NCBI RefSeq assembly: GCF_030867095.1
Contig: NC_081825.1
Location: forward strand, 46,738,501 to 46,802,500
Direction of reading: 5' to 3'
Length of the DNA stretch: 64,000 nucleotides
Origin: Alligator mississippiensis
Lineage: Eukaryota > Chordata > Crocodylia > Alligatoridae
Positions 1-64,000 of the stretch are shown here, one piece after another (positions within the stretch are counted from its first letter, which is position 1; the number at the start of each line of letters is the position of its first letter). The translations under genes and the position numbers were made by a program. A model generated the notes under the pieces. The model saw only the letters and a list, made by a program, of their open reading frames with translations. It was not told where the DNA came from and ran no database searches.

Positions 1-1195
1 TTCAAAATGGCCAAAACTGGTTTAGATAAATATGGTTGAATGTAGTATCAAACTTAACTAATTTGGGTCAAACCGGTTTATGGAACTTTTGTCCCAGACT
101 CCTTCCTGGTTTAAGTTAAATCTGACTCTCCCAGCATCCCAGCATGCTTTTCTGCCCTGGGCTGGGCTGGGCTATCTGCTCCAGAGAGCAGGACTGGCTC
201 CACCCCTCTCCTCCCTAGCTGGATCACTATCACTGCTTCAGCTGGCTGTGAAGGAGGTGGAGACTGCAGGCACAGCAGCATCTGCCTGACTTCCCCCTGC
301 CCCACCCCCACCTTGGTTCTCGTTGTTCACTTGCTGCTCACTGCTCCCCCCTGTACCCTCCTGCTTCCCCAGCACAGACCCCAGCCACATGGACCCTAGC
401 CAGCATGTGGCCACAGTTACGCCACCCCCATGCTAGCCTAATGCTGAGAGGTGTCTGTGTGTGTGTCTCCAATTTCACTGGGACAAAGGCAGAGAGAACA
501 CTATCTGCTTAGGGCTTTTTGGAGTTAATCAACAGGTCAGCTGGTAATGTCCCTACGTTCCTTCTTTGAAAAAAGCTGATTAAAAAGATCTTGGACTAAT
601 GAGAGAGGCTTTTTTTTTTTTTTTTTTTCCTGATGGGCTGATAAACTTTGTGCTATCTCTATCATCTCCCTGCTGGCTTGCTTGAAGTTGGCTGCAGGCA
701 GGATGAAGAAGCAGGGAGATGGAGATTGAAATGCTCAGTATCATCAACAGATGCATGTATTCCACACAAGTAGTCCTCCTCCCTCCCCCTTTGCCTTAAT
801 GCTAGCTGGGGGGCAGGGTCTGGCAACACTCCTGCCTCTTGGGCAGTGAGCTGGGAAAAGCCTGGTGAGAGCTGCTTCTCCCACCCCCTCCAGGCACACC
901 CCAGCTGGGAACTGTGAAGTCAGGGTGGGGGCTTAAACCCCTCCCTAATCAGAGCATCCTGCCAGGTCCTGGTCACCCCCTCCCCTTTAGCTCAGCACTT
1001 TAGAAGGGAAGGGAGGGATCATTCTAGCACCTCCTGGCTTCTAGCCTGAGCCACTGCAGGCATGTGCCTGCATTTCTTGATCCAAAAGTAAATCTCTATC
1101 CACTTGCAAATCTATTAAAGCTCTGCAGGTTAAACCTGCAGAGATTGAATTAATTCAGGCTTGGGCTTTTTGAATGTCTGTACCAAGCCTTTATG
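1..1195. repeat. Dispersed repeat, long copy A (cut by window start)
   Basis: This segment matches 62905-64000 in the same orientation over about 1 kb. Landmarks shared in order are ttcaaaatgg near the start, the 'gtcccagac' block, the 'tctccaatttcactgg' block near 463, the 'caacaggtcagctggtaatg' block near 530, and the 'ctagcctgagccact' block near 1041. The part after about 1020 also matches the 3' part of a short copy at 2465-2965, so the unit seems to end near 1195. A T22 run sits at about 610-628. A near-perfect palindrome of CTCTGCAGGTT with AACCTGCAGAG lies at 1121-1143. No coding frame is convincing. I see a non-autonomous interspersed element of unassigned family, possibly a DNA transposon derivative. 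Confidence 0.7.
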
Positions 1196-2464
1196 TTACA
1201 ATTAGCATCTTCTAACTCTAAGGAATGCTAGACTGTGTTAAAGTTAGCATGTTCTGAGAACAGTCACACATTCAGTGTCAATACTCTTGCAAACGTGCAC
1301 TGCTTCAACCTGCTGTTAGAGGGCTGACAACCAGGGGTGCAGCTAGGAGCTACCAAGACTGCTGGGGGGGGGGGGGAGGCAGTCCTCCCTCATCATTTTG
1401 ATCACCCTCTGCACCTTCAGATTGAACTGTCTGCTCCCAAGTCACCCCCACCACCTCAGTCCCTCCATATCACCTGGATCACTATCCTGCCACACTAACA
1501 ACTTCCTTCACCCCTCACCAAGAAATGATTCCCTCCATTTCTCATCAGTTCCCAGATCACCACCTACCCTATCAGCCTCTGCACCCCCATATTATCATCT
1601 ACAGCCTCCGTTCCCCAAATTGAACCTCTGATCACCCCTTCCAGCCCCCAAGTATCAGGGACACTGGTCAGTCAAACCAGCCTAGGCCCAGAACTGTCAT
1701 GGAAGCTGATCAGGAAAATCAGCCAGGGCCCAGTGCTCTCAGAGACTCTGAGCAGGCAGGCCAGCCTAAGCCAAGTACCACAGCAGTCATACCTGCAACA
1801 AACCCCAGCTAATGAACTTTGCAGTTTAGGAGCAGCAAGCATTCTGGGAACACTATTTTCCCCAGCAGCTGGGGCCCTAGGTCTGGGTGGCATGCCTCCT
1901 GGTTCCTGATCCTGGTTTTCAGCTTATTTCTAGATTTTGGCTTTGGATTACCCTGCAGTTCTCTTTGCTGGATCCTGGCCCTGCTTTGGCTCTGCTTTTG
2001 AACTTCACCCTGTGGATTGCACCCTGGATTGGTACTTGGCATCTGACACCCCATATCCTGACCTTGGACTGTGTCATGGACTCTGCTCCTGGATGTCTTT
2101 TTGGCTTTAGTGAAAAGCAACCCTTTAACCCAGTTGCAGGTCCTACATTCCCTCGGTGGCTTGAGGGAAACCATTCCCATTTTAAGTGCTTTTAAAGTGG
2201 TCTTAATGTAATGTGTAGCCTGATACTACAAAAGGATACTTTTTTAGTGAAGTCAAAAGTCACTTTCTTAAGGTTTAGCAAAAGTAACTCAAACAAAAAA
2301 CAACAATGTTCAAAGCAACCCTCTCCCTAAGTCCATGTGTTCCTGGGATCATTTGTACTAGACATTTCCTCTCAAAAGAGATTCCATATTTGCATATCAT
2401 AAGAGTAAAGCTAAAGAAGGCAAACCATCCTCAAGGAACCATAGAAAATATTGAACTTCTCCTT
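1196..2464. other. Unassigned intergenic DNA
   Basis: No gene or recognisable element. A short G run sits near 1366-1376. Open frames at 1398-1631 and 1809-2195 are C- or T-rich composition frames without a recognisable domain. Confidence 0.5.
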
Positions 2465-2965
2465 ATGACTACAGACACAAATTACATATAAACCAGTATA
2501 AGTGATTGGAAACTACTTCAAATTTGTAACACAACAGAAGTTCAGCACATGCAAACTGCTTTCAAAATGGTCAAAAAAGGCTTAAGATAAAACTGGATTG
2601 AGGTAGTATTGTACTTCACTGATTTTGGTTAAATTGGCATATGAATTCCTGTCCCAGACCCCCTCCAGGTTCAAGTTAACTCTCAGTCCCTCAGCATCCC
2701 AGGATGCTTTCCACCTGTGCCACAACCCTGCAGCACCCCTCACAGGGTGGGTGGGCTATACTTGGCTCAGGCTGCCTGCTCCAGCCAAGCAGGGAGGCAT
2801 GCTCCAGCACTTCTGAGCTTCTGGCCTGGACCTTTAGATTTCCAGACTCAAAAGTTCACTTGCCTATTGGTTCAATCTCCAAAGAGATCTCCAAAGAGAT
2901 TAAACTAACCTATGAAGATTAAATTGATTCATCCTTGGGCTTTTTGACTGTACTTAGCCTATATG
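2465..2965. repeat. Dispersed repeat, internally deleted copy C
   Basis: The left part (2465-2830) matches the start of the long copies at 1 and 62905, including the 'agtataagtga' and 'gctttcaaaatgg' blocks. The right part (about 2800-2965) matches 1020-1195 of copy A, including 'attcatccttgggctttttg'. About 700 bp of the long copies is absent between them. This is the usual form of an internally deleted non-autonomous element. It defines both ends of the repeat family better than the long copies, which are cut by the window edges. Confidence 0.6.
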
Positions 2966-3467
2966 TAGAGAACAACAGAAGCAAGATGAACAGACCACGG
3001 ACATGTATGCATTTTTTTGAAATTCTTGCCAGAAGAAAAATGGTGAGAATAGGAATATAGGTGGGTTCCAGACCCTTAGCTAGAGCTGGGCCACCCTTGC
3101 CCTTAGGGGAGTTTGTGCTATCTCCTGCCTGGAAAGAGGGAAGGTTGCCAATTTTAAATGTTCCTTTGTGCATCCCAGATAGGCTACACAGTGACTGGTT
3201 TAAAGCCAAAGGCATGAGAAACTAGGGCTTGGGAGAGGCCCCTACCCACCAATCATGGTTTCCAGATCCCTGATTTTAAAAGGAAAAAAATCACCATGTG
3301 GGTTGCACAGCTAGGCAGCACATGTGACAATTAAAACCCACAGGGTTGGGAAATACCATAGGAAGAACTTTTCTGGCTTCAGTTACCAGACTTCCCTGGA
3401 CTTTGAAATCACCACCCCTTCACCCCAGTTGGGTGAAGATTCTTAATGTGTTTCATCTTAATGTGTT
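2966..3467. other. Unassigned intergenic DNA
   Basis: Nothing recognisable. The open frame at 2919-3215 on the minus strand has no known domain. Confidence 0.4.
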
Positions 3468-4323
3468 TCATAGATTTTTAGGGTCAGAAGGGACCTCACT
3501 AGATCATTGAGTCCGGCCCCCTTCCCTGAGCAGGAAAGAGAGCTGGGGTCAGATGACCCCAGCTAGGTGCCTGTATAGTCTCCTTTTAAAGACCTCCAAG
3601 GTAGGGGACAGCACCACCTCCCTTGGAAGCCCATTCCAGATTTTGGCAACCCTCACGATAAAGAAAAATCTCCTAATGTCTAATCTAAATCTGCTCTCTG
3701 TCAGTTTATGGCCATTGTTCCTAGTAACCCCAAGGGGTGCCCTTTTAAACAAAGTATCCCCTATTCATTGCTTCCCACCACCCCACCCCCAACCAATTAA
3801 TTTGTAGATGTCCACAAGATCCCCTTTCAGCCTTCTTTTGCAGAGGCTGAAGATATTCAGGTCCCTCAATCTCTCCTCATAAGATCTTACCTGCAGGCCC
3901 TTAACTATACAAGTAGCCCTCCTCTGGACGCTCTCACGGTTATCCACATCCATCTTAATGTGTGGTGCCCAGGATTGGATGCAGTACTCTAGCTGCGGTC
4001 TTACCAATGCTGCATACAGTGAAAGTATCACCTCCTTAGATCTGCTCATGATGCACCTTCTAATACATGAAAGAGTGTGGTTGACTTTACCTATTACTTT
4101 GTCACATTGACAACTCATGTTCATTTTGGAGTTAACTATGACTCTGAGATCCCTTTCCGCTGCTGTGCTGCTTAGAAAGTCACCTCCGAGCTTGTAGGTG
4201 TGTTAGTGATTCTTTCTTCCTAAATGCAGCACTTTGCACTTATCTTTGTTAAACTGCATCCTATTCTGTTCTGCCCACATTCCCAACCTGTCCAAATCTG
4301 CCTGAATCCACTCCCTGCTCTCC
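3468..4323 (-). mobile_element. CR1 LINE, 5'-truncated 3' fragment
   Basis: Reading the minus strand, broken frames encode the end of the CR1 reverse transcriptase ORF. They cover the region with DLDRLGMWAEQNRMQFNKD (4311-4255), the '[17 protein letters not shown]' thumb-like block, and the C-terminal 'RLDIRRFFFIVRVAKIWNGL' block ending near 3549. The 3' UTR has the CR1 phrase 'tagggtcagaagggacc' near 3478 and a short 'ttcataga' tail at 3468. Frameshifts and stops separate the pieces at about 3765 and 4200. It is an old dead copy, 5' truncated at about 4323 as is normal for target-primed insertion. Confidence 0.85.
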
Positions 4324-6242
4324 AGTGCACTTACTGTGCCCATACTATGTTTTCTGTTTCCTTTCAAAGTATATATGAGAGAGTTGTGGTGGGGAGGACT
4401 CGGGGCAAGAACACCTAGTTCATCAGAGTTCACCTCTGCTTTTTTTTTTTTTTTTTTTTTTTGTGATATACCCAGAAGAGAACTGTACCTATTAGTAAAA
4501 GGAAGTGGATATTTGATCGATCTTTTATGTGATTTTGAATGATAAATGAGAACAAACTTGAAATCCTATCTCCATGGAGACAGGATTTCATCTGAAATAT
4601 CTGTTAGATTGATGTGATAGTTACTACCATGTTAAAATTATATTCCTGTATCATACAACTATGAATAGTAATATATAGAAAACCACACATATGTCTACAC
4701 TCTTAAAAATGTGTGCATGCAAAAAGTTATACATAGCATAAAATTATTAAAAATATAGGGGTCATATATGTGTATTATATATATTTATATATATGTGTGT
4801 GTGAGAGTGTATTTATGTATAAACATATGCATGCATGCACACTTTCACTGAAGATTAATATTTGTAAAGTAATTTTTAACAGCTGAGACAGATGACACGC
4901 GATGCTAGTATCTGAGCAGAGTTAATGTGTCACAAAAATGTTGACACTGAACACAGAGGATAACAAGGGGATGTATTCAACAGCAGTGCAGGCTCCCTGG
5001 AGTTTTGTTACTTGGAATTGTAGAATTTTGTGGGAGGGTGGGAGAAAGTTGTATGAAAACGTCAAACCTAATATTCCCTGGGTACCAACATGATTACAAG
5101 TACAGGTATTTGTAGTATAAAATAATGTAAAAGGTCAGTGAATTGTTTCAAGCAGCATGATTTTATAAACATTTAAGCAAAATCAGCAGAAGAACAAGAA
5201 CTACAGATGTTATATGAGGAAAATATTTTTAGGACCATATACTTAGCTGGTAAAAATTATAAATCTTCATTGTAAATTCGGTTGGTCCTTAATACTTGTA
5301 ACTTAACTGGTATAATGCTGTCAAAGAAAATAGCTTTTCCCCCTGTTCCTCATCAGCTAGACAGTCCTGCTCCTATATGACTAGTGTTTCACTCTAGCCT
5401 TCAAATTATTAAAACACCTTGCTTTTCCCCACATGACCATCATTATTTCTCCTTTCCCAGAAGTTCAGGACCTTGTAAGTGAAAAGGTTCTTGTTACCAT
5501 AATATAGTACTAAAAATAGCAAAGAATAGCAGATTTAAGAAAAGTGAAAGTTGCAAAATTAAGAAATTTAGGCCTGGGTCCTATTCTGCTCAAAGACTTC
5601 CAAGATACTCATGCAGCTTTTAGGAATGCAAAGATATCTGTTTATCTTGTTCTCAACATGTCCCGAGCACACCGCTGCTCAAATGTGTCCTACTAAAAAT
5701 GGGAGCAGCTACTGTAGAGGCACCCAAGAGACTGTTTTCAATCATAGCACAGACAGCAGCTTCAGGGAACCTTAGTTTTTGGCCAACAGGTCCAAACCTC
5801 TTCATGCATTTTACATTAAATAGTAATGGGATAAGGTAGATGAAACTCTTTGGAAGTAGATAGCAAATTCTTCCCATGTGGTTTTACATGCTCAAAACTC
5901 TCCTGTAGTGGGAATGTAACATATGGTCATACCAAATAAAAAACCTTCTCCTTATTTCCCAATCCTTATTCCAGTACTTCTTCATACAAAATATGACTGT
6001 ATGTTGGAAAACATTACCCAGAATCCTTAACAGGAAGTGTTTGTGTCTTTAGAGAGAGGAAAAGAAAGTCTGGTGGATTGATAATAGCAAACCTCAAAAA
6101 TCTCTGGTTTTATTTATAGAAGTTAAAACGTATACCTGCAGAACACGCAGCATTCTCCAGACTTTTGTCAGTAGCTCCTATGGGAACTTCAGTTTACTCT
6201 ATCAAATATCTCCTAAAATCATAATTTCTTCCATGCTGGGGT
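4324..6242. other. AT-rich intergenic DNA with simple repeats and a palindrome
   Basis: There is a T run at about 4440-4462, TA/TG-rich simple sequence at 4770-4810, and a palindrome at 4559-4590 (arms TGAAATCCTATCTCC and GGAGACAGGATTTCA, one mismatch, sharing CCATGG at the centre). No coding frame longer than about 75 codons and no recognisable element. Confidence 0.5.
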
Positions 6243-6380
6243 TTTGGTTGTAGCTGTGTTGGTCTAAAGACATAGGGAAGCAAGGTTCTTTGAGTAGATG
6301 TGAAATCTTTTATTAGACGAACTGAGTAGTTGGAAAAAAAAATATTGGCAAGCTATCAGGTGCAGTCACCCTTCTTCAGG
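6243..6380 (+). repeat. MITE/SINE-like interspersed repeat
   Basis: The segment runs from 'ttttggttgtagctgtgttgg' through 'tcttttattagacgaactga' to 'cacccttcttcagg'. Its layout (start near 'gtagctgtgttggtct', middle near 'ttattagac', end near 'cccttcttcagg') is a repeat pattern common in crocodilian and turtle DNA. A related tail occurs near 7700-7730 ('aaaccctttatcaggctgagg'). The family name is not certain. Confidence 0.5.
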
Positions 6381-6418
6381 CATAGGGAGTCTCTACTGTT
6401 CTTTGTGGTCCTCACAGG

Positions 6419-7222
6419 AGTGTCTTAGTGGTCCTCAAGCCCTTCCTCAAGACCACCAGGAGCCTCAGCACTGCTGATACCCTACTTCGCCAGGTGATCC
6501 CTGTAGTGAGGGAACTTCAGAGCCAAATGGAGAAGTTCCAGGGGATCAATGTTCCTGGCTGGGGCAAGCCATTTTAACCAGACATCCAGGCACTAGTGAG
6601 GTGGCTGAAGGAGGGCATCAGGAAATGGCTGAATCCCTTGAGGTGCAGTACAGTCCATGTGTTGGATGACATGTGTGACCCAAGGGTGAAAGGCAGCGTA
6701 TGCAACAGCCAAAGCATGAGTCAGTGGACAGAGGTGCTGGTGAAGAGAGTCAGGGAGGCAGAACAGCAGAGGTGGGGTGACATGGAAGAGAGGGATTCAC
6801 TGTCTCATGCTAGCATGCCATCCACCAGCTGGTCTCCTCCTCCACCACAGGTGCTGCCAATGCGGGACAAGGGCTTGATTTCCATGGTGGGGTCCAGAGG
6901 CACTAAACCCCACCATCAAGCAGGTAGTGCTCATATCTTGGTATTTGCCTATCTCACCAAGGACCTGGATCCACTGCTGGGCAACCCCTTGGCCTACTGG
7001 GCAAGCTGCAGCCAGATGTGGCCAGATGTGGCCACTGTTGCCTGGCAACACCTGTCTTGTCCACTGACCAGTGTTCCAAGTGAGAGGGTGTTCAGCATTG
7101 ATGGTGATGTAGTTACACCCCACCACATCTCTTTGGATCCTAGTTTGGTGGAGCAGCTGGTGTTCCTGAAGGTGAACCTTCCACTGCTGGGGTTCCCCAA
7201 GCTCTGGGTGAAGATGGAGTGA
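6419..7222 (+). pseudogene. hAT-superfamily transposase, C-terminal half (remnant)
   Basis: The frame from about 6419 to the TGA at 7220-7222 encodes the C-terminal half of a hAT (ZBED-like) transposase. Recognisable blocks in order are LRQVIPVVRELQSQMEKFQ, a block with DDMCDPRVKGSVC, and the C-terminal dimerisation region with DPLLGNPLAYW, LSCPLTSVPSERVFSI and SLVEQLVFLKVNLPLLG. An in-frame TAA at 6575-6577 breaks it, and the downstream open part is 208 codons from 6596. The N-terminal BED zinc finger and the first part of the catalytic domain are not visible upstream. Transposases of this family cut and paste hAT elements; this copy is almost surely inactive. A domesticated gene is the alternative, but the internal stop argues against it. 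Confidence 0.8.
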
Positions 7223-8079
7223 ATGCCACCCTTCTCACTCCATCTGCATCTTACTCCCTTTTTTCATTTTTTAAAAATCATTTAATGTCTAGCTTTCAGA
7301 GCTGAAGGCAGCACTCACTGCATCACCAGCCAGCAGAGGAAGAACATGTTCCTGCTAAGCTCCTCTGCCAGGACAAACTTGGAGGTATGTACTGGGGCTG
7401 TGGGGAAGGAGGAGGTCCCAGGTCCTGGACATGACCACTAAAACTACACTCTGTCAGGATCAGGGAGGCCTGGTGGGACTGGTGGTGGTGCAGCATCCCC
7501 AGGAAATGCCAGGGCTGAGGATCCCCCTGGTGAAAGGCAGGTAGAAGATGCCATAACCTCCAGCTACCACACACATGCACACAGCCCTGGCTGGGGAAAG
7601 CCCAGACCTGTCACAACTTGACAGGCCTGAGGCTTGCTAGTTGCAGTGGAGCTATGAGGCCCCAGGTGAGCTCAGCTTAGCTGCCTTGGATGGCAGCTTT
7701 CAGGTTGAAAAACCCTTTATCAGGCTGAGGAAGCACCTGCAGTTGGTGTGTGTGCTGTTCCTAGCTGGAAGGAATAGTAAAGAAGCCAGAAGCTGGCATG
7801 CAATGCAGGCAAGAAAGCCAATTAGTGAAAATGAAAATGAAAGGATCAGAGGGACAGGCTTGGGGCCAGAGGAGGATGCAGCAGCATGGGTAAAAGTGGA
7901 GAGGTACCTGGGAAGTGAGATGTCCAGCATGTTGTAGTGTGTCAAAATTCCAATGTCTATATTGAATCCAGGAGTTTCTGTACTGAGGAAGTTGATGAAG
8001 TGCAGTTCATAGGCTCGTCTGTTAAAAGTGGTTTGTAAATTCCCTTTGAGGATCAGGCCTGAGAGACTGGAGACAGGTG
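7223..8079. other. Unassigned repeat-like DNA
   Basis: The segment around 7690-7930 carries the 'aaaccctttatcaggctgagg' repeat phrase. At 7930-8079 an unassigned repeat appears to be interrupted by the CR1 at 8080-8846 and to continue after 8868. No coding frame is supported. Confidence 0.35.
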
Positions 8080-8846
8080 GTCCGACCCCCTGCATAAGCA
8101 GGAAAGAGTGCTGGGTCTAGATGACCCCAGCTAGATACTCATCTAACCTCCTCTTGAAGACCCCCAGGGTAGGGGAGAGCACCACCTCCCTTGGGAGCCC
8201 GTTCCAGACCTTGGCCACTTGAACTGTGAAGAAGTTCTTCCTAATGTCCAGTCTAAATCTGCTCTCTGCTAGCTTGTGGCCACTGTTTCTTGTAACCCCC
8301 GGGGGCGCCTTGGTGAATAAATCCTCACCAATTCCCTTCTGTGCCCCCGTGATGAACTTATAGGCAGCCACAAGGTCGCCTCTCAACCTTCTCTTGCTCA
8401 GGCTGAAAAGGTCCAGTTTCTCTAGTCTCTCCTCGTAGGGCTTGGTCTGCAGGCCCTTGACCATACGAGTTGCCCTTCTCTGGACCCTCTCCAGGTTATC
8501 CGCATCCTTCTTGAAGTGTGGCGCCCAGAATTGCACGCAGTACTCCAACTGCGGTCTGACCAAAGCCCTATAGAGGGGAAGTATCACGTCCCTGGACCTA
8601 TTTGTCATGCATCTGCTGATGCACGATAATGTGCCATTGGCTTTTTTGATGGCTTCGTCACACTGCCGGCTCATGTTCATCTTGGAGTCCACTAGGACTC
8701 CAAGATCCCTTTCCACCTCTGTGCCACCCAGCAGGTCATTCCCTAGGCTGTAGGTGTGCTGGACATTTTTCCTCCCTACGTGCAGCACTTTGCATTTCTC
8801 CTTGTTGAACTGCATCCTGTTGTTTTCTGCACACTTGTGCAACCTA
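8080..8846 (-). mobile_element. CR1 LINE fragment with both ends lost
   Basis: One uninterrupted minus-strand frame of 245 codons (8854-8117) encodes the C-terminal part of the CR1 reverse transcriptase ORF. Blocks visible are [56 protein letters not shown] and NFFTVQVAKVWNGLPREVV. It ends with the 'GVI' stop shared by the other CR1s here. The 3' UTR starts abruptly at 'tccgaccccctgcataagca' and lacks the last ~40 bp with the TTCATAGA tail seen in sister copies, so the 3' end was lost after insertion or by a rearrangement. The 5' break is a hairpin (see 8822-8867). Confidence 0.88.
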
Positions 8847-8867
8847 TGTTGCACAAGTGGGCAGAAA
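8822..8867. repeat. Inverted repeat at a CR1 5' junction
   Basis: Arms at 8822-8842 and 8847-8867 are 21 bp each with one mismatch and a 4-base loop. The outer arm reads like normal CR1 sequence in the opposite sense, so the last ~20 bp of the CR1 appear to be copied back on themselves. Confidence 0.8.
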
Positions 8868-9156
8868 AACCTTCTTGTCTTTGATAGATTTTCGGTGTGT
8901 GCTCATTCTGGTTCACAGTTGTTTCTTGGTGCCTCCACATATTTTCCATCAGGGCATCAAGTAATATGTATTGTATTGTGAAGATATTTCTACACTGGAG
9001 ATATTGTTGGCAGGTTTTGTAAGTTTTGTCATGGCATGGCCTAGATTCACTCAGTGTGTTTTGGGCTTTAGGAAATTGGCTTCCGGTGATGAGGTTATTG
9101 AGGTTCCATGCTTGTTTGCATTTAGAAAGAATACAAAAAGAGTGATTTCAGAGTAG
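8868..9156. other. Unassigned repeat-like DNA
   Basis: Probably the continuation of the sequence interrupted by the CR1 at 8080-8846. No gene seen. Confidence 0.3.
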
Positions 9157-9510
9157 CAAAGAGTCCCCGAGAGGGAAACACGAGGCCACCATGGACTTAT
9201 TGCATACCACCAGCCTGTCTCACCCACCCAGGGTGGGGCAGGGGCATGTGGTGGGCCTCAGACTTTGATTTCCAGGCTGCTGACACCTGACATTGAAGAG
9301 AGAACCTTATAGTGAAGCTTCTGTACTGGCTGGATGTACCTTAAACTGGTAAATATAGAATTATTCATATTATTTTTATCTGCTATTACTGTGTAGCAAT
9401 AAAATTCACCTATTATCAAATGGAGAGGTCATGGTTGGTCTGAGGCTTTGGGTTCACCTAGAACAAGGTATCTAGGTCATAAATCCAGTGCCTACAAGAA
9501 GCAGCCACAA
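9157..9510 (+). repeat. Interspersed LTR-like repeat, inverted partner of 56985-57325
   Basis: The reverse complement of 56985-57325 aligns with this segment through most of its length. Shared points are the 'gaggccaccatgga' block, 'tctgctatta' with 'gtgtagcaataaaat', the 'ctattatcaaatggagagg' block and 'tcataaatccagtgcc'. The AATAAA in 'gtagcaataaaattcacc' (about 9400) could be a polyadenylation signal, which would suit an LTR. No coding capacity is visible. The family is not identified. Confidence 0.55.
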
Positions 9511-9524
9511 ATGCATTACACATA

Positions 9525-9601
9525 TCTTGTGTAACAACTTTGTGGCTTATTTCTCATTTTATCACATCATTAACTGAATTACTGTGTGGCCAGGTCACTA
9601 C
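9525..9601 (+). repeat. Short interspersed repeat (also at 54436-54512)
   Basis: 'gtaacaactttgtggcttat' followed by a 'taactgaattactgtgtggc' block recurs in diverged form at 54436-54512 in the same orientation. Probably a MITE fragment. Confidence 0.5.
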
Positions 9602-9704
9602 TTTAGATGTGATTAACTGGTTCATTGTGTCTTAAGTGCAATGGGTGTCAGGGACCTTAGAATACCACTGCATTATTTTCTGAAGTCATGGAATACCGGG
9701 GTAG

Positions 9705-9774
9705 TTGGGGTTGGGATTTAATAGCAGCCTTCAAGTACCTAAAAGGTGATTCCAAAGAGGAAGGAGCTAGACTA
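9705..9774 (+). mobile_element. CR1 LINE, left piece of a copy split by an LTR element
   Basis: The short plus-strand piece reads as the CR1 block around LIAAFKYLKGDSKEEGARL. It stops exactly at the LTR element (9775) and resumes at 13632 with the next residues of the same block. The uninterrupted target would read gctagactattctca. Confidence 0.8.
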
Positions 9775-10528
9775 TGTGTGAGCCGGGTCGAACCCCGGGC
9801 CCTTTTCGTCACTCTGCACGCGGGCTGTGGCCGGCAGGCGGGTCGGAGAGGGCGGGCGCCGAGCTAGAATTAGGCACAGACACGTAACGGTTGATTTTAA
9901 GATTATTTACTTACACCAAGATGGTCGCGGTGCAGGCTGGAGACTTGCTTGAGTTGCAGTTACAACAGAAAACACGAACAATCACGTGGAGTTTGCTAGG
10001 CTCCACGCAGACAGAACTCCGGATGTCCAGGACAAGCGCGCATCAGAATAGAAAACTCATCAATACGTCTTATAGAAAGTTACCGCTTGAAGACGGGAAG
10101 AGGTGGGCGGTGGATCAGGCTGCCAAACTCCTCTGAGCAACACACAGGGTTTCTATTACCCTGCCGTGCACACCCAGAGTCCCCACAAGATGGATGCGGA
10201 GTCCTCTTCGGCTTGGGCGGAAACTGCTCAAGCCTCTTATACGGCTAGCAGGCCAATCGCTAGCCACCACGTGGGAATAATTTAGCACTAGCCAATTGCG
10301 GGGCACGAATTTGCATACGAATAGCGGGAACTCTTTTGCACTGTGCATTTCTGTGTTGCAAAGAAAATGCACCCTGCAAAGACAGCTGCAAAGTGACGGG
10401 AACACTCTCCTTTGCACGCGGGTTCTCTGTGCATCAGAACTCCTCCGTGCAATGAAGCTGTAAACCCACGGGGATAATTCTTAGTGCCGAAGCACACACA
10501 AAAAAAATCAGACCTTTGGGTCATGACA
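9775..10528 (-). repeat. 3' LTR (754 bp)
   Basis: Nearly identical to 12828-13631 but lacking a 44-bp tandem duplication and a ~12-bp GC-rich insertion near 12890. On the minus strand it has CCAAT-like boxes (GATTGGCC, CAATTGGC) just upstream of a TATA-like TATAAGAGG at about 10234-10243. U3 is therefore to the right and R-U5 to the left. It starts directly after the polypurine tract. Confidence 0.9.
10234..10243 (-). promoter_or_regulatory. TATA-like box of the 3' LTR
   Basis: The minus strand reads GTATAAGAGG, about 20-30 bp downstream of two CCAAT-like motifs. The same box occurs in the 5' LTR at about 13341-13350. Confidence 0.6.
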
Positions 10529-10540
10529 TCCCCCCTTGCT
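10529..10540 (-). promoter_or_regulatory. Polypurine tract
   Basis: The minus strand reads GCAAGGGGGGA directly before the TGTC start of the 3' LTR, the expected place for plus-strand priming. Confidence 0.8.
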
Positions 10541-10611
10541 GAAAGCACAATAGAATTATACTTCAAACCTATCATCCGGGTTATTCACTGCTCTGTCAAT
10601 GGTTCGCGAAA

Positions 10612-10839
10612 CTAAACGAGCAAGACAAAATCAGCTAACAATAAAAGTTCGTCCTCAAGGGATCGAATTAAATAATAGCCGGCACACACACAAATACATA
10701 AAATCACATTCATAACAAAAAACTGGACAATCATGACTTCAGTGGGCGTCAAGGTGGAATCGCGCGTCAGGCCTTCGTTCCTTTCGGTGATGTTGTCCCT
10801 CTCGGGGCCTCTCTCCACCACGCACTCCGAATCCCTGAT
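10612..10839 (-). CDS. Small membrane-protein-like 3' ORF of the LTR element
   Basis: The frame runs from a splice-acceptor-like site (TTCTTTTACAG ending at 10840) to a TAG at 10612-10614, about 75 codons. It has a hydrophilic charged N-terminal half with one N-glycosylation-type site (NIT). A hydrophobic stretch of about 20 residues (VMIVQFFVMNVILCICVCAG) follows, and then a short acidic tail. The only in-frame ATGs are in or near the hydrophobic stretch, so an upstream spliced exon or a non-ATG start would be needed. The position just before the polypurine tract is where an env end or accessory gene sits in complete proviruses. I cannot match it to a known Env. It could be a leftover of a deleted envelope transmembrane domain or a small accessory protein. 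Confidence 0.4.
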   Translation of the reverse strand: MRDSECVVERGPERDNITERNEGLTRDSTLTPTEVMIVQFFVMNVILCICVCAGYYLIRSLEDELLLLADFVLLV

Positions 10840-10851
10840 CTGTAAAAGAAC
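10840..10851 (-). promoter_or_regulatory. Candidate splice acceptor
   Basis: The minus strand has a pyrimidine-rich TTCTTTTACAG ending at 10840, directly upstream of the small 3' frame. A candidate donor with the perfect intron start GTAAGT lies in the 5' LTR at 12972-12977. Confidence 0.4.
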
Positions 10852-10992
10852 TCTCTTAAAATGGTTATTCCACTATAATTTACAAAATCACACAGGACCG
10901 CATGATAATGCAGTCAATTAAACTTATTATCACTATTAAATACAAATATGTAAACACGATTCTATACTGGACAGCTCTTTCTCTTTTCACAC

Positions 10993-12573
10993 TCAGCAAC
11001 TCGACGAAATCGTCGAGGAGTCATCATCGCCTTCTTCTAGATAGTGAAAATCTAACTCGTAGGCTAGCTGCCATTGTTCCGCGTCTCCCAAAATCCGAAG
11101 CTGTCGCTTATTAAGTCCAGAATGCTGCAGGAGGAATCCAAACATGTATCGCTCCTCTTGCGTTCTCTGGTGTAATACTGGACGTTTGGATTCGTGGCGT
11201 CTTGTGTTCTGAGCCTTAGATGGGCGTTGACATTCCCGATCACTGTATAGTCTTGGCTCCATTAGGACACGCAGTCTTGGCAACTGATGAAGGAGACTAC
11301 TCACTGGATGATTGACCATTGGGTTAAGCAGAATTCGGAAAACCACAATGTTTCTTTGCCCATAGACTTTAAGACAACTATCTATGCTGTCGAGAGTCAC
11401 CGGAATGGTTCCAGGGTCTCGTAGGTGACAATGAGGCCATGGTTGCATTCGCTGGAGCGGTGTCAGTCCCAGCGTACATTCTCTTGGGTTCCAGGCGCAA
11501 TACGAAAGTCCGATAATAGCCAGTACAAGCTGTTCTGCACCGGTGTGCTCTGGTCGTCTGTCATGCCATGCGTGGGCCTTCTGTTCGATCACTCCTGCCA
11601 CAAGCGCTGGAATTGGAATAGGCCAGTGGACGCTAAACGCCACCATGTCGATGTCAGTGACATGTTCCCTACTCCATGAAGCTTGTCTCACCAAGAAGCT
11701 TGCTTCTTCCTGGTCCAGGAGGTCGGACCCAAGTTCCATGACTAGACGTCCCAACCACACAGCCAGAGTATCTTAGGGTCGGATCCTGGATTCTCTACAC
11801 AAATTCTGCAGTTCGGCTCTGGAACGAGCGTAATAGGTGGTAGCACGAACTGCACTCTGCGGACCGATGACTGGGCTGCTTGATGCTGCAGGCTGATCAA
11901 TTTCTTCGTGAGTTGTCATTGCTGTTGCTGTTTCTGTCGGAGCTGTAGTCTTTGTTACAGTGGGGGTTGTTGTTGTTTCAGGCGGGAGGGGCAGATGCAC
12001 TCCTCCGCTCGACTCCCCCTCCCTTCGGCAGAGGGGCGTGGTCGGCAGAATCGACGCTGCGTCGCTGGGCAGAGTTACCGGCCGAACCCTCGCGGGCTCT
12101 TCCGAAGCTCCATCCCTCTCTTCCAGCTTCTCCACGCGGTCTTCCCTCTGCTCGGTGCCATCTTGTCAGGGCAGTTTAAGATCCCCTTTCTCAACCGCTT
12201 CTCCGACCGCCCGAACGGCCATATACAGCTGGGTTTTCAAGCTTAAAGTTTTATTCATTAGATCTGTCATAGTTTGAAAAGTTGCATTTAATTCTCCCCC
12301 CTTGTTGCACCGTAGGACCACTCTCTCATCTACGGCGCGGTCCTCCATCTCCGGGTTTTCGCGGAGCTCGGACGGACGATCACGACCCCTCAGTCTGGGT
12401 ATTACCATGCAAGGAGAAAGCCATCCGATCGGCATCGGCTCTCCCATCTCCCGGGCACACCGCGAGCAACGGACACACTCCCGGGTGGGGGTCAGGCTTA
12501 CTGCGCTCGCCGGGTCAACTTCGGCGAGGGTTACAGCATCGAGGGGCCTGTACAGGACCTGCTCATCACCCAT
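10993..12573 (-). pseudogene. gag-like gene of the LTR element, two in-frame stops
   Basis: One minus-strand reading frame runs from the first ATG (12571-12573) to the end at 10993, about 527 codons. It is broken only by a TGA at 12166-12168 and a TAA at 11773-11775, with no frameshift between. The same frame is open upstream to about 12770 but without an ATG; a second frame in that stretch (12766-12566) suggests a small early frameshift. The place between primer site and 3' LTR, and the length, fit a Gag polyprotein, which would form the particle in the cytoplasm. A cysteine cluster (CVRCSRC) lies near residue 28 after the ATG. No CCHC zinc knuckle or major homology region is obvious. The last third is the best-preserved block and ends in an acidic, serine-rich tail. 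I identify it as Gag by position, not by a recognised domain. Confidence 0.55.
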
Positions 12574-12809
12574 GATACACCCGAATGCCGCGGGGTGAAA
12601 ATTCACTTCTTTCCCTTCTAGGGCTCCGACTTTGGAAGCTCCTTCTTCTCCCTTTAGCGAAAGGTGTCCCCGGATACATCTCCTGCCTGTTCCGCCCGCC
12701 TGGTGGTACGCGATGTGCGCCTCCAGTTCTGCGATGCTTGCTACGCTGCATCTCCCATTTCTCCAAGGTTAGTTCTCAACTAATTCTAACTCTAGCGAGC
12801 CCTCTCCTG

Positions 12810-12827
12810 ATCCCATCCTCGTCACCA
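12810..12827 (-). promoter_or_regulatory. Primer binding site, serine-tRNA-like
   Basis: The plus strand reads atcccatcctcgtcacca directly before the 5' LTR edge. It matches the 3' end of vertebrate tRNA-Ser(GCU) as I know it (ATCCCATCCTCGTCG plus CCA) with one mismatch at the discriminator base. This places the 5' LTR at 12828-13631. Confidence 0.75.
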
Positions 12828-13631
12828 TGTGTGGGCCGGGTCGAACCCCGGGCCCTTTTCGTCGCTCTGCACGCGGGCTGCGGCCGGCAGCCCGGGCAGG
12901 CCGGGTCGGAGAGGGTGGGCGCCGAGCTAGAATTAGGCACAGACATGTAACGGTTGATTTTAAGATTATTTACTTACACCAAGATGGTCGCGGTGCAGGC
13001 TGGAGACTTGCTTGAGTTGTGGTTACAACAGAAAACACGAACAATCACATGGAGTTTGCTAGGCTCCATGCAGGCAGAACACAAACAATCACGTGGAGTT
13101 TGCTAGGCTCCACACAGACAGAACTCCGGATGTCCAGGACAAGCGCGCATCAGAATAGAAAACTCATCGATACGTCTTATAGAAAGTTACCGCTCGAAGA
13201 CGGGAAGAGGTGGGCGGTGGATCAGGCCGCCAAACTCCTCTGAGCAACACACAGGGTTTCTATTACTCTGCCGTGCACACCCAGAGTCCCCACAAGATGG
13301 ATGCGGAGTCCTCTTCGGCTTGGGCAGAAACTGCTCAAGCCTCTTATACGGCTAGCAGGCCAATCGCTAGCCACCACGTGGGAATAATTTAACACTAGCC
13401 AATTGCGGGGCACGAATTTGCATACGAAGAGCGGGAACTCTTTTGCACCATGCATTTCTGTGTTGCAAAGAAAATGCACCCTGCAAAGACAGCTGCAAAG
13501 TGGCGGGAATGCTCCTTTGCACGCGGGTTCTCTGTGCATCAGAACTCCTCCGTGCAATGAAGCTGTAAACCCACGGGGATAATTCTTAGTGCCAAAGCAC
13601 ATGCAAAAAATCAGACCTTTGGGTCATGACA
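12828..13631 (-). repeat. 5' LTR (804 bp)
   Basis: Partner of 9775-10528. Its extra length comes from a 44-bp tandem duplication at 13034-13121 and a GC-rich insertion of about 12 bp near 12890. The TATA-like box on the minus strand is at about 13341-13350. Confidence 0.9.
13034..13121. repeat. 44-bp tandem duplication in the 5' LTR
   Basis: Units 13034-13077 and 13078-13121 both contain ggagtttgctaggctcca. The 3' LTR has a single unit near 9976-10016. Confidence 0.85.
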
Positions 13632-13920
13632 AACTATTCTCATTGGTGGCAGATGACAGAACAAGGGGCAGTGGTGTCAAGTTCCAGAAAGGTAAGTTAA
13701 GGTTAGATATTAGGAAAAACTCTCATAAGAAGGGTAGGAAAGCAATGGAATAGGTTACCCAGAGAGGTTGTGGAATCTCCATCCTTGGAGTTTTTTAAGA
13801 CCCAGCTAGACAAAGTCTTGTGTGGGATGATCTAGTTGGGAGTGGTCCTACTTTGAGTAAGGGGTTGAACTAGATGACCACCTGAGGTTCTTCCAACCCA
13901 AATTTTCTATGATTCTATGA
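13632..13920 (+). mobile_element. CR1 LINE, right piece of the copy split by the LTR element
   Basis: Continues the CR1 from 9774 with the block FSLVADDRTRGSGVKFQKG, then RLDIRKNSHKK. It ends with the usual CR1 3' UTR ('ggttgaactagatgacc', 'cttccaaccc') and the tail 'tctatgattctatga'. Frames are broken. Confidence 0.85.
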
Positions 13921-15200
13921 ATACGGTACCATATATGCAGTGTGAAATATTCTACAGTGAGTAGGCTTTAGCAGTTTTGGGGCTTTGATCAGGTGTGACA
14001 TCCCATTCTGGTCAGGTCTATCTGCTAGGTCCTCCAACCTCTTGGTGATTTCCCCTTTCATCCCACCTTCCACACCTTTGATGTTAAATGTTACTATCAT
14101 TTGGGAGGCTGTGCTTAGTTTCTCAGACATATTTCTCCACCCTTCTCATAATTCGGCAGTCTATCTGGGCTAATTCATAATCACTCTGATGGAACTCTCC
14201 CAGCAATCACCTGCTGGCCTCTCAGATTGCCTTCTCTCCCTTTAATATTTGGAGGCCTGCCCAGGGCTAACCCAAAATGTGGTCCTCTCAGCCTGTACCT
14301 TAATTCCAGTTTCTTCTGGGACCTTGACCAAAAATACATTTGCTCTGAGCAGCTTGGTCCAAGAGCTCTCAACTACTTCTCCTTCATTCACCTGTTCCAG
14401 GCAGGGCTGCCATAGCATTTCTAGATGTCCTCAGGAGAATTCCAACCCCCCAATGAGGTGAAATTACCAAATATTTGCTCTGTCTAAGGTCTTCAAAGCT
14501 AATGTTCTTTGCAAACCATAACCACCTGGACCCTCTCAAAGTACCATTCAGTGGCCTCTCCACTCCCTTAATAGCCAACTCATGCCTTATGGTCAAACTT
14601 AAACAAAATGATCTATTTACGAATTACAGGATAAACCTCCTCTCTCAGGGCCCTCATAAAACCAAAACAAGAACCATGCTTCTACTAGCTGGCTATCCCA
14701 GCCAACCAGCCACTCAGGGTTGCCTTACTACCTGAGTTTGATTTCTGGCCATCAACTTAGCCTTTCCTTCTAGGCAATTCCTCTCCCCTGAAGGATCTGG
14801 TCCAGAATATGCCTCCAGCCCAGGGGTTGGGTTTATAAAGTCCTGGGCTCCACCCCATTATAGTCACATGCACTTTCATTCCACCACTGGGCACAGAGGG
14901 CATTCATTATCACAATTAGCAGCCTGGAGCTCTGGGGCAACTCCTTCAGCTGATTCAGGCTTGCAATGGTTATCTCCAGCTTTGCCTATCATGCTTTTAG
15001 CTCCCCAGACCTCCTGGGTATATTTCCATGTAAGTAACAAGGTTTAGGAGTGTCTATTACATAGTAGATTGACAAGGTGAATTTGTGGGTCATTTCTGCA
15101 TCAAGGTTCTATGATAAAAGAAGGAACAAAATTCCCTAATCTCATAAAAGGATAGCATAAGGATCAGATTAATATACAAAGGTGAAATCCTTGGACTATT
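13921..15200. other. Unassigned, promoter-like sequence on the minus strand
   Basis: The stretch 14180-15010 is GC-richer than its neighbours. On the minus strand it has GGACTTTATAAACCC (about 14828-14846) as a possible TATA region. It may be part of an old LTR, but I could not find its ends. No protein is supported. Confidence 0.3.
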
Positions 15201-18200
15201 GTACTTAACAACATCTCCCCTCGACCCCCCACAGGCCAGAATCTAATCAAAAGTCTCAGGAGGAAAGAGTCTAAGAACCCAAAAAACAGTACTGATATAC
15301 CTCAAATTACCTAATAAAATAAACAAATCTAAACATTTCTGAAATGTCTAAAATCAAATGAGTAATAAGCAATTCACAGTACCATAGGGGAGAAAACAGT
15401 AGCATTTTCTGTGATGGCTCTCCTGCCCTCATCTATTTACAAAATGCAAAGAACAGAAGAACAACCAGAATTTGGCTTAAAATATGTGGCAATACCAGGT
15501 GATGCCCACATGATCCAAAAGGACACTTCTTCTTTCTACAGGAGTCCCTAAAAGAAAATTTTCAAGTAGAAGAAGAAAAACAGGCAATGCTCTCAAGGAA
15601 TCTGAGTTGCTGGCAAATTAATTTTATAATATTGTTGTGATCCTGGCTTTCTCCTTTCTCTCTACAACATTTCTGATATAAAGTTATGGTGCTGTTTGCT
15701 AGCACTATAGCTCCTCCAGTCATCAGAAATCAGACATATGTTGGCCTTGATCCATCTCTAATTTTCTTGCAGTGCTCCACTTGCACTCCTAATGTTCTGT
15801 TTGTGCGTGGAACTTTGCCAGCAACTGGCAAAAACCACATGGAAATGAAGCAAAAGTTTCTTTCATGGACAATCTGTGTTAACCGTACCACTCCAGTATG
15901 CTCCTTGCCAAAGATCATCCCTGCTGCCTGCAGTGCTCTACATAGGAAACCTGCTGCTGTTTCTGTTGTTGTTGTTGCTAACTCCAGTGCCAAAGATGCG
16001 CTTTATATGATATCAGGATATGATACAAGGTTGTGATACTAAAGTAAAGGTGTAATGCTTACTTCCTTTACAAAATTGTGTGCATCAAGCTTAGTCAAAT
16101 AAAAAAAAAATATTATATAGTACAAAAATTTGACATAATTTTTCATAAAAATATGAACATATACATGTAAATTAAAAAGTATATGTATAAAGTTATATAA
16201 CACAAAGGATAAGATGTTTATAAACATTAACAAAAAACAAATGTGTGAAATGAGGCAGTTGGCCCGTATATTTTTACTCTTGTTTCTACTACATTTAAGT
16301 CCTAATTTCATAATGGAGTTTCTCTGGCTCTGTGAAAATGGATAGCTCCTAAATGTTCTTTTCTGAACAACATGTATGCTAATTCAAAGTTCAAATACCA
16401 TTATTGGAGTTTGATATTTTCAAAAATTGCATTTGTATTGAAGAATAAAACATCCTCTTTTAATTCACTATTGAACATATTTACAAGAATACCAGATATT
16501 TTTGCTACATGTATCATCAAATATCCTGTTATTTTATGTTTCATAAATCTTAAAATGCAGGGAAGTTTGCTTCTCATTTAATTTTTCAAGTCAGATATGA
16601 TGGTTCAAAAGCAGCCTTTGCATTTTTCTATATTATTTATATTCACATTTTTCTGTGGCTTCCCTTTACTTGATCTTAAAAGTTACCTAGTCTGAAAAAT
16701 CCAGATTAAGAAAACAAAAACCTATGAGGGAGGGAATTGGGCTGGGGGGGGGGGCGGGGTAGTAGGGCATACTGGTGATTGTGGTTAGAAGCAAGAATTT
16801 CAAGGAAGTAAGAAAATCCATTTTGGCAAGAGGGTGTGTACAATCTATTATTACCTGTATGTTACTGGAAGAATCGAACACTTACTACATCAATGAAAAC
16901 TTTCACAAAGGATATATGTACAAGGATTACATTTGATTGCCCTAACCTTGGATAGGACAATCTAAATGCCTCAACATGCAAGCATTCACTGGGATTAGGT
17001 TTCCATAAAAATGGTAGGTCTAATCTAAAATTAGTGTAGCCTGGGGTTAATCTGACCTAGCAATGGTTAATCCATCCTAATGAACATCTGTACACATTCA
17101 CAGCACCATCCCAGGGCTAGAAAACCCCATACACTTGCCAGAGCCCCAGGGCTGTGCTGTTTTAAAGCCTCCCCCTAACCCTGACCTGGCTATTCCCCCA
17201 TCCCTTTGCCCTGACTACCCTCCCTGACCACAACAACCCCTACAGACCTTCCAGTCCCCCATGGACCCGCCAGCCCCTCCCGTCTGACTGACTGATCTCC
17301 AGCTATCCATGGCTCCTCCCAGCAAGTGGCAAATACCTGCATATACAGTATCCTACCTCAGGTTTAGGCAGCTTACACTAAGCCAGCTAAACCTGATCTG
17401 GATCCTGAAAACAATTGTTTGTTCCCAAAGTGTTTACACTAACAGCTTAATGGCAAAAGTGTGTGAAAAAATACAGTCAGATTTTATTGTATAAAATCAA
17501 GATTGATTCATTTTAGACCTTAATTTCAATTTAAGAATGCTATTGGAACATTATGACATAGTATAAAATTGTGATTAGTATATTTATATTTTGTATCTTG
17601 CACAGATTTAGTCCTCTGAAGTCAGATATAGGCAATTAATAAATGGGATGATTTTCAAAAAAGACTTACGAGAAGCCAGTCCTCACTCTTTTTTCTCAGG
17701 ACCACTAACTGCAACAGAAGCTTGTAATTGCTCAGCTGTTCAAGAAAAGTAGGCTATTTAGATACCTACATATTGATACAGAAACTTATATTTGCATATC
17801 CATTTTGAACGTTTTGGCCTTTGAGTTCTCTTTATCAGTTTTGCCAGTTCTATGCCGTAAAATACACAGGCAGTGCAATGAGGCCAAGTTGTTATATCTG
17901 TGAAAAAGATATTTTTCATTTTGTGAGCTCTGAACATTTTAATTTACTACCGTAACAATTAACATGTGCCTGGAATTTTCATAATGTATTAGAGGGAACA
18001 CAGGTGCTCAGCTATGTGGGAAATAGGCACAGAATAAAAATGGAATCTAGAAGAATGCATAACCAATTTAGTTACCATTTGTATTGTTCTAGAACATCTC
18101 ACAAGATTTTGCAAATTATTATACATAGGAAAAATTGTAATAAAATTATTTTATAAACATTTAGCATATAAATTCTTGGTTTACACATTTTCACTACATA

Positions 18201-21200
18201 ATGTACCTGATTATAGCTAGAGAAAGCACTAAGAAAACATCAAACACCTGTAAGTGATGATGACAACTACATGAACACATTTGAATTTCACTCTTTCATC
18301 ATTACTGAAGAAGCAACATCCATTAATTACCAACATCTGTTTGTGATTCACTGTGTGGAACAGCTTCAATCCAGCTTCAAAAGAAGATCATATTTTACAT
18401 ATTATATGTAAAAATCTTGGAACCTTCTTCATACCTTTTCTTCACAGCATATTTTATCTAGTTGCATATTACAGTCCAGTTTAGCCTAAGGAAATTTTTT
18501 AGTTTATCATATATTGGTATAACCACATTATGTATCAAAAAATAACTATATGTGTCATGCTTTTTATATCATCAGTTAAAATGAATTATTTATTTATTTA
18601 TTTTTTACATCAAGTGAAATATGCAATACTTCTATTAGTCCAATTTTAAGAAATGTAATGAAATTTGTATGCAAATTGAAGTATCGGTGCAAGTTTTTAT
18701 AGAAAAGATAACATGATATTTTTTCTAAAGTGCCTACAGATTCCTATTATATAGTTTCCTATATATTCTTATTAGCAATTCATTTGGGAATATTGCAGAG
18801 GTATGTCTCAGCTTCTCCTATGGGGAAGCCTGTTACTCAGTTACTGCATCTCAGAAATAATGCCTATTCAGACATAAAAATGTTCCCCAAAGGCAATATG
18901 ATGGCAAAAAACTCTGAAAACACTAATACTAACATATGTAATACCAGTACTAATTAAAGTATAATTCTTAGTGTATATTAAAACAAAAGGAAGGGGGGAA
19001 AAAAAACAAACCCAAAACCTACATGGAATACTGTATTTAGTTTTCTGAGAATTATGCATGGAGAGTTTCCATGAAAGAAAACCATGTTTTCACTGTAGCT
19101 GCAATTAAACCCTGCACAAGTATTTGAAAATTATTGTATTGTTCACATTCAAACTGTGAGTGAGAAAACCAGTCAAAGCCCACTTCTATTCTGTGACTTA
19201 GGGATCTGAAATAATCAAATTTTCATTATAAATCACTGAAAACTCACATCGTTTTAGTAGTTTAGACAAATCTATAGCAAATGTGACTACCAAATTTCCT
19301 TGCATACCCCCATGTAAAAGTGCCCTGAAAGGCTAGTTGCTGCTGAAAATCAGTCTCCATAGGTGGAGGTCTGTTTTTTTTAAAGAGCTAAAGTTTTTCC
19401 AGGTCTACAAAATAGGAGAAGGCAATTAGCTTGATTTGTGGAAAAGCACAAGAATTAAAAAGGAGAGATGATGATTCACATTTGCGGAGTGAAGAACAAT
19501 GAGCCATTAAGTTAACTGACTCACTCAGTTGTCTGAATAGAAATGCCACTGCTGATGCATGGTGGAGAAGGAATCAAAGCAGGATGCTTCTATTCCAGGC
19601 AGAAAATCATTGTCCTCAAGTAAGGCATGCACCTTTATTCTGGGACATTTATTTTTGGGGAAAAGATGCATGTGGTATGCAAATAAATACAGCAATATAG
19701 TCTGGTTTTCATATTTAGCATATTTTTAAATGTTTACATTTTATTAAGGAGCCCATGTGTAAGAATAATTCTGCTTTGTTTTATAGGGGGTCTCTAAATT
19801 AAGGATCTCAAATTGTTTTATAAATATTAATGAACATTTCCTCTATAAAGATGACTGATAAGCAACTAGATCAAGGCTATGTATTAATTAGGAATAGGAA
19901 TTAACTTTGGTCATTAGGAGACCTGGAATATAATTTTGCTCTTACAGGCTTGATCTGTTGAAGACTATGTGAAATAATCAGGCAGTTCCCCAACCTCAAA
20001 TGATATCTCTCCAGCAACAGACTAACTCTTATTCTCACCAAAGCACCAGAACTTACTGCACATACAGATGCCAGCTGTCCTCCCCCTCATCAACACAGAC
20101 CACATCATCACAGTACCAAACAACATGAAATATGGCATACAGAGTTTATTCACCTGCTCCTCTACCAATGTCATATATAACGGGGCAAGGAATAGCCCTG
20201 TTCTTTTGTTGCTACAGAGTTGAGAGCATGAAGAAAAGTCAGGTCAGAGGTGGGGCAAGGATTAATTGGCACAGTTGGGAAAGGAATCACACCAGAGGGG
20301 AATTTTGCCTGATTAACAGCCAGCGACTATTAAATATCATGGCCAGGGGGCTATTCTTTGCCTTGTTAATAAAATGAAAAGCCTTCCTGAATTAATCTGG
20401 CATGCCATATACATATAAAATGATCACCTGTACACTTTCCAAAAGAAAAAATAGTTTTATTGTTTACCACCAGATTGAACATTTAAAGCATAAAGTAAAA
20501 CTGCCTGGGCTGGAAAAGCTTCTGAATTCACTAGACTGATGCATGAATGTTCTAAATTAATCTCTGGTAATGTCTCATGTGAAATATCCTAACTGTATCT
20601 GGCAGTTCCCAGTGAAGAAAGTAATTTACTTTATATATAAAACACTCTTCTATTAGTAAGAAGAGGACTCCAAGAGGTATGTTTATTATAAGATAATCAT
20701 ACTCCTGGGGGAAAGAGGCACTTAATGTAGCTGTACCTTGTAATGCTTCAGGAGTCTGATTGATCTATAATCAACAAGCTTTGGATAAAATACATGTGAA
20801 AGTAATAAAACACCCACAGAGATGAACTGTCTGGGGATATTACAAATTACATGCTTTTGGAGACATTTGCTTCACATGATATCCTCAACATTTCTGAGTT
20901 GAATGTCTACAATTCAAAGTTGTTTTTTATCTGCTTAGAAGTTATTGCATAAAATCCCAACTTAAAAGCACTATAATCAAGGAAGAAGTTGGGAGGCTAA
21001 GTGGAACTTTACAACATGCTGCAGCATACTGTCACTTGCTTGAATAAATGTGTTTTGCATTAGACAGTCCTTGGATTAAAATGAAATGTTAATAATTCTG
21101 AGAACAGAAACTAGCATCACTGCTGTTTTGAAAAGAACAAGCTCTACTAAGTTGGGTACCTCCCTTCTGAAGGGTAGTTGGTACTTTGCATGGTGAAAGG

Positions 21201-21389
21201 ATAGACATGCCTAATATCTGCTTTTGAACCACAGCCACATTCCTGAGAGGAGGAGGATTCCAGGCACAACTCTGTCCTCACCATTTCTTATTAGCTAGTT
21301 TGAGTCCTGTCCCTGTTCAGAATAAGTATTTGGGTTTGAAGTCTGCCTTTAAGCTTGGATGGCCAGAATGTACATCAACTTGTTTCCAC
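15201..21389. other. AT-rich intergenic DNA, no gene recognised
   Basis: About 6 kb without a recognisable gene. An open frame at 15686-16036 (plus, 116 codons) and its antisense at 15730-15993 lie in a slightly more GC-rich island, but neither resembles a family I know. A G-rich run sits at 16744-16757. The rest has only short frames and A/T runs. Confidence 0.5.
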
Positions 21390-21509
21390 TGGGAGACGAT
21401 CACCTGTCTGGGGTCTTGTGAACCCAGCATTCATTCCTGCCTGTGGCAGGGGGTCAGGCTAAATGATCTGTTCAGGTCCCTCCTGACCCTAGCTACTATG
21501 ATACTATGA
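21390..21509 (+). mobile_element. CR1 LINE, 3' UTR fragment
   Basis: 'gggtcaggctaaatgatctg' followed by 'aggtccctcctgaccctagc' and the tail 'tactatgatactatga' is the CR1 3' UTR and terminal repeat. Only the last ~120 bp are clear. Confidence 0.75.
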
Positions 21510-22369
21510 CACTGCCAGTGTAAACAAGCCTTAAGTTGCCTAATTACATTTTCTTGAATCAGCTTAGTGGGATCAGATACCTAATTTTTAAGTAATGTGA
21601 TGCCTAAATGGAAGGTGCCAGACATGCTTCCCTGGGGCCCATCTCAGACATCAAACAAATAAAGTCAGGTAGAAGCACTGTGGCACCTTATAGACCAACT
21701 TATTTAGAAAAGCATGAGCTTTTATAGGCTAAGCTTAGTCAGATGCTATGAATAGATTTGGATCTTGCATGTAGATGTGTGAGAGTGGGCACGTCTATAC
21801 AAGATACTTACTGTGAAGTAGACTTATTAGCTCCATAGTAAATGTCTTGCATCTACATGTACAGCCCTATTAGGCTGCAAGAAACTACTTAACTCCACGG
21901 CAGGGATTTTTTTTCTCCACAGAAGCACATGTGTAGACACTGGGGCATGCGGGTGCTTCAGTATGGGGACTGCCTGCTGGCTAGTCCCATGCTACAGCAT
22001 CATTGTGCCCCAGTCAGTCCCTTTGAAGATTGTTGAGCCAGGTTGGTGCAGCCCTGGGCTAGAAGGCTGACTCCCTGGGCCTCCTGCCAGCTAGGGCTGC
22101 TCTGACCCAGCTCAATATGCTGTGGTCCCAGGCGCATGTTAAAATAGCATGCCTGGGAGCAATAAACACTGGCACAATACGTGACGGAGATAATTGATCC
22201 ACCCTAATTGCATATTTAGACATGCCCAGTAGGTACTAAATAGAGATACTGAATAGAAAGGATTATTTAAATACCAAGAATAGAGGAAGAGAGGACTAAA
22301 TCGGGGTGGGGAAGGGAGGCACTCCTGAGAAAAGTGTTCAGAATCTTAAGGGGAGGAAGGAAGGAGAAC
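21510..22369. other. Unassigned DNA with a MITE-like repeat at 21658-21760
   Basis: The segment 21658-21760 has 'ctgtggcaccttatagacca' followed by 'agcatgagcttttataggct' and 'agtcagatgc', the layout of an abundant reptilian MITE-like repeat. A related left half is at 47884-47960. The remainder is unassigned. Confidence 0.45.
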
Positions 22370-24469
22370 ACCAGAATAAGGACACTGGACTTCATAAAAC
22401 AAACTTTAACTAACTCAAGGACTTTGTGGGCAGGATCCCTTGGGAAGCAACTCTGGAAAAGGAATCCAGGAGATCTGTGTGTACTTTAAGTAAGCTCTCT
22501 TAAGGGTACAAAAGCAAGCTATCTGGATGAGAGAGAAAATTAGGAAGTGCAACAGGAAACCAGCCTGACTAGACAGCAATCTCTTCAAGGAGTTCAAATT
22601 AAAAAAAGAATCCTATAAAAAGTGGAAACTTGTTCATAGTACTAGGAAAGAACATAGGATTAGTGTACAGGCATGAAGGGAGAAAATTAGGAATGCCAAT
22701 GTACAATTTAAGGAGCAGCTGGCAAGGGACATAAAAGGCAAAAGACAAAAAGGATTCTAGAGGTATTTCAAAAATTAGAGGAAGACCAGTCATTTTATAG
22801 GTCTATTATGGAATGCAGACATCAAAGAAGTCACAGATGATAGAGAGAGCTGAAGTATTTAATGCCTTTTTTACTTTAGTCTTCACAATTAAGGGGAGAT
22901 AACAGCTATTAAGTGTAGCTGGCAGCAGAGATAGGGAAGGAGAACAGGCTACTTAGAAAAGCTGAGAGATTACTTACAGAAGCTAGATTCTTTCAAGTTG
23001 GCAAGATCAGGATGTACCTTAATGTACTGAAAGAATTGGGTGAGGTAATTTTAGAACCACTAGATATCTTTTTGTGAACTCATGGAGGTAAGATGAGGTC
23101 CTGGATGACTGGAAACCATAGTGCTCCATTTTTAAGAATGAGAAGAAGGAGGAGCTGGGGAACTACAGACCAGTCAGCTTGGCCTCTATACCTGGAAACA
23201 TCATAAAGCAGGCCCTAAGGGATCTATTGTGAAGCACCTAGAGGAGAACAAGGTAATCAGGGACAGTCAGCATGGATCCATAAAGAGAAAGTCATGACTG
23301 ACCAATGTGATTTCCTTCCTATGGTAAAGTGGCAGACTCTGTGGATGAGGGGAGAACAGTGAACATTGTATAACTTGACTTTAGCAAAGCTTTGACACTA
23401 TCTCCAGTGACATTTTCACAGGAGGAAGCTAAGGAAATAGAGACTAGCAGAATGTACTGTAAGGTGGATACAAAACTTGTTGGATCATAATAGTGAGTAG
23501 TCTTCAATGGCTCAATGTCTACTTGGGAGGAGGTATCAAGTAGAGATCCTCAGTGCTCTGTCCTTGATCAAATATTGTTCAACATATTCGTTAATGACTT
23601 GAAAGATGGGATCAAGTGAACACATAGTGAATTTGCAGAAGACACCAAGTTGGGTGGAATTGCAGATCCTCTGGAAGGCAGAGCTAGGACCTAGAATTAC
23701 CTAGATAGGCTATAGAAATGGCCCATAATCAATCAGAAGACTTTCAACAAGGATACATGCAAAGTCCTGCACTTGGGATGGAATAACCAGGTGTACACAT
23801 ACAGACTGGAGAATTAATTGCTACGTTGCAGTACTGCAGAGAAGGACTTGGGAGTTATAGTGGACCATAAGCTGAATATGAGACAACACATGCTCTTGTT
23901 GCAAAAAAGCCAACAGCATCTTGGGTTGTATTAACAGGAGTGTCATTTGCAAATCTAAGGAAGTGATTGATTCTTCTGATCTATTTACCCATGGTGAAGC
24001 CTTACCTGGAGTACCATGTCCAGTTTTGAACACCACACTTCAAGACAGATATACACATTTTGGAAAGAGTCCAGCATGAGGCAACAAAAAATTATCATGG
24101 GCCTGGGAGACAAGACTTTTGAGGAAAGGCTGAAAGAGCTAAGGTTATTTTGCCTACAGAAGAGAAGGCTGAGAGGGGATTTGATAACAGTGTTTCTGAA
24201 GGGTGAATACAGACAGGATGGAAATGGGCTTTTTCTGTGATTGTAGGGAACAGGACTAGGAGCAAATAATTCAAACTGCAGCAGAGGAAATTTAGGTTGG
24301 AGATTAGGAGGAACATTCTGAATATGAAGGTGGTCAGGCATTGGAACATGCTATCTAGCAAAGTTGCATAACTACCCTCAGAAACTTTCAAAAGAAGGTT
24401 ATCCGATGCTTACCTGGAATGGTTTAGACAACAATGATCCTGTCTTGAGCAGAGGGCTGGATTAGATAA
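22370..24469 (+). mobile_element. Old CR1 LINE, split by a younger CR1
   Basis: Plus-strand, heavily decayed CR1 ORF2. Blocks seen in order are the linker after the endonuclease near 22400-22760 and the RT entry 'YRPVSLASIPGNIIK' (near 23166). After these come the 'QHGSIKRKS' region near 23270, the 'ITWTLAKLLTL'-like YLDF block near 23370, the catalytic region near 23630 and the C-terminal '[20 protein letters not shown]' (24120-24180). Many frameshifts and stops. The 3' UTR breaks at 24469 where a younger minus-strand CR1 begins, and the terminal tail resumes at about 26733. Confidence 0.8.
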
Positions 24470-26664
24470 TTCATAGATTCATAGATTCATAGATGTTAGG
24501 GTCGGAAGGGACCTCAATAGATCATCAAGTCCGACCCCCTGCATAAGCAGGAAAGAGTGCTGGGTCTAGATGACCCCAGCTAGATACTCGTTTAACCTCC
24601 TCTTGAAGACCCCCAGGGTAGGGGAGAGCACCACCTCCCCTGGGAGCCCATTCCAGACCTTGGCCACTCAAACTGTGAAGAAGTTCTTCCTAATGTCCAA
24701 TATAAATCTGCTCTCTACTAGCTTGTGGCCATTGTTTCTTGTAACCCCCGGGGGCGCCTTGGTGAATAAATCCTCACCAATTCCCTTCTGTGCCCCCGTG
24801 ATGAACTTATAGGCAGCTACAAGGTTGCCTCTCAACCTTCTCTTGCAGAGGCTGAAAAGGTCCAGTTTCTCTAGTCTCTCCTCGTAGGGCTTGGTCTGTA
24901 GGCCCTTGACCATACGAGTTGCCCTTCGCTGTACCCTCTCCAGGTTATCCGCATCCTTCTTGAAGTGTGACGCCAAGAATTGCACGCAGTACTCCAACTG
25001 CGGTCTGACCAGCGCCCTATAGAGGGGAAGTATCACCTCCCTGGACCTATTCGTCATGCATCTGCTGATGCACGATAAAGTGCCATTGGCTTTTCTGATG
25101 GCTTTGTCACACTGCCGGCTCATGTTCATCTTGGAGTCCACTAGGACTCCAAGATCCCTTTCCACCTCTGTGCCACCCAGCAGGTCATTCCCTAGGCTGT
25201 AGGTGTGCTGGACATTTTTCCTCCCTACGTGCAGCACTTTGCATTTCTCCTTGTTGAACTGCATCCTGTTGTTTTCTGCCCACTTGTCCAACCTATCCAG
25301 GTCTGCCTGCAGCTGTTCCCTGCCCTCCGGCATGTCCACTTCTCCCCATAGCTTTGTGCCATCTGCAAACTTGGACAGAGTACATTTCACTCCCACGTCC
25401 AAGTCACTGATGAAGACATTAAAGAGTATCGGTCCAAGGACCGAACCCTGCGGGACCCCACTGCCCACACCCTTCCAGGTCGAGACCGACCCATCTACCA
25501 CGACTCTGGGTGCGACCCTCTAGCCAATTCGCCACCCACCGGACTGTGCATTCATCCACATCACAGCCTCTTAACTTGTTCACCAGTATGGGGTGGGATA
25601 CCGTATCGAAGGCCTTCCTGAAGTCTAAGTATATGACATCCACCCCTCCTCCTGTGTCCAGGCGTTTCGTAACCTGGTCATAGAAAGAGACTAGGTTGGT
25701 CAGGCACGATCTGCCCGCCACAAACCCGTGCCGGTTTCCCCTCAGCATAATTTGCCCTGCCGGGCTCTCACAAATGTGAGCCTTGATAATTTTTTCAAAT
25801 ACTTTACCAAGGATGGAGGTGAGACTGACAGGCCTATAGTTGCCCGGGTCCTCCTTTCTCCCCTTTTTGAAAATGGGGACCACGTTAGCCCTTTTCCAGT
25901 CCTCCGGGACTTGGCCCGTGCACCACGAGCATTCAAATATTCCCGCCAGTGGCTCTGCAATGATGTCGGCCAGTGCCTTCAGCACCCTCGGATGGAGCCC
26001 ATCCGGGCCTGCCGACTTAAAGGCATCCAGTTCTTCCAAGTGACTCTGCACCACCTCAGGATCTACGTATGGAAGTCTGTCACCTTGCTGCTGCCTCTCT
26101 ACAACCCCAGTGAGAGACTTGTCGTGCCCCTCACGTAGGAACACTGAGGCAAAGAACTCGTTGAGGAGTTCAGCCTTGTCCCCCCTATCTGTCACTAATT
26201 GTTTCTGCCCATTTAGCAGCGGTCCTATTCCTCCCTGGGCCTTCCTTTTACTCCCAATATATCTAAAAGCAATTTCTTGTTGTCCTTTACTTGGGTTGCC
26301 ATCCTCAGCTCCATGGTAGCTTTGGCCCGCCTAACTGCCTCCCTACAAGCACGAGCAGAGGAGGTATATTCATCTTTAGTGATCTCACCTAGTTTCCACT
26401 TTTTATGTGCTCCCCTTTTGGCCGTTAGGCTGCCCTGGATTTCTCTGGTCAGCCATGGGAGCCTCCTGGCCCCTTTCCCTCTTTTGCCTCGCTCGGGGAT
26501 CGTCTTGCTTTGTGCCCAAAGGATCGTTTCCTTTAGGCACAGCCACCCTTCTTGGGCACCCATCCCATCAAAACTCCTACTCTGCAGTGCTTCCTTGACT
26601 AATTGCCTGAGTGCATTGAGATCAGCTTTCCTAAAGTCTAGCACTTTCACCCTACTAGAGGGTG
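24470..26664 (-). mobile_element. Younger CR1 LINE, 5'-truncated
   Basis: The 3' tail (ttcatagattcatagattca) is at 24470 and the CR1 3' UTR follows. Minus-strand frames are 26650-26225, 26195-25419 and 25501-24668. They cover the post-endonuclease linker, the whole RT ([73 protein letters not shown]) and the C-terminus. Breaks are a one-base deletion near 26270, an indel near 25500 and a TGA near 24668 (CGA to TGA). The RT catalytic motif reads FADG rather than FADD, so a catalytic Asp is also lost. It keeps six A's (minus strand) in the FEKII run. Confidence 0.92.
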
Positions 26665-26732
26665 ATATATCTCTTTATAGAGATATATAAGAGGGTTTAT
26701 AATCTTAGATATATAAGAGGGTTTATAATCTT
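26665..26732. repeat. Short palindromic and tandem repeats at the CR1 5' junction
   Basis: Two 26-bp units (26681-26706 and 26707-26732) share 'agatatataagagggtttat'. Just before them 'gatatatctctttatagaga' folds back on itself. They lie exactly between the end of the younger CR1 and the remaining tail of the older CR1. Confidence 0.75.
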
Positions 26733-26771
26733 ATAAAGTGCCTTTTAGCCCTACTTTCTTATGATTCTATG
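26733..26771 (+). mobile_element. Terminal tail of the split old CR1
   Basis: 'ttttagccctactttcttat' followed by 'gattctatga' is the expected end of the old CR1 whose body stops at 24469. Confidence 0.7.
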
Positions 26772-28611
26772 AGATCCTGTCTCAAATCAGGTATAACTTA
26801 AGGCCCTTATTCTCCAAATGCCTCTATGCAGACAGACCAATTTCCTTTCCCAAAGCCTTATTAAAGTCCACGGCCTGCTGTATGGTGCTAAACACTTATC
26901 TTAACTAGAGGATGGCAACCTTTTTCAAAGTGTGGGTTGGAACAGCCTGGAGCCAATCCAGTGCAGGCTGATGGCTTCCACAATGACTGCAATGGGAGGG
27001 ATTTCCCTGTGCTTCCAATGAAGCCACATATCTGAGAGCTGTACCCATACCATCACTGCTTCTCTCTTTCTCAGGTTTCTAGGCTTGGAAATGAGTGTAC
27101 CTTCCAGCTGGAAAGTTGTTCTTTTGGGGCAGGGCTGCTGGAAACTTCTTCCAAACTGCTGCCATTTTTCCCTGCCCCAGTCCCCCCCACTACACAGCCT
27201 AGCCTTGATGCAGCTCCACTCCAGCAGGAAACTGCATTTACATCACTACTTTGGTGGAGGTTGGAGGGATGGAGGCAGGGAAGAATGGGGGCAGAGAGAA
27301 GCAACAGTGGTAGTAGCCTGGGCACAGGTTGCAGCTTCCCAGCCCTTGTACATCTCCTCACTGCTCAGCCCCTGCCTCACTGCCTCAATGCTTCTCACAG
27401 CTCAGTAGGCTCAGGCAAAAACAGAGCCCTGTAGCTTGGAAATCCAGATGCAGGGGCTTGGTGGGCTAGATCTAGACTGCAGCTATACACTGCTGACCCT
27501 TCAGTTTAACCATCAAAGTGTAAGAATTCTTTCATTCTTCAGAGAAGTTTATCAGGCTTCACATTATATTCTGTGGGATTTGTTTAAGTTGATTCATTTA
27601 ACTCTTTTTGCAGGAAGGACTATGATTTATAAATGTCTTGGAAATTGTGTGCTTTAAGAGTGGACTTGGATTAGGAGACAGTTGTGGTACAGTTAATCAG
27701 GTAATGGAGGATGATGGGTAAGTCTTTGGAACACTTTTTTTAGGTAAGTATTCAGAACATAATCCTATTCCATCAAAACAACAAATAGAAAACATCATGG
27801 ATGCACCACCACTCAAAACACTGGCACCAGATTGGCTATGACATAGTACATGCCCAGGACCATCACAACGTTCTTATCACCAGAGCTATGACCACTGCAG
27901 ATGACTGATGAACTGATCATCATTTGATATGTTCCATCATGTCCATTCGTATCATTTCAAATGAGCATCAGCAAAAGAAGCAACTAAAGAAGAGATTCAA
28001 TACTGTGTGTGTGAAAGACCATGCTAAAAACAATAATTTCCAGTAGAACCTTTGTGTGAAAGTCTCCAGCCTCCCTGATGATCTTAACACCATTTATCAC
28101 TGGGTGTCAGGGTCTCTTATCAGTCAAGCCCAGTTGGGATGAGCTCTTGAGCAGTCACACCTGACCTCAATCCCTGGCTAATGCAACTGCCCAGTTCTCC
28201 CAAATTGAATTGGCTGCTGAGAGCATCACTCAATGTTTTTTAAGGGTACCTGCAGCCTGCTGTAGGCTTACCTTGACAAAGCCTCAGTCTATTCCAACAA
28301 GACTCATATTCACTGCTTTCTCTGATTCTCATGGATTCTGACTTGGCTTTGGCTTTCCCTGACTATGCTCTTAGATCTTCCCTGGAACCCAGCACTGACT
28401 CTCTGACCCATGGCTTTGAATCTTGGCTCCCATCCCAAACTACATCTCTTGGAGGATCCTCTTACTCCACTCCTCTGATCCAGACTCTGACCTGATGCTC
28501 CAGTACCCCATGCCCCCAACTACCTGACCTCCTGGTTGGCCAACTTCCTGTGTCCCTGCTGAACACTCACACTGGAAGAGCCTCAAGAAAAGTTTATCCA
28601 AAGCATTTGAA
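26772..28611. other. Unassigned intergenic DNA
   Basis: No gene or recognised repeat. Open frames at 27071-27408 are on overlapping strands and show no domain. Confidence 0.45.
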
Positions 28612-29790
28612 GTATCACTAGTCTTCTGCACAAAGAAACATCAGGACTGGTTTGATGAAAACAATAAGTAAATTCAAGCTGTCATTGACAGGCAAAGGAA
28701 AGTCTTCAAAGATTGGCAAAAAGATATCATCTACAAACAAAAACAAGACACTTATTACCACATTAATGCTGAGACCCAGAGAAAAAATTGAGAGGAAAAG
28801 AATGAGTGGCAAGAGGATTAAGCAAAAGAGATCCAAAAGTTTGCTGACAGCCACAATATACATTGTTTCTTTATCACAACCAAACCTAGCTATGGGCCAA
28901 GAACACAAGAAGCCATCCCTCTGAGGTTCAAGAATAGAATAACACTCTTTATATGGTGGAAGAAACCCTTTCAAGAGCTTTTGAAATGAGATTCCAGTGT
29001 CAAAGATAATACCATCAAAGCCATTCCACATCACCCCATTAAAGACTACCCTGCAGACCCACCAACTTTGAAAGCCATTGAGCAGATGAAGAATAACAAA
29101 GATTATGTTACTGATAAAATACTAATTGAAAGAGAACTAACTGAAACTCTTGAAACATGAACAGGTTCCCAGTGACTTGAGAGATGATGAATCATAATCA
29201 TGTTCAAGAAAAGAGATAGACTGGATTGCAGCAATTATTGTGGCAACTCTTGTCCATAGCTGGGAAGATTCTTTGCCTATATTCTCTACAATAGACTCTC
29301 TGCTCTTGCTGAGGATATTTTACGTGAGTGCCAACATGGTTTTAGACTATTTGGCAGTATAATAGACATCACCTTAGTTGTTGGATAGCTGCAGGACAAG
29401 TACAATGAGCAACACAAGACCTTTACATAGTCTTCATTTATCTGACTATAGCTTTTGATTGAATCAACGGGGGGTCCCCACAGAAGATTTAAATGAGATT
29501 TTGATGCCTGAAAAATTTTGTTGCCACCATCAGGCTTCTTTATGATGACATGACAGCAACCAACCTAAGCAATGGCTCAGAAACAGACCTCTTTAACATT
29601 AGAATTAAGTCAAGCAAGGATGTGGTATGGCACCAACACTCTTTTCCATCTATATCGCATCTATATTATGCATGTCATTGCTGATAGACTTTCATCTGGT
29701 ATCAGCATCTAGTATCACATAGACAGGAATACTATTAAAATCAACTGGTTATGTTCCAAATCCAAGATAAGCAACACCTACATAACTGAT
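28612..29790 (+). pseudogene. Non-CR1 LINE reverse transcriptase remnant
   Basis: Plus-strand translation in shifting frames gives HQDWFDENN near 28638, FADSHNIHCFFITTKPSYGP near 28840, then PLRFKNRITLF and ADPPTLKAIEQMKNNKDYV near 29055. These are followed by CSNYCGNSCP, FAYILYNRLSALAED and a block with ECQHGFRLFGSIID near 29320. This is the order of the linker and RT fingers of a LINE ORF2, here of the widespread type with 'NYRGISLL', 'CGFRPSRGTIDM' and 'IAFIDLTKAFD' motifs. It is not CR1. I do not assign the clade. Frameshifts and stops are frequent, and the catalytic region is not readable. The one open frame (28652-28924) is out of the RT frame and is not real. Confidence 0.65.
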
Positions 29791-30249
29791 TTTCAATAGG
29801 TTAATGACTGTGTCATGCGTTCCCATTGAATTGAATATCTCCAGGTCACCCTCAACTGCTTCTGTGCAGTGTATGAAAAGTACTTTTATATACTTGCTTA
29901 TACAAATACTAAATGACTGAGCAGTAACTCACATTACTGCACAGTAGTGCCAACAAATGGCTTTTTTGTGATGTTGACTGCGTGGTAACCCAAGACTACT
30001 GTGCAGTAGTGTTGTGTCACACTTTCTGCCACACAACACTACTGCATAGTAGTTTCAGGATACTGTGCAGTCAACATATCATGTAGACTGTCAACGTCAA
30101 TCTACCCTAAACCAAACAGATTCTCCTGCACATATTATAATTTGAGGACAGCCTGTCCCAGTAGCACAGAACCAGGAGAGGGGGAACTGTATTCACAGGC
30201 AAACCCCAGTTCAAAGTAAAAAGAAAAGAAAACCCCAACGTACCTCTTG
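29791..30249. other. Unassigned intergenic DNA
   Basis: No gene or known repeat seen. The sequence around 29940-30070 has several 'actgcacagtagt'-like words in both orientations, which could fold weakly. Confidence 0.35.
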
Positions 30250-31290
30250 TAGGGGCCGGGAGGAATGAAGAAATGCATGGTGGGAAACGGCCAGCTCAAT
30301 TCATTAGCTGTGCCTATATCCAGCTGGGACCAGGTGACGTCAAGGGGAGATGCCACCCGGCAGAGATAAAGAGCAGCCCCAAAGGTGCTGGAGGGCTGCT
30401 GAGGGCCAGAGAACCAGCGGGAGACCACCGGGCAGGAGGCGTCCAGCCCTGGCGCCAGCAGCCAGCAGCAGCAGCGGCAGCGGCAATGGTAGTGGTGGCA
30501 GCAGCAGCGGCAGAAGAAGCGGAAGTGGCAGTGGATCCCTGAGCCAGGGAAGACTGGCGGGGATCAAGGACACCGGTGGAGAGACCAGCAAAGGCAGCAG
30601 CAGTGGCTGCTGCAACAGTGGGAGCAGCAGGACCTGCAGAAGATCCCCAAGCTGAGGACTGGCGGGGATTGAAGACACCAGCAGGGAAGCTGGCGGGAAG
30701 GCCAGCTGTGGTAGCTGCAGCAACAGCAGCAGGAATAGGGGGGAACCCCAAGCTCGAGAAGCCCAGCGGGAGTTCAAGGAGCCAGTGAAGGGACCCAAAG
30801 CAACCCCTGGGAGAGCCGGCAGGAGAGCCCTAATCATAGGCAATGGGGCTGCAGCCCCGAGTAGAGGCAGAACCTGGAGAGAGAGAGGGAGAGAGAGGGA
30901 CCCTGGCTGGGGTGAAGGCACGGGTCCCGACCCAGAGGGTGCCTAAGTCTAAGGGTGTTGGAGGGGCTAAATGTGTATGGAGCTCTCACGGTGAGAGCTA
31001 TGTTTCCTTTAGGGTCCTCCCTTCCTTCTTTCTTTTTGGTCACACCTTACCAGTAGTCGTGGTGGTGATTTTGTTCATTTTGCATCATGGTGGGTGTTTC
31101 AGGGAAAAGGGGTTTAGCATGAAGGCATTGGCAGTGGTCCCCTTTAGGGCTCATCTATTTCAGTCCTCTTTGTGAGGGTAAATTAGTGGAGAACTTAGCA
31201 CCAGGCAAGGGTGGCTAGGACCCCATGGAAGTGGAGAGAGAGGTTGCACAAGAAGGCATCTGGAGCTACCATCAGCAGGCACCGAGGGCT
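30250..31290 (+). other. GC-rich promoter-like segment with GCAGC repeats (possible LTR or CpG island)
   Basis: A perfect CRE (TGACGTCA) lies at 30335-30342, and a weak TATA-like gagataaagagc about 25 bp further at 30361-30372. A GCAGC/GGCAGC-rich stretch runs from 30450 to 30740. Within it 'gactggcggggat' recurs at about 30550 and 30656, a ~106-bp period. The layout (U3-like promoter, then repetitive GC-rich transcribed part) resembles the LTR of reptilian Gypsy-like elements, but I could not define TG...CA ends. The right side is cut by the CR1 at 31291. The open frames on both strands are composition frames (Ser/Gly or Leu/Pro) and are not called as genes. Confidence 0.4.
30335..30342. promoter_or_regulatory. 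Perfect CRE-type site (TGACGTCA)
   Basis: Consensus cAMP-response-element palindrome followed at ~20 bp by a weak TATA-like sequence on the plus strand. It is a sequence match only. Confidence 0.5.
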
Positions 31291-31389
31291 AGATTCACAG
31301 ATTCATAGATTCATACATGTTAGGGTCAGAAGGGACCTCAATAGATCATCGAGTCTGACCCCCTGCATAGGCAGGAAAGAGTGCTGGGT

Positions 31390-32862
31390 CTAGATGAAAC
31401 CAGCTAAATGCATATCCAACCTCCTCTTGAAGACCCCCAGGGTAGGAGAGAGCACCACCTCCCTTGGAAGCCCATACCAGACCTTGGCCACTCTAACTGT
31501 GAAGAAGTTCTTCCTAATGTCCAATCTAAATCTGCTCTCTGCTAGCTTGTGGCCATTATTTCTTGTAACCCCCAGGGGCGCCTTGGTGAATAAATACTCA
31601 CCAATTCCCTTCTGCGCTCCCGTGATGAACTTATAGGCAGCCACAAGGTCGCCTCTCAACCTTCTATTACGGAGGCTGAAGAGGTCCAGGTGCCCCAGTC
31701 TCTCCTCATAGGTCTTGGTCTGGAAGCCCTTAACCATACGAGTGGCCCTTCTCTGGACCCTCTCCAGGTTATCCACATCCCTCTTGAAGTGCGGTGCCCA
31801 GAATTGCACCCAGTACTCCAACTGCGTTCTGACCAGCGCCCGATAGAGGGAAGTATCACCTCCTTGGATCTATTCATCATACATCTGCTGATGCACGATA
31901 AAGTGCCATTGGCTTTTCTGATGGCTTCGTCACACTGCCGACTCATGTTCATCTTGGAGTCCACTAGGACTCCAAGAGCCCTTTCCACCTCTGTGCCACC
32001 CAGCAGGTCATTCCCTAGGCTGTAGGTGTGCTGGACATTTTTCCTCCCTAGGTGCAGCACTTTGCATTTCTCCTTGTTGAACTGCATTCTGTTGTTTTCT
32101 GCCCACTTGTCCAACCTATCCAGGTCTGCTTGCAGCTGTTCCCTGCCCTCCGGCGTGTCCACTTCTCCCCATAGCTTTGTGTCATCCGCAAACTTGGACA
32201 GAGTGAACTCCCTCGTCCAAGTCGCTGATGAAGACATTCAAGAGTATCGGTCCAAGGACCGAGCCCTGCGGGACCCCACTGCCCACAACTTTCCAGGTCG
32301 AAACCGACCCATCCACCATGACTCTCTGGGTGCGACCCTCTAGCCAATTCACCACCCACCGGACTGTGTAGTCATCCAAGTCACAGCCTCTTCACTTGTT
32401 CACCGGTATGGGGTGGGATACCGTATCGAAGGCATTCCTGAAGTCTAAGTATACGACATCCACACCTCCTCCTGTGTCCAGGCATTTTGTAACCTGGTCA
32501 TAAAAAGAGACTAGATTAGTCAGACATGATCTGCCTTCTATGAACCCGTGCTGGTTTCCCCTCAGCATAATTTGTCCTGCTGGGCTCTCGCATATGTGAG
32601 TCTTGATAATTTTTTTCAAAGATTTTGCCAAGGATGGAGTTGAGACTGACTGGCCTATAGTGGCCCGGGTCCTCCTTCCTCCCCTTCTTGAAAATGGGGA
32701 CCACATTGGCCCTTTTCCAGGCCTCCGGGACTTGGCCCGTGCTCCATGAGTGTTCAAATATTCCCGCCTCTGGCTGTGCAATGATGACAGTGCCTTCAGT
32801 ACCCTCGGATGGAGCTTATCTGGGCCTGCTGACTTAAAGGCATCCAGTTCTTCCAAGAGACT
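31390..32862 (-). pseudogene. CR1 ORF2, RT core and C-terminus, frameshifted
   Basis: Pieces at 32856-32392, 32379-32182, 32237-31656 and 31821-31390 encode the RT core in changing frames. Visible blocks are [88 protein letters not shown] and the C-terminal NFFTVRVAKVWYGLPREVV. The run between FEK and IIK has seven A's on the minus strand (near 32610-32616) instead of six, causing a frameshift also seen in the 41-46 kb copy. Inactive. Confidence 0.88.
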
Positions 32863-34380
32863 CTACACCATCTCAGGCTCTACACATGGTAGTCTGGCTC
32901 CTTGCTGCTGCCTCTCTACAATCCCAGTAAGAGACTTGTCATGCCCCTCTCTTAAGAACACTGAGGCAAAGAACTCATTGAGGAGTTCAGCCTTGTCCCC
33001 CCTGTCCATCACCAATTGCTTCTGCCCATTTGGTAGGGGTCCTATTCCTCCCTGGGTCTTCCTTTTACTCCCTATATATTTAAAGAACAATTTCTTGTTG
33101 TCCTTTACTTGGGATGCCATCCTCAGCTCCATGGTAGCTTTGGCCCGTCTAACTGCCTCCCTACAAGCGTGAGCAGAGGAGGTATATTCGTCTTTGGTGA
33201 TCTCTCCCTGTTTCCACTTTTTATGTGCTCCCCTTTTGGCCCTTAGGCTGCCCTGGATTTCTCTGGTCAGCCAGGGAAGCCTCCTGGCCCCTTTCCCTCT
33301 TTTTCCTCGCATCGGGATCATCTCCCTTTGTGCCCAAAGGATCATTTCCTTAAGGCACAGCCACCCTTCTTGGGCTCCCATCACTTCAAAACTCCTACTC
33401 TGCAGTGTGTCCTTGACTAATTGCCTGAGTTCATTGAAATCAGCTTTCCTAAAGTCTAGCACTTTCACCCTACTAGTTACCTTACCCTCTTGATGTCTCA
33501 TGAAGAATTCTATTATTTGGTGATCACTGTCCCCCAGATGGCTACCGATCTGTAGGTCCCGTACCATGTCATCCCCCATTGCCAATACCAGATCCAGTAA
33601 GGCATTCCCCCTAGTGGGACCGTGTACCTCCTGCGTTAGGTGGAGGTCCTGTACACAGGATAGGAACCTGCGAGAATGGTGGGACCTTGCTGCCTGCGTC
33701 TCCCAGCAGATGTCTGGGTAGTTTAGGTCCCCCATGACTACTGCCTCCTTAGTTTTTATGGTCTCTGAGAGCTGCCTCAGGAGCCCCGAGACTAGTTCTT
33801 CCCCTTGGTGTGGGGGTCTGTAGCAGACCCCTACCACCAAACCCCTTTCTCCTTGCCCCCTATGTAACCTAACCCACAATCCTTCTACTTTCTCCTCCTT
33901 CAATTCCGTCTTGATAAGGTTCGATGTATATTGCTCATTGACATAGAGCGTAACCCCTCCCCCTTTCTTCCCCACCCTGTCCTTTCTGTACAGCCTATAA
34001 CCCTCAATATGTACCGCCCAGTTGTGAGACGAATCCCACCAGGTTTCTGTTAGCCCTACTAAGTCATAGGTGTTTTCTGCAAGCAGGAGTGGTAGTTCAT
34101 CCTGCTTGTTCCCCATGCTCCTAGCATTAGTATATAGGCACTTGAGCCCTGTGACTGGTGCCTTTGCTGCCCCCCCGCTCTGAATCCCAAGGGGCCCCTT
34201 ATTTCTTACCTTCTTGTTGCTTACCTGTGCTGTGCTGCTGGCCTCCCCATGGCTTGCAGGTTCCTGATGTTCTCCTTCTTCAGGCTGGGCTGTCCTTGTG
34301 GGTGCCACATGGTTTGGTGGTCCACAGCTTCCCCCGCCCTCATCTTCCCCTCCCCCTGACAAGCCTAGTTTAAAGCCCAC
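32863..34380 (-). pseudogene. CR1 ORF2, endonuclease and RT N-terminal part
   Basis: An uninterrupted 505-codon frame starts with GTG at 34378-34380 and has no ATG until after NARS. It contains the apurinic-type endonuclease with LKCLYTNARSMGNKQDEL, LVGLTETWWDSSHNW, GVCYRPPHQG, VVMGDLNYPDICW and SHLGDSDHQIIEF. A lysine/arginine-rich linker follows (LPWLTREIQGSLRAKRGAHK), then LLNEFFASVFLREGHDKSL. It ends at a TAG (32863-32865) replacing the glutamine codon found in the copies at 25-26 kb and 44 kb. The enzyme nicks target DNA and reverse transcribes the element RNA. It overlaps ORF1 in the -1 frame at the heptamer 34368-34374. Confidence 0.9.
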
Positions 34381-35066
34381 CGGAGGAGACTCTCCAAACT
34401 AGAAGAAAACACATGCTTACCTTTGGGGGATAGGTGAAGCCCATCCCAACTGAGCATGTCCCTCATCGTAATGTGCGGGTTGTTGTCCAGGAAGCCGAAG
34501 CCTGCCTTGAGACACCACTGCCGAAGCTGCCAGTTGGTCTCTCTGATGCAGTTCTCATGCCGTCTTCTGTGTCCGTTCACTGGTAGGATGGAAGAGAATA
34601 CCACCTGTGCACCGAACTCCCTCAGCACGCCACCCAGCGCACTGTAGTCCGCCATCAGGTGATCAGGGGTTCTCCTGGCCGCATCATTAGTACCCACATG
34701 GACTAGGACCATGGGGTAGTAATTGGTGGGCTTGATCCTGGCCTTGATTACTTCTGTCACATCCCGAATCTTTGTTCCGGGCAGGCAGTAGACCTCTCAT
34801 GTTGAGGGGTCCTGGTGACAGATGGGCCCTTCCATTCCTCTCAGGATGGAGTTGCCTATGACAAGCACTCGTTGCCTCCTCCTCTGGGTCCGCTTGGATC
34901 TCTTGACCTGTTTGGAGCATGGAGAGTGTGGTGTTGCTTCCTGCCCAAGGGTACTGGAGAAGACAAGCCCAAAAGCCGAGGGTCTCCAGGCCCTCCCACC
35001 AGAGATTGGCCAGGGCCCAGGGTGGTCACCATCGAGAGACAACATGGAGACCAGGGAAGACACCAT
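34365..35066 (-). pseudogene. CR1 ORF1, SGNH-esterase part
   Basis: Frames 35066-34797 and 34760-34365 belong to one ORF1. Upstream is a basic stretch and block I (VLVIGNSILRG). After a TGA (near 34797) come block III (VLVHVGTNDAARRTPDHL) and block V (SWDGLHLSPKGKHVF), ending ...RWALN then TAG at 34365-34367. SGNH esterase domains in ORF1 are known from several CR1-like LINEs; their role is thought to concern lipid or membrane contact, which is not proven. The final codons form the heptamer TTTAAAC just before the stop. Confidence 0.85.
34368..34374 (-). promoter_or_regulatory. Candidate -1 frameshift heptamer TTTAAAC between ORF1 and ORF2
   Basis: In the ORF1 frame it reads GCT TTA AAC then TAG. 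Shifting back one base gives TTT AAA CTA GGC, the ORF2 frame. Four G-tracts (34331-34356, loops 1, 7 and 1) follow on the minus strand. The same arrangement is in the second long copy at 42868-42874. Confidence 0.6.
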
Positions 35067-35070
35067 TGGG

Positions 35071-38000
35071 GGCTAGCCGCAAATAGACTTGGAGGCCCGT
35101 CTCAAAAGGCTGGCACTTGGCCAGGGTGTAGAGGAGGGTGGAGCCCCATGAGCACCTGCCGAGATGTGTGATGGCCCTGGAGGCACCCTCAAAGGAGACC
35201 TCCTCCACTGAAGAACCATTCAAAGTTATGGCAGGTGAGTTAGGGGGTCCCCCTGAAGACAGCCGAGGTACCCTCTGGGGTCCGCACGTGAGTCCCAGGC
35301 AAGCAAGATCAACTGCTTGGGCAAAGGCAATGCTGGAGCTTATAATAGAGAGTAGGCAGGCACACAGCCCTTGGAGAATATTGAGCATTCCTCCTATGTG
35401 GATATCCAGTAGGGCTGTGCGAAGCTTCAGTCGCTGATTCGATTCAGCTTCTTCTGTCATCTCTGGACTCACCAGTGACTTCCCTATCTATTGGAAGATT
35501 GTCATCCTTGTCTTAAGAGACTACCACCAACAATGACAAAGCTAGATGGTGCTAAAAATTTAAGGGGCTTGAACAAAGACAGAGAAAAAGTGTGTTTGGG
35601 GTGAGGTGGGAGGTGGTTAAATTCATGGCTTGAATTAAAAAATAAAAAGGGAGCAGGAAAAAAGACAGAAATTAAACTACTCTGAGTGTCAAGAGTGAGA
35701 TCAAAATTTTCAATCTCGTGTTAAGGGCAAATTCACAAATTACAAATAGTGAGATTGCAGGATAATTTCTTGCTTAAACAGTTTCTAAATGGAAATTTTA
35801 AAAACATACTTTAGTTGCCACATTCTGTCTCAATTATCTATCACAGATGACAGATAATTAGAAGGTCAGATGTGTACTTTTTGACAAAGCAAATTGAGAG
35901 GCCGCCTTGCTCATACTAAAGATCTGCTGTCAGAACATGTCTTTTTCTTGAATGTTTAATTAGTCTCTAAGCAACGCATTTACAATCACTATGACACCCA
36001 CAATTTAACAGTAATTGAATATTTTACATAACTATATTATGAAGCATTCAAAATTTGTATTATGCGGTAATACTGTGAACTTTACTTACATTTCTGTATG
36101 TATAAATACATACAGTAATTAAAAAAATCTAGAACAACTTTCTGATGGGTTAGCATGATCTTAAATAAGTGTAATTCTAATATATCTAGAAGAATTATAT
36201 TAATATTGAATCTTACCTTGCATATGATACTTTCAGACTGCTAATTCTTAAGTTTTATTTCTAAAATATTTTTAATAGATCTCTCACTTCATGGGATGTA
36301 TAAAAATTGGATTTTTTACCATTTGAAATTTGTCATAGATTTCTTTGTTATATAATTTAGCATCCTGAGCTGAACACCAGATTGTTTCTACAGTGTAGCA
36401 AGTGATTTCTGAGCCAGTCAGTATTCTTTTAATTCAGTATAACATATCTGAAAAATGATTTTAAATTGATCTCACTTAACTGTGAAACCAATTTGCCAGA
36501 GATCTTCACAAAGCACAAAAATTAGGTAGTAAGAAAATATGCTTGCTAGAATATGAATTTCAATAAAAATTATATAATCAATCAAAATGTATTAATCTTT
36601 TCAGTAATTTTGATAAAGGATCAGGTTCTACCCAGAAAGCTTGGGCTAATTTCCTCCTCCTTTCCTGGACAAATTATATTATATCTTGCATGTAACTCTT
36701 GTCCAAACAGTGAAATGAACCATTTCAACAATTTATCTCTTTCTCTGCAGTTTTTTTCAAGTCCATTATGAAAATCACACTACCTCTGCCACTGCCTTTG
36801 CTACCCATTCAATGTAATATTACCTGTCAAAAGATTACTTTATGAAAACAGAATAGAATCTGTCCTCAGTTCTATAAGGTGGTAAGTTATACTACAGATC
36901 TGTATGCTGAAGGCATTGCATATATCCCTCTACTTCTAAATTTAAAGCAGAGTTTTTACAGAGGTAATAAGAACTAAATAATTTTGTTTTAAATTATTTT
37001 ATTCCTGATATCTGGAACAAAAGTCCTATGCATAAAACATTTCAATGATAAATTCAACTTATCTAGCTACATTCATATTCCACAGAATTAATTTGAACTA
37101 GCAACAACAAACATGAGTAGCAAAAAGAAATCTGGAAGGTGAAAGAGAGTTAATTATTTTGAGAATTGGAATAGATGATCTTTAAAGATACTCCATGCCT
37201 AAACTCCATGAACTCTATCTTTCAGTGTGGGAAAGAGATACTCATACGGGTGGAATAAGTGGGTAAATTTACTTTCCTGGCAGTTACCCTAAAGGATTCT
37301 GATGGAATTAACTGAGTCAGAGCTGTAAAACAATTAGTAGGGAAAATACCATTATGCATTAATTGTATTCACTCAGCTATACCTATAACAATGTCAGGCT
37401 TTATATCTGAATATTGAAAAGCAGAACTTTAGGAAATGGGCTATGCTGCAAGTAAACACATGGCCTTGTCAGCCATCTTTGGACATAGAGATAAAACAAT
37501 CATGGAAGACAATCATCCTTGACTCAGAAGAATTGCCAATGATGTCTAACATTGATTCTATCTATAAGTGCCATAACACATATGCAGTTGTGTGTCTGCT
37601 AATCAAACAGATATATGCTACTGCTTATTTGAAAAAAAAGTTTGACAGAACATCTCTGTATAGTCATGCCCATAACTGTTTTCCTTCTTTGCAATAATAA
37701 TATGCAGTAAGTAGAAGTGGGAGAGTGGGGCACCAGTTTCCAACTTATTGACCATGTCCGCATGAGCAGAGGCATGTATTTGCAGCAGCACAAATAGTAG
37801 TTGCACAAATTTGTGCCACCATTTTTTACTGCAGTGCTGGCCCATAAAAAACACCTTGTGCCGGACTTTGCTCCAACTTGCCCTGAATCAATTGAGAGAG
37901 CTCACTGACCTGCGTCAGTGTCTGAGAAAGGATCACGTGTGTGCAGTGCTGTGTGGATATTTTTCTTCAAGGTCTTTGCAGGAGATTATATATCATGTGG

Positions 38001-39239
38001 ATGAGCAATGGCAATCTCAGTTTGTGTATGGAATGCTTTTATTAAGCTGAAACAGAAAGATTTGATTTTGTTGAGGTTATTTTTAGGAGAAAGGAGCTTT
38101 AAAGGTACCTGCAATTCTTGTTATGCATGCAATTTTTTTATATATGGACATATACACATTTTGAACACTGAGCTGTTATTAAAAGTACTTTACATTTCAC
38201 ATTTACTAATTTCACATTCACATTTTTTCACAGCCAAAAGTGTTATTTCATTTTATTAAATAACAGATGATCATAGCATTTACATATGTAGCTAAAACAT
38301 ATCTTTGGAAGCTATAATAACATAAATTAGATAAAGCTGAAAGCAACAGACAGCTGTATAATTTCTGCAGCATTTTAAAATGATAGCCCAATGAATCAAA
38401 GCTGAATTGCAGTGCAAATCTTATATTAATACTTCTGACATATAGTTTTATAACTAATTGGTACACTGTGATGAATGTTATTACAATAAACATCATGAAT
38501 TAATTGAACATTATTATTTTATATATTATTTCTATTTCTAACAGAATGATGAATTCTATTGATTAAATAATCTGTTAATACTTCAATGTCATAGACTATC
38601 AAGTTAAATAATGTATGCTTATAAAATGTAAAATTCTTCATCATCAGGATCATGCCAAAATGAATGTTGGTACCCAGGGAGAATCCCATTGAATATAGAA
38701 TTGTGTGCGAATACAGAGCTGTTAAGCTATTTGTTGGATCATGGATTCACATTGCAACATAAAATATGTGCTTCCTATGTATTCCTAATGTATTTCCTTT
38801 GTATTTTAATACAGTCAATAATGATGACACACTAAAGGAATTGCAGTTTACACTTAACAAATATGTTTTGATGGTGGTGAGGAGTTAACTCAGTTAAAAA
38901 CTAATTTGAATTGTATTTCCACCTCAAAAGTTATTCTTTTTTAGAAAGAATTAGTATGAACCAATCCATAATTATTACATATTAATATTAATTAATGCTA
39001 ATTGCTTAGGTGATAGTGAATGACTTAGCCTCATTTCTAAAACTAACCTCTATGAATTAGGGTCCTTCTAGGCATTCAGGTAAAGGTGTTGTTAACAACT
39101 TTCACATGAGGTGGAAGGGTGAAGATAATTTAAATGGACCCTTCAGTCATTCAAACCAATATCAGAAGTTTATTGATTAACTGAAAAAGAATAATTAGTG
39201 AAAGATTAGTGCCAAGGATAAGCATAATTTTATGTGATG
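35071..39239. other. AT-rich intergenic DNA, no gene recognised
   Basis: The part 35071-35480 is GC-richer; the end of it ('agtagggctgtgcgaagctt' near 35410) resembles a common reptilian repeat edge. From 35500 to 39240 the sequence is AT-rich with short frames only. Open frames at 37443-37854 and 38008-38496 show no domain. Confidence 0.5.
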
Positions 39240-39949
39240 GGTCTTGACTTCTGGGAAGTGAAGCGAAGCAAAGCTGGCTAGGCTCACGGTCTCCACAGCA
39301 CGGGGTTATTCCAGATGGCCCAGCAGTCAGGCAAACAGTCCAGCAGTCATCCCATAGTGATGGACCCGGACTTAATTAGTGTCTAATTAGCCCCCCCCCC
39401 CCCGCCCCCAACTAACAGCTGCCCCAGTAGTCCAGTTCCAAGTGGGGTGAATCTTGCCTCTCCCCCCACTGGCTAACGAATTCACCAGGTGTATATATCA
39501 CCACCCTATCAATCCAGCAACTGCTTGTACTATGTTTAAGTATAGAAACTCAAACACAGTTTGGGCCTGCACTGCATCCAGTCCCAGCTGCATCCCTATG
39601 CTCTCATGTCTTCAGAAATCTACTAGAATACCTCCTTGTTGTGATGCCTATTGTGGAGGTGCCCCAGGGTCTGCTCTCCACCTCACATGGTGACATGATC
39701 CCTTATCCCAATGGTCCAGTTGTTCAACCAGCTATTGGTACTGAAGAAAGACAGGGTGGACTCTGCCATTGTGCTTGGTAATGTCATTGGGATCTTGATA
39801 TCCACAGCTGGGTTTGGATGTGATCAGGTGGATGAGGATCTATACATAGGGTTGCATTGGTGTGGGTCTTGGTACATGGCTCTGCCTCCCACTCCAACTG
39901 AGTCTAGATCTGGGTGGTTGTGTCCCCTTACTACAGAGTGACTCCACCA
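39240..39949. other. Unassigned GC-richer segment
   Basis: A C run sits at about 39391-39404. Several CT- and TG-rich words suggest an old repeat, perhaps an LTR, but no ends are visible. Frames at 39454-39941 show no domain. Confidence 0.3.
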
Positions 39950-40110
39950 ATACTGTCCATACCCCCTGGACCCTGGACTTTCCAGGGGCTTTTACCTCAA
40001 GATGACTGGCCACCCTTCCAGCTGTGATGGGTATCTATCTTCTAGTCCCATATCAATTGACTGCATTTTGCCAAACCCCAAATTTTCTGGGGCATCTGTT
40101 GTTCTGAGGC
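39950..40110. repeat. ~60-bp minisatellite, left block
   Basis: The phrase 'ggtatctatctt' near 40029 and 'ggcatctgttgtt' near 40090 mark a 60-bp period, with 'ccaaaccccaaattttctgg' between. It matches the block at 40720-41050. Confidence 0.5.
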
Positions 40111-40719
40111 GTGTGTTATCTCAGGTGGTATCTGACTGTTGCCACTTTTGATATACACACTGCTGGAGTCTGTATATTCTGGAAAGCCAACGTTAGCAAG
40201 CCATCTTCCAGATCATGAAGGCAATGCAGAAACACAACTCGGATATATGTTTAGTGGTGGAGTCTCTGAAAGATTTATTGTTATCAGACAGCACAGTAGT
40301 TGGTCTGATTAACAATCAACCCAACTTAGTGAAGCTTATTCTTGAACAGTAGAGACAACATAAGATATTTATGCTCCCCTACATCTTTATGAGGGACAGG
40401 TCTCCAAACCCCTGTGTTTATATTTGCATGCCCTCCTCTCTCATGCCAACTTTAATCTCTCTCTCTGTCAAGATGTACATCTTTACTTGTTTATTTTTTC
40501 CTTTACTTGTTTATGCACCTGCACTTGTAAACTCTGTCTCATTAGTAATTGTTAACTTTTATATTTACCCTTGAGTTTTTTTCACTGATGTTTTCATACT
40601 ACTGTCAGTGTCTTTCTGCTCATTAGCGCATTTTTATTTTTTACTTTTTTACTGGGTCATCTAGCTGTCAGGAGGCTCATTTCTCCCATACTGCTTTTCA
40701 GCACTGTAGCTTAGTATAG
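40111..40719. other. Segment lying between two minisatellite blocks
   Basis: About 600 bp unrelated to the flanking 60-bp units. It includes 'aaagatttattgttatcagac' near 40268 and no coding frame beyond 67 codons. It may be an insertion or an ordinary part of a larger repeat. Confidence 0.35.
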
Positions 40720-41050
40720 CTTAACATAGCTATGGTCTGCAGCTTCCACTTGCTGGCTCCTGCTCAACTGGCTATGCCTTCCCAAACCCCAAATTTTCAT
40801 GGGGCATCCACCTGCCAGCCCAACAAAACTGGCCACACCCCCCACAACCTCATTTTTTTTCTGGGGCATCCACTTCCTGGCTCCAGTGCAAATATCTATG
40901 CACCCCAAGCCTCAACTGCTCTGGAGGTATCTATCTACTTACAACACCCATCCACCCATGCATCAAGCCAACACTGCTTAGAGATCTACTGGCAGTGGCT
41001 GGACCAGCCACATTCAGCTAAGCCCTGAATTGGGCAGGTCATCCTCACTT
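40720..41050. repeat. ~60-bp minisatellite, right block
   Basis: Diverged tandem units begin near 40740, 40801 (ggggcatccacctgcc), 40863 (ggggcatccacttcct) and 40923 (ggaggtatctatctac), a period of 60-62 bp. The unit has a 'ccaaaccccaaattttc' core and is the same as in 39950-40110. Confidence 0.55.
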
Positions 41051-41370
41051 CTGGCCAATTCCCATCCATCTGTCCCCTGCTTTGGATTGGAAATGCTGGC
41101 ACCCATTTCTGCATACTGAGAGTAGGTTCATACCAGGGTCCCTAGTTCTTGGGGGGCTTAGGCCTGGATCTTCCATTTAGGGCATTAGGTCTATATCTGA
41201 ATCATGGGGTCCTGGCACTTTGGTTTGTGCCTGAGGCATGAGGAACTTTTGATGTGTGTATGTTCAGGTTTGTGTGTGGGTCTAGGGGTGCTTTGGAATG
41301 GAGTTATGGGGTCTTGTGGGTATAGTGTGTCCTAAGGTCTGTGTCATGTAGAGGGGGTACATCTTTAAAG
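41051..41370. other. Unassigned intergenic DNA
   Basis: G/T-rich, nothing recognised up to the start of the CR1 at about 41371. Confidence 0.4.
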
Positions 41371-41814
41371 CCGCGGGGTGACGTAGTTCCCAGCATTCAG
41401 GAACCAGCAGCGGGAAGGAGAGGAGTCAGCACACGTGTGTCCCGCACGCACGTGTGCCCCTTTTAGCAACTGACTGACCGGAGGCGGCGGCGGTGGCGGC
41501 AGCAGCAGCAGAGGAAGCGGCAGCGGGGGCAGCAGCAGCTGATCCCCCAAAGGTAAGTGGGGCGGAGGGACCCGGCACAGCTGAGCCGGATCCAGAGGGG
41601 AAGCCCCCTGGGTCCCATATAGCTGAGCCGGTAGGGAGCCGCGCTCCCAAGCCGCACGGCGCGAACAGAGCGCGCAAACAGGCGCGCTCTGTAAGAGCAC
41701 GCCGGCGTTTGCGCAGGCGTTCGCACCAGAGGGCGGGCTGGGAGGACCAGGAGTGGGACTCCTGTAGGGGTAGGGCGTAGACACTGCGCAGGTCTACAAA
41801 CAGCAGCTTATAGA
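41371..41814 (+). promoter_or_regulatory. CR1 5' UTR / internal promoter region
   Basis: It is GC-rich and CpG-rich. It contains a CRE-like TGACGTAG near 41378, two CACGTG E-boxes (41432-41437 and 41449-41454, 17 bp apart), a GGCGGC/GCAGCAGC stretch (41480-41540), and a perfect 11-bp hairpin (arms 41665-41675 and 41682-41692, loop 6). LINE promoters usually lie in the 5' UTR, so these are candidate elements. The exact element start is not proven. Confidence 0.6.
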
Positions 41815-42877
41815 ATGGTGTCTATGAGGAGTGCTGCTAGGGCCTCTGCCCAGGGGAACAAGGCTACCCGGGGCAGGTCTGAGGCCTCCACCCAGACCGA
41901 GCCCATGGGGGAGCTGCTGTCCCCCTACCTCCTGGCCTGTGGGGGATCCCCAGCAGAGGGGGGGGGCAGATATTGGGGGCCCCCACACCTGTCCGGCAGG
42001 TGCCCATCTTAGGGCTCTGGAGGTGCAGGTGAGGGAGCTCCAGGAGGAGGTTAGCAGGCTGAGGGGGATCAGGGAGGTGGAGGATGAAATTGATAGTTAT
42101 TTCCTTTCCCTGCAGGCCCAGGCACCCAAGGAAGAAGCAGCCCGGGGAGTGCCCTCCACAACAGAGTGGCAGACGGTCACAGCCAGGACCGGAGCAGCTC
42201 GCAGCGAACCGGTACAAGCTTCTCCAGTCCGACTGGTGAACAGGTACGAGGCCCTGGCGACCCTGCAGGAGATGGAAGGGGAGGAGGAAACCCTTGGGCA
42301 AGAAGAAACACCACGTTCTTCATACTCCGAACAGCTCAAGAGATCCATGAGGACCCAGAGGAGGAGGCGACGAGTGCTCGTCATAGGCAACTCCATCCTG
42401 AGAGGTACAGAAGGGCCCATCTGTCGCCAGGACCCCTCGGCACGAGAGGTATGCTGCCTCCCTGGAGCAAAGATTCGGGATGTGACGGAGGTAATCCAGG
42501 CCAGGATCAAGGCCACCGATTACTACCCCATGGTCCTAGTCCATGTGGGTACTAATGATGCAGCCAGGAGAACCCCTGATCACCTGATGGCGGACTATAG
42601 TGCTCTGGGTGGCGTGCTGAAGGAGTTCGGTGCACAGGTGCTTTTGTCTTCCATCCTACCAGTGACTGGACGAGGAAGACGGCAGGAGAACTGCATCAGA
42701 GAGACCAACTGGCGGCTTCGGCAGTGGTGTCTCGAGGCAGGCTTCGTATTCCTGGACAATGACCCGCACAACACAACGAGGGACATGCTCAGCTGGGATG
42801 GGCTTCACCTGTACCCCAAAGGTAAGCGTGTGTTTTCTTCTAGGTTGGCAGATCTCCTCCGGTGGGCTTTAAACTAG
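41815..42877 (+). pseudogene. CR1 ORF1: coiled coil plus SGNH-esterase
   Basis: The main frame (41831-42877, 348 codons) holds a coiled coil (about residues 61-95, LEVQVRELQEEVSRLRGI), a basic stretch QRRRRR (176-181) and an SGNH hydrolase domain. Block I has GNS with Ser188, block II Gly212 in CLPG, block III GTND with Asn242, and block V SWDGLH with Asp323 and His326. All expected catalytic residues are present. The natural start is probably ATG 41815 in another frame: that frame reads a more protein-like N-terminus (STQTEPMGELLSPYLL) up to a G9-10 run near 41957-41966, where a slip would join it to the main frame. The frame ends ...RWALN, TAG 42875-42877. ORF1 is an RNA-binding partner in LINEs, and the esterase may act on lipids; this last point is inference. 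Confidence 0.88.
42868..42874 (+). promoter_or_regulatory. Candidate -1 ribosomal frameshift heptamer TTTAAAC
   Basis: ORF1 reads GCT TTA AAC then TAG (42875-42877). This is the X XXY YYZ type used by coronaviruses and others, in the correct phase. A -1 slip gives TTT AAA CTA GGC, exactly the ORF2 frame. ORF2 has no ATG before 43126. A G-rich block with four G-tracts follows 11 nt downstream (42886-42911). Confidence 0.65.
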
Positions 42878-42885
42878 GCTCGTCA

Positions 42886-42911
42886 GGGGGAGGGGCGTAC
42901 GAGGGCAGGGG
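42886..42911 (+). promoter_or_regulatory. G-quadruplex-capable block after the frameshift heptamer
   Basis: G-tracts of 5, 4, 3 and 4 with loops of 1, 7 and 2 bases. The copy on the minus strand at 34331-34356 keeps tracts of 5, 4, 3 and 5 with loops 1, 7 and 1. A weak stem CTCGT/ACGAG (42879-42883 with 42899-42903) is an alternative fold. Confidence 0.45.
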
Positions 42912-45900
42912 AAGCTGTGAACCACCAAACCAAGTGGCACCCACAAGAACAGCCCAGCCTGAAGAAGGAGAACATTGGAAACCTGAAAGCCATGGGGAGA
43001 CCAGCACTACAGAACAGGTAAGAAACAAGAAGGTAAGAAACAATGGGCCCCTTGGGACTCGGAGCGGGGGGACAGCAAAGGCACCAGTCGCAGGGCTCAA
43101 GTGCCTATATACTAATGCTAGGAGCATGGGGAACAAGCAGGATGAATTAGCGCTCCTGCTTGCACTAAACACCTATGACTTAGTAGGGCTAACAGAGACC
43201 TGGTGGGATTCATCCCATGACTGGGCGGTACATATTGAGGGCTATAGATTGTACAGAAAGGACAGGGTGGGGAAGAAAGGGGGAGGCGTTGCGCTGTATG
43301 TCAATGAGCAATATACATCAACCCTCATCAAGACAGAATACAAGGTTGAGGAAGTAGAAGGATTGTGGGTTAGGCTACATGGGGGGCAAGGAGAAAGGGA
43401 TTTGGTGGTAGGGGTCTGTTACAGACCCCCACACCAAGGGGAAGAAATAGATGTGGGGCTCCTGAGGCAACTCTCGGAGACCATAAAAGCTAAAGAGGCG
43501 GTAGTCATGGGAGACCTAAACTGCCCGGACATCTGCTGGGAGACGCAGACAGCAAGGTCCCATTGCTCACGCAGGTTTCTAACCTGTGTACAGGACCTCC
43601 ACCTGACACAGGAGGTGCATGGTCCCACTAGGGGGAACGCCATATTGGATCTGGTATTGGCAACAGAGGATGACATGATAGGGGACCTCCAGATCGGTAG
43701 CCATTTGGGAGACAGTGATCACCTAATAATAGAATTCAACATAAGACGTTGAGTGGGTAAGGTAACTAGTAGGGTGAAAGTGCTAGACTTTAGGAAAGCT
43801 GATCTCAATGCACTCAGGCGATTAGTCAAAGAAGCACTGCAGAGTAGGAGTTTTGAAGGGATGGGAGCCCAAGAAGGGTGGCTGTGCCTAAAGGAAACGA
43901 TCCTTCGGGCACAAAGCAAGACGATCCCCGAGCGAGGCAAAGAAGGGAAAGGGGCCAGGAGGCTTCCCTGGCTGACCACAGAAATCCAGGGCAGCCTAAG
44001 GGCCAAAAGGGGAGAACATAAAAAGTGGAAACAGGGTGAGATCACTAAAGATGAATATACCTCCTCTGCTTGTGCTTGTAGGGAGGCAGTTAGGCGGGCA
44101 AAAGCTACCATGGAGCTGAGGATGGCAACCCAAGTAAAAGACAACAAGAAATTGTTTTTTAGATATATTGGGAGTAAAAGGAAGGCCCAGGGAGGAATAG
44201 GACCACTGCTAAATGGGCAGAAACAATTGGTGACAGACAGGGGGGACAAGGCTGAACTCCTCAACGAGTTCTTTGCCTCAGTGTTCCTAAGTGAGGGGCA
44301 CAACAAGTCTCTCACTGGGGTTGTAGAGAGGCAGCAGCAAGGCGCCAGACTTCCATGCGTAGATCCTGAGATGGTGCAGAGTCATTTGGAAGAACTGGAT
44401 GTCTTTAAATCGGCAGGCCCGGATGGGCTCCATCCGAGGGTGCTGAAGGCACTGGCCGACATCATTGCAGAGCCACTGGCGGGAATATTCGAACGCTCGT
44501 GGCGCACGGGCCAAGTCCCGGAGGACTGGAAAAGGGCTAACGTGGTCCCCATTTTCAAAAAGGGGAGGAAGGAGGACCCGGGCAACTATAGGCCAGTCAG
44601 TCTCACCTCCATCCTTGGTAAAGTCTTTGAAAAAAATTATCAAGGCTCACATTTGTGAGAGCCCAGCAGGGCAAATTATGCTGAGGGGAAACCAGCACGG
44701 TTTTGTGGCGGGCAGATCGTGCCTGACCAATCTAGTCTTCTTCTATGACCAGGTTACGAAACGCCTGGACACAGGAGGGGTGGATGTCGTATACTTAGAC
44801 TTCAGGAAGGCCTTCGATACAGTATCCCACCCCATACTGGTGAACAAGCTCAGAGGCTGTGATGTGGATGACTACACAGTCCGGTGGGTGGCGAATTGGC
44901 TAGAGGGTCGCACTCAAAGAGTCGTGGTGGATGGGTCGGTCTCAACCTGGAAGGGTGTGGGCAGTGGGGTCCGGCAGGGCTCGGTCCTTGGACCGATACT
45001 CTTTAGTGTCTTCATCAGTGACTTGGACGAGGGAGTCAAATGTACTTTGTCCAAGTTTGCAGATGACACAAAGCTATGGGGAAAAGTGGACATGCCGGAG
45101 GGCAGGGAACAGCTGCAAGCAGACCTGGATAGGTTGGACAAGTGGGCAGAAAACAACAGGATGCAGTTCAACAAGGAGAAATGCAAAGTGCTGCATCTAG
45201 GGAGGAAAAATGTCCAGCACACCTACAGCCTAGGGAATGACCTGCTGGGTGGCACAGAGGTGGAAAGGGATCTTGGAGTCCTAGTGGACTCCAAGATGAA
45301 CATGAGCCGGCAGTGTGACGAAGCCATCAGAAAAGCCAATGGCACTTTATCGTGCATCAGCAGATGCATGACAAATAGGTCCAGGGAGGTGATACTTCCC
45401 CTCTATAGGGCGCTGGTCAGACCGCAGTTGGAGTACTGCGTGCAATTCTGGGCGCCACACTTCAAGAAGGATGCGGATAACCTGGAGAGGGTCCAGAGAA
45501 GGGCCACTCGTATGGTCAAGGGCCTGCAGACCAAGCCCTACGAGGAGAGACTAGAGAAACTGGACCTTTTCAGCCTCCGCAAGAGAAGGTTGAGAGGCGA
45601 CCTTGTGGCTGCCTAGAAGTTCATCACGGGGGCACAGAAGGGAATTGGTGAGTATTTATTCACCAAGGCGCCCCAGGGGATTACAAGAAATAATGTCCAC
45701 AAGCTAGCAGAGAGCAGATTTAGATTGGACATTAGGAAGAACTTCTTCACAGTTCGAGTGGCCAAGGTCTGGAACGGGCTCCCAGGGGAGGTGGTGCTCT
45801 CCCCTACCCTGGGGGTCTTCAAGAGGAGGTTAGATGAGTATCTATCTGGGGTCATCTAGACCCAGCACTCTTTCCTGCTTATGCAGGGGGTTGGACTCGA

Positions 45901-45950
45901 TGATGTATTGAGGTCCCTTCCGACCCTAACATCTATGAATCTATGAATCT

Positions 45951-47463
45951 ACCTCATTCCTCTGCATGTCCTTTCATCCCAGAGTGCAAGGCAAGCCCAG
46001 GGAAGGGTGTTGGCTGGGTGTGGCTGGAGGTGCAATGTCAAAGCATCTACTTGAAGGTAGGGAGTGCCAATGAAGAGTGGGCTAATTTGTAATGACAGGG
46101 AAACTCACGTGAAAAGGTCTAACTTTAGACTACACATAATTTTTAGCCCAATGTGCAAAAGGACACCTAGAGGTTCCTATTGCACTAAGCTTGATTCTAT
46201 CTACCTAATGAAACACATACAGTTTGTATGCACCTCTAGTCCTACAAGTACAAGAGTACAGTAAATGAAAGATCCTTACTGCCAACTAGTTTGGGAAAGC
46301 CTGCTACCTAGGGGAGGAAGTAACAGAGATAACAAGAGAGAAAAGATGAAGGCAAAGAACAGAGCTATTGGTCAACTTGGATGCGTCAGTGGACTTTTTT
46401 TATTCTGCAAGAATAAGATTTTTTCCTGAGTGTTAAACTAAACCATCAATGACTCCTATCAATAAAGAAGTAAAACAGGTAAAAATGGAATGTGAAAGTG
46501 ATCCATTATTAGTATGCTAAAATTAAGTCTGCATTTTACCTCATTCTATTTATTACACCTGTTGTGCACCATGTTCATTGATACAGTCCAACTTGTTTGT
46601 ACCATTCTGATATAAACTCTAATAATCCAGATTTGGCATTGCTTTTACTTACCCAAGTTTGAGTGTAGTAGTGAATCTTATACTATGTTAATACATTCAC
46701 TAGTTTGGCTTTAATCATTACATTGCCTGATGACATACCTTGCAGAAGGCCTAATTCTATATTCTCTATGCAAGAAAAATTTCCATTGATGTAAATGGGA
46801 CACATTTTTGCTTATAAAACAGATTTTGTTTCTTAAGGCAAAACTCTTCTTCCACACAGTCAGTTGATTATGCTCTATGTCTGTGAAGTGCAGGGTAAAA
46901 ATAATGTTAAAATAAAGTTCATATTTTATCTTGCAGATATGCATAGTCCTCCTGAGTCTGGAGAAAGTTTAGCAGTTTCTCCCAAAAGTAATTCTACTGG
47001 AGAGCCCATCTATGCCCGTTGCTTAATTCAATGATTGGCAAAGTTTCAGCAGTGCAGGATTGTGCCTATAAATGAAAAAAAAAAAAAATGAAAAAAAGCC
47101 ATGCTAGTTTCAGAGGTTTGTTTAGGGATATTTTATATGATCAATTTTATACTTAACACTTACTGATTGATAGCCCTTTTTCTTTCAAAGTATTTTACTA
47201 ATATTAACTAATTAGTCAAAGGATAAAACTCATTTTTCAACAATGTTTCAAGAGATTAGTGTATATTTTTCTAATGGTTGTTACTATAAGTCTCTTTAAG
47301 AGGTAGCCCAGGAAGTTAATGTTAATCATAGAGGTATCCATTTTTCTAGAGGTACCATTTTTCAGATTTTTTCTAGATCATTAGATATGCAGTTATGTAT
47401 ATATGTGTAGTTGCTATGTAGTTATGCATAAACAATTAATATACTCTACATCTCATACATATG
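45951..47463. other. AT-rich intergenic DNA
   Basis: No gene or recognised element; A runs near 47073-47086. Confidence 0.5.
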
Positions 47464-47549
47464 AAATTATAAAACCAAGTAATGCGCTCTCCGCCTCATA
47501 TATACATATGTATATGAGACGTAGAGTGTATTACTTGGTTTTATAATTT
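47464..47549. repeat. Long imperfect palindrome (~86 bp)
   Basis: The left arm begins aaattataaaaccaagtaat and the right arm ends attacttggttttataattt, a perfect 20-base match. Continuing inward, the arms differ at a few bases and a 2-bp indel around a catatatacatatgtatatg centre. It would form a ~40-bp hairpin. Confidence 0.85.
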
Positions 47550-48993
47550 GATTTTCATTTTGGTAAAAAAAATAAGAAACAATTGGGGTTTTTTTAGTAT
47601 TTCTTCCCTTTTCCAGACAATTTTTTCATGATAGATTAGCATTAGATACATAAAAGGGCAAACTCTGACTAACAGCCAAAAGAGGTGCTGCATATTCTAA
47701 TTTGTATCATTCTTGTAAGAATTGTGTGGAGTGAAATAGAAATGGAAAATGATCTACTAGTGATCTGTAGTTTTCTCTGTTATAATTATTTCCTTTTTCT
47801 TTTCTGATGGGGGACATCTGTTTCAAGCATGCTTCTTTTCATTCATTGCAAGAAAAAAATATTTGTTTCAACCCTGAGATTAACAATGATAGATAGAGAC
47901 ATAGTCAGCCATGTTAGTCTGAAGCCAAGCAGGTGGCCAGCTAGATTAGTACCTTATATATATCTACTTTGGTTAATTTATAATCTATATATCTATAGCT
48001 ATATCTCTATATACACACATATCCATATAATATAGCACTAGTTCATGTGGGCGGAAGCTCACTTCTCAGCCTCCCCTGGGTCCATAGCTTTAACAATTCA
48101 TATTTGATTGAAGAATTTCCACAATCACTCTTTTTTTCTTTGCTAGCAGAAGTGGTAGCAAAAAAATGTATCTTTCCCTGGTATGTACCTAGGGATTAGT
48201 TTAATATACCTCACTTGCCCTTTAACATGCCACACAGCAGTGGTGTACTGAACTTGACAGCAGAAACATGACAGTGTCCTGTCTATCAATTTCTGGCAGG
48301 TGTTTGACTAGGGTAATATGAGAGGTTGGCATGTCTTCCTGGAGAACCCAGGAAGGTCTGTATAAAAACTTGTCATCATATAGAAAAAGAACATGACAGA
48401 ACACATAATAATGAACAGCCACTACCCCATGTTATGATTTTTCTCTAGTTTGTGTCCAAAAAAAAGCCTAAAGATCAAGTTTAGAGACAAGTCTCTCTCT
48501 AATCTCATTCTACTCCAAACAGTGCTAAAGTCTCCTAGAAAAGGGGGCCTCTGTTGCTCATGTCAACTTTTTTATTAGGCTCACATACCTTTGTCTAAAA
48601 TTAAATCCTTTTTCCCAGATAAAAAGCAACAACAGAAGCAAATGACTCACACAATAAATACATAATTGGAAGGCAAGTCATCTCTTTGTTTTAAAAAAAT
48701 AATAATATAATTAGCCTTATTATTTTATAATTTTAATGACAATTTTTGAACTATGTTAAAATGATTTTACACGCATTATTTAAATTATCAAAAAACAAGT
48801 TTACCTGCCACTGAACTAGCCACCAAACTACTGAACCATGTTTTCACAAACATCACTAACTTGCAATCAAGAAAAAAATCCTTCTCCTCTGAAATAGAGC
48901 CCCTACATCAAACCACTTTTCCACTAAACAATGTGCCTCAGTACTTGTGGATTAGCTCAATTATTTGTATGTGCAATAGCTAGTGCTAGTGTC
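47550..48993. other. AT-rich intergenic DNA with a MITE-like half repeat
   Basis: Positions 47884-47960 have 'agtcagccatgttagtctga' followed by 'aagcaggtggccagctagat' and 'accttata', the left half of the repeat seen at 21658-21760. TA-rich simple sequence follows at 47960-48030. Nothing else recognised. Confidence 0.45.
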
Positions 48994-49822
48994 TGTCACA
49001 GGGCACAAAGATGCCCTGCTCCTAGAAGGGCGGAAACTGCCTGGGGGAAAAGCCCAAAGAGAGAGGGACAGAAGCCCAGGTGCAGGTTACCAGGGCAACA
49101 AGCCAGAGGGTAAATTAGCCTGCACCTGCACATGGTCAGGTGACCGGAAGGGGCAAGGCTCTGGGCCCATATAGACCCCAGGACTGGGCCCAGGGAGGGC
49201 AGTTCTCTGCCAACAGCCAAGGGAGAAGGAGCTCTCCCAGAGCAAGCAAACAGGAGAGGCCTGTCTGCAGGAGTAGCTTCCAATATTTTTAAGGGATAGA
49301 GCATTCCCCCGTAGGGCTTGAATGAGGTTATAGCTGAGCGGCTTGAATTTATGTTATAGCCCAGGGGCTTGTGTTTTGTTTATCATTGTATAAGACCAGT
49401 GGTTTGGGTGAGGCTATTAGGGGATGAAGGAGGCCTCATAGGGTGCCCACAGCAGTGTGGGGACCCCCGTGGCAGAGACGGCACAGCATTTGGGGTATAC
49501 CGGCCGTGGTGCCAGAGAGAGTGTGGCAGTGGGGTGCACAGACCCCAGGCACCAGAGAGGGCACAGCTCTTTGCAGAGCTGTGGAAAGCCCAAAGCTAGT
49601 GAGGCACGGAGCAAGACAGGGCCGTGGAGAGCCCAAGAACCAGGGAGGCGCCAAGCAAGACGGGGCTGTGGAGAGCCTAGGGAGGACGAGGGGGCCAGAT
49701 TGCAACAAGGCCCTGACCTAACAACATCAGTACCATTTGTGAGGCTTGGGATGTGGTAAAGGGGTGGTTGGAGGCACACATAGCCCATAAGGCTAGGATG
49801 CCCCAAAATACCCATTGTGACA
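48994..49822 (+). repeat. Candidate solo LTR (829 bp)
   Basis: It begins TGTCACAGGG and ends CATTGTGACA, an inverted terminal pair TGTCACA/TGTGACA. Inside is a TATA-like catatagac at about 49169, then a GC-rich part with three 43-44-bp tandem units near 49578, 49621 and 49665 (gtggagagcc core). This order suits the LTR of a Gypsy-like or retroviral element. No target duplication is clear in the flanks (agtgtc left, tctatc right), so age or wrong ends remain possible. The open frames (49369-49896, both strands) are composition frames. Confidence 0.5.
49578..49690. repeat. 43-44-bp tandem repeat
   Basis: Three units with starts near 49578 (gctgtggaaagcccaaag), 49621 (gccgtggagagcccaaga) and 49665 (gctgtggagagcctaggg). 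Confidence 0.7.
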
Positions 49823-50977
49823 TCTATCTTGGAGTGGGACCCACCAGGGGTCCAGTAACCCGTGGAGTCCAGAGAGTCAATCAAGATTGTGTCCAAGAGG
49901 ACTGAAAGGCAGCCTCCCTCTCAATCATTTGATCAAAGACATGGCAGGTGAGAATCGAGGGTGCCCATTGGGCCAATTTGGCATGGTAAGGGGGCCTTGG
50001 GGAGATCATGGCCATCCTGCAGGACCCCATCCCATGACAGTGCGTCTGAATAACAGTTCAGCAGCACTAGCACACCTATTGCATCACCATTTAGGGCTTT
50101 GGCCCTTTTAGATTAGTAATAAGCCACCATACTAGTAATATTCACCCATATATCCAAAATACTTCAAGAGCCATATATGCAGGTAGAATGAGGTTTTTCT
50201 CCCTTTTTTTTTCTAATTCATGTTTTGTTTTTTTTTTGTTGTGTGTTTGTCTTCAGAAAGACAATAATCCCTGGTTCATTTGAAGTCATGTTAGAAGTTT
50301 AGATCTGATCCATTTGTTAGATGAAAAGAAAATCTAGCATCATGTGAAAAGATCATCTAGTATATGGCATTGAATCCATTAAGTAGCTTTTATTTCCATT
50401 AAAATTCAGAGTGTAAACTAAAGAAATAAAAAATACCTCAGTGTTTCTTAGGGTTTACTCCTTCAACTCATAGTAAAACTTGTATTTTACCAAATTTTCA
50501 TTCAAAGAATCATTCAATTAGTCTAGAAATTTCCAACAACAGACTATGAACAAAAGTCAAGATTTTAAAGAAAGTTTTCTAGAATGAATTGAGTTTTCCT
50601 TAGTATATTGTGGCTAAATGATTTTGGCTCAGTGTTGTATGGTATAATAAACTACAAATATACCCATTAAAACCATCTATCCTGAAGTTGCAACATTATG
50701 AGTGAGCCAAAATAAGGATATAATGCCATGCTGTCTGCTACCTGCCAACACAGAAATACCTTCAGAATGTGTTGACAATCCATGCTTACAGGTTACCAGA
50801 TCCTCATCAGATTATTAATGTGTAAATAGAAGTAATTATTATTTAGAATATGTTAGATTAGATAGAAATTTAAAAAAAAAGAAAAGTTTAAGGACCTTTT
50901 TTCCAAGCCAAAAATCTTAAGTGCCTTTTAGTGAAGTCCCTATATTATATAATATGCTAATATCAATATGTACTGGT
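49823..50977. other. AT-rich intergenic DNA
   Basis: No gene or recognised element. T-rich stretch at 50190-50245. Confidence 0.5.
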
Positions 50978-52036
50978 TGTAGGTATTATATGGTTTGAGA
51001 CCCCTACCTAGGGATCTCTGCCCTACTGGTGGCAACAGGGTGGAGCCTGGACTAGGCTGCTCTGTCTGCCTACTTGACATTATATTGTTACTTAAAATTG
51101 CCAATAGCTCAAATTAAGAGCGAGATCTTAAAAAGAGGGGATAAAGCAAAATGCTGTGTTTATTGATTACATGAAACAGATACATAAACTTGGACACACC
51201 AGTCATACAAACAGACATACACAAGCATACATACAAGCAGACATAGACAGACATACAGACAAAACCACTCCAGTAAGATGTTATAGTTACCTGCAGATCT
51301 TACTCAATACTAGCACTGGATAGCTGGGTCCAGGCTTATTGAGGATATGAGTGGGGGTATACAGGCATATGCATGCCTGCGCTCCATGAGGTTGCAGAGA
51401 GTGGATTCCCCATCATGGCTTGTCTGCATCTCACTTTTATAGGGATTTCAAGTCTTTGTTCAGCATTGGGGTTGTTCCATGCTCAGTCTTTAATTAGAGG
51501 TTGTTCCTTCTGGTTTTCTCAACTTGAGGTAATTCCAGTAAAGTTGGTATCTTCGATTAGGTCATTCCAGTAAAGTTGGTTATCTCAGAGTTGGTTTTTC
51601 AGTCTTGATCTTTGCCTTGAAGCATTGTGTCTTTGAAGCATTGTAGTTGATATCTTTCCCTTAAAGTATTGTGTAGTTCAAATGGTAAGATATGCAAAAT
51701 TCCTTCTTCTTTGCACCTGATCACAGATGAGCTCTTCAGCCATCCATTAACTAGCTTAATTAGTTTACTGTCTGGTAACTTATACATTGGCACCTTGTTA
51801 CTTATACAGTCAGTTAAATCTTCTTCTCTTTTCATGTAAATAGTTACCATTCTTTCACCATTCACCCTCTCACACAGACAGTCACGTACACAGGGCATAC
51901 GAAGTTCATCTACTCATGTCAAGCAGGGAACAGGGACAAAATGGAGTTTTAGTTGTTCATACAATCATAGAGGTTGATTAATTCAATATTATTATCATTT
52001 AAACATGATGAATAATATGCAAAAATTCATACTACA
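50978..52036 (-). repeat. Candidate LTR, minus orientation (1059 bp)
   Basis: On the minus strand it would start TGTAGTATG (52036) and end CTACA (50978). A TATA box (CTATAAAAG, about 51433-51442) comes first. About 270 bp further is AATAAA (about 51163-51168), a plausible polyadenylation signal. A purine tract, AGGAAAGAAATA on the minus strand, lies just outside the start (52037-52049), like a polypurine tract. The primer side is absent, so it would be a 3' LTR with a lost or diverged interior. An (ACAT/ACAG)-type simple repeat lies at 51195-51265. Confidence 0.45.
51433..51442 (-). promoter_or_regulatory. TATA box in the candidate LTR
   Basis: The minus strand reads CCTATAAAAG, a strong TATA match in the expected part of the LTR. 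Confidence 0.5.
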
Positions 52037-54435
52037 ATATTTCTTTCCTGCCATGACTTCTATGTAAGATACAGGAAGCAGTTCCCCATAGGTGATGTCG
52101 CTGGTAGGCATTGTAGGCTTTTGGCGCCCTCTTTGTTGATGCCTTGCCCCCAGCAATGTCAGGGTGGGACCCAGTTTCAGTGCCACTTAGATGGTTTGGG
52201 CACTACCCTTTTTCACCTGCCACATCGTTGATGTTGTTGTTAGGGAGGCAGTTCCCTGCCGGTGACCCAAGGGGGTCTCAGCCCTGGGGGTGTCTTTGTG
52301 GGGCTCCAAACCTCCCCTTTATCCCAGCTTTACCCCGTCCTTGGCCTGGGTACATGCTGCTCCCCGGAGGTCTTTCCTCACTGTCCATTCGGGAAGGGAT
52401 GGGCCTTCCTGGCCGTCAATCCTCTGTGTTCTGGCCCTTGTCTCTGGGTTGGCTTCTCCTTTTCTAGGAAAATAAACCTGCCCTGTCTGGGGCAAAACTG
52501 TAACTTAAAGCTGAAAATGACCGGGTCATACCCATGGGGCTCCTAAGATTCCCTCTCTCAGGGCCCTCAATCCCGTGGGGAGACTCGTCTGTCCCCTTTC
52601 TCTTAGTAGGCATGGGTACAGGCAACCGTTCTGTGCCCAGCCTCAACCAGTTCTTCTGGTGTCACCTCTTTGGGACCCGGCTGACCTGTGGTCCAGTTGT
52701 CCTGGTCCTTCCAACTGGCACCACCTACTTCCCTCTTCTGGAGGCTCATGATGCCCTGTGCTCTGCCCACTCCAGGGCTGTCTGGGGGCACCTGCAGGCT
52801 TGAGAAGCCATCTCCAGCCATGGTGCCCAAGCCCCTGGTCGGAGCCTTGCTGTTGCCTAAGAGCATCCCTTGTGGCTGTTATCCCTCCATGGGGCTCCCT
52901 TGCTACTGTTGGTCCCCAAGGCTGCTCTCTGCCTCACTGGTCAGGGTCCTCTGGCAGGTGTCTGGCTCCTTCTTGAGGCGCCTGGAGTTGGAGCCCATCA
53001 GCTCCACAGCCGGTGCCTTCCCACCGGTGTTCTGTTCCCAGCTTCCTGGTACCAGCTCATCTGGTTCCCCAGCTGCCTTTTGAGCAGCCCATGCTGCTCA
53101 GAAGCCACACCCCCAGCCTTCACTGATACACCGGCTCAGGCAGCTGTGGGACTGCTAAGCCTGTGCCTGCATCTCCTCCCAGCTGCCACTTATCCTGGCA
53201 CCTAAGGTAAGTACTAGGGCACATTGGTCAGGGATCTGGGCCATGCTGGGGGGGGCTTCTGCCTTGCCTCTCACATGCAACCTTCCAGGTTCTTTCCCTT
53301 TTCTCTTCATGGGGCTCCAAAAACCTCCCCTTTACCCCATCCTGACTACATCCAGACTCCAATGAAGATGGATATTGTCTTGACTTTCTGATGTCTCTAA
53401 CGGCCTGTACTCTCTATAGCCATTGTGGTAGCAACTGTCTACTTGCCTATCCTTGGTCCAATTATGGCCTGGTTCCTGTTAAGTGTAAGCTGTTACCAAT
53501 TAAACAGCTCAAGTCTTAAAACCCAGTCCTGAGCCCAAATGCTCCAAAATCAAACCATACACCATGGGGAATGGCCATTGCCAGCTTACCACACTGGCAT
53601 CAATTCCAAACTTCTTTCCAATCTGGGATCTTCTGAGTTGTGCATTTTACTGCTCTGGGATTCTTGTGAAAATCCCTGTGACAGTCCTATAAGGCTTTAT
53701 TGCCCATCAGTCCTTATTTGAAGGGCCCAGTCATAAATTCTGAGGGCTCCTGTAACCCCATGCCCTAGTACAGAACTTGGAGCTTGGGGAAGTGCAGAGA
53801 CCCCAAAATCACCTTTTACCCCGAGTCTGATAATGCTGTCTAAGGGGCCTGTTCAAGCTTAGCACTCTGACCTTGTTTGGTCCTCCTCCACCCAGGGTCC
53901 CTTTGACCTACAATTGGTCCTGGTGTTTCCAGGTTGGCTGCAAGTGCTGGTGCCCAGCTCAGCTTCTGACAGTCATCCTGGTGGTAGGATGGTGCTCCTC
54001 CGAGCACCCTGCTGCTTTGTCTGGGTGAACTACTTGGCTGCAGCCTCTTGCTGTCCCTTGACTGGAGGCAATTCAGCCTGCTGCTCCAACTGCCCGCTGC
54101 TGCCATTACCGTGCCCCACTCTAGGGGCAAAAGTACTGTTCAGGAGGCTCCCCCCACCAATCCAGAGCTTTAAGCTGCTCTGGAAGTGCCACAGCATTCC
54201 TGGCACACTGCTCCCAGAGCTGCTCAGTACCTTGGGAAGTTGGGATGATGGCTGCCCCTTTCTTCCTCTACTTCTCCCTCATGCATGCTTTGTACAAGTA
54301 ATACTTTTATGTACAAAGTTATTATTTAAAGTTGTAACTAGTTAATTACATCTTAAGTTATGACCCAGCTACACAGTCAATCAATTAATGGCATGATAAA
54401 AAGGAGCCAGAAAGTTATTCTACAAAAAAAAAAAA
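52037..54435. other. GC-richer unassigned DNA
   Basis: Possibly old LTR-element DNA. A phrase near 52297 (ggggctccaaacctcccctt) recurs near 53313 (ggggctccaaaaacctcccc) about 1 kb apart in the same orientation. Many open frames on both strands reflect high C/T content without a domain. No gene is supported. Confidence 0.35.
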
Positions 54436-54512
54436 ATGTAATAACTTTGTGGCTTATTCTTATAATGCTGTTAATTGAATGTGTAGCGACTCATGTGGCT
54501 AGAATCCTCCAG
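54436..54512 (+). repeat. Short interspersed repeat (partner of 9525-9601)
   Basis: 'gtaataactttgtggcttat' and 'taattgaatgtgtagcgact' match 9525-9601 with some changes. Confidence 0.5.
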
Positions 54513-54861
54513 AATTCTTCTGCACTTGCAGTAAGGCATGATTGCATCTGATACTGGATGCCACAGTCACACCCCTGTCACTTGTGGCATGGCAGAAGGC
54601 ATGACTGTTTGGATCATGTGTCAGGTCCTACCACACTGTAGGCTGTACGTAGGCCTGTGCAACATGACCTATGGGTATGTTGCTGCCATACTTGACCATT
54701 TTCAAAGGGTCTATGGCTAAGTGACAAAAGCAGGACTGAAGCCTGTCCTTGAGTGATGTATCATAACGTGAACATTTGCAGATGCTGTGGCTAGGTTGGT
54801 CAGCAGAGAAAACAGTCCATTTATCTAACTGAACACAATCAGTAGGGGCTATATAGAAAAG
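54513..54861. other. Unassigned intergenic DNA
   Basis: Open frames on both strands without a recognised domain. Confidence 0.35.
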
Positions 54862-54997
54862 CTGAGTGAGTACAGGTCCATGGGGCTGGATGGGATACAC
54901 CAAAGGGTCTGAGGGAGCTTGCTGATGTGATCACAGAGCTGCTGGCCATCAGAACTGGAGATTGGGAGAAGTCCAAAGCCAAATGGATGAAGACCCA
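54862..54997 (+). mobile_element. CR1 LINE, short plus-strand RT fragment
   Basis: It reads as the start of the CR1 RT: the block with GLDGIHQRV and a broken 'RELADVITELLA'. It is directly followed by the 3' tail of a CR1 in the other orientation, so it was probably the insertion site of that copy or part of a rearrangement. Confidence 0.55.
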
Positions 54998-56112
54998 ATT
55001 CATAGAATCATAGAATCACAGAAAATTAGGATTGGAAGGGACCTTAGGAAATCATCTACACCAACCGCCTGCTCAAAACAGGATCTTCCCAAACCACATC
55101 ATCCCAGCCAAGGCTTTGTGTAGTTGGGACTTAAAAACTTCAAAGGATGGAGATTCCACAACCTCTCTGGGTAACCTGTTCCAGTGTTTTACTACCTTTC
55201 TAGTGACAAAATTCTTCCTAATATCTAACCTAAACTTCCCTTTCTGCAAAGCGAAACCATTGCTCTTTGTTCTTTCGTCTTCCACCGCTGAGAAGAGTCT
55301 AGCTCCATCCTCTTTTGAACCCCGCTTCAGGTAGTTGAAGGCTGCTATTAAATCCCCTCTCAGTCTTCTCTTCTCTAGACTAAATAAGCCCAGTTCCCTC
55401 AGCCTCTCCTCATAAGTCATGTGCCCCAAACCTGAACCATTTTCCCTGCCATCCACTGGGACTCTCTCCAATTTATCCACATCTTTTCTTTAGTGGGGGC
55501 CCCAAAACTGAACACAGTGCTCCAGCTGTGTCATCACCCGTGCTGAATAGAGAGGAATAATCACTTCCCTTAACCTGATGGCAACACTCCTACCAATGCA
55601 GCCTAGTATGACATTAGCTTTCTTGGCAACAAGGGCACACTGCTGGCTCATATTCAGCCTATTGTCCACTGCAATCACCAAGCAGCATTCCCTTTAAGCT
55701 GTGCAGCATGTGCAGCCATGCAGGTGTGCTCATGCTATGCCTGCAGGCCCTTTTTTGCAGAGCTGCTGCCCAGCCAGTCAGCCCCAAGACTATACTGATG
55801 CATGGGATTTTTCTGTTCTAAATACAAGATTTTGCACTTGTCCTTGTTGAACCTCATGAAATTCCTTCTGGCCCAATCCTCCAATTTGTCTAGGCCACTC
55901 AGAAACCTAGTCCTCCCCTCCATCATATCTACTACACCTTCCAGCTCTGTGTTATCTGTAAACTTGCTGAAAGTGCACTCTATGACATCTTCCAGGTCAC
56001 TGATGAAGACAATGAACAAAACCAACCCCAGGAATCACACTTGTGGCACTCCACTTGATACCAGCTGGCAACTAGACATCAAGCCATTGGTAGTGTTTTC
56101 AATCCTCCCAAC
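54998..56112 (-). mobile_element. CR1 LINE (another subfamily), 3' part
   Basis: The 3' tail 'attcatagaatcatagaatc' at 54998 and the UTR phrase 'attggaagggaccttaggaa' are of a different CR1 subfamily from the young copies here. Minus-strand frames 56025-55735, 55681-55490 and 55480-55073 encode VLFIVFISDLEDVIECTFSK, an RT region with FTDNTELEG in place of FADDT, MRFNKDKCKILYLEQKN, and the C-terminus LDIRKNFVTRKVVKHWNRLP. A stretch near 55685-55740 does not fit CR1 and may be a small insertion. Inactive. Confidence 0.82.
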
Positions 56113-56500
56113 CTTAGGGATGCCTGGCCTCACCTCTTCCACCAATGGAACATGCTCCTGGTCCTCCTCCTCTGTTACTAGGGCTCCATATATATTCTTC
56201 AGATGAACTTCTGCAGGTGGATATGAAGATTTCTGCTTGCTGACAGAGGTCAGAAGTTTCTAGCTTCCACCTTTCTGAGAGTCTATGTCCTCTCCCTTCT
56301 CTAGAGCTGCCTCTGACAGTTCTTCCTCCATAATCCCAGAGGTCTCCACCAGCATCCAACTGATAAACTCCTCATGGCAGAGGATTTTTGGAGCCTCACA
56401 ACCTCATCCTGTAGTTCTTTTGCCTTTTCTCTCAGAGACATCACCAGGAGGCACCACTCACACAGAAGGCACTCCCCCACCTGGCCATCATGCATTCATT
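56113..56500 (-). pseudogene. Possible CR1 ORF1 N-terminal fragment
   Basis: The minus-strand frame 56495-56301 has a CxxC pair (CLLCEWC) followed by a coiled coil SLREKAKELQDEVVRLQ. This resembles the LEVQVRELQEEVSRLRG coiled coil of the full CR1 ORF1 at 42 kb. It lies just upstream of the RT part at 54998-56112, so this CR1 would be joined by an internal deletion removing the esterase, endonuclease and first RT blocks. Similarity is limited to the coiled coil, which is low-complexity evidence. Confidence 0.4.
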
Positions 56501-56984
56501 GAGGCAACCAGGCCTCTGGAGGCATGAGTCACACCATGCTTTTCTATGCTATCCCACTTCCCCATGAGGGGTAAGCCTGTCATGATTCTGTATACTAGTG
56601 CCACCAGAGTTGCAGGAAAGTCCCAAGGAAACAGGAGGACTGGGTGTGAAACAGTAGCTTCCAAGGGACATAGGGGAAATAGTCATGATCTTTCTTGTCC
56701 CCAGTGTCACATGGGAACCAAAGGTATAGGTGAAGCTGAAGCTGTACTACAGTTTTCTCAACCTCTTCCAGGGTGGTAGGGTCACAAGCACTAGAGCCTG
56801 GATCTGGGGGAGAGCTCCAACAGCAAGGTGACCTAAACACAATATGTGGATCCCAATGTCATGCCACTTATTTTGCAGGTGGTGGTGGGACAAGCACTTG
56901 TTCCCCAACAAAATATTGACCCTTCTGGATCTGGGGGAAGCCACACTTGAAGATATAATTTTCCATATCAGGGCCAAGGTTCTG
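56501..56984. other. Unassigned intergenic DNA
   Basis: No gene recognised. Frames at 56546-56977 lack a domain. Confidence 0.35.
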
Positions 56985-57325
56985 GCACTGGATTTATGAC
57001 CAATATACCTTTTTCCAGGCTAACTCAAACCCTCATACTGACCACAACCTCTCCATTAGACAATAGGTGCATTTTATTGCTACACAGTGATAGCAGATAA
57101 GAATAATGCAAACAATCCTATATTTACCAGTCCTAGTCCTGTTACAGAGTCAAGATACGTATGGCCAGTATGCAAGCTTAATCCTAAGGTTCTCTCTTGA
57201 ATGTCAGATGTCAGCAGCCTGAAAGTCAAAGGCCCACCCCTGCAGTGTAGTGGGGGAGACAGGCTGGTGGTATGCTCTCTGTCCATGGTGGCCTTGGGTT
57301 CCCCTCTTGGGGACCGTTGCTGCCC
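56985..57325 (-). repeat. Interspersed LTR-like repeat, inverted partner of 9157-9510
   Basis: The reverse complement matches 9157-9510, including the AATAAAATGCACCTATTGTC region and the 'gaggccaccatgga'-like part (here gaaccc...ggccaccatggaca on the minus strand). Confidence 0.55.
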
Positions 57326-58055
57326 TGAGATCCTTCTCAATGTAGTCTCTCTCTCCTCTTATGACTCTTCATCTCTGGACACCACTGACTGGTCTCCCTG
57401 TGGTTGTCATACTATCCATGTTCTGTTCTGTCAGCATATTCCTTTGTTTCACAAACCCACCACTTGCATACATTCTGATTTGGGCTTTTACCAGTTTATC
57501 CTAATTTCATCTGTTAACTAAAACCAGAAATCCCAAAGTCCCTGCAGTTTGGCACTGTGACCTGCAGCATCACTTACTTCTCTTCGGGTACACTGCTCAT
57601 CTTATGAAACAGTGTGGTACATGTCTTCAGTTTCCCAGCCTGTGTGTCTGCTCCAGAGGCCTTGAAGGAAACATTGCCACAAACAGGGTTTTAGAAATCA
57701 ATTAACCCTTGCCATCTCCCTGGACCATTATTCTAATGCGTATCTACTTTACCTACAAGCCAGTTCCCAAAAGCAGACTTCTAAATACCATTTTCTAGCC
57801 ATCACAGCTAGAGTGGAATCACTCTCTGTCCTCAGAGGTCCTGACAATGATGCAGAGACCACCTGCAAGTCCCCCTAGTCCCAGCATAGGGAGTCACAGA
57901 GAAAACCAATACATGTGATGGAGCTCTGCTCTGACATGTGCTAATTAGCATGCATAGGAGCAGATTCGATTAATCGAGTCTGTTGCAAGTCTGCTGGAGA
58001 GGGCATATTAGCACACTCCAGCAACCTCTGTATCACATGTATTAAGTGTTCCTAC
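57326..58055. other. Unassigned intergenic DNA
   Basis: Nothing coding. Words 'atacatgtgat' (57909) and 'atcacatgtatt' (58032) form the outer part of an inverted arrangement around a likely MITE. Confidence 0.35.
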
Positions 58056-58139
58056 ATTTCAAAATAGTGGTGGGGGTGCTTTAACTAAAGTTCTTTGAAT
58101 GAGCTTTAGTTAAACCATCCCCACTGCCATTTTGAAATT
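58056..58139. repeat. Palindromic MITE-like hairpin
   Basis: Arms 58056-58093 and 58101-58139 are inverted copies with about eight mismatches and a 7-base loop. Shared arm words are atttcaaaat, gctttaactaaag and their complements. Confidence 0.75.
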
Positions 58140-58246
58140 CAGAATGCTAAATATATATGATGCTGTCAGTTCTTTAAATAGCATGGCTCTGAGAGCTGCA
58201 CTAATTAAAGCTCCTCCCACCTTCCTTCCACCCTAGAACATGTGTA

Positions 58247-58557
58247 CAGGTGATCCTTGGACTTATGACACAATTGGTTTCTGAAAACAGAGTCTTAAGT
58301 CAAATAGTCATAACTCGGAACCAATTTTCCCATAGGAACAATGTTATAAATGGGGGATTGGTTCCTGAATCAAGGCCCAATACCCTATTTTCATCAAAAA
58401 ATGCCCCAGAATTTTGTACTCAATTAATTATAGATGAGTAATATACCTACATTAATGTATTTATGTTGTAAATAGCAATCATATTGATTTGGAAGGACTT
58501 CTTTGAGGTGACTTTGCTGGACTTTTGAAGGGCTCTTGGTTGGACTTTTTGAAAGGT
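58247..58557 (-). mobile_element. Tigger (pogo/Tc1-mariner) element, 3' terminal part
   Basis: It starts with CAGGTGATCCTTGGACTTAT directly after a TA (58245-58246), a typical Tigger terminal inverted repeat and TA target. The terminal region continues to 58557, where a CR1 interrupts it. The element resumes at 60318 with the transposase gene on the minus strand. Confidence 0.75.
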
Positions 58558-60317
58558 TCATAGATTCATAGAAGTAGGGTTGGAAGGTACCTTGTAGATC
58601 GTCAAGTTTGACCCCCTGCCCTGGGCAGGAGAGAAAACTGGGCTCAAATGGCCCCAGACAGGTAGACATCAAGCCTCCTCTTAAAGACCCCCAGGGTAGG
58701 AGCCATCACCACTTCCCTTGGAAGTTGGTTCCAGATCCTAGCCACCCTGACTGTGAAGTAGTGCCTTCAGATGTCTAGTCTAAACCTACTTTCTAACAAT
58801 TTGTGGCTGTTATTCCTTGTTACTCTAGGGAGTGCTAGGGGGAACAGGGTCTCTCCCAAACCCTGCCAGTCCCCCCTAGTGAGTTTATAGATGGCCACCA
58901 AGTCCCCCCTCAGCCTTCTTTTGTGAAGGCTGAACAGGTTAAGGTCCCGTAGCCTCTCTTCATAGGGTCTGCCCTGCTGTCCCCAGATCATGCGGGTGGC
59001 CCTCCTCTGGACCCAGTCAATGCTGTCCAGAACCTTCCTGAAGCGTGGCACCCAGAACTGAACACAGTACTCCAGCTGCAGCCTGACCAGTGTCGCATAG
59101 AGGGGGAGGATCACCACCTTGGCCCTGCTTGAGATGCATCTGAGTCCTACTGACCGTGACTTCGCATAGTCAGCCCATGTTCATCTTGGAGTCAGTAATG
59201 ACTCCAAGATCTCTTTCTGCCACTGTGCTCTCAAGAAGGGAGTTTCCCAGTTTATAAGTGTGCTGCTGGTTCCTACTGCCCAAGTCCAGAACCCTGCACC
59301 TTGTCAGTATTGAAACCCATCCTATTTTCATTAGCCCACACCTGTAACCTGTCCAGGTCCTGCTGTAATCTGTCCTTCCCTAGTAGCATGCCCACCTCAC
59401 CACAAATTTTGGTATCATCAGCAAATTTAAACAGGCTGCTTTTTACCCCATCATCCAAGTCACTAACAAAGAAATTGAACAGTGCGGGACCAAGGACCGA
59501 ACCCTGGGGGGCTCCACTGCCCACTTCCTTCCAGGTTGAAAAAGACCCATCCACCACTATCCTCTGAGTAGAACCCTTCAGCCAATTTGCAGTCCATCTG
59601 ACTGTGTAGGCATCAATGCCACAGTCACCTATTTTTTTTTTTTACGAGAATGGGGTGGGAGACAGTATCAAAGGCCTTGCTGAAGTCCAGAAAGACTACA
59701 TCCACCGCGACATCTGCATCCAATGCTTTCATGACCTGATCATAGAAGGCAATCAGGTTGGTCTGACAGAATCTGTCCCTAATGAAACCGTGCTGGTTGC
59801 CCTTGAGCATCATCCCTGCTGCTGGCCCATCACAGATGTGCTCCTTAATGATCTTCTCAAAGAATTTCCCCAGGATTGAAGTAAGACTAATGGTCCTGGG
59901 TCCTCCCTCTTACCTTTATTTAAGATGGGGACCACATTGGCTTTCTTCCAGTCATCTGGCACCTGGCCAGAGCACCATGAGTTCTTGTAAAGCTATGCCA
60001 GGGGCCCTGCAATAACCCCTGCCAATTCCCTCAACACCCTGGGGTGGAGAGCATCTGGACCTGCTGATTTGAACATGTCCAGCCCCCCCAGAAGCTTTCT
60101 AACCCAGTCCTCCATGACCTTAGGTCTGGCGGTGTTTCTCCCGAGTCTGTCTGTAATCTTGGTCAGGGAGTCCCAGTCCCTGCACAAGAAAATGGAGGCG
60201 AAGTATTTGTTAAAGAGGTCTGCTTTCTCCTCTGGTGCAACCACCAGATTGCCAAGCATATCCTGCAGGGGCCTCACATTACCCAGTGCCTTCTTCATTC
60301 GCCCTATATATTTAAAA
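58558..60317 (-). mobile_element. CR1 LINE inserted into the Tigger element
   Basis: The 3' tail 'ttcatagattcatagaag' is at 58558 and the UTR follows. Minus-strand pieces are 60298-59993 (start of RT with KADLFNKYFASIFL, AGPDALHPRVLRELAG), 59813-59625 ([17 protein letters not shown]), 59557-59273 ([31 protein letters not shown]) and 59117-58767 ([17 protein letters not shown]). It is 5' truncated at FKYIG (60317). Frameshifted; a separate CR1 subfamily from the 24 and 41 kb copies. T10 run near 59633-59642. Confidence 0.88.
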
Positions 60318-62330
60318 AAGGCTGGTGTTAAAGTGCCAAAACGTTTCTTGGTTGATGTCTTCTCAGGAGTCTTGGCTGCAGGTTTTTCTGGAGTCTTGTC
60401 AGCTTTCTTTAAAAAAAAATGTCCAAGGAAGTTTGGACAGATGTTCTCCTCTTTTACTTGTGCATTTCACTGTAGCAGCTGTACATGCTGGATATGCCTG
60501 TGTTCACTGATGCACTGTGTTCAATGTTGGAGTCATGTTCCTCAAACCGGAACATGGCAGCTTCCAAATATTGAAATGCCTCAGCCAACACTTTTGTTGT
60601 CAAGACTTTATGAGAAGGAGTTTCTTCAACAGTGGGTGCATCTGCTTCTTGCTCTGCAACTTTTTGTTGTTCCAATTCAATCAGATCTTCATTAGTTAAT
60701 TCTTAAGAATGTGATGCCAGCAACTCATCAACATCCTCTGATGCAAAATCTAAGTTAAGATCTTTGCCCATTCCAGCAACATTTTTGGTCACCTCTTCAA
60801 CAGTGTCTGTAAATCCTTGGAAGTCAGACACAAACTCAGGATACAATTCTCTTCAAACAACATTCAAATTTGATTTTTTGACTTCATTCCATGCCACACC
60901 AATGATCTAAACTGCATAGTAAATGTTGAAGTCCTTGCAGAATTCCTTCAGAGTTGGTCCACCTTCTTTCTCAATTGCCATGATGGCCTAGGCAAATGTG
61001 CACCTAAGATAGTAGGCCTCGAAGGATGCAATTAACCCCTGGTCCATGGGTTGCAACAATGAGGTGTTGCAGGGAAGAAATACCACTTTGATGTCAGGTT
61101 GCATGTCATCAAGGATGGTTGGATGACCAGGAGCATTGTTGAGGATTAACAATTCTTTAAATGCAATATTGTTTTTGCTGTAATAATCCCTGACACTTGG
61201 CACAAAACCAATACTCAAAAAATGTTGTTATTGACCCACAGCTTAGGACTGGGTTTCCATATTATTGGAAGAAATGTCTTGTAATATCCCTTGAAAGCTC
61301 TGGGGTTTTCCGAATGGTACACAAGTACAGTTTTAAGTTTAAAGTCACCTGCAGCATTGGCACTGAGCAAGAGTGAGCCTATCTTTAGAAGCTTTGTACC
61401 CTGGAATGGGTTTTCCCTTTTTGGCAATATAGGTTCTTGATGGCATTTTTTTTCCAAAAGAGCCCAGTTTCATCAACACTAAAAACTTGCCGAGCACAAT
61501 ACCCACCCTTTTCAATGATTTTAGCCAATGTCTCAGGCAGAGCATGAGCTGCCTCTTCATAAGGACTGGCAGCTTCACCTGAGACCTTGATGTTATGTAA
61601 ATTGGCCCTGACTTTAAAATGCATAAACCACCCCCTTCTTGCATTAAAAGGGTCAGTATTAGAACTCTCCCCCTGTTGTTTCTTTAGATCGTCACAAAAA
61701 CTCGTAACCTTTTCCTGAATTATGCCTAAACTCACAAGACCACAGCATTGATTTTGATCTACAAGCCAAATGATTAACAGTTTCTCAACCTGAGCAATAA
61801 GTCTAACACTCTGCTTAATTATAACAGTTGATTGCATAGGAGCCAAGCCCTTAACATGTTCCTGAATTCTTACCTTGTCTTTGAATATCCCCACAATAGT
61901 TGTTGAGGGGATGTCCAAAGCTCTACCAATTTCAGTTGGCATCTCACCTTTTTTGGATCTGTTAATTATTTCCACTTTTGTGTCCATAGTAACTGTTCCT
62001 CGTGTCTTAGAAACATCACATGCACTAGATTTATGCTTTTCTGCTATCACTATGAACAAAGAAACACTACATTTTAAGAAAAAGTTTGAAAACAAAAAAA
62101 TTCACCATGTAAAAATGGTGTTGGAACAGCAACTGAGCATCTCAAGCCAAGCAGATGGACATGCGGTGGATTGGTGCAGGGAGATGAGCGGCACAGCGAA
62201 TTTGCTCACTGGTGTGGTGTAGCATCAGATCGAGCATTGTAAAGTCAAAACCAACATTGGAAAGTCAAAACAGGGAGTCAATTTATAAACACTGTAAGTG
62301 CCATCTGCCGTAACTTGAACTGCCCAGAGT
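60318..62330 (-). mobile_element. Tigger (pogo) element, transposase-bearing part
   Basis: Continues the Tigger from 58557. The transposase gene occupies about 62035-60700 on the minus strand. The right terminal repeat should lie near 62300-62330 (gccgtaacttgaactgccc) but is diverged, so the exact end is not certain. It is older than the CR1 it contains. Confidence 0.8.
60700..62035 (-). pseudogene. Tigger-like DDE transposase (TIGD1/pogo type)
   Basis: From the minus strand: an N-terminal CENP-B/psq helix-turn-helix (MDTKVEIINRSKKGEMPTEI, then IPSTTIVGIFKDK), a CENP-B-type DNA-binding second domain (GWFMHFKVRANLHNIKVSGE), then the DDE domain. The first Asp is in VFSVDETGLFWKK. The second motif reads LLILNNAPGHP where I expect D in the first N position, and the third is LLQPMDQGLI. 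The C-terminal acidic part (about 60700-60840) reads DFQGFTDTVEEVTKNV. Frameshifts occur at an A8 run (near 61447) and near 61340 and 61217. Such enzymes cut and paste the element. With the lost Asp and broken frames this copy is dead. Confidence 0.85.
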
Positions 62331-62904
62331 GCCCACTCCCACTCCTGGTCCCAGCATGGGGACTAAAACAGTACCCACCTCTGGTAAAAAAACCTGGCAA
62401 TGATTTTGATACAGTCCTAAGGCAGAGCCTGCTAGACAGGATGGTAGGATAAACCCTTTATCACACAGACATGAGAAATACCCAGGTCCTGAGGAAGCTC
62501 CACATCACCCAGGGCAGTGACCGAGAGCAGAATACATCCATAGATAGAAAGGTGAGACAGTATCAGAACTTTAGGCATCACTTCCCATAGCCCACTGTCA
62601 ATATTATCACTTGAAGGTGCTTCTGGGTCCCCTCCCCTTTCCCTTCCTGTGGGATGAATGGTCACTACTGAGTATCTTCCTGATCAGAATCTCCAGTCAG
62701 CACATCCTGTTGAAAACTCCCAAAGGGGAGTTCTTGGTGCCTGGCTAGAAGGAGGGTGGGGGATGGTATTATGCCTCCACCCTGGCTAGACAAAGTACAT
62801 TGCCCAGGGAGCTAATTGTTTGACTCACCACTCCAAACTGGTCACTCCCTTCCTCACTCCCTTCCTTTCTTCCAGTGCAGAAAAGAGACACCTACATTAT
62901 GAAT
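62331..62904. other. Unassigned intergenic DNA
   Basis: Nothing recognised. The frame at 62432-62665 lacks a domain. Confidence 0.4.
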
Positions 62905-64000
62905 TCGGGGCTAGGGACAGAAGTTATACATACACAAGTATAAGTGATCAGAAACTGGTTTAAACCTTTAAAAGAACATATGTTCAGTGCACGTAAACCA
63001 GTTTCAAAATGGCTGAAACTCGTTTAAATGGCTGAAACTCATTCAACCTTGTTGAATGTAGTATGAGACTTAACTGATTTGGGCCAAACTGGTTTATAGA
63101 ACTTCTGTCCCAGACCCCTTCCTGGTTTAAGTTAAATCAGAGTCCCCCAGCATCCCACATGCTTTGCAGCTCTGGGCTGGGCTGTGTGCTCCAGAGAGCA
63201 AGGCTGGCCCTGCCTCTCTACTCTATAGCTGGAGTACACTGCTCTAGCTGGATGAGAAAGAGGTGGCAACTACAGGCACAGCTGTGTTTGCCTGGCTTCC
63301 CCCTGCCCCAACCCACCCTTGCTGCTCCCTGCAGAAGCAGGGATCACCCCCCACCCCCACTCTCCCAAAGCACAGACTCCAGCCACACAGACCCTAGCCA
63401 GCATCTGGTCATGGTCATGACACCCCCATGCTAGCTAAAGCTGAGAGGTGTCTGTGTGTGCGTCTCCAATTTCACTGGAACAAAGGCAGACAAAACAGTG
63501 TCCACCTAAGGCTTTCTACAGCTAATCAACAGGTCAGCTGGTAATGTCCCTCTGTTCCTTCCTTGGAAAAAGCTGTTTAAGATCTTCAACTAATGATAGA
63601 GGCTTTTTTTTATTATTATTCTTGATGGGCTGATAAACTTTGCTGGCTTGCTAGAAGTTCACTGATGATAGTATGAAGTATCAGGGAGATAGAGATTGAA
63701 AGCTCAGTATCATCAACAGATACATGTTTTGCCTCATAGTGTTAGTTGGAGGCTGGGGTCTGGCAACACTCCTGCCCCTTGAGCAGTGAGCCAGGAAAAG
63801 CTTGGGACTGTGCAGGCAGGATGGGGGTTTACACCCCTCCCTAATCAGAGCATCCTGCCAGAGCCTGGGCATGCCCCTCTCTCCTCACAGTTTAGCAGTA
63901 TGGAATGGAAGGAGGGGCTCACTCTAGCACCCTCCAGCTTCTAGCCTGAGCCACTAAAGGAATGGGGGGAGGGTGGAGTAGTGGAAGACCCTGGCATTCT
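62905..64000. repeat. Dispersed repeat, long copy B (cut by window end)
   Basis: Same orientation as copy A (1-1195) and copy C (2465-2965). It keeps the left end missing from copy A (agtataagtgatcagaaact, 'cgtaaaccagtttcaaaatgg') and then follows copy A through the 'tctccaatttcactgg' (63462) and 'caacaggtcagctggtaatg' (63528) blocks to about 63960. It is about 100 bp shorter than copy A in the comparable part. No coding frame. The near-identity of both ends of the window is due to this family. Confidence 0.7.

Follow-up and report, generated by a model that had tools for sequence, protein, structure and literature searches.

Several CR1-type LINE copies lie within the window (the whole 64,000-nt stretch of Alligator mississippiensis DNA analyzed here), and the subject here is how ORF2 of a CR1 element is translated. 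A -1 slip of the ribosome at the end of ORF1 would explain production of the ORF2 protein from a frame that lacks a usable start signal. Judging from sequence, we consider it probable (roughly 0.7) that programmed -1 ribosomal frameshifting at TTTAAAC yields CR1 ORF2 as an ORF1-ORF2 fusion. Papers are cited below by PMC number, in each case for the part of the paper that was covered.

The CR1 copies of the window and their ORF1/ORF2 junction

The copy under study, copy A, lies on the + strand with its 3' end near 45951. Its ORF1 frame encodes a C-terminal esterase (Pfam PF13472, E 7.9e-10; PDB 4c1b, E 6.7e-13, an entry titled as an ORF1-encoded protein), and its ORF2 encodes an AP endonuclease (Pfam PF03372 and PF14529) and a reverse transcriptase (PF00078, E 1.5e-24). 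The copy is decayed: ORF2 contains an internal TGA (43750 to 43752), its frame breaks further on, and the ORF1 frame lacks a Met close to its 5' end. At approximately 45930 to 45951 the element ends in ATCTATGA repeats, with no poly(A). Short tandem repeats as the 3' end in place of poly(A) are a mark of CR1. An esterase ORF1 (type IV) is among the ORF1 types of CR1-clade elements and is accompanied there, as in copy A, by an AP endonuclease and a reverse transcriptase (PMC4120745; PDB 4c1b). From its ORF2 domains, its esterase ORF1, and its 3' repeats, copy A is classified as a CR1-clade non-LTR retrotransposon. The features of copy A, and the junction of a second copy, are as follows.

41828 to 42877, + strand: ORF1 frame of copy A (stop to stop), with a C-terminal SGNH/GDSL esterase (PF13472, PDB 4c1b)
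42841 to 42843, + strand: last ORF2-frame stop (TAG) before the heptamer, which bounds the ORF1/ORF2 overlap (27 nt before the heptamer in 22 of the 23 junctions of the first sample)
42868 to 42874, + strand: slippery heptamer TTTAAAC (present in 23/23 and 9/10 junctions sampled without regard to the heptamer)
42875 to 42877, + strand: ORF1 stop TAG, adjoining the heptamer (read from the sequence)
42886 to 42911, + strand: four G-tracts (G4Hunter 2.31 and regular-expression counts)
42844 to 43752, + strand: first segment of the ORF2 frame, linker and AP endonuclease, up to the internal TGA (PF03372, PF14529)
43126 to 43128, + strand: first ORF2-frame ATG, directly 3' of the NARS motif (read from the sequence)
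43753 to 45859, + strand: remainder of ORF2, with the reverse transcriptase and the C-terminal part, broken into two frames in copy A (PF00078, E 1.5e-24)
34368 to 34374, - strand: heptamer of the copy B junction, the second junction-bearing copy in the window

ORF1 of copy A closes with GCT TTA AAC TAG (42866 to 42877), ending ...RWALN*, and the heptamer within it stands in the X XXY YYZ phase, such that the -1 frame over it, TTT AAA CTA GGC, is the ORF2 frame. That frame opens 24 nt 5' of the heptamer. The original prediction had described the heptamer, its phase, the adjoining TAG, and this short opening, and all of them are confirmed in the copy A sequence. It had also held that no ORF2 ATG precedes the endonuclease, and this stands: the first, at 43126, lies within the endonuclease, immediately after the NARS codons (43114 to 43125). 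By our own arithmetic, the chance that any in-phase XXXYYYZ heptamer would fall within an overlap of 11 codons is approximately 1.5%. The 22 nt at 42822 to 42843 (GTAAGC...TTCTAG) look like a tiny intron, ending where the ORF2 frame opens.

Copy B (31299 to 34952, minus strand) is 90.7% identical to copy A over the aligned part, and its junction carries the heptamer in the same phase and a 15-mer identical to that of copy A. A scan of the window with three mismatches allowed gave 3 matches, against 2.43 expected, two of which were exact. Differences between copies A and B, counted by codon position, show a bias in both the endonuclease (21/14/35) and ORF1 (14/17/25). The linker has no such bias (6/9/8), and coding constraint was not seen there between the two copies of the window.

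Conservation of the junction among CR1 copies of one genome

In the genome that contains the window, which comprises 2.35 Gb in 195 contigs, the 13-mer GCTTTAAACTAGG occurs 5064 times (2581 + 2483), against 3 occurrences (1 + 2) of the reversed control. Since this count alone shows only abundance, samples were drawn independently of the heptamer. For the first, loci were chosen by similarity to the copy A endonuclease, with the heptamer ignored; 150 of 51443 candidates were scored and 30 loci were cut out, of which 7 are truncated at the 5' end; the junction is retained in the other 23, including copy A. All 23 contain TTTAAACTAGG; for comparison, the invariant share is 65% among junction columns and 20% among 7-column windows. 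From the heptamer to NARS, neither a Met nor a stop is found in any of the 19 readable copies. The last ORF2-frame stop lies 27 nt before the heptamer in 22 of the 23; in the one exception the open frame extends further upstream, and this copy alone has an ORF2-frame ATG 5' of the heptamer. The linker ATGs of the 23 copies all lie outside the ORF2 frame, the commonest three being in the ORF1 frame, two of these with a strong context. Among the 150 scored endonuclease matches, 37 (counted by eye) have a stop-to-stop ORF2 frame of 1004 to 1006 aa, the length to be expected of a frame that usually starts at the -27 stop, and this proportion of open frames suggests that the CR1 group of the window was active fairly recently in the source species.

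The second sample was drawn with the endonuclease of lineage V, which has 56% protein identity to that of copy A. Here 150 of 45310 candidates were scored, and 421-base stretches of 20 of them were taken, ten being truncated below the heptamer and ten keeping it. TTTAAAC is present in nine of the ten junction-bearing copies, the exception being L112 (TCTAAAT), and the ORF1 stop is altered in two of the ten (TAA in L103 and CAG in L113). A second junction in L048, met by accident, reads TTTAAAT. When the majority sequences of the two samples (23 and 10 copies) are compared, the heptamer and TAGG are identical in all 11 columns, as are the 15 nt before the heptamer (15/15), and ORF1 from -120 to -16 agrees in 97 of 105 columns; downstream, agreement goes from 16/20 (+11 to +31) and 50/60 (+31 to +91) to 34/109 (+91 to +200). 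The second sample is only moderately independent of the first, because the two lineages differ little around the junction. Within this one genome, and for the two groups sampled without use of the heptamer, the heptamer is conserved beyond its flanks.

A further 69 sites were picked by the 13-mer itself and comprise 36 junctions of the window's own group, 31 of other groups, 1 probable chance match, and 1 internally deleted copy. The 31 were placed by hand into six groups of 15, 4, 4, 3, 4, and 1 copies, the linkers of which differ around a common core that gives ALN* at the end of ORF1 and FKLG in ORF2. In 23 of these 31 copies the last ORF2-frame stop lies 18 nt 5' of the heptamer; an ORF2-frame ATG precedes the heptamer in 3 of the 31. 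Linkers could be traced in 11 copies, with a Met in 3 and none in 8. As five of the seven groups are known through the 13-mer only, and their junctions were chosen by it, these sites show that the signal is present in each group and not how often it is kept. In most copies the ORF2 frame opens only 15 or 24 nt ahead of the heptamer, so entry must occur within the overlap or downstream of it. The heptamer, its phase, the adjacent stop, the short overlap, and the missing ORF2 ATG are thus found in many CR1 copies of the genome, divergent lineages included.

Conservation across groups takes the form of GGGC-TTTAAAC-TAGG and, starting 10 to 11 nt past the heptamer, a G-rich motif, after which it fades. 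In copy A the G-tracts are at 42886 to 42890, 42892 to 42895, 42903 to 42905, and 42908 to 42911, the first starting 11 nt past the heptamer; the first two are the counterpart of the cross-group motif, and the last two are confined to the window's own group. In the 31 copies of other groups, G is found at offsets 11 to 14 in 77 to 94% and at offsets 17, 18, and 20 in 77 to 90%, with only 35% at offset 19. Compared by eye, the groups largely retain the G-tracts of the motif but encode different amino acids there, a hint that the RNA itself has a role.

The original prediction had suggested that the G-tracts could form a quadruplex, with a stem as the alternative. The four-tract pattern is present in 33 of the 36 own-group copies, but it occurs in 0 of the 31 others, and we reject the quadruplex as a general stimulator. 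Folding of the junctions for plain stems gave none more stable than shuffled sequences (z of -0.8 to 1.6 and -0.6 to 1.3). A search of Rfam returned a single match, below threshold and on the opposite strand.

Routes by which ORF2 could be translated

In the frameshift reading, slippage would take place on the two codons that precede the ORF1 stop. The majority of ribosomes would terminate at the adjoining TAG and release ORF1p, while a minority would slip back by one base, read TTT AAA CTA, and proceed through the linker, the endonuclease, and the reverse transcriptase; the product would be a fusion of the esterase-bearing ORF1 with ORF2, comparable to retroviral Gag-Pol. We infer that such slippage occurs and is the main route to ORF2p, presumably promoted by the adjacent stop and by the G-rich motif approximately 10 nt downstream. 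On mammalian ribosomes, UUUAAAC ranks with the shiftiest heptamers (PMC5009743), and the most conserved stretch of the junction is an efficient slippery site in the phase needed. Counted against it are the lack of a stem, the distance of 10 to 11 nt to the G-rich motif, which is beyond the 5 to 8 nt at which stimulators usually lie downstream of a slippery site (PMC3919603), and a linker with no codon-position bias, along with the altered heptamers of L112 and L048, the upstream ORF2-frame ATGs (3/31 and 1/23), and the linker Met residues (3/11).

The missing stem and the variable linker would suit ribosomes that terminate at the TAG and then reinitiate, or that initiate internally without an AUG, at a non-AUG codon of the linker; ORF2p would then be unfused, and the conserved core, which takes in the stop (TAGG), would be a coupling signal. 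AUG-independent initiation is also deemed the more likely route for human L1 ORF2 (PMC5009743). However, what is most conserved here is a slippery heptamer in exactly the phase required for slippage. Moreover, all linker ATGs of the first sample lie outside the ORF2 frame, the three most frequent being in that of ORF1, so the first AUGs to reach a scanning ribosome would be in the wrong frame. We regard this route as unlikely, yet as a live rival. The core might alternatively be kept purely for the residues that it encodes in both frames, with the slippery site as a by-product, and the 13-mer does encode ALN* and FKLG, which recur in all of the groups picked out by it. Selection on FKLG nevertheless requires that it be translated, and since the ORF2 frame is closed 18 to 27 nt upstream in most copies, dual coding still needs entry at or just before the heptamer; as a sufficient account it is very improbable. 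Least probable of all is that ORF2 is translated from a spliced RNA that joins a donor-like site in the 5' untranslated region (AAAG/GTAAGT, 41552/41553) to the acceptor-like tract ending at 42843. This tract ends precisely where the ORF2 frame opens, and similar tracts are found in the main group and in groups III, IV, and V, but groups I and II have none, the tract encodes ORF1 residues, and no AUG is seen from 41380 to the donor-like site. Removal of 42822 to 42843 as a mini-intron would, by our own arithmetic, lead into the third frame.

We also offer a more specific and tentative proposal, which we hold to be doubtful. The CR1 signal would have no stem and would consist of UUUAAAC, the immediate stop, and, at an almost constant spacing of approximately 10 nt, the G-rich motif (about GGGGGAYGGGGA). 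The motif would act through an atypical quadruplex or by binding a protein, for which ORF1p and a host G-tract binder are candidates, and the output of ORF2 as a Gag-Pol-like ORF1-ORF2 fusion would thereby be regulated. In this proposal the signal might date back to the divergence of the CR1 lineages.

Precedents and related elements

The same heptamer in the same phase (U_UUA_AAC) is used at coronavirus ORF1a/1b and in gag-pol of retroviruses and some LTR elements, and these canonical -1 systems share with the CR1 junction a short overlap from which a minority of ribosomes enters the polymerase frame (PMC5009743). Unlike them, CR1 is a non-LTR element, its stop adjoins the heptamer, and no stem was found 5 to 8 nt downstream. 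The -2/-1 frameshifting of arteriviruses likewise depends on a short motif without predicted structure, whose spacing is fixed at 11 nt downstream; that motif, however, is C-rich, is bound by nsp1beta and PCBP, and serves another slip site, whereas the motif of CR1 is G-rich (PMC7939443). In synthetic reporters, a quadruplex placed after UUUAAAC raises -1 shifting, to approximately 7% at best, but the optimum spacer is 6 to 8 nt, against 10 to 11 in CR1 (PMC3919603), and the four-tract motif is absent from the other CR1 groups. Neither precedent is an exact fit. Among non-LTR elements, HeT-A gag and human L1 ORF2 also have unorthodox translation, although HeT-A shifts within gag and L1 is thought to use AUG-independent initiation rather than -1 slippage (PMC5009743).

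No title or abstract returned by the literature searches proposes -1 frameshifting for CR1, and these searches gave no account of CR1 ORF2 translation. The word "frameshift" is absent from the covered parts of four CR1/LINE papers (PMC4316615, PMC4120745, PMC3905857, and PMC8665684), and the covered part of a 2016 review of recoding discusses HeT-A and human L1 without mention of CR1 (PMC5009743). The founding CR1 papers (Kapitonov and Jurka 2003; Haas 1997; Kajikawa 1997) fall outside this coverage, so an earlier mention is possible and novelty is provisional. While -1 frameshifting at UUUAAAC is already known, a LINE that joins its ORF1 and ORF2 in this way, with a stop adjoining the heptamer and a G-rich motif standing in for a stem, would provisionally be new.

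If the frameshift reading is correct, a major group of vertebrate LINEs sets its ratio of enzyme to ORF1 protein by recoding, as retroviruses do; ORF2p is predicted to be a fusion that carries the esterase; and searches for an AUG-started ORF2 misjudge the intactness of copies. A conserved -1 signal would also make CR1 ORF2 translation cheap to test. A G-rich, stem-less signal would bear on the natural quadruplex-stimulated frameshift that the 2016 review expected, none being known according to the part covered (PMC5009743).

Relatives of the copy A ORF2 endonuclease were absent from viral contigs, plasmids, and phages, and a search with a piece of the reverse transcriptase gave none in viral contigs. 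Against GTDB contigs, the reverse transcriptase piece matched four distant LINEs. Two of these, L001 (303 to 3509 of JAEMPT010000016.1) and L002 (JAEMPM010000119.1), are of an animal-type LINE in metagenome-assembled genomes (MAGs) labeled Thermoprotei and Thermocrinis. In L001, ORF1 and ORF2 share one frame with a single TGA (1230 to 1232) between them, and the first Met of ORF2 is at the start of the endonuclease, an arrangement that would suit stop readthrough. The other two, L003 (JACDET010000042.1) and L004 (PIVJ01000154.1), are LINE-like reverse transcriptases in contigs labeled as bacterial MAGs and are probably eukaryotic contamination.

Two other sets of repeats were observed in the window. 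Positions 9771 to 10505 and 12824 to 13610 are two copies, 92 to 98% identical, approximately 3.1 kb apart. The ends of the window (35 to 1064 and 63051 to 63964) carry a series of direct repeats, 78 to 90% identical and in register approximately 63 kb apart, possibly an old segmental duplication.
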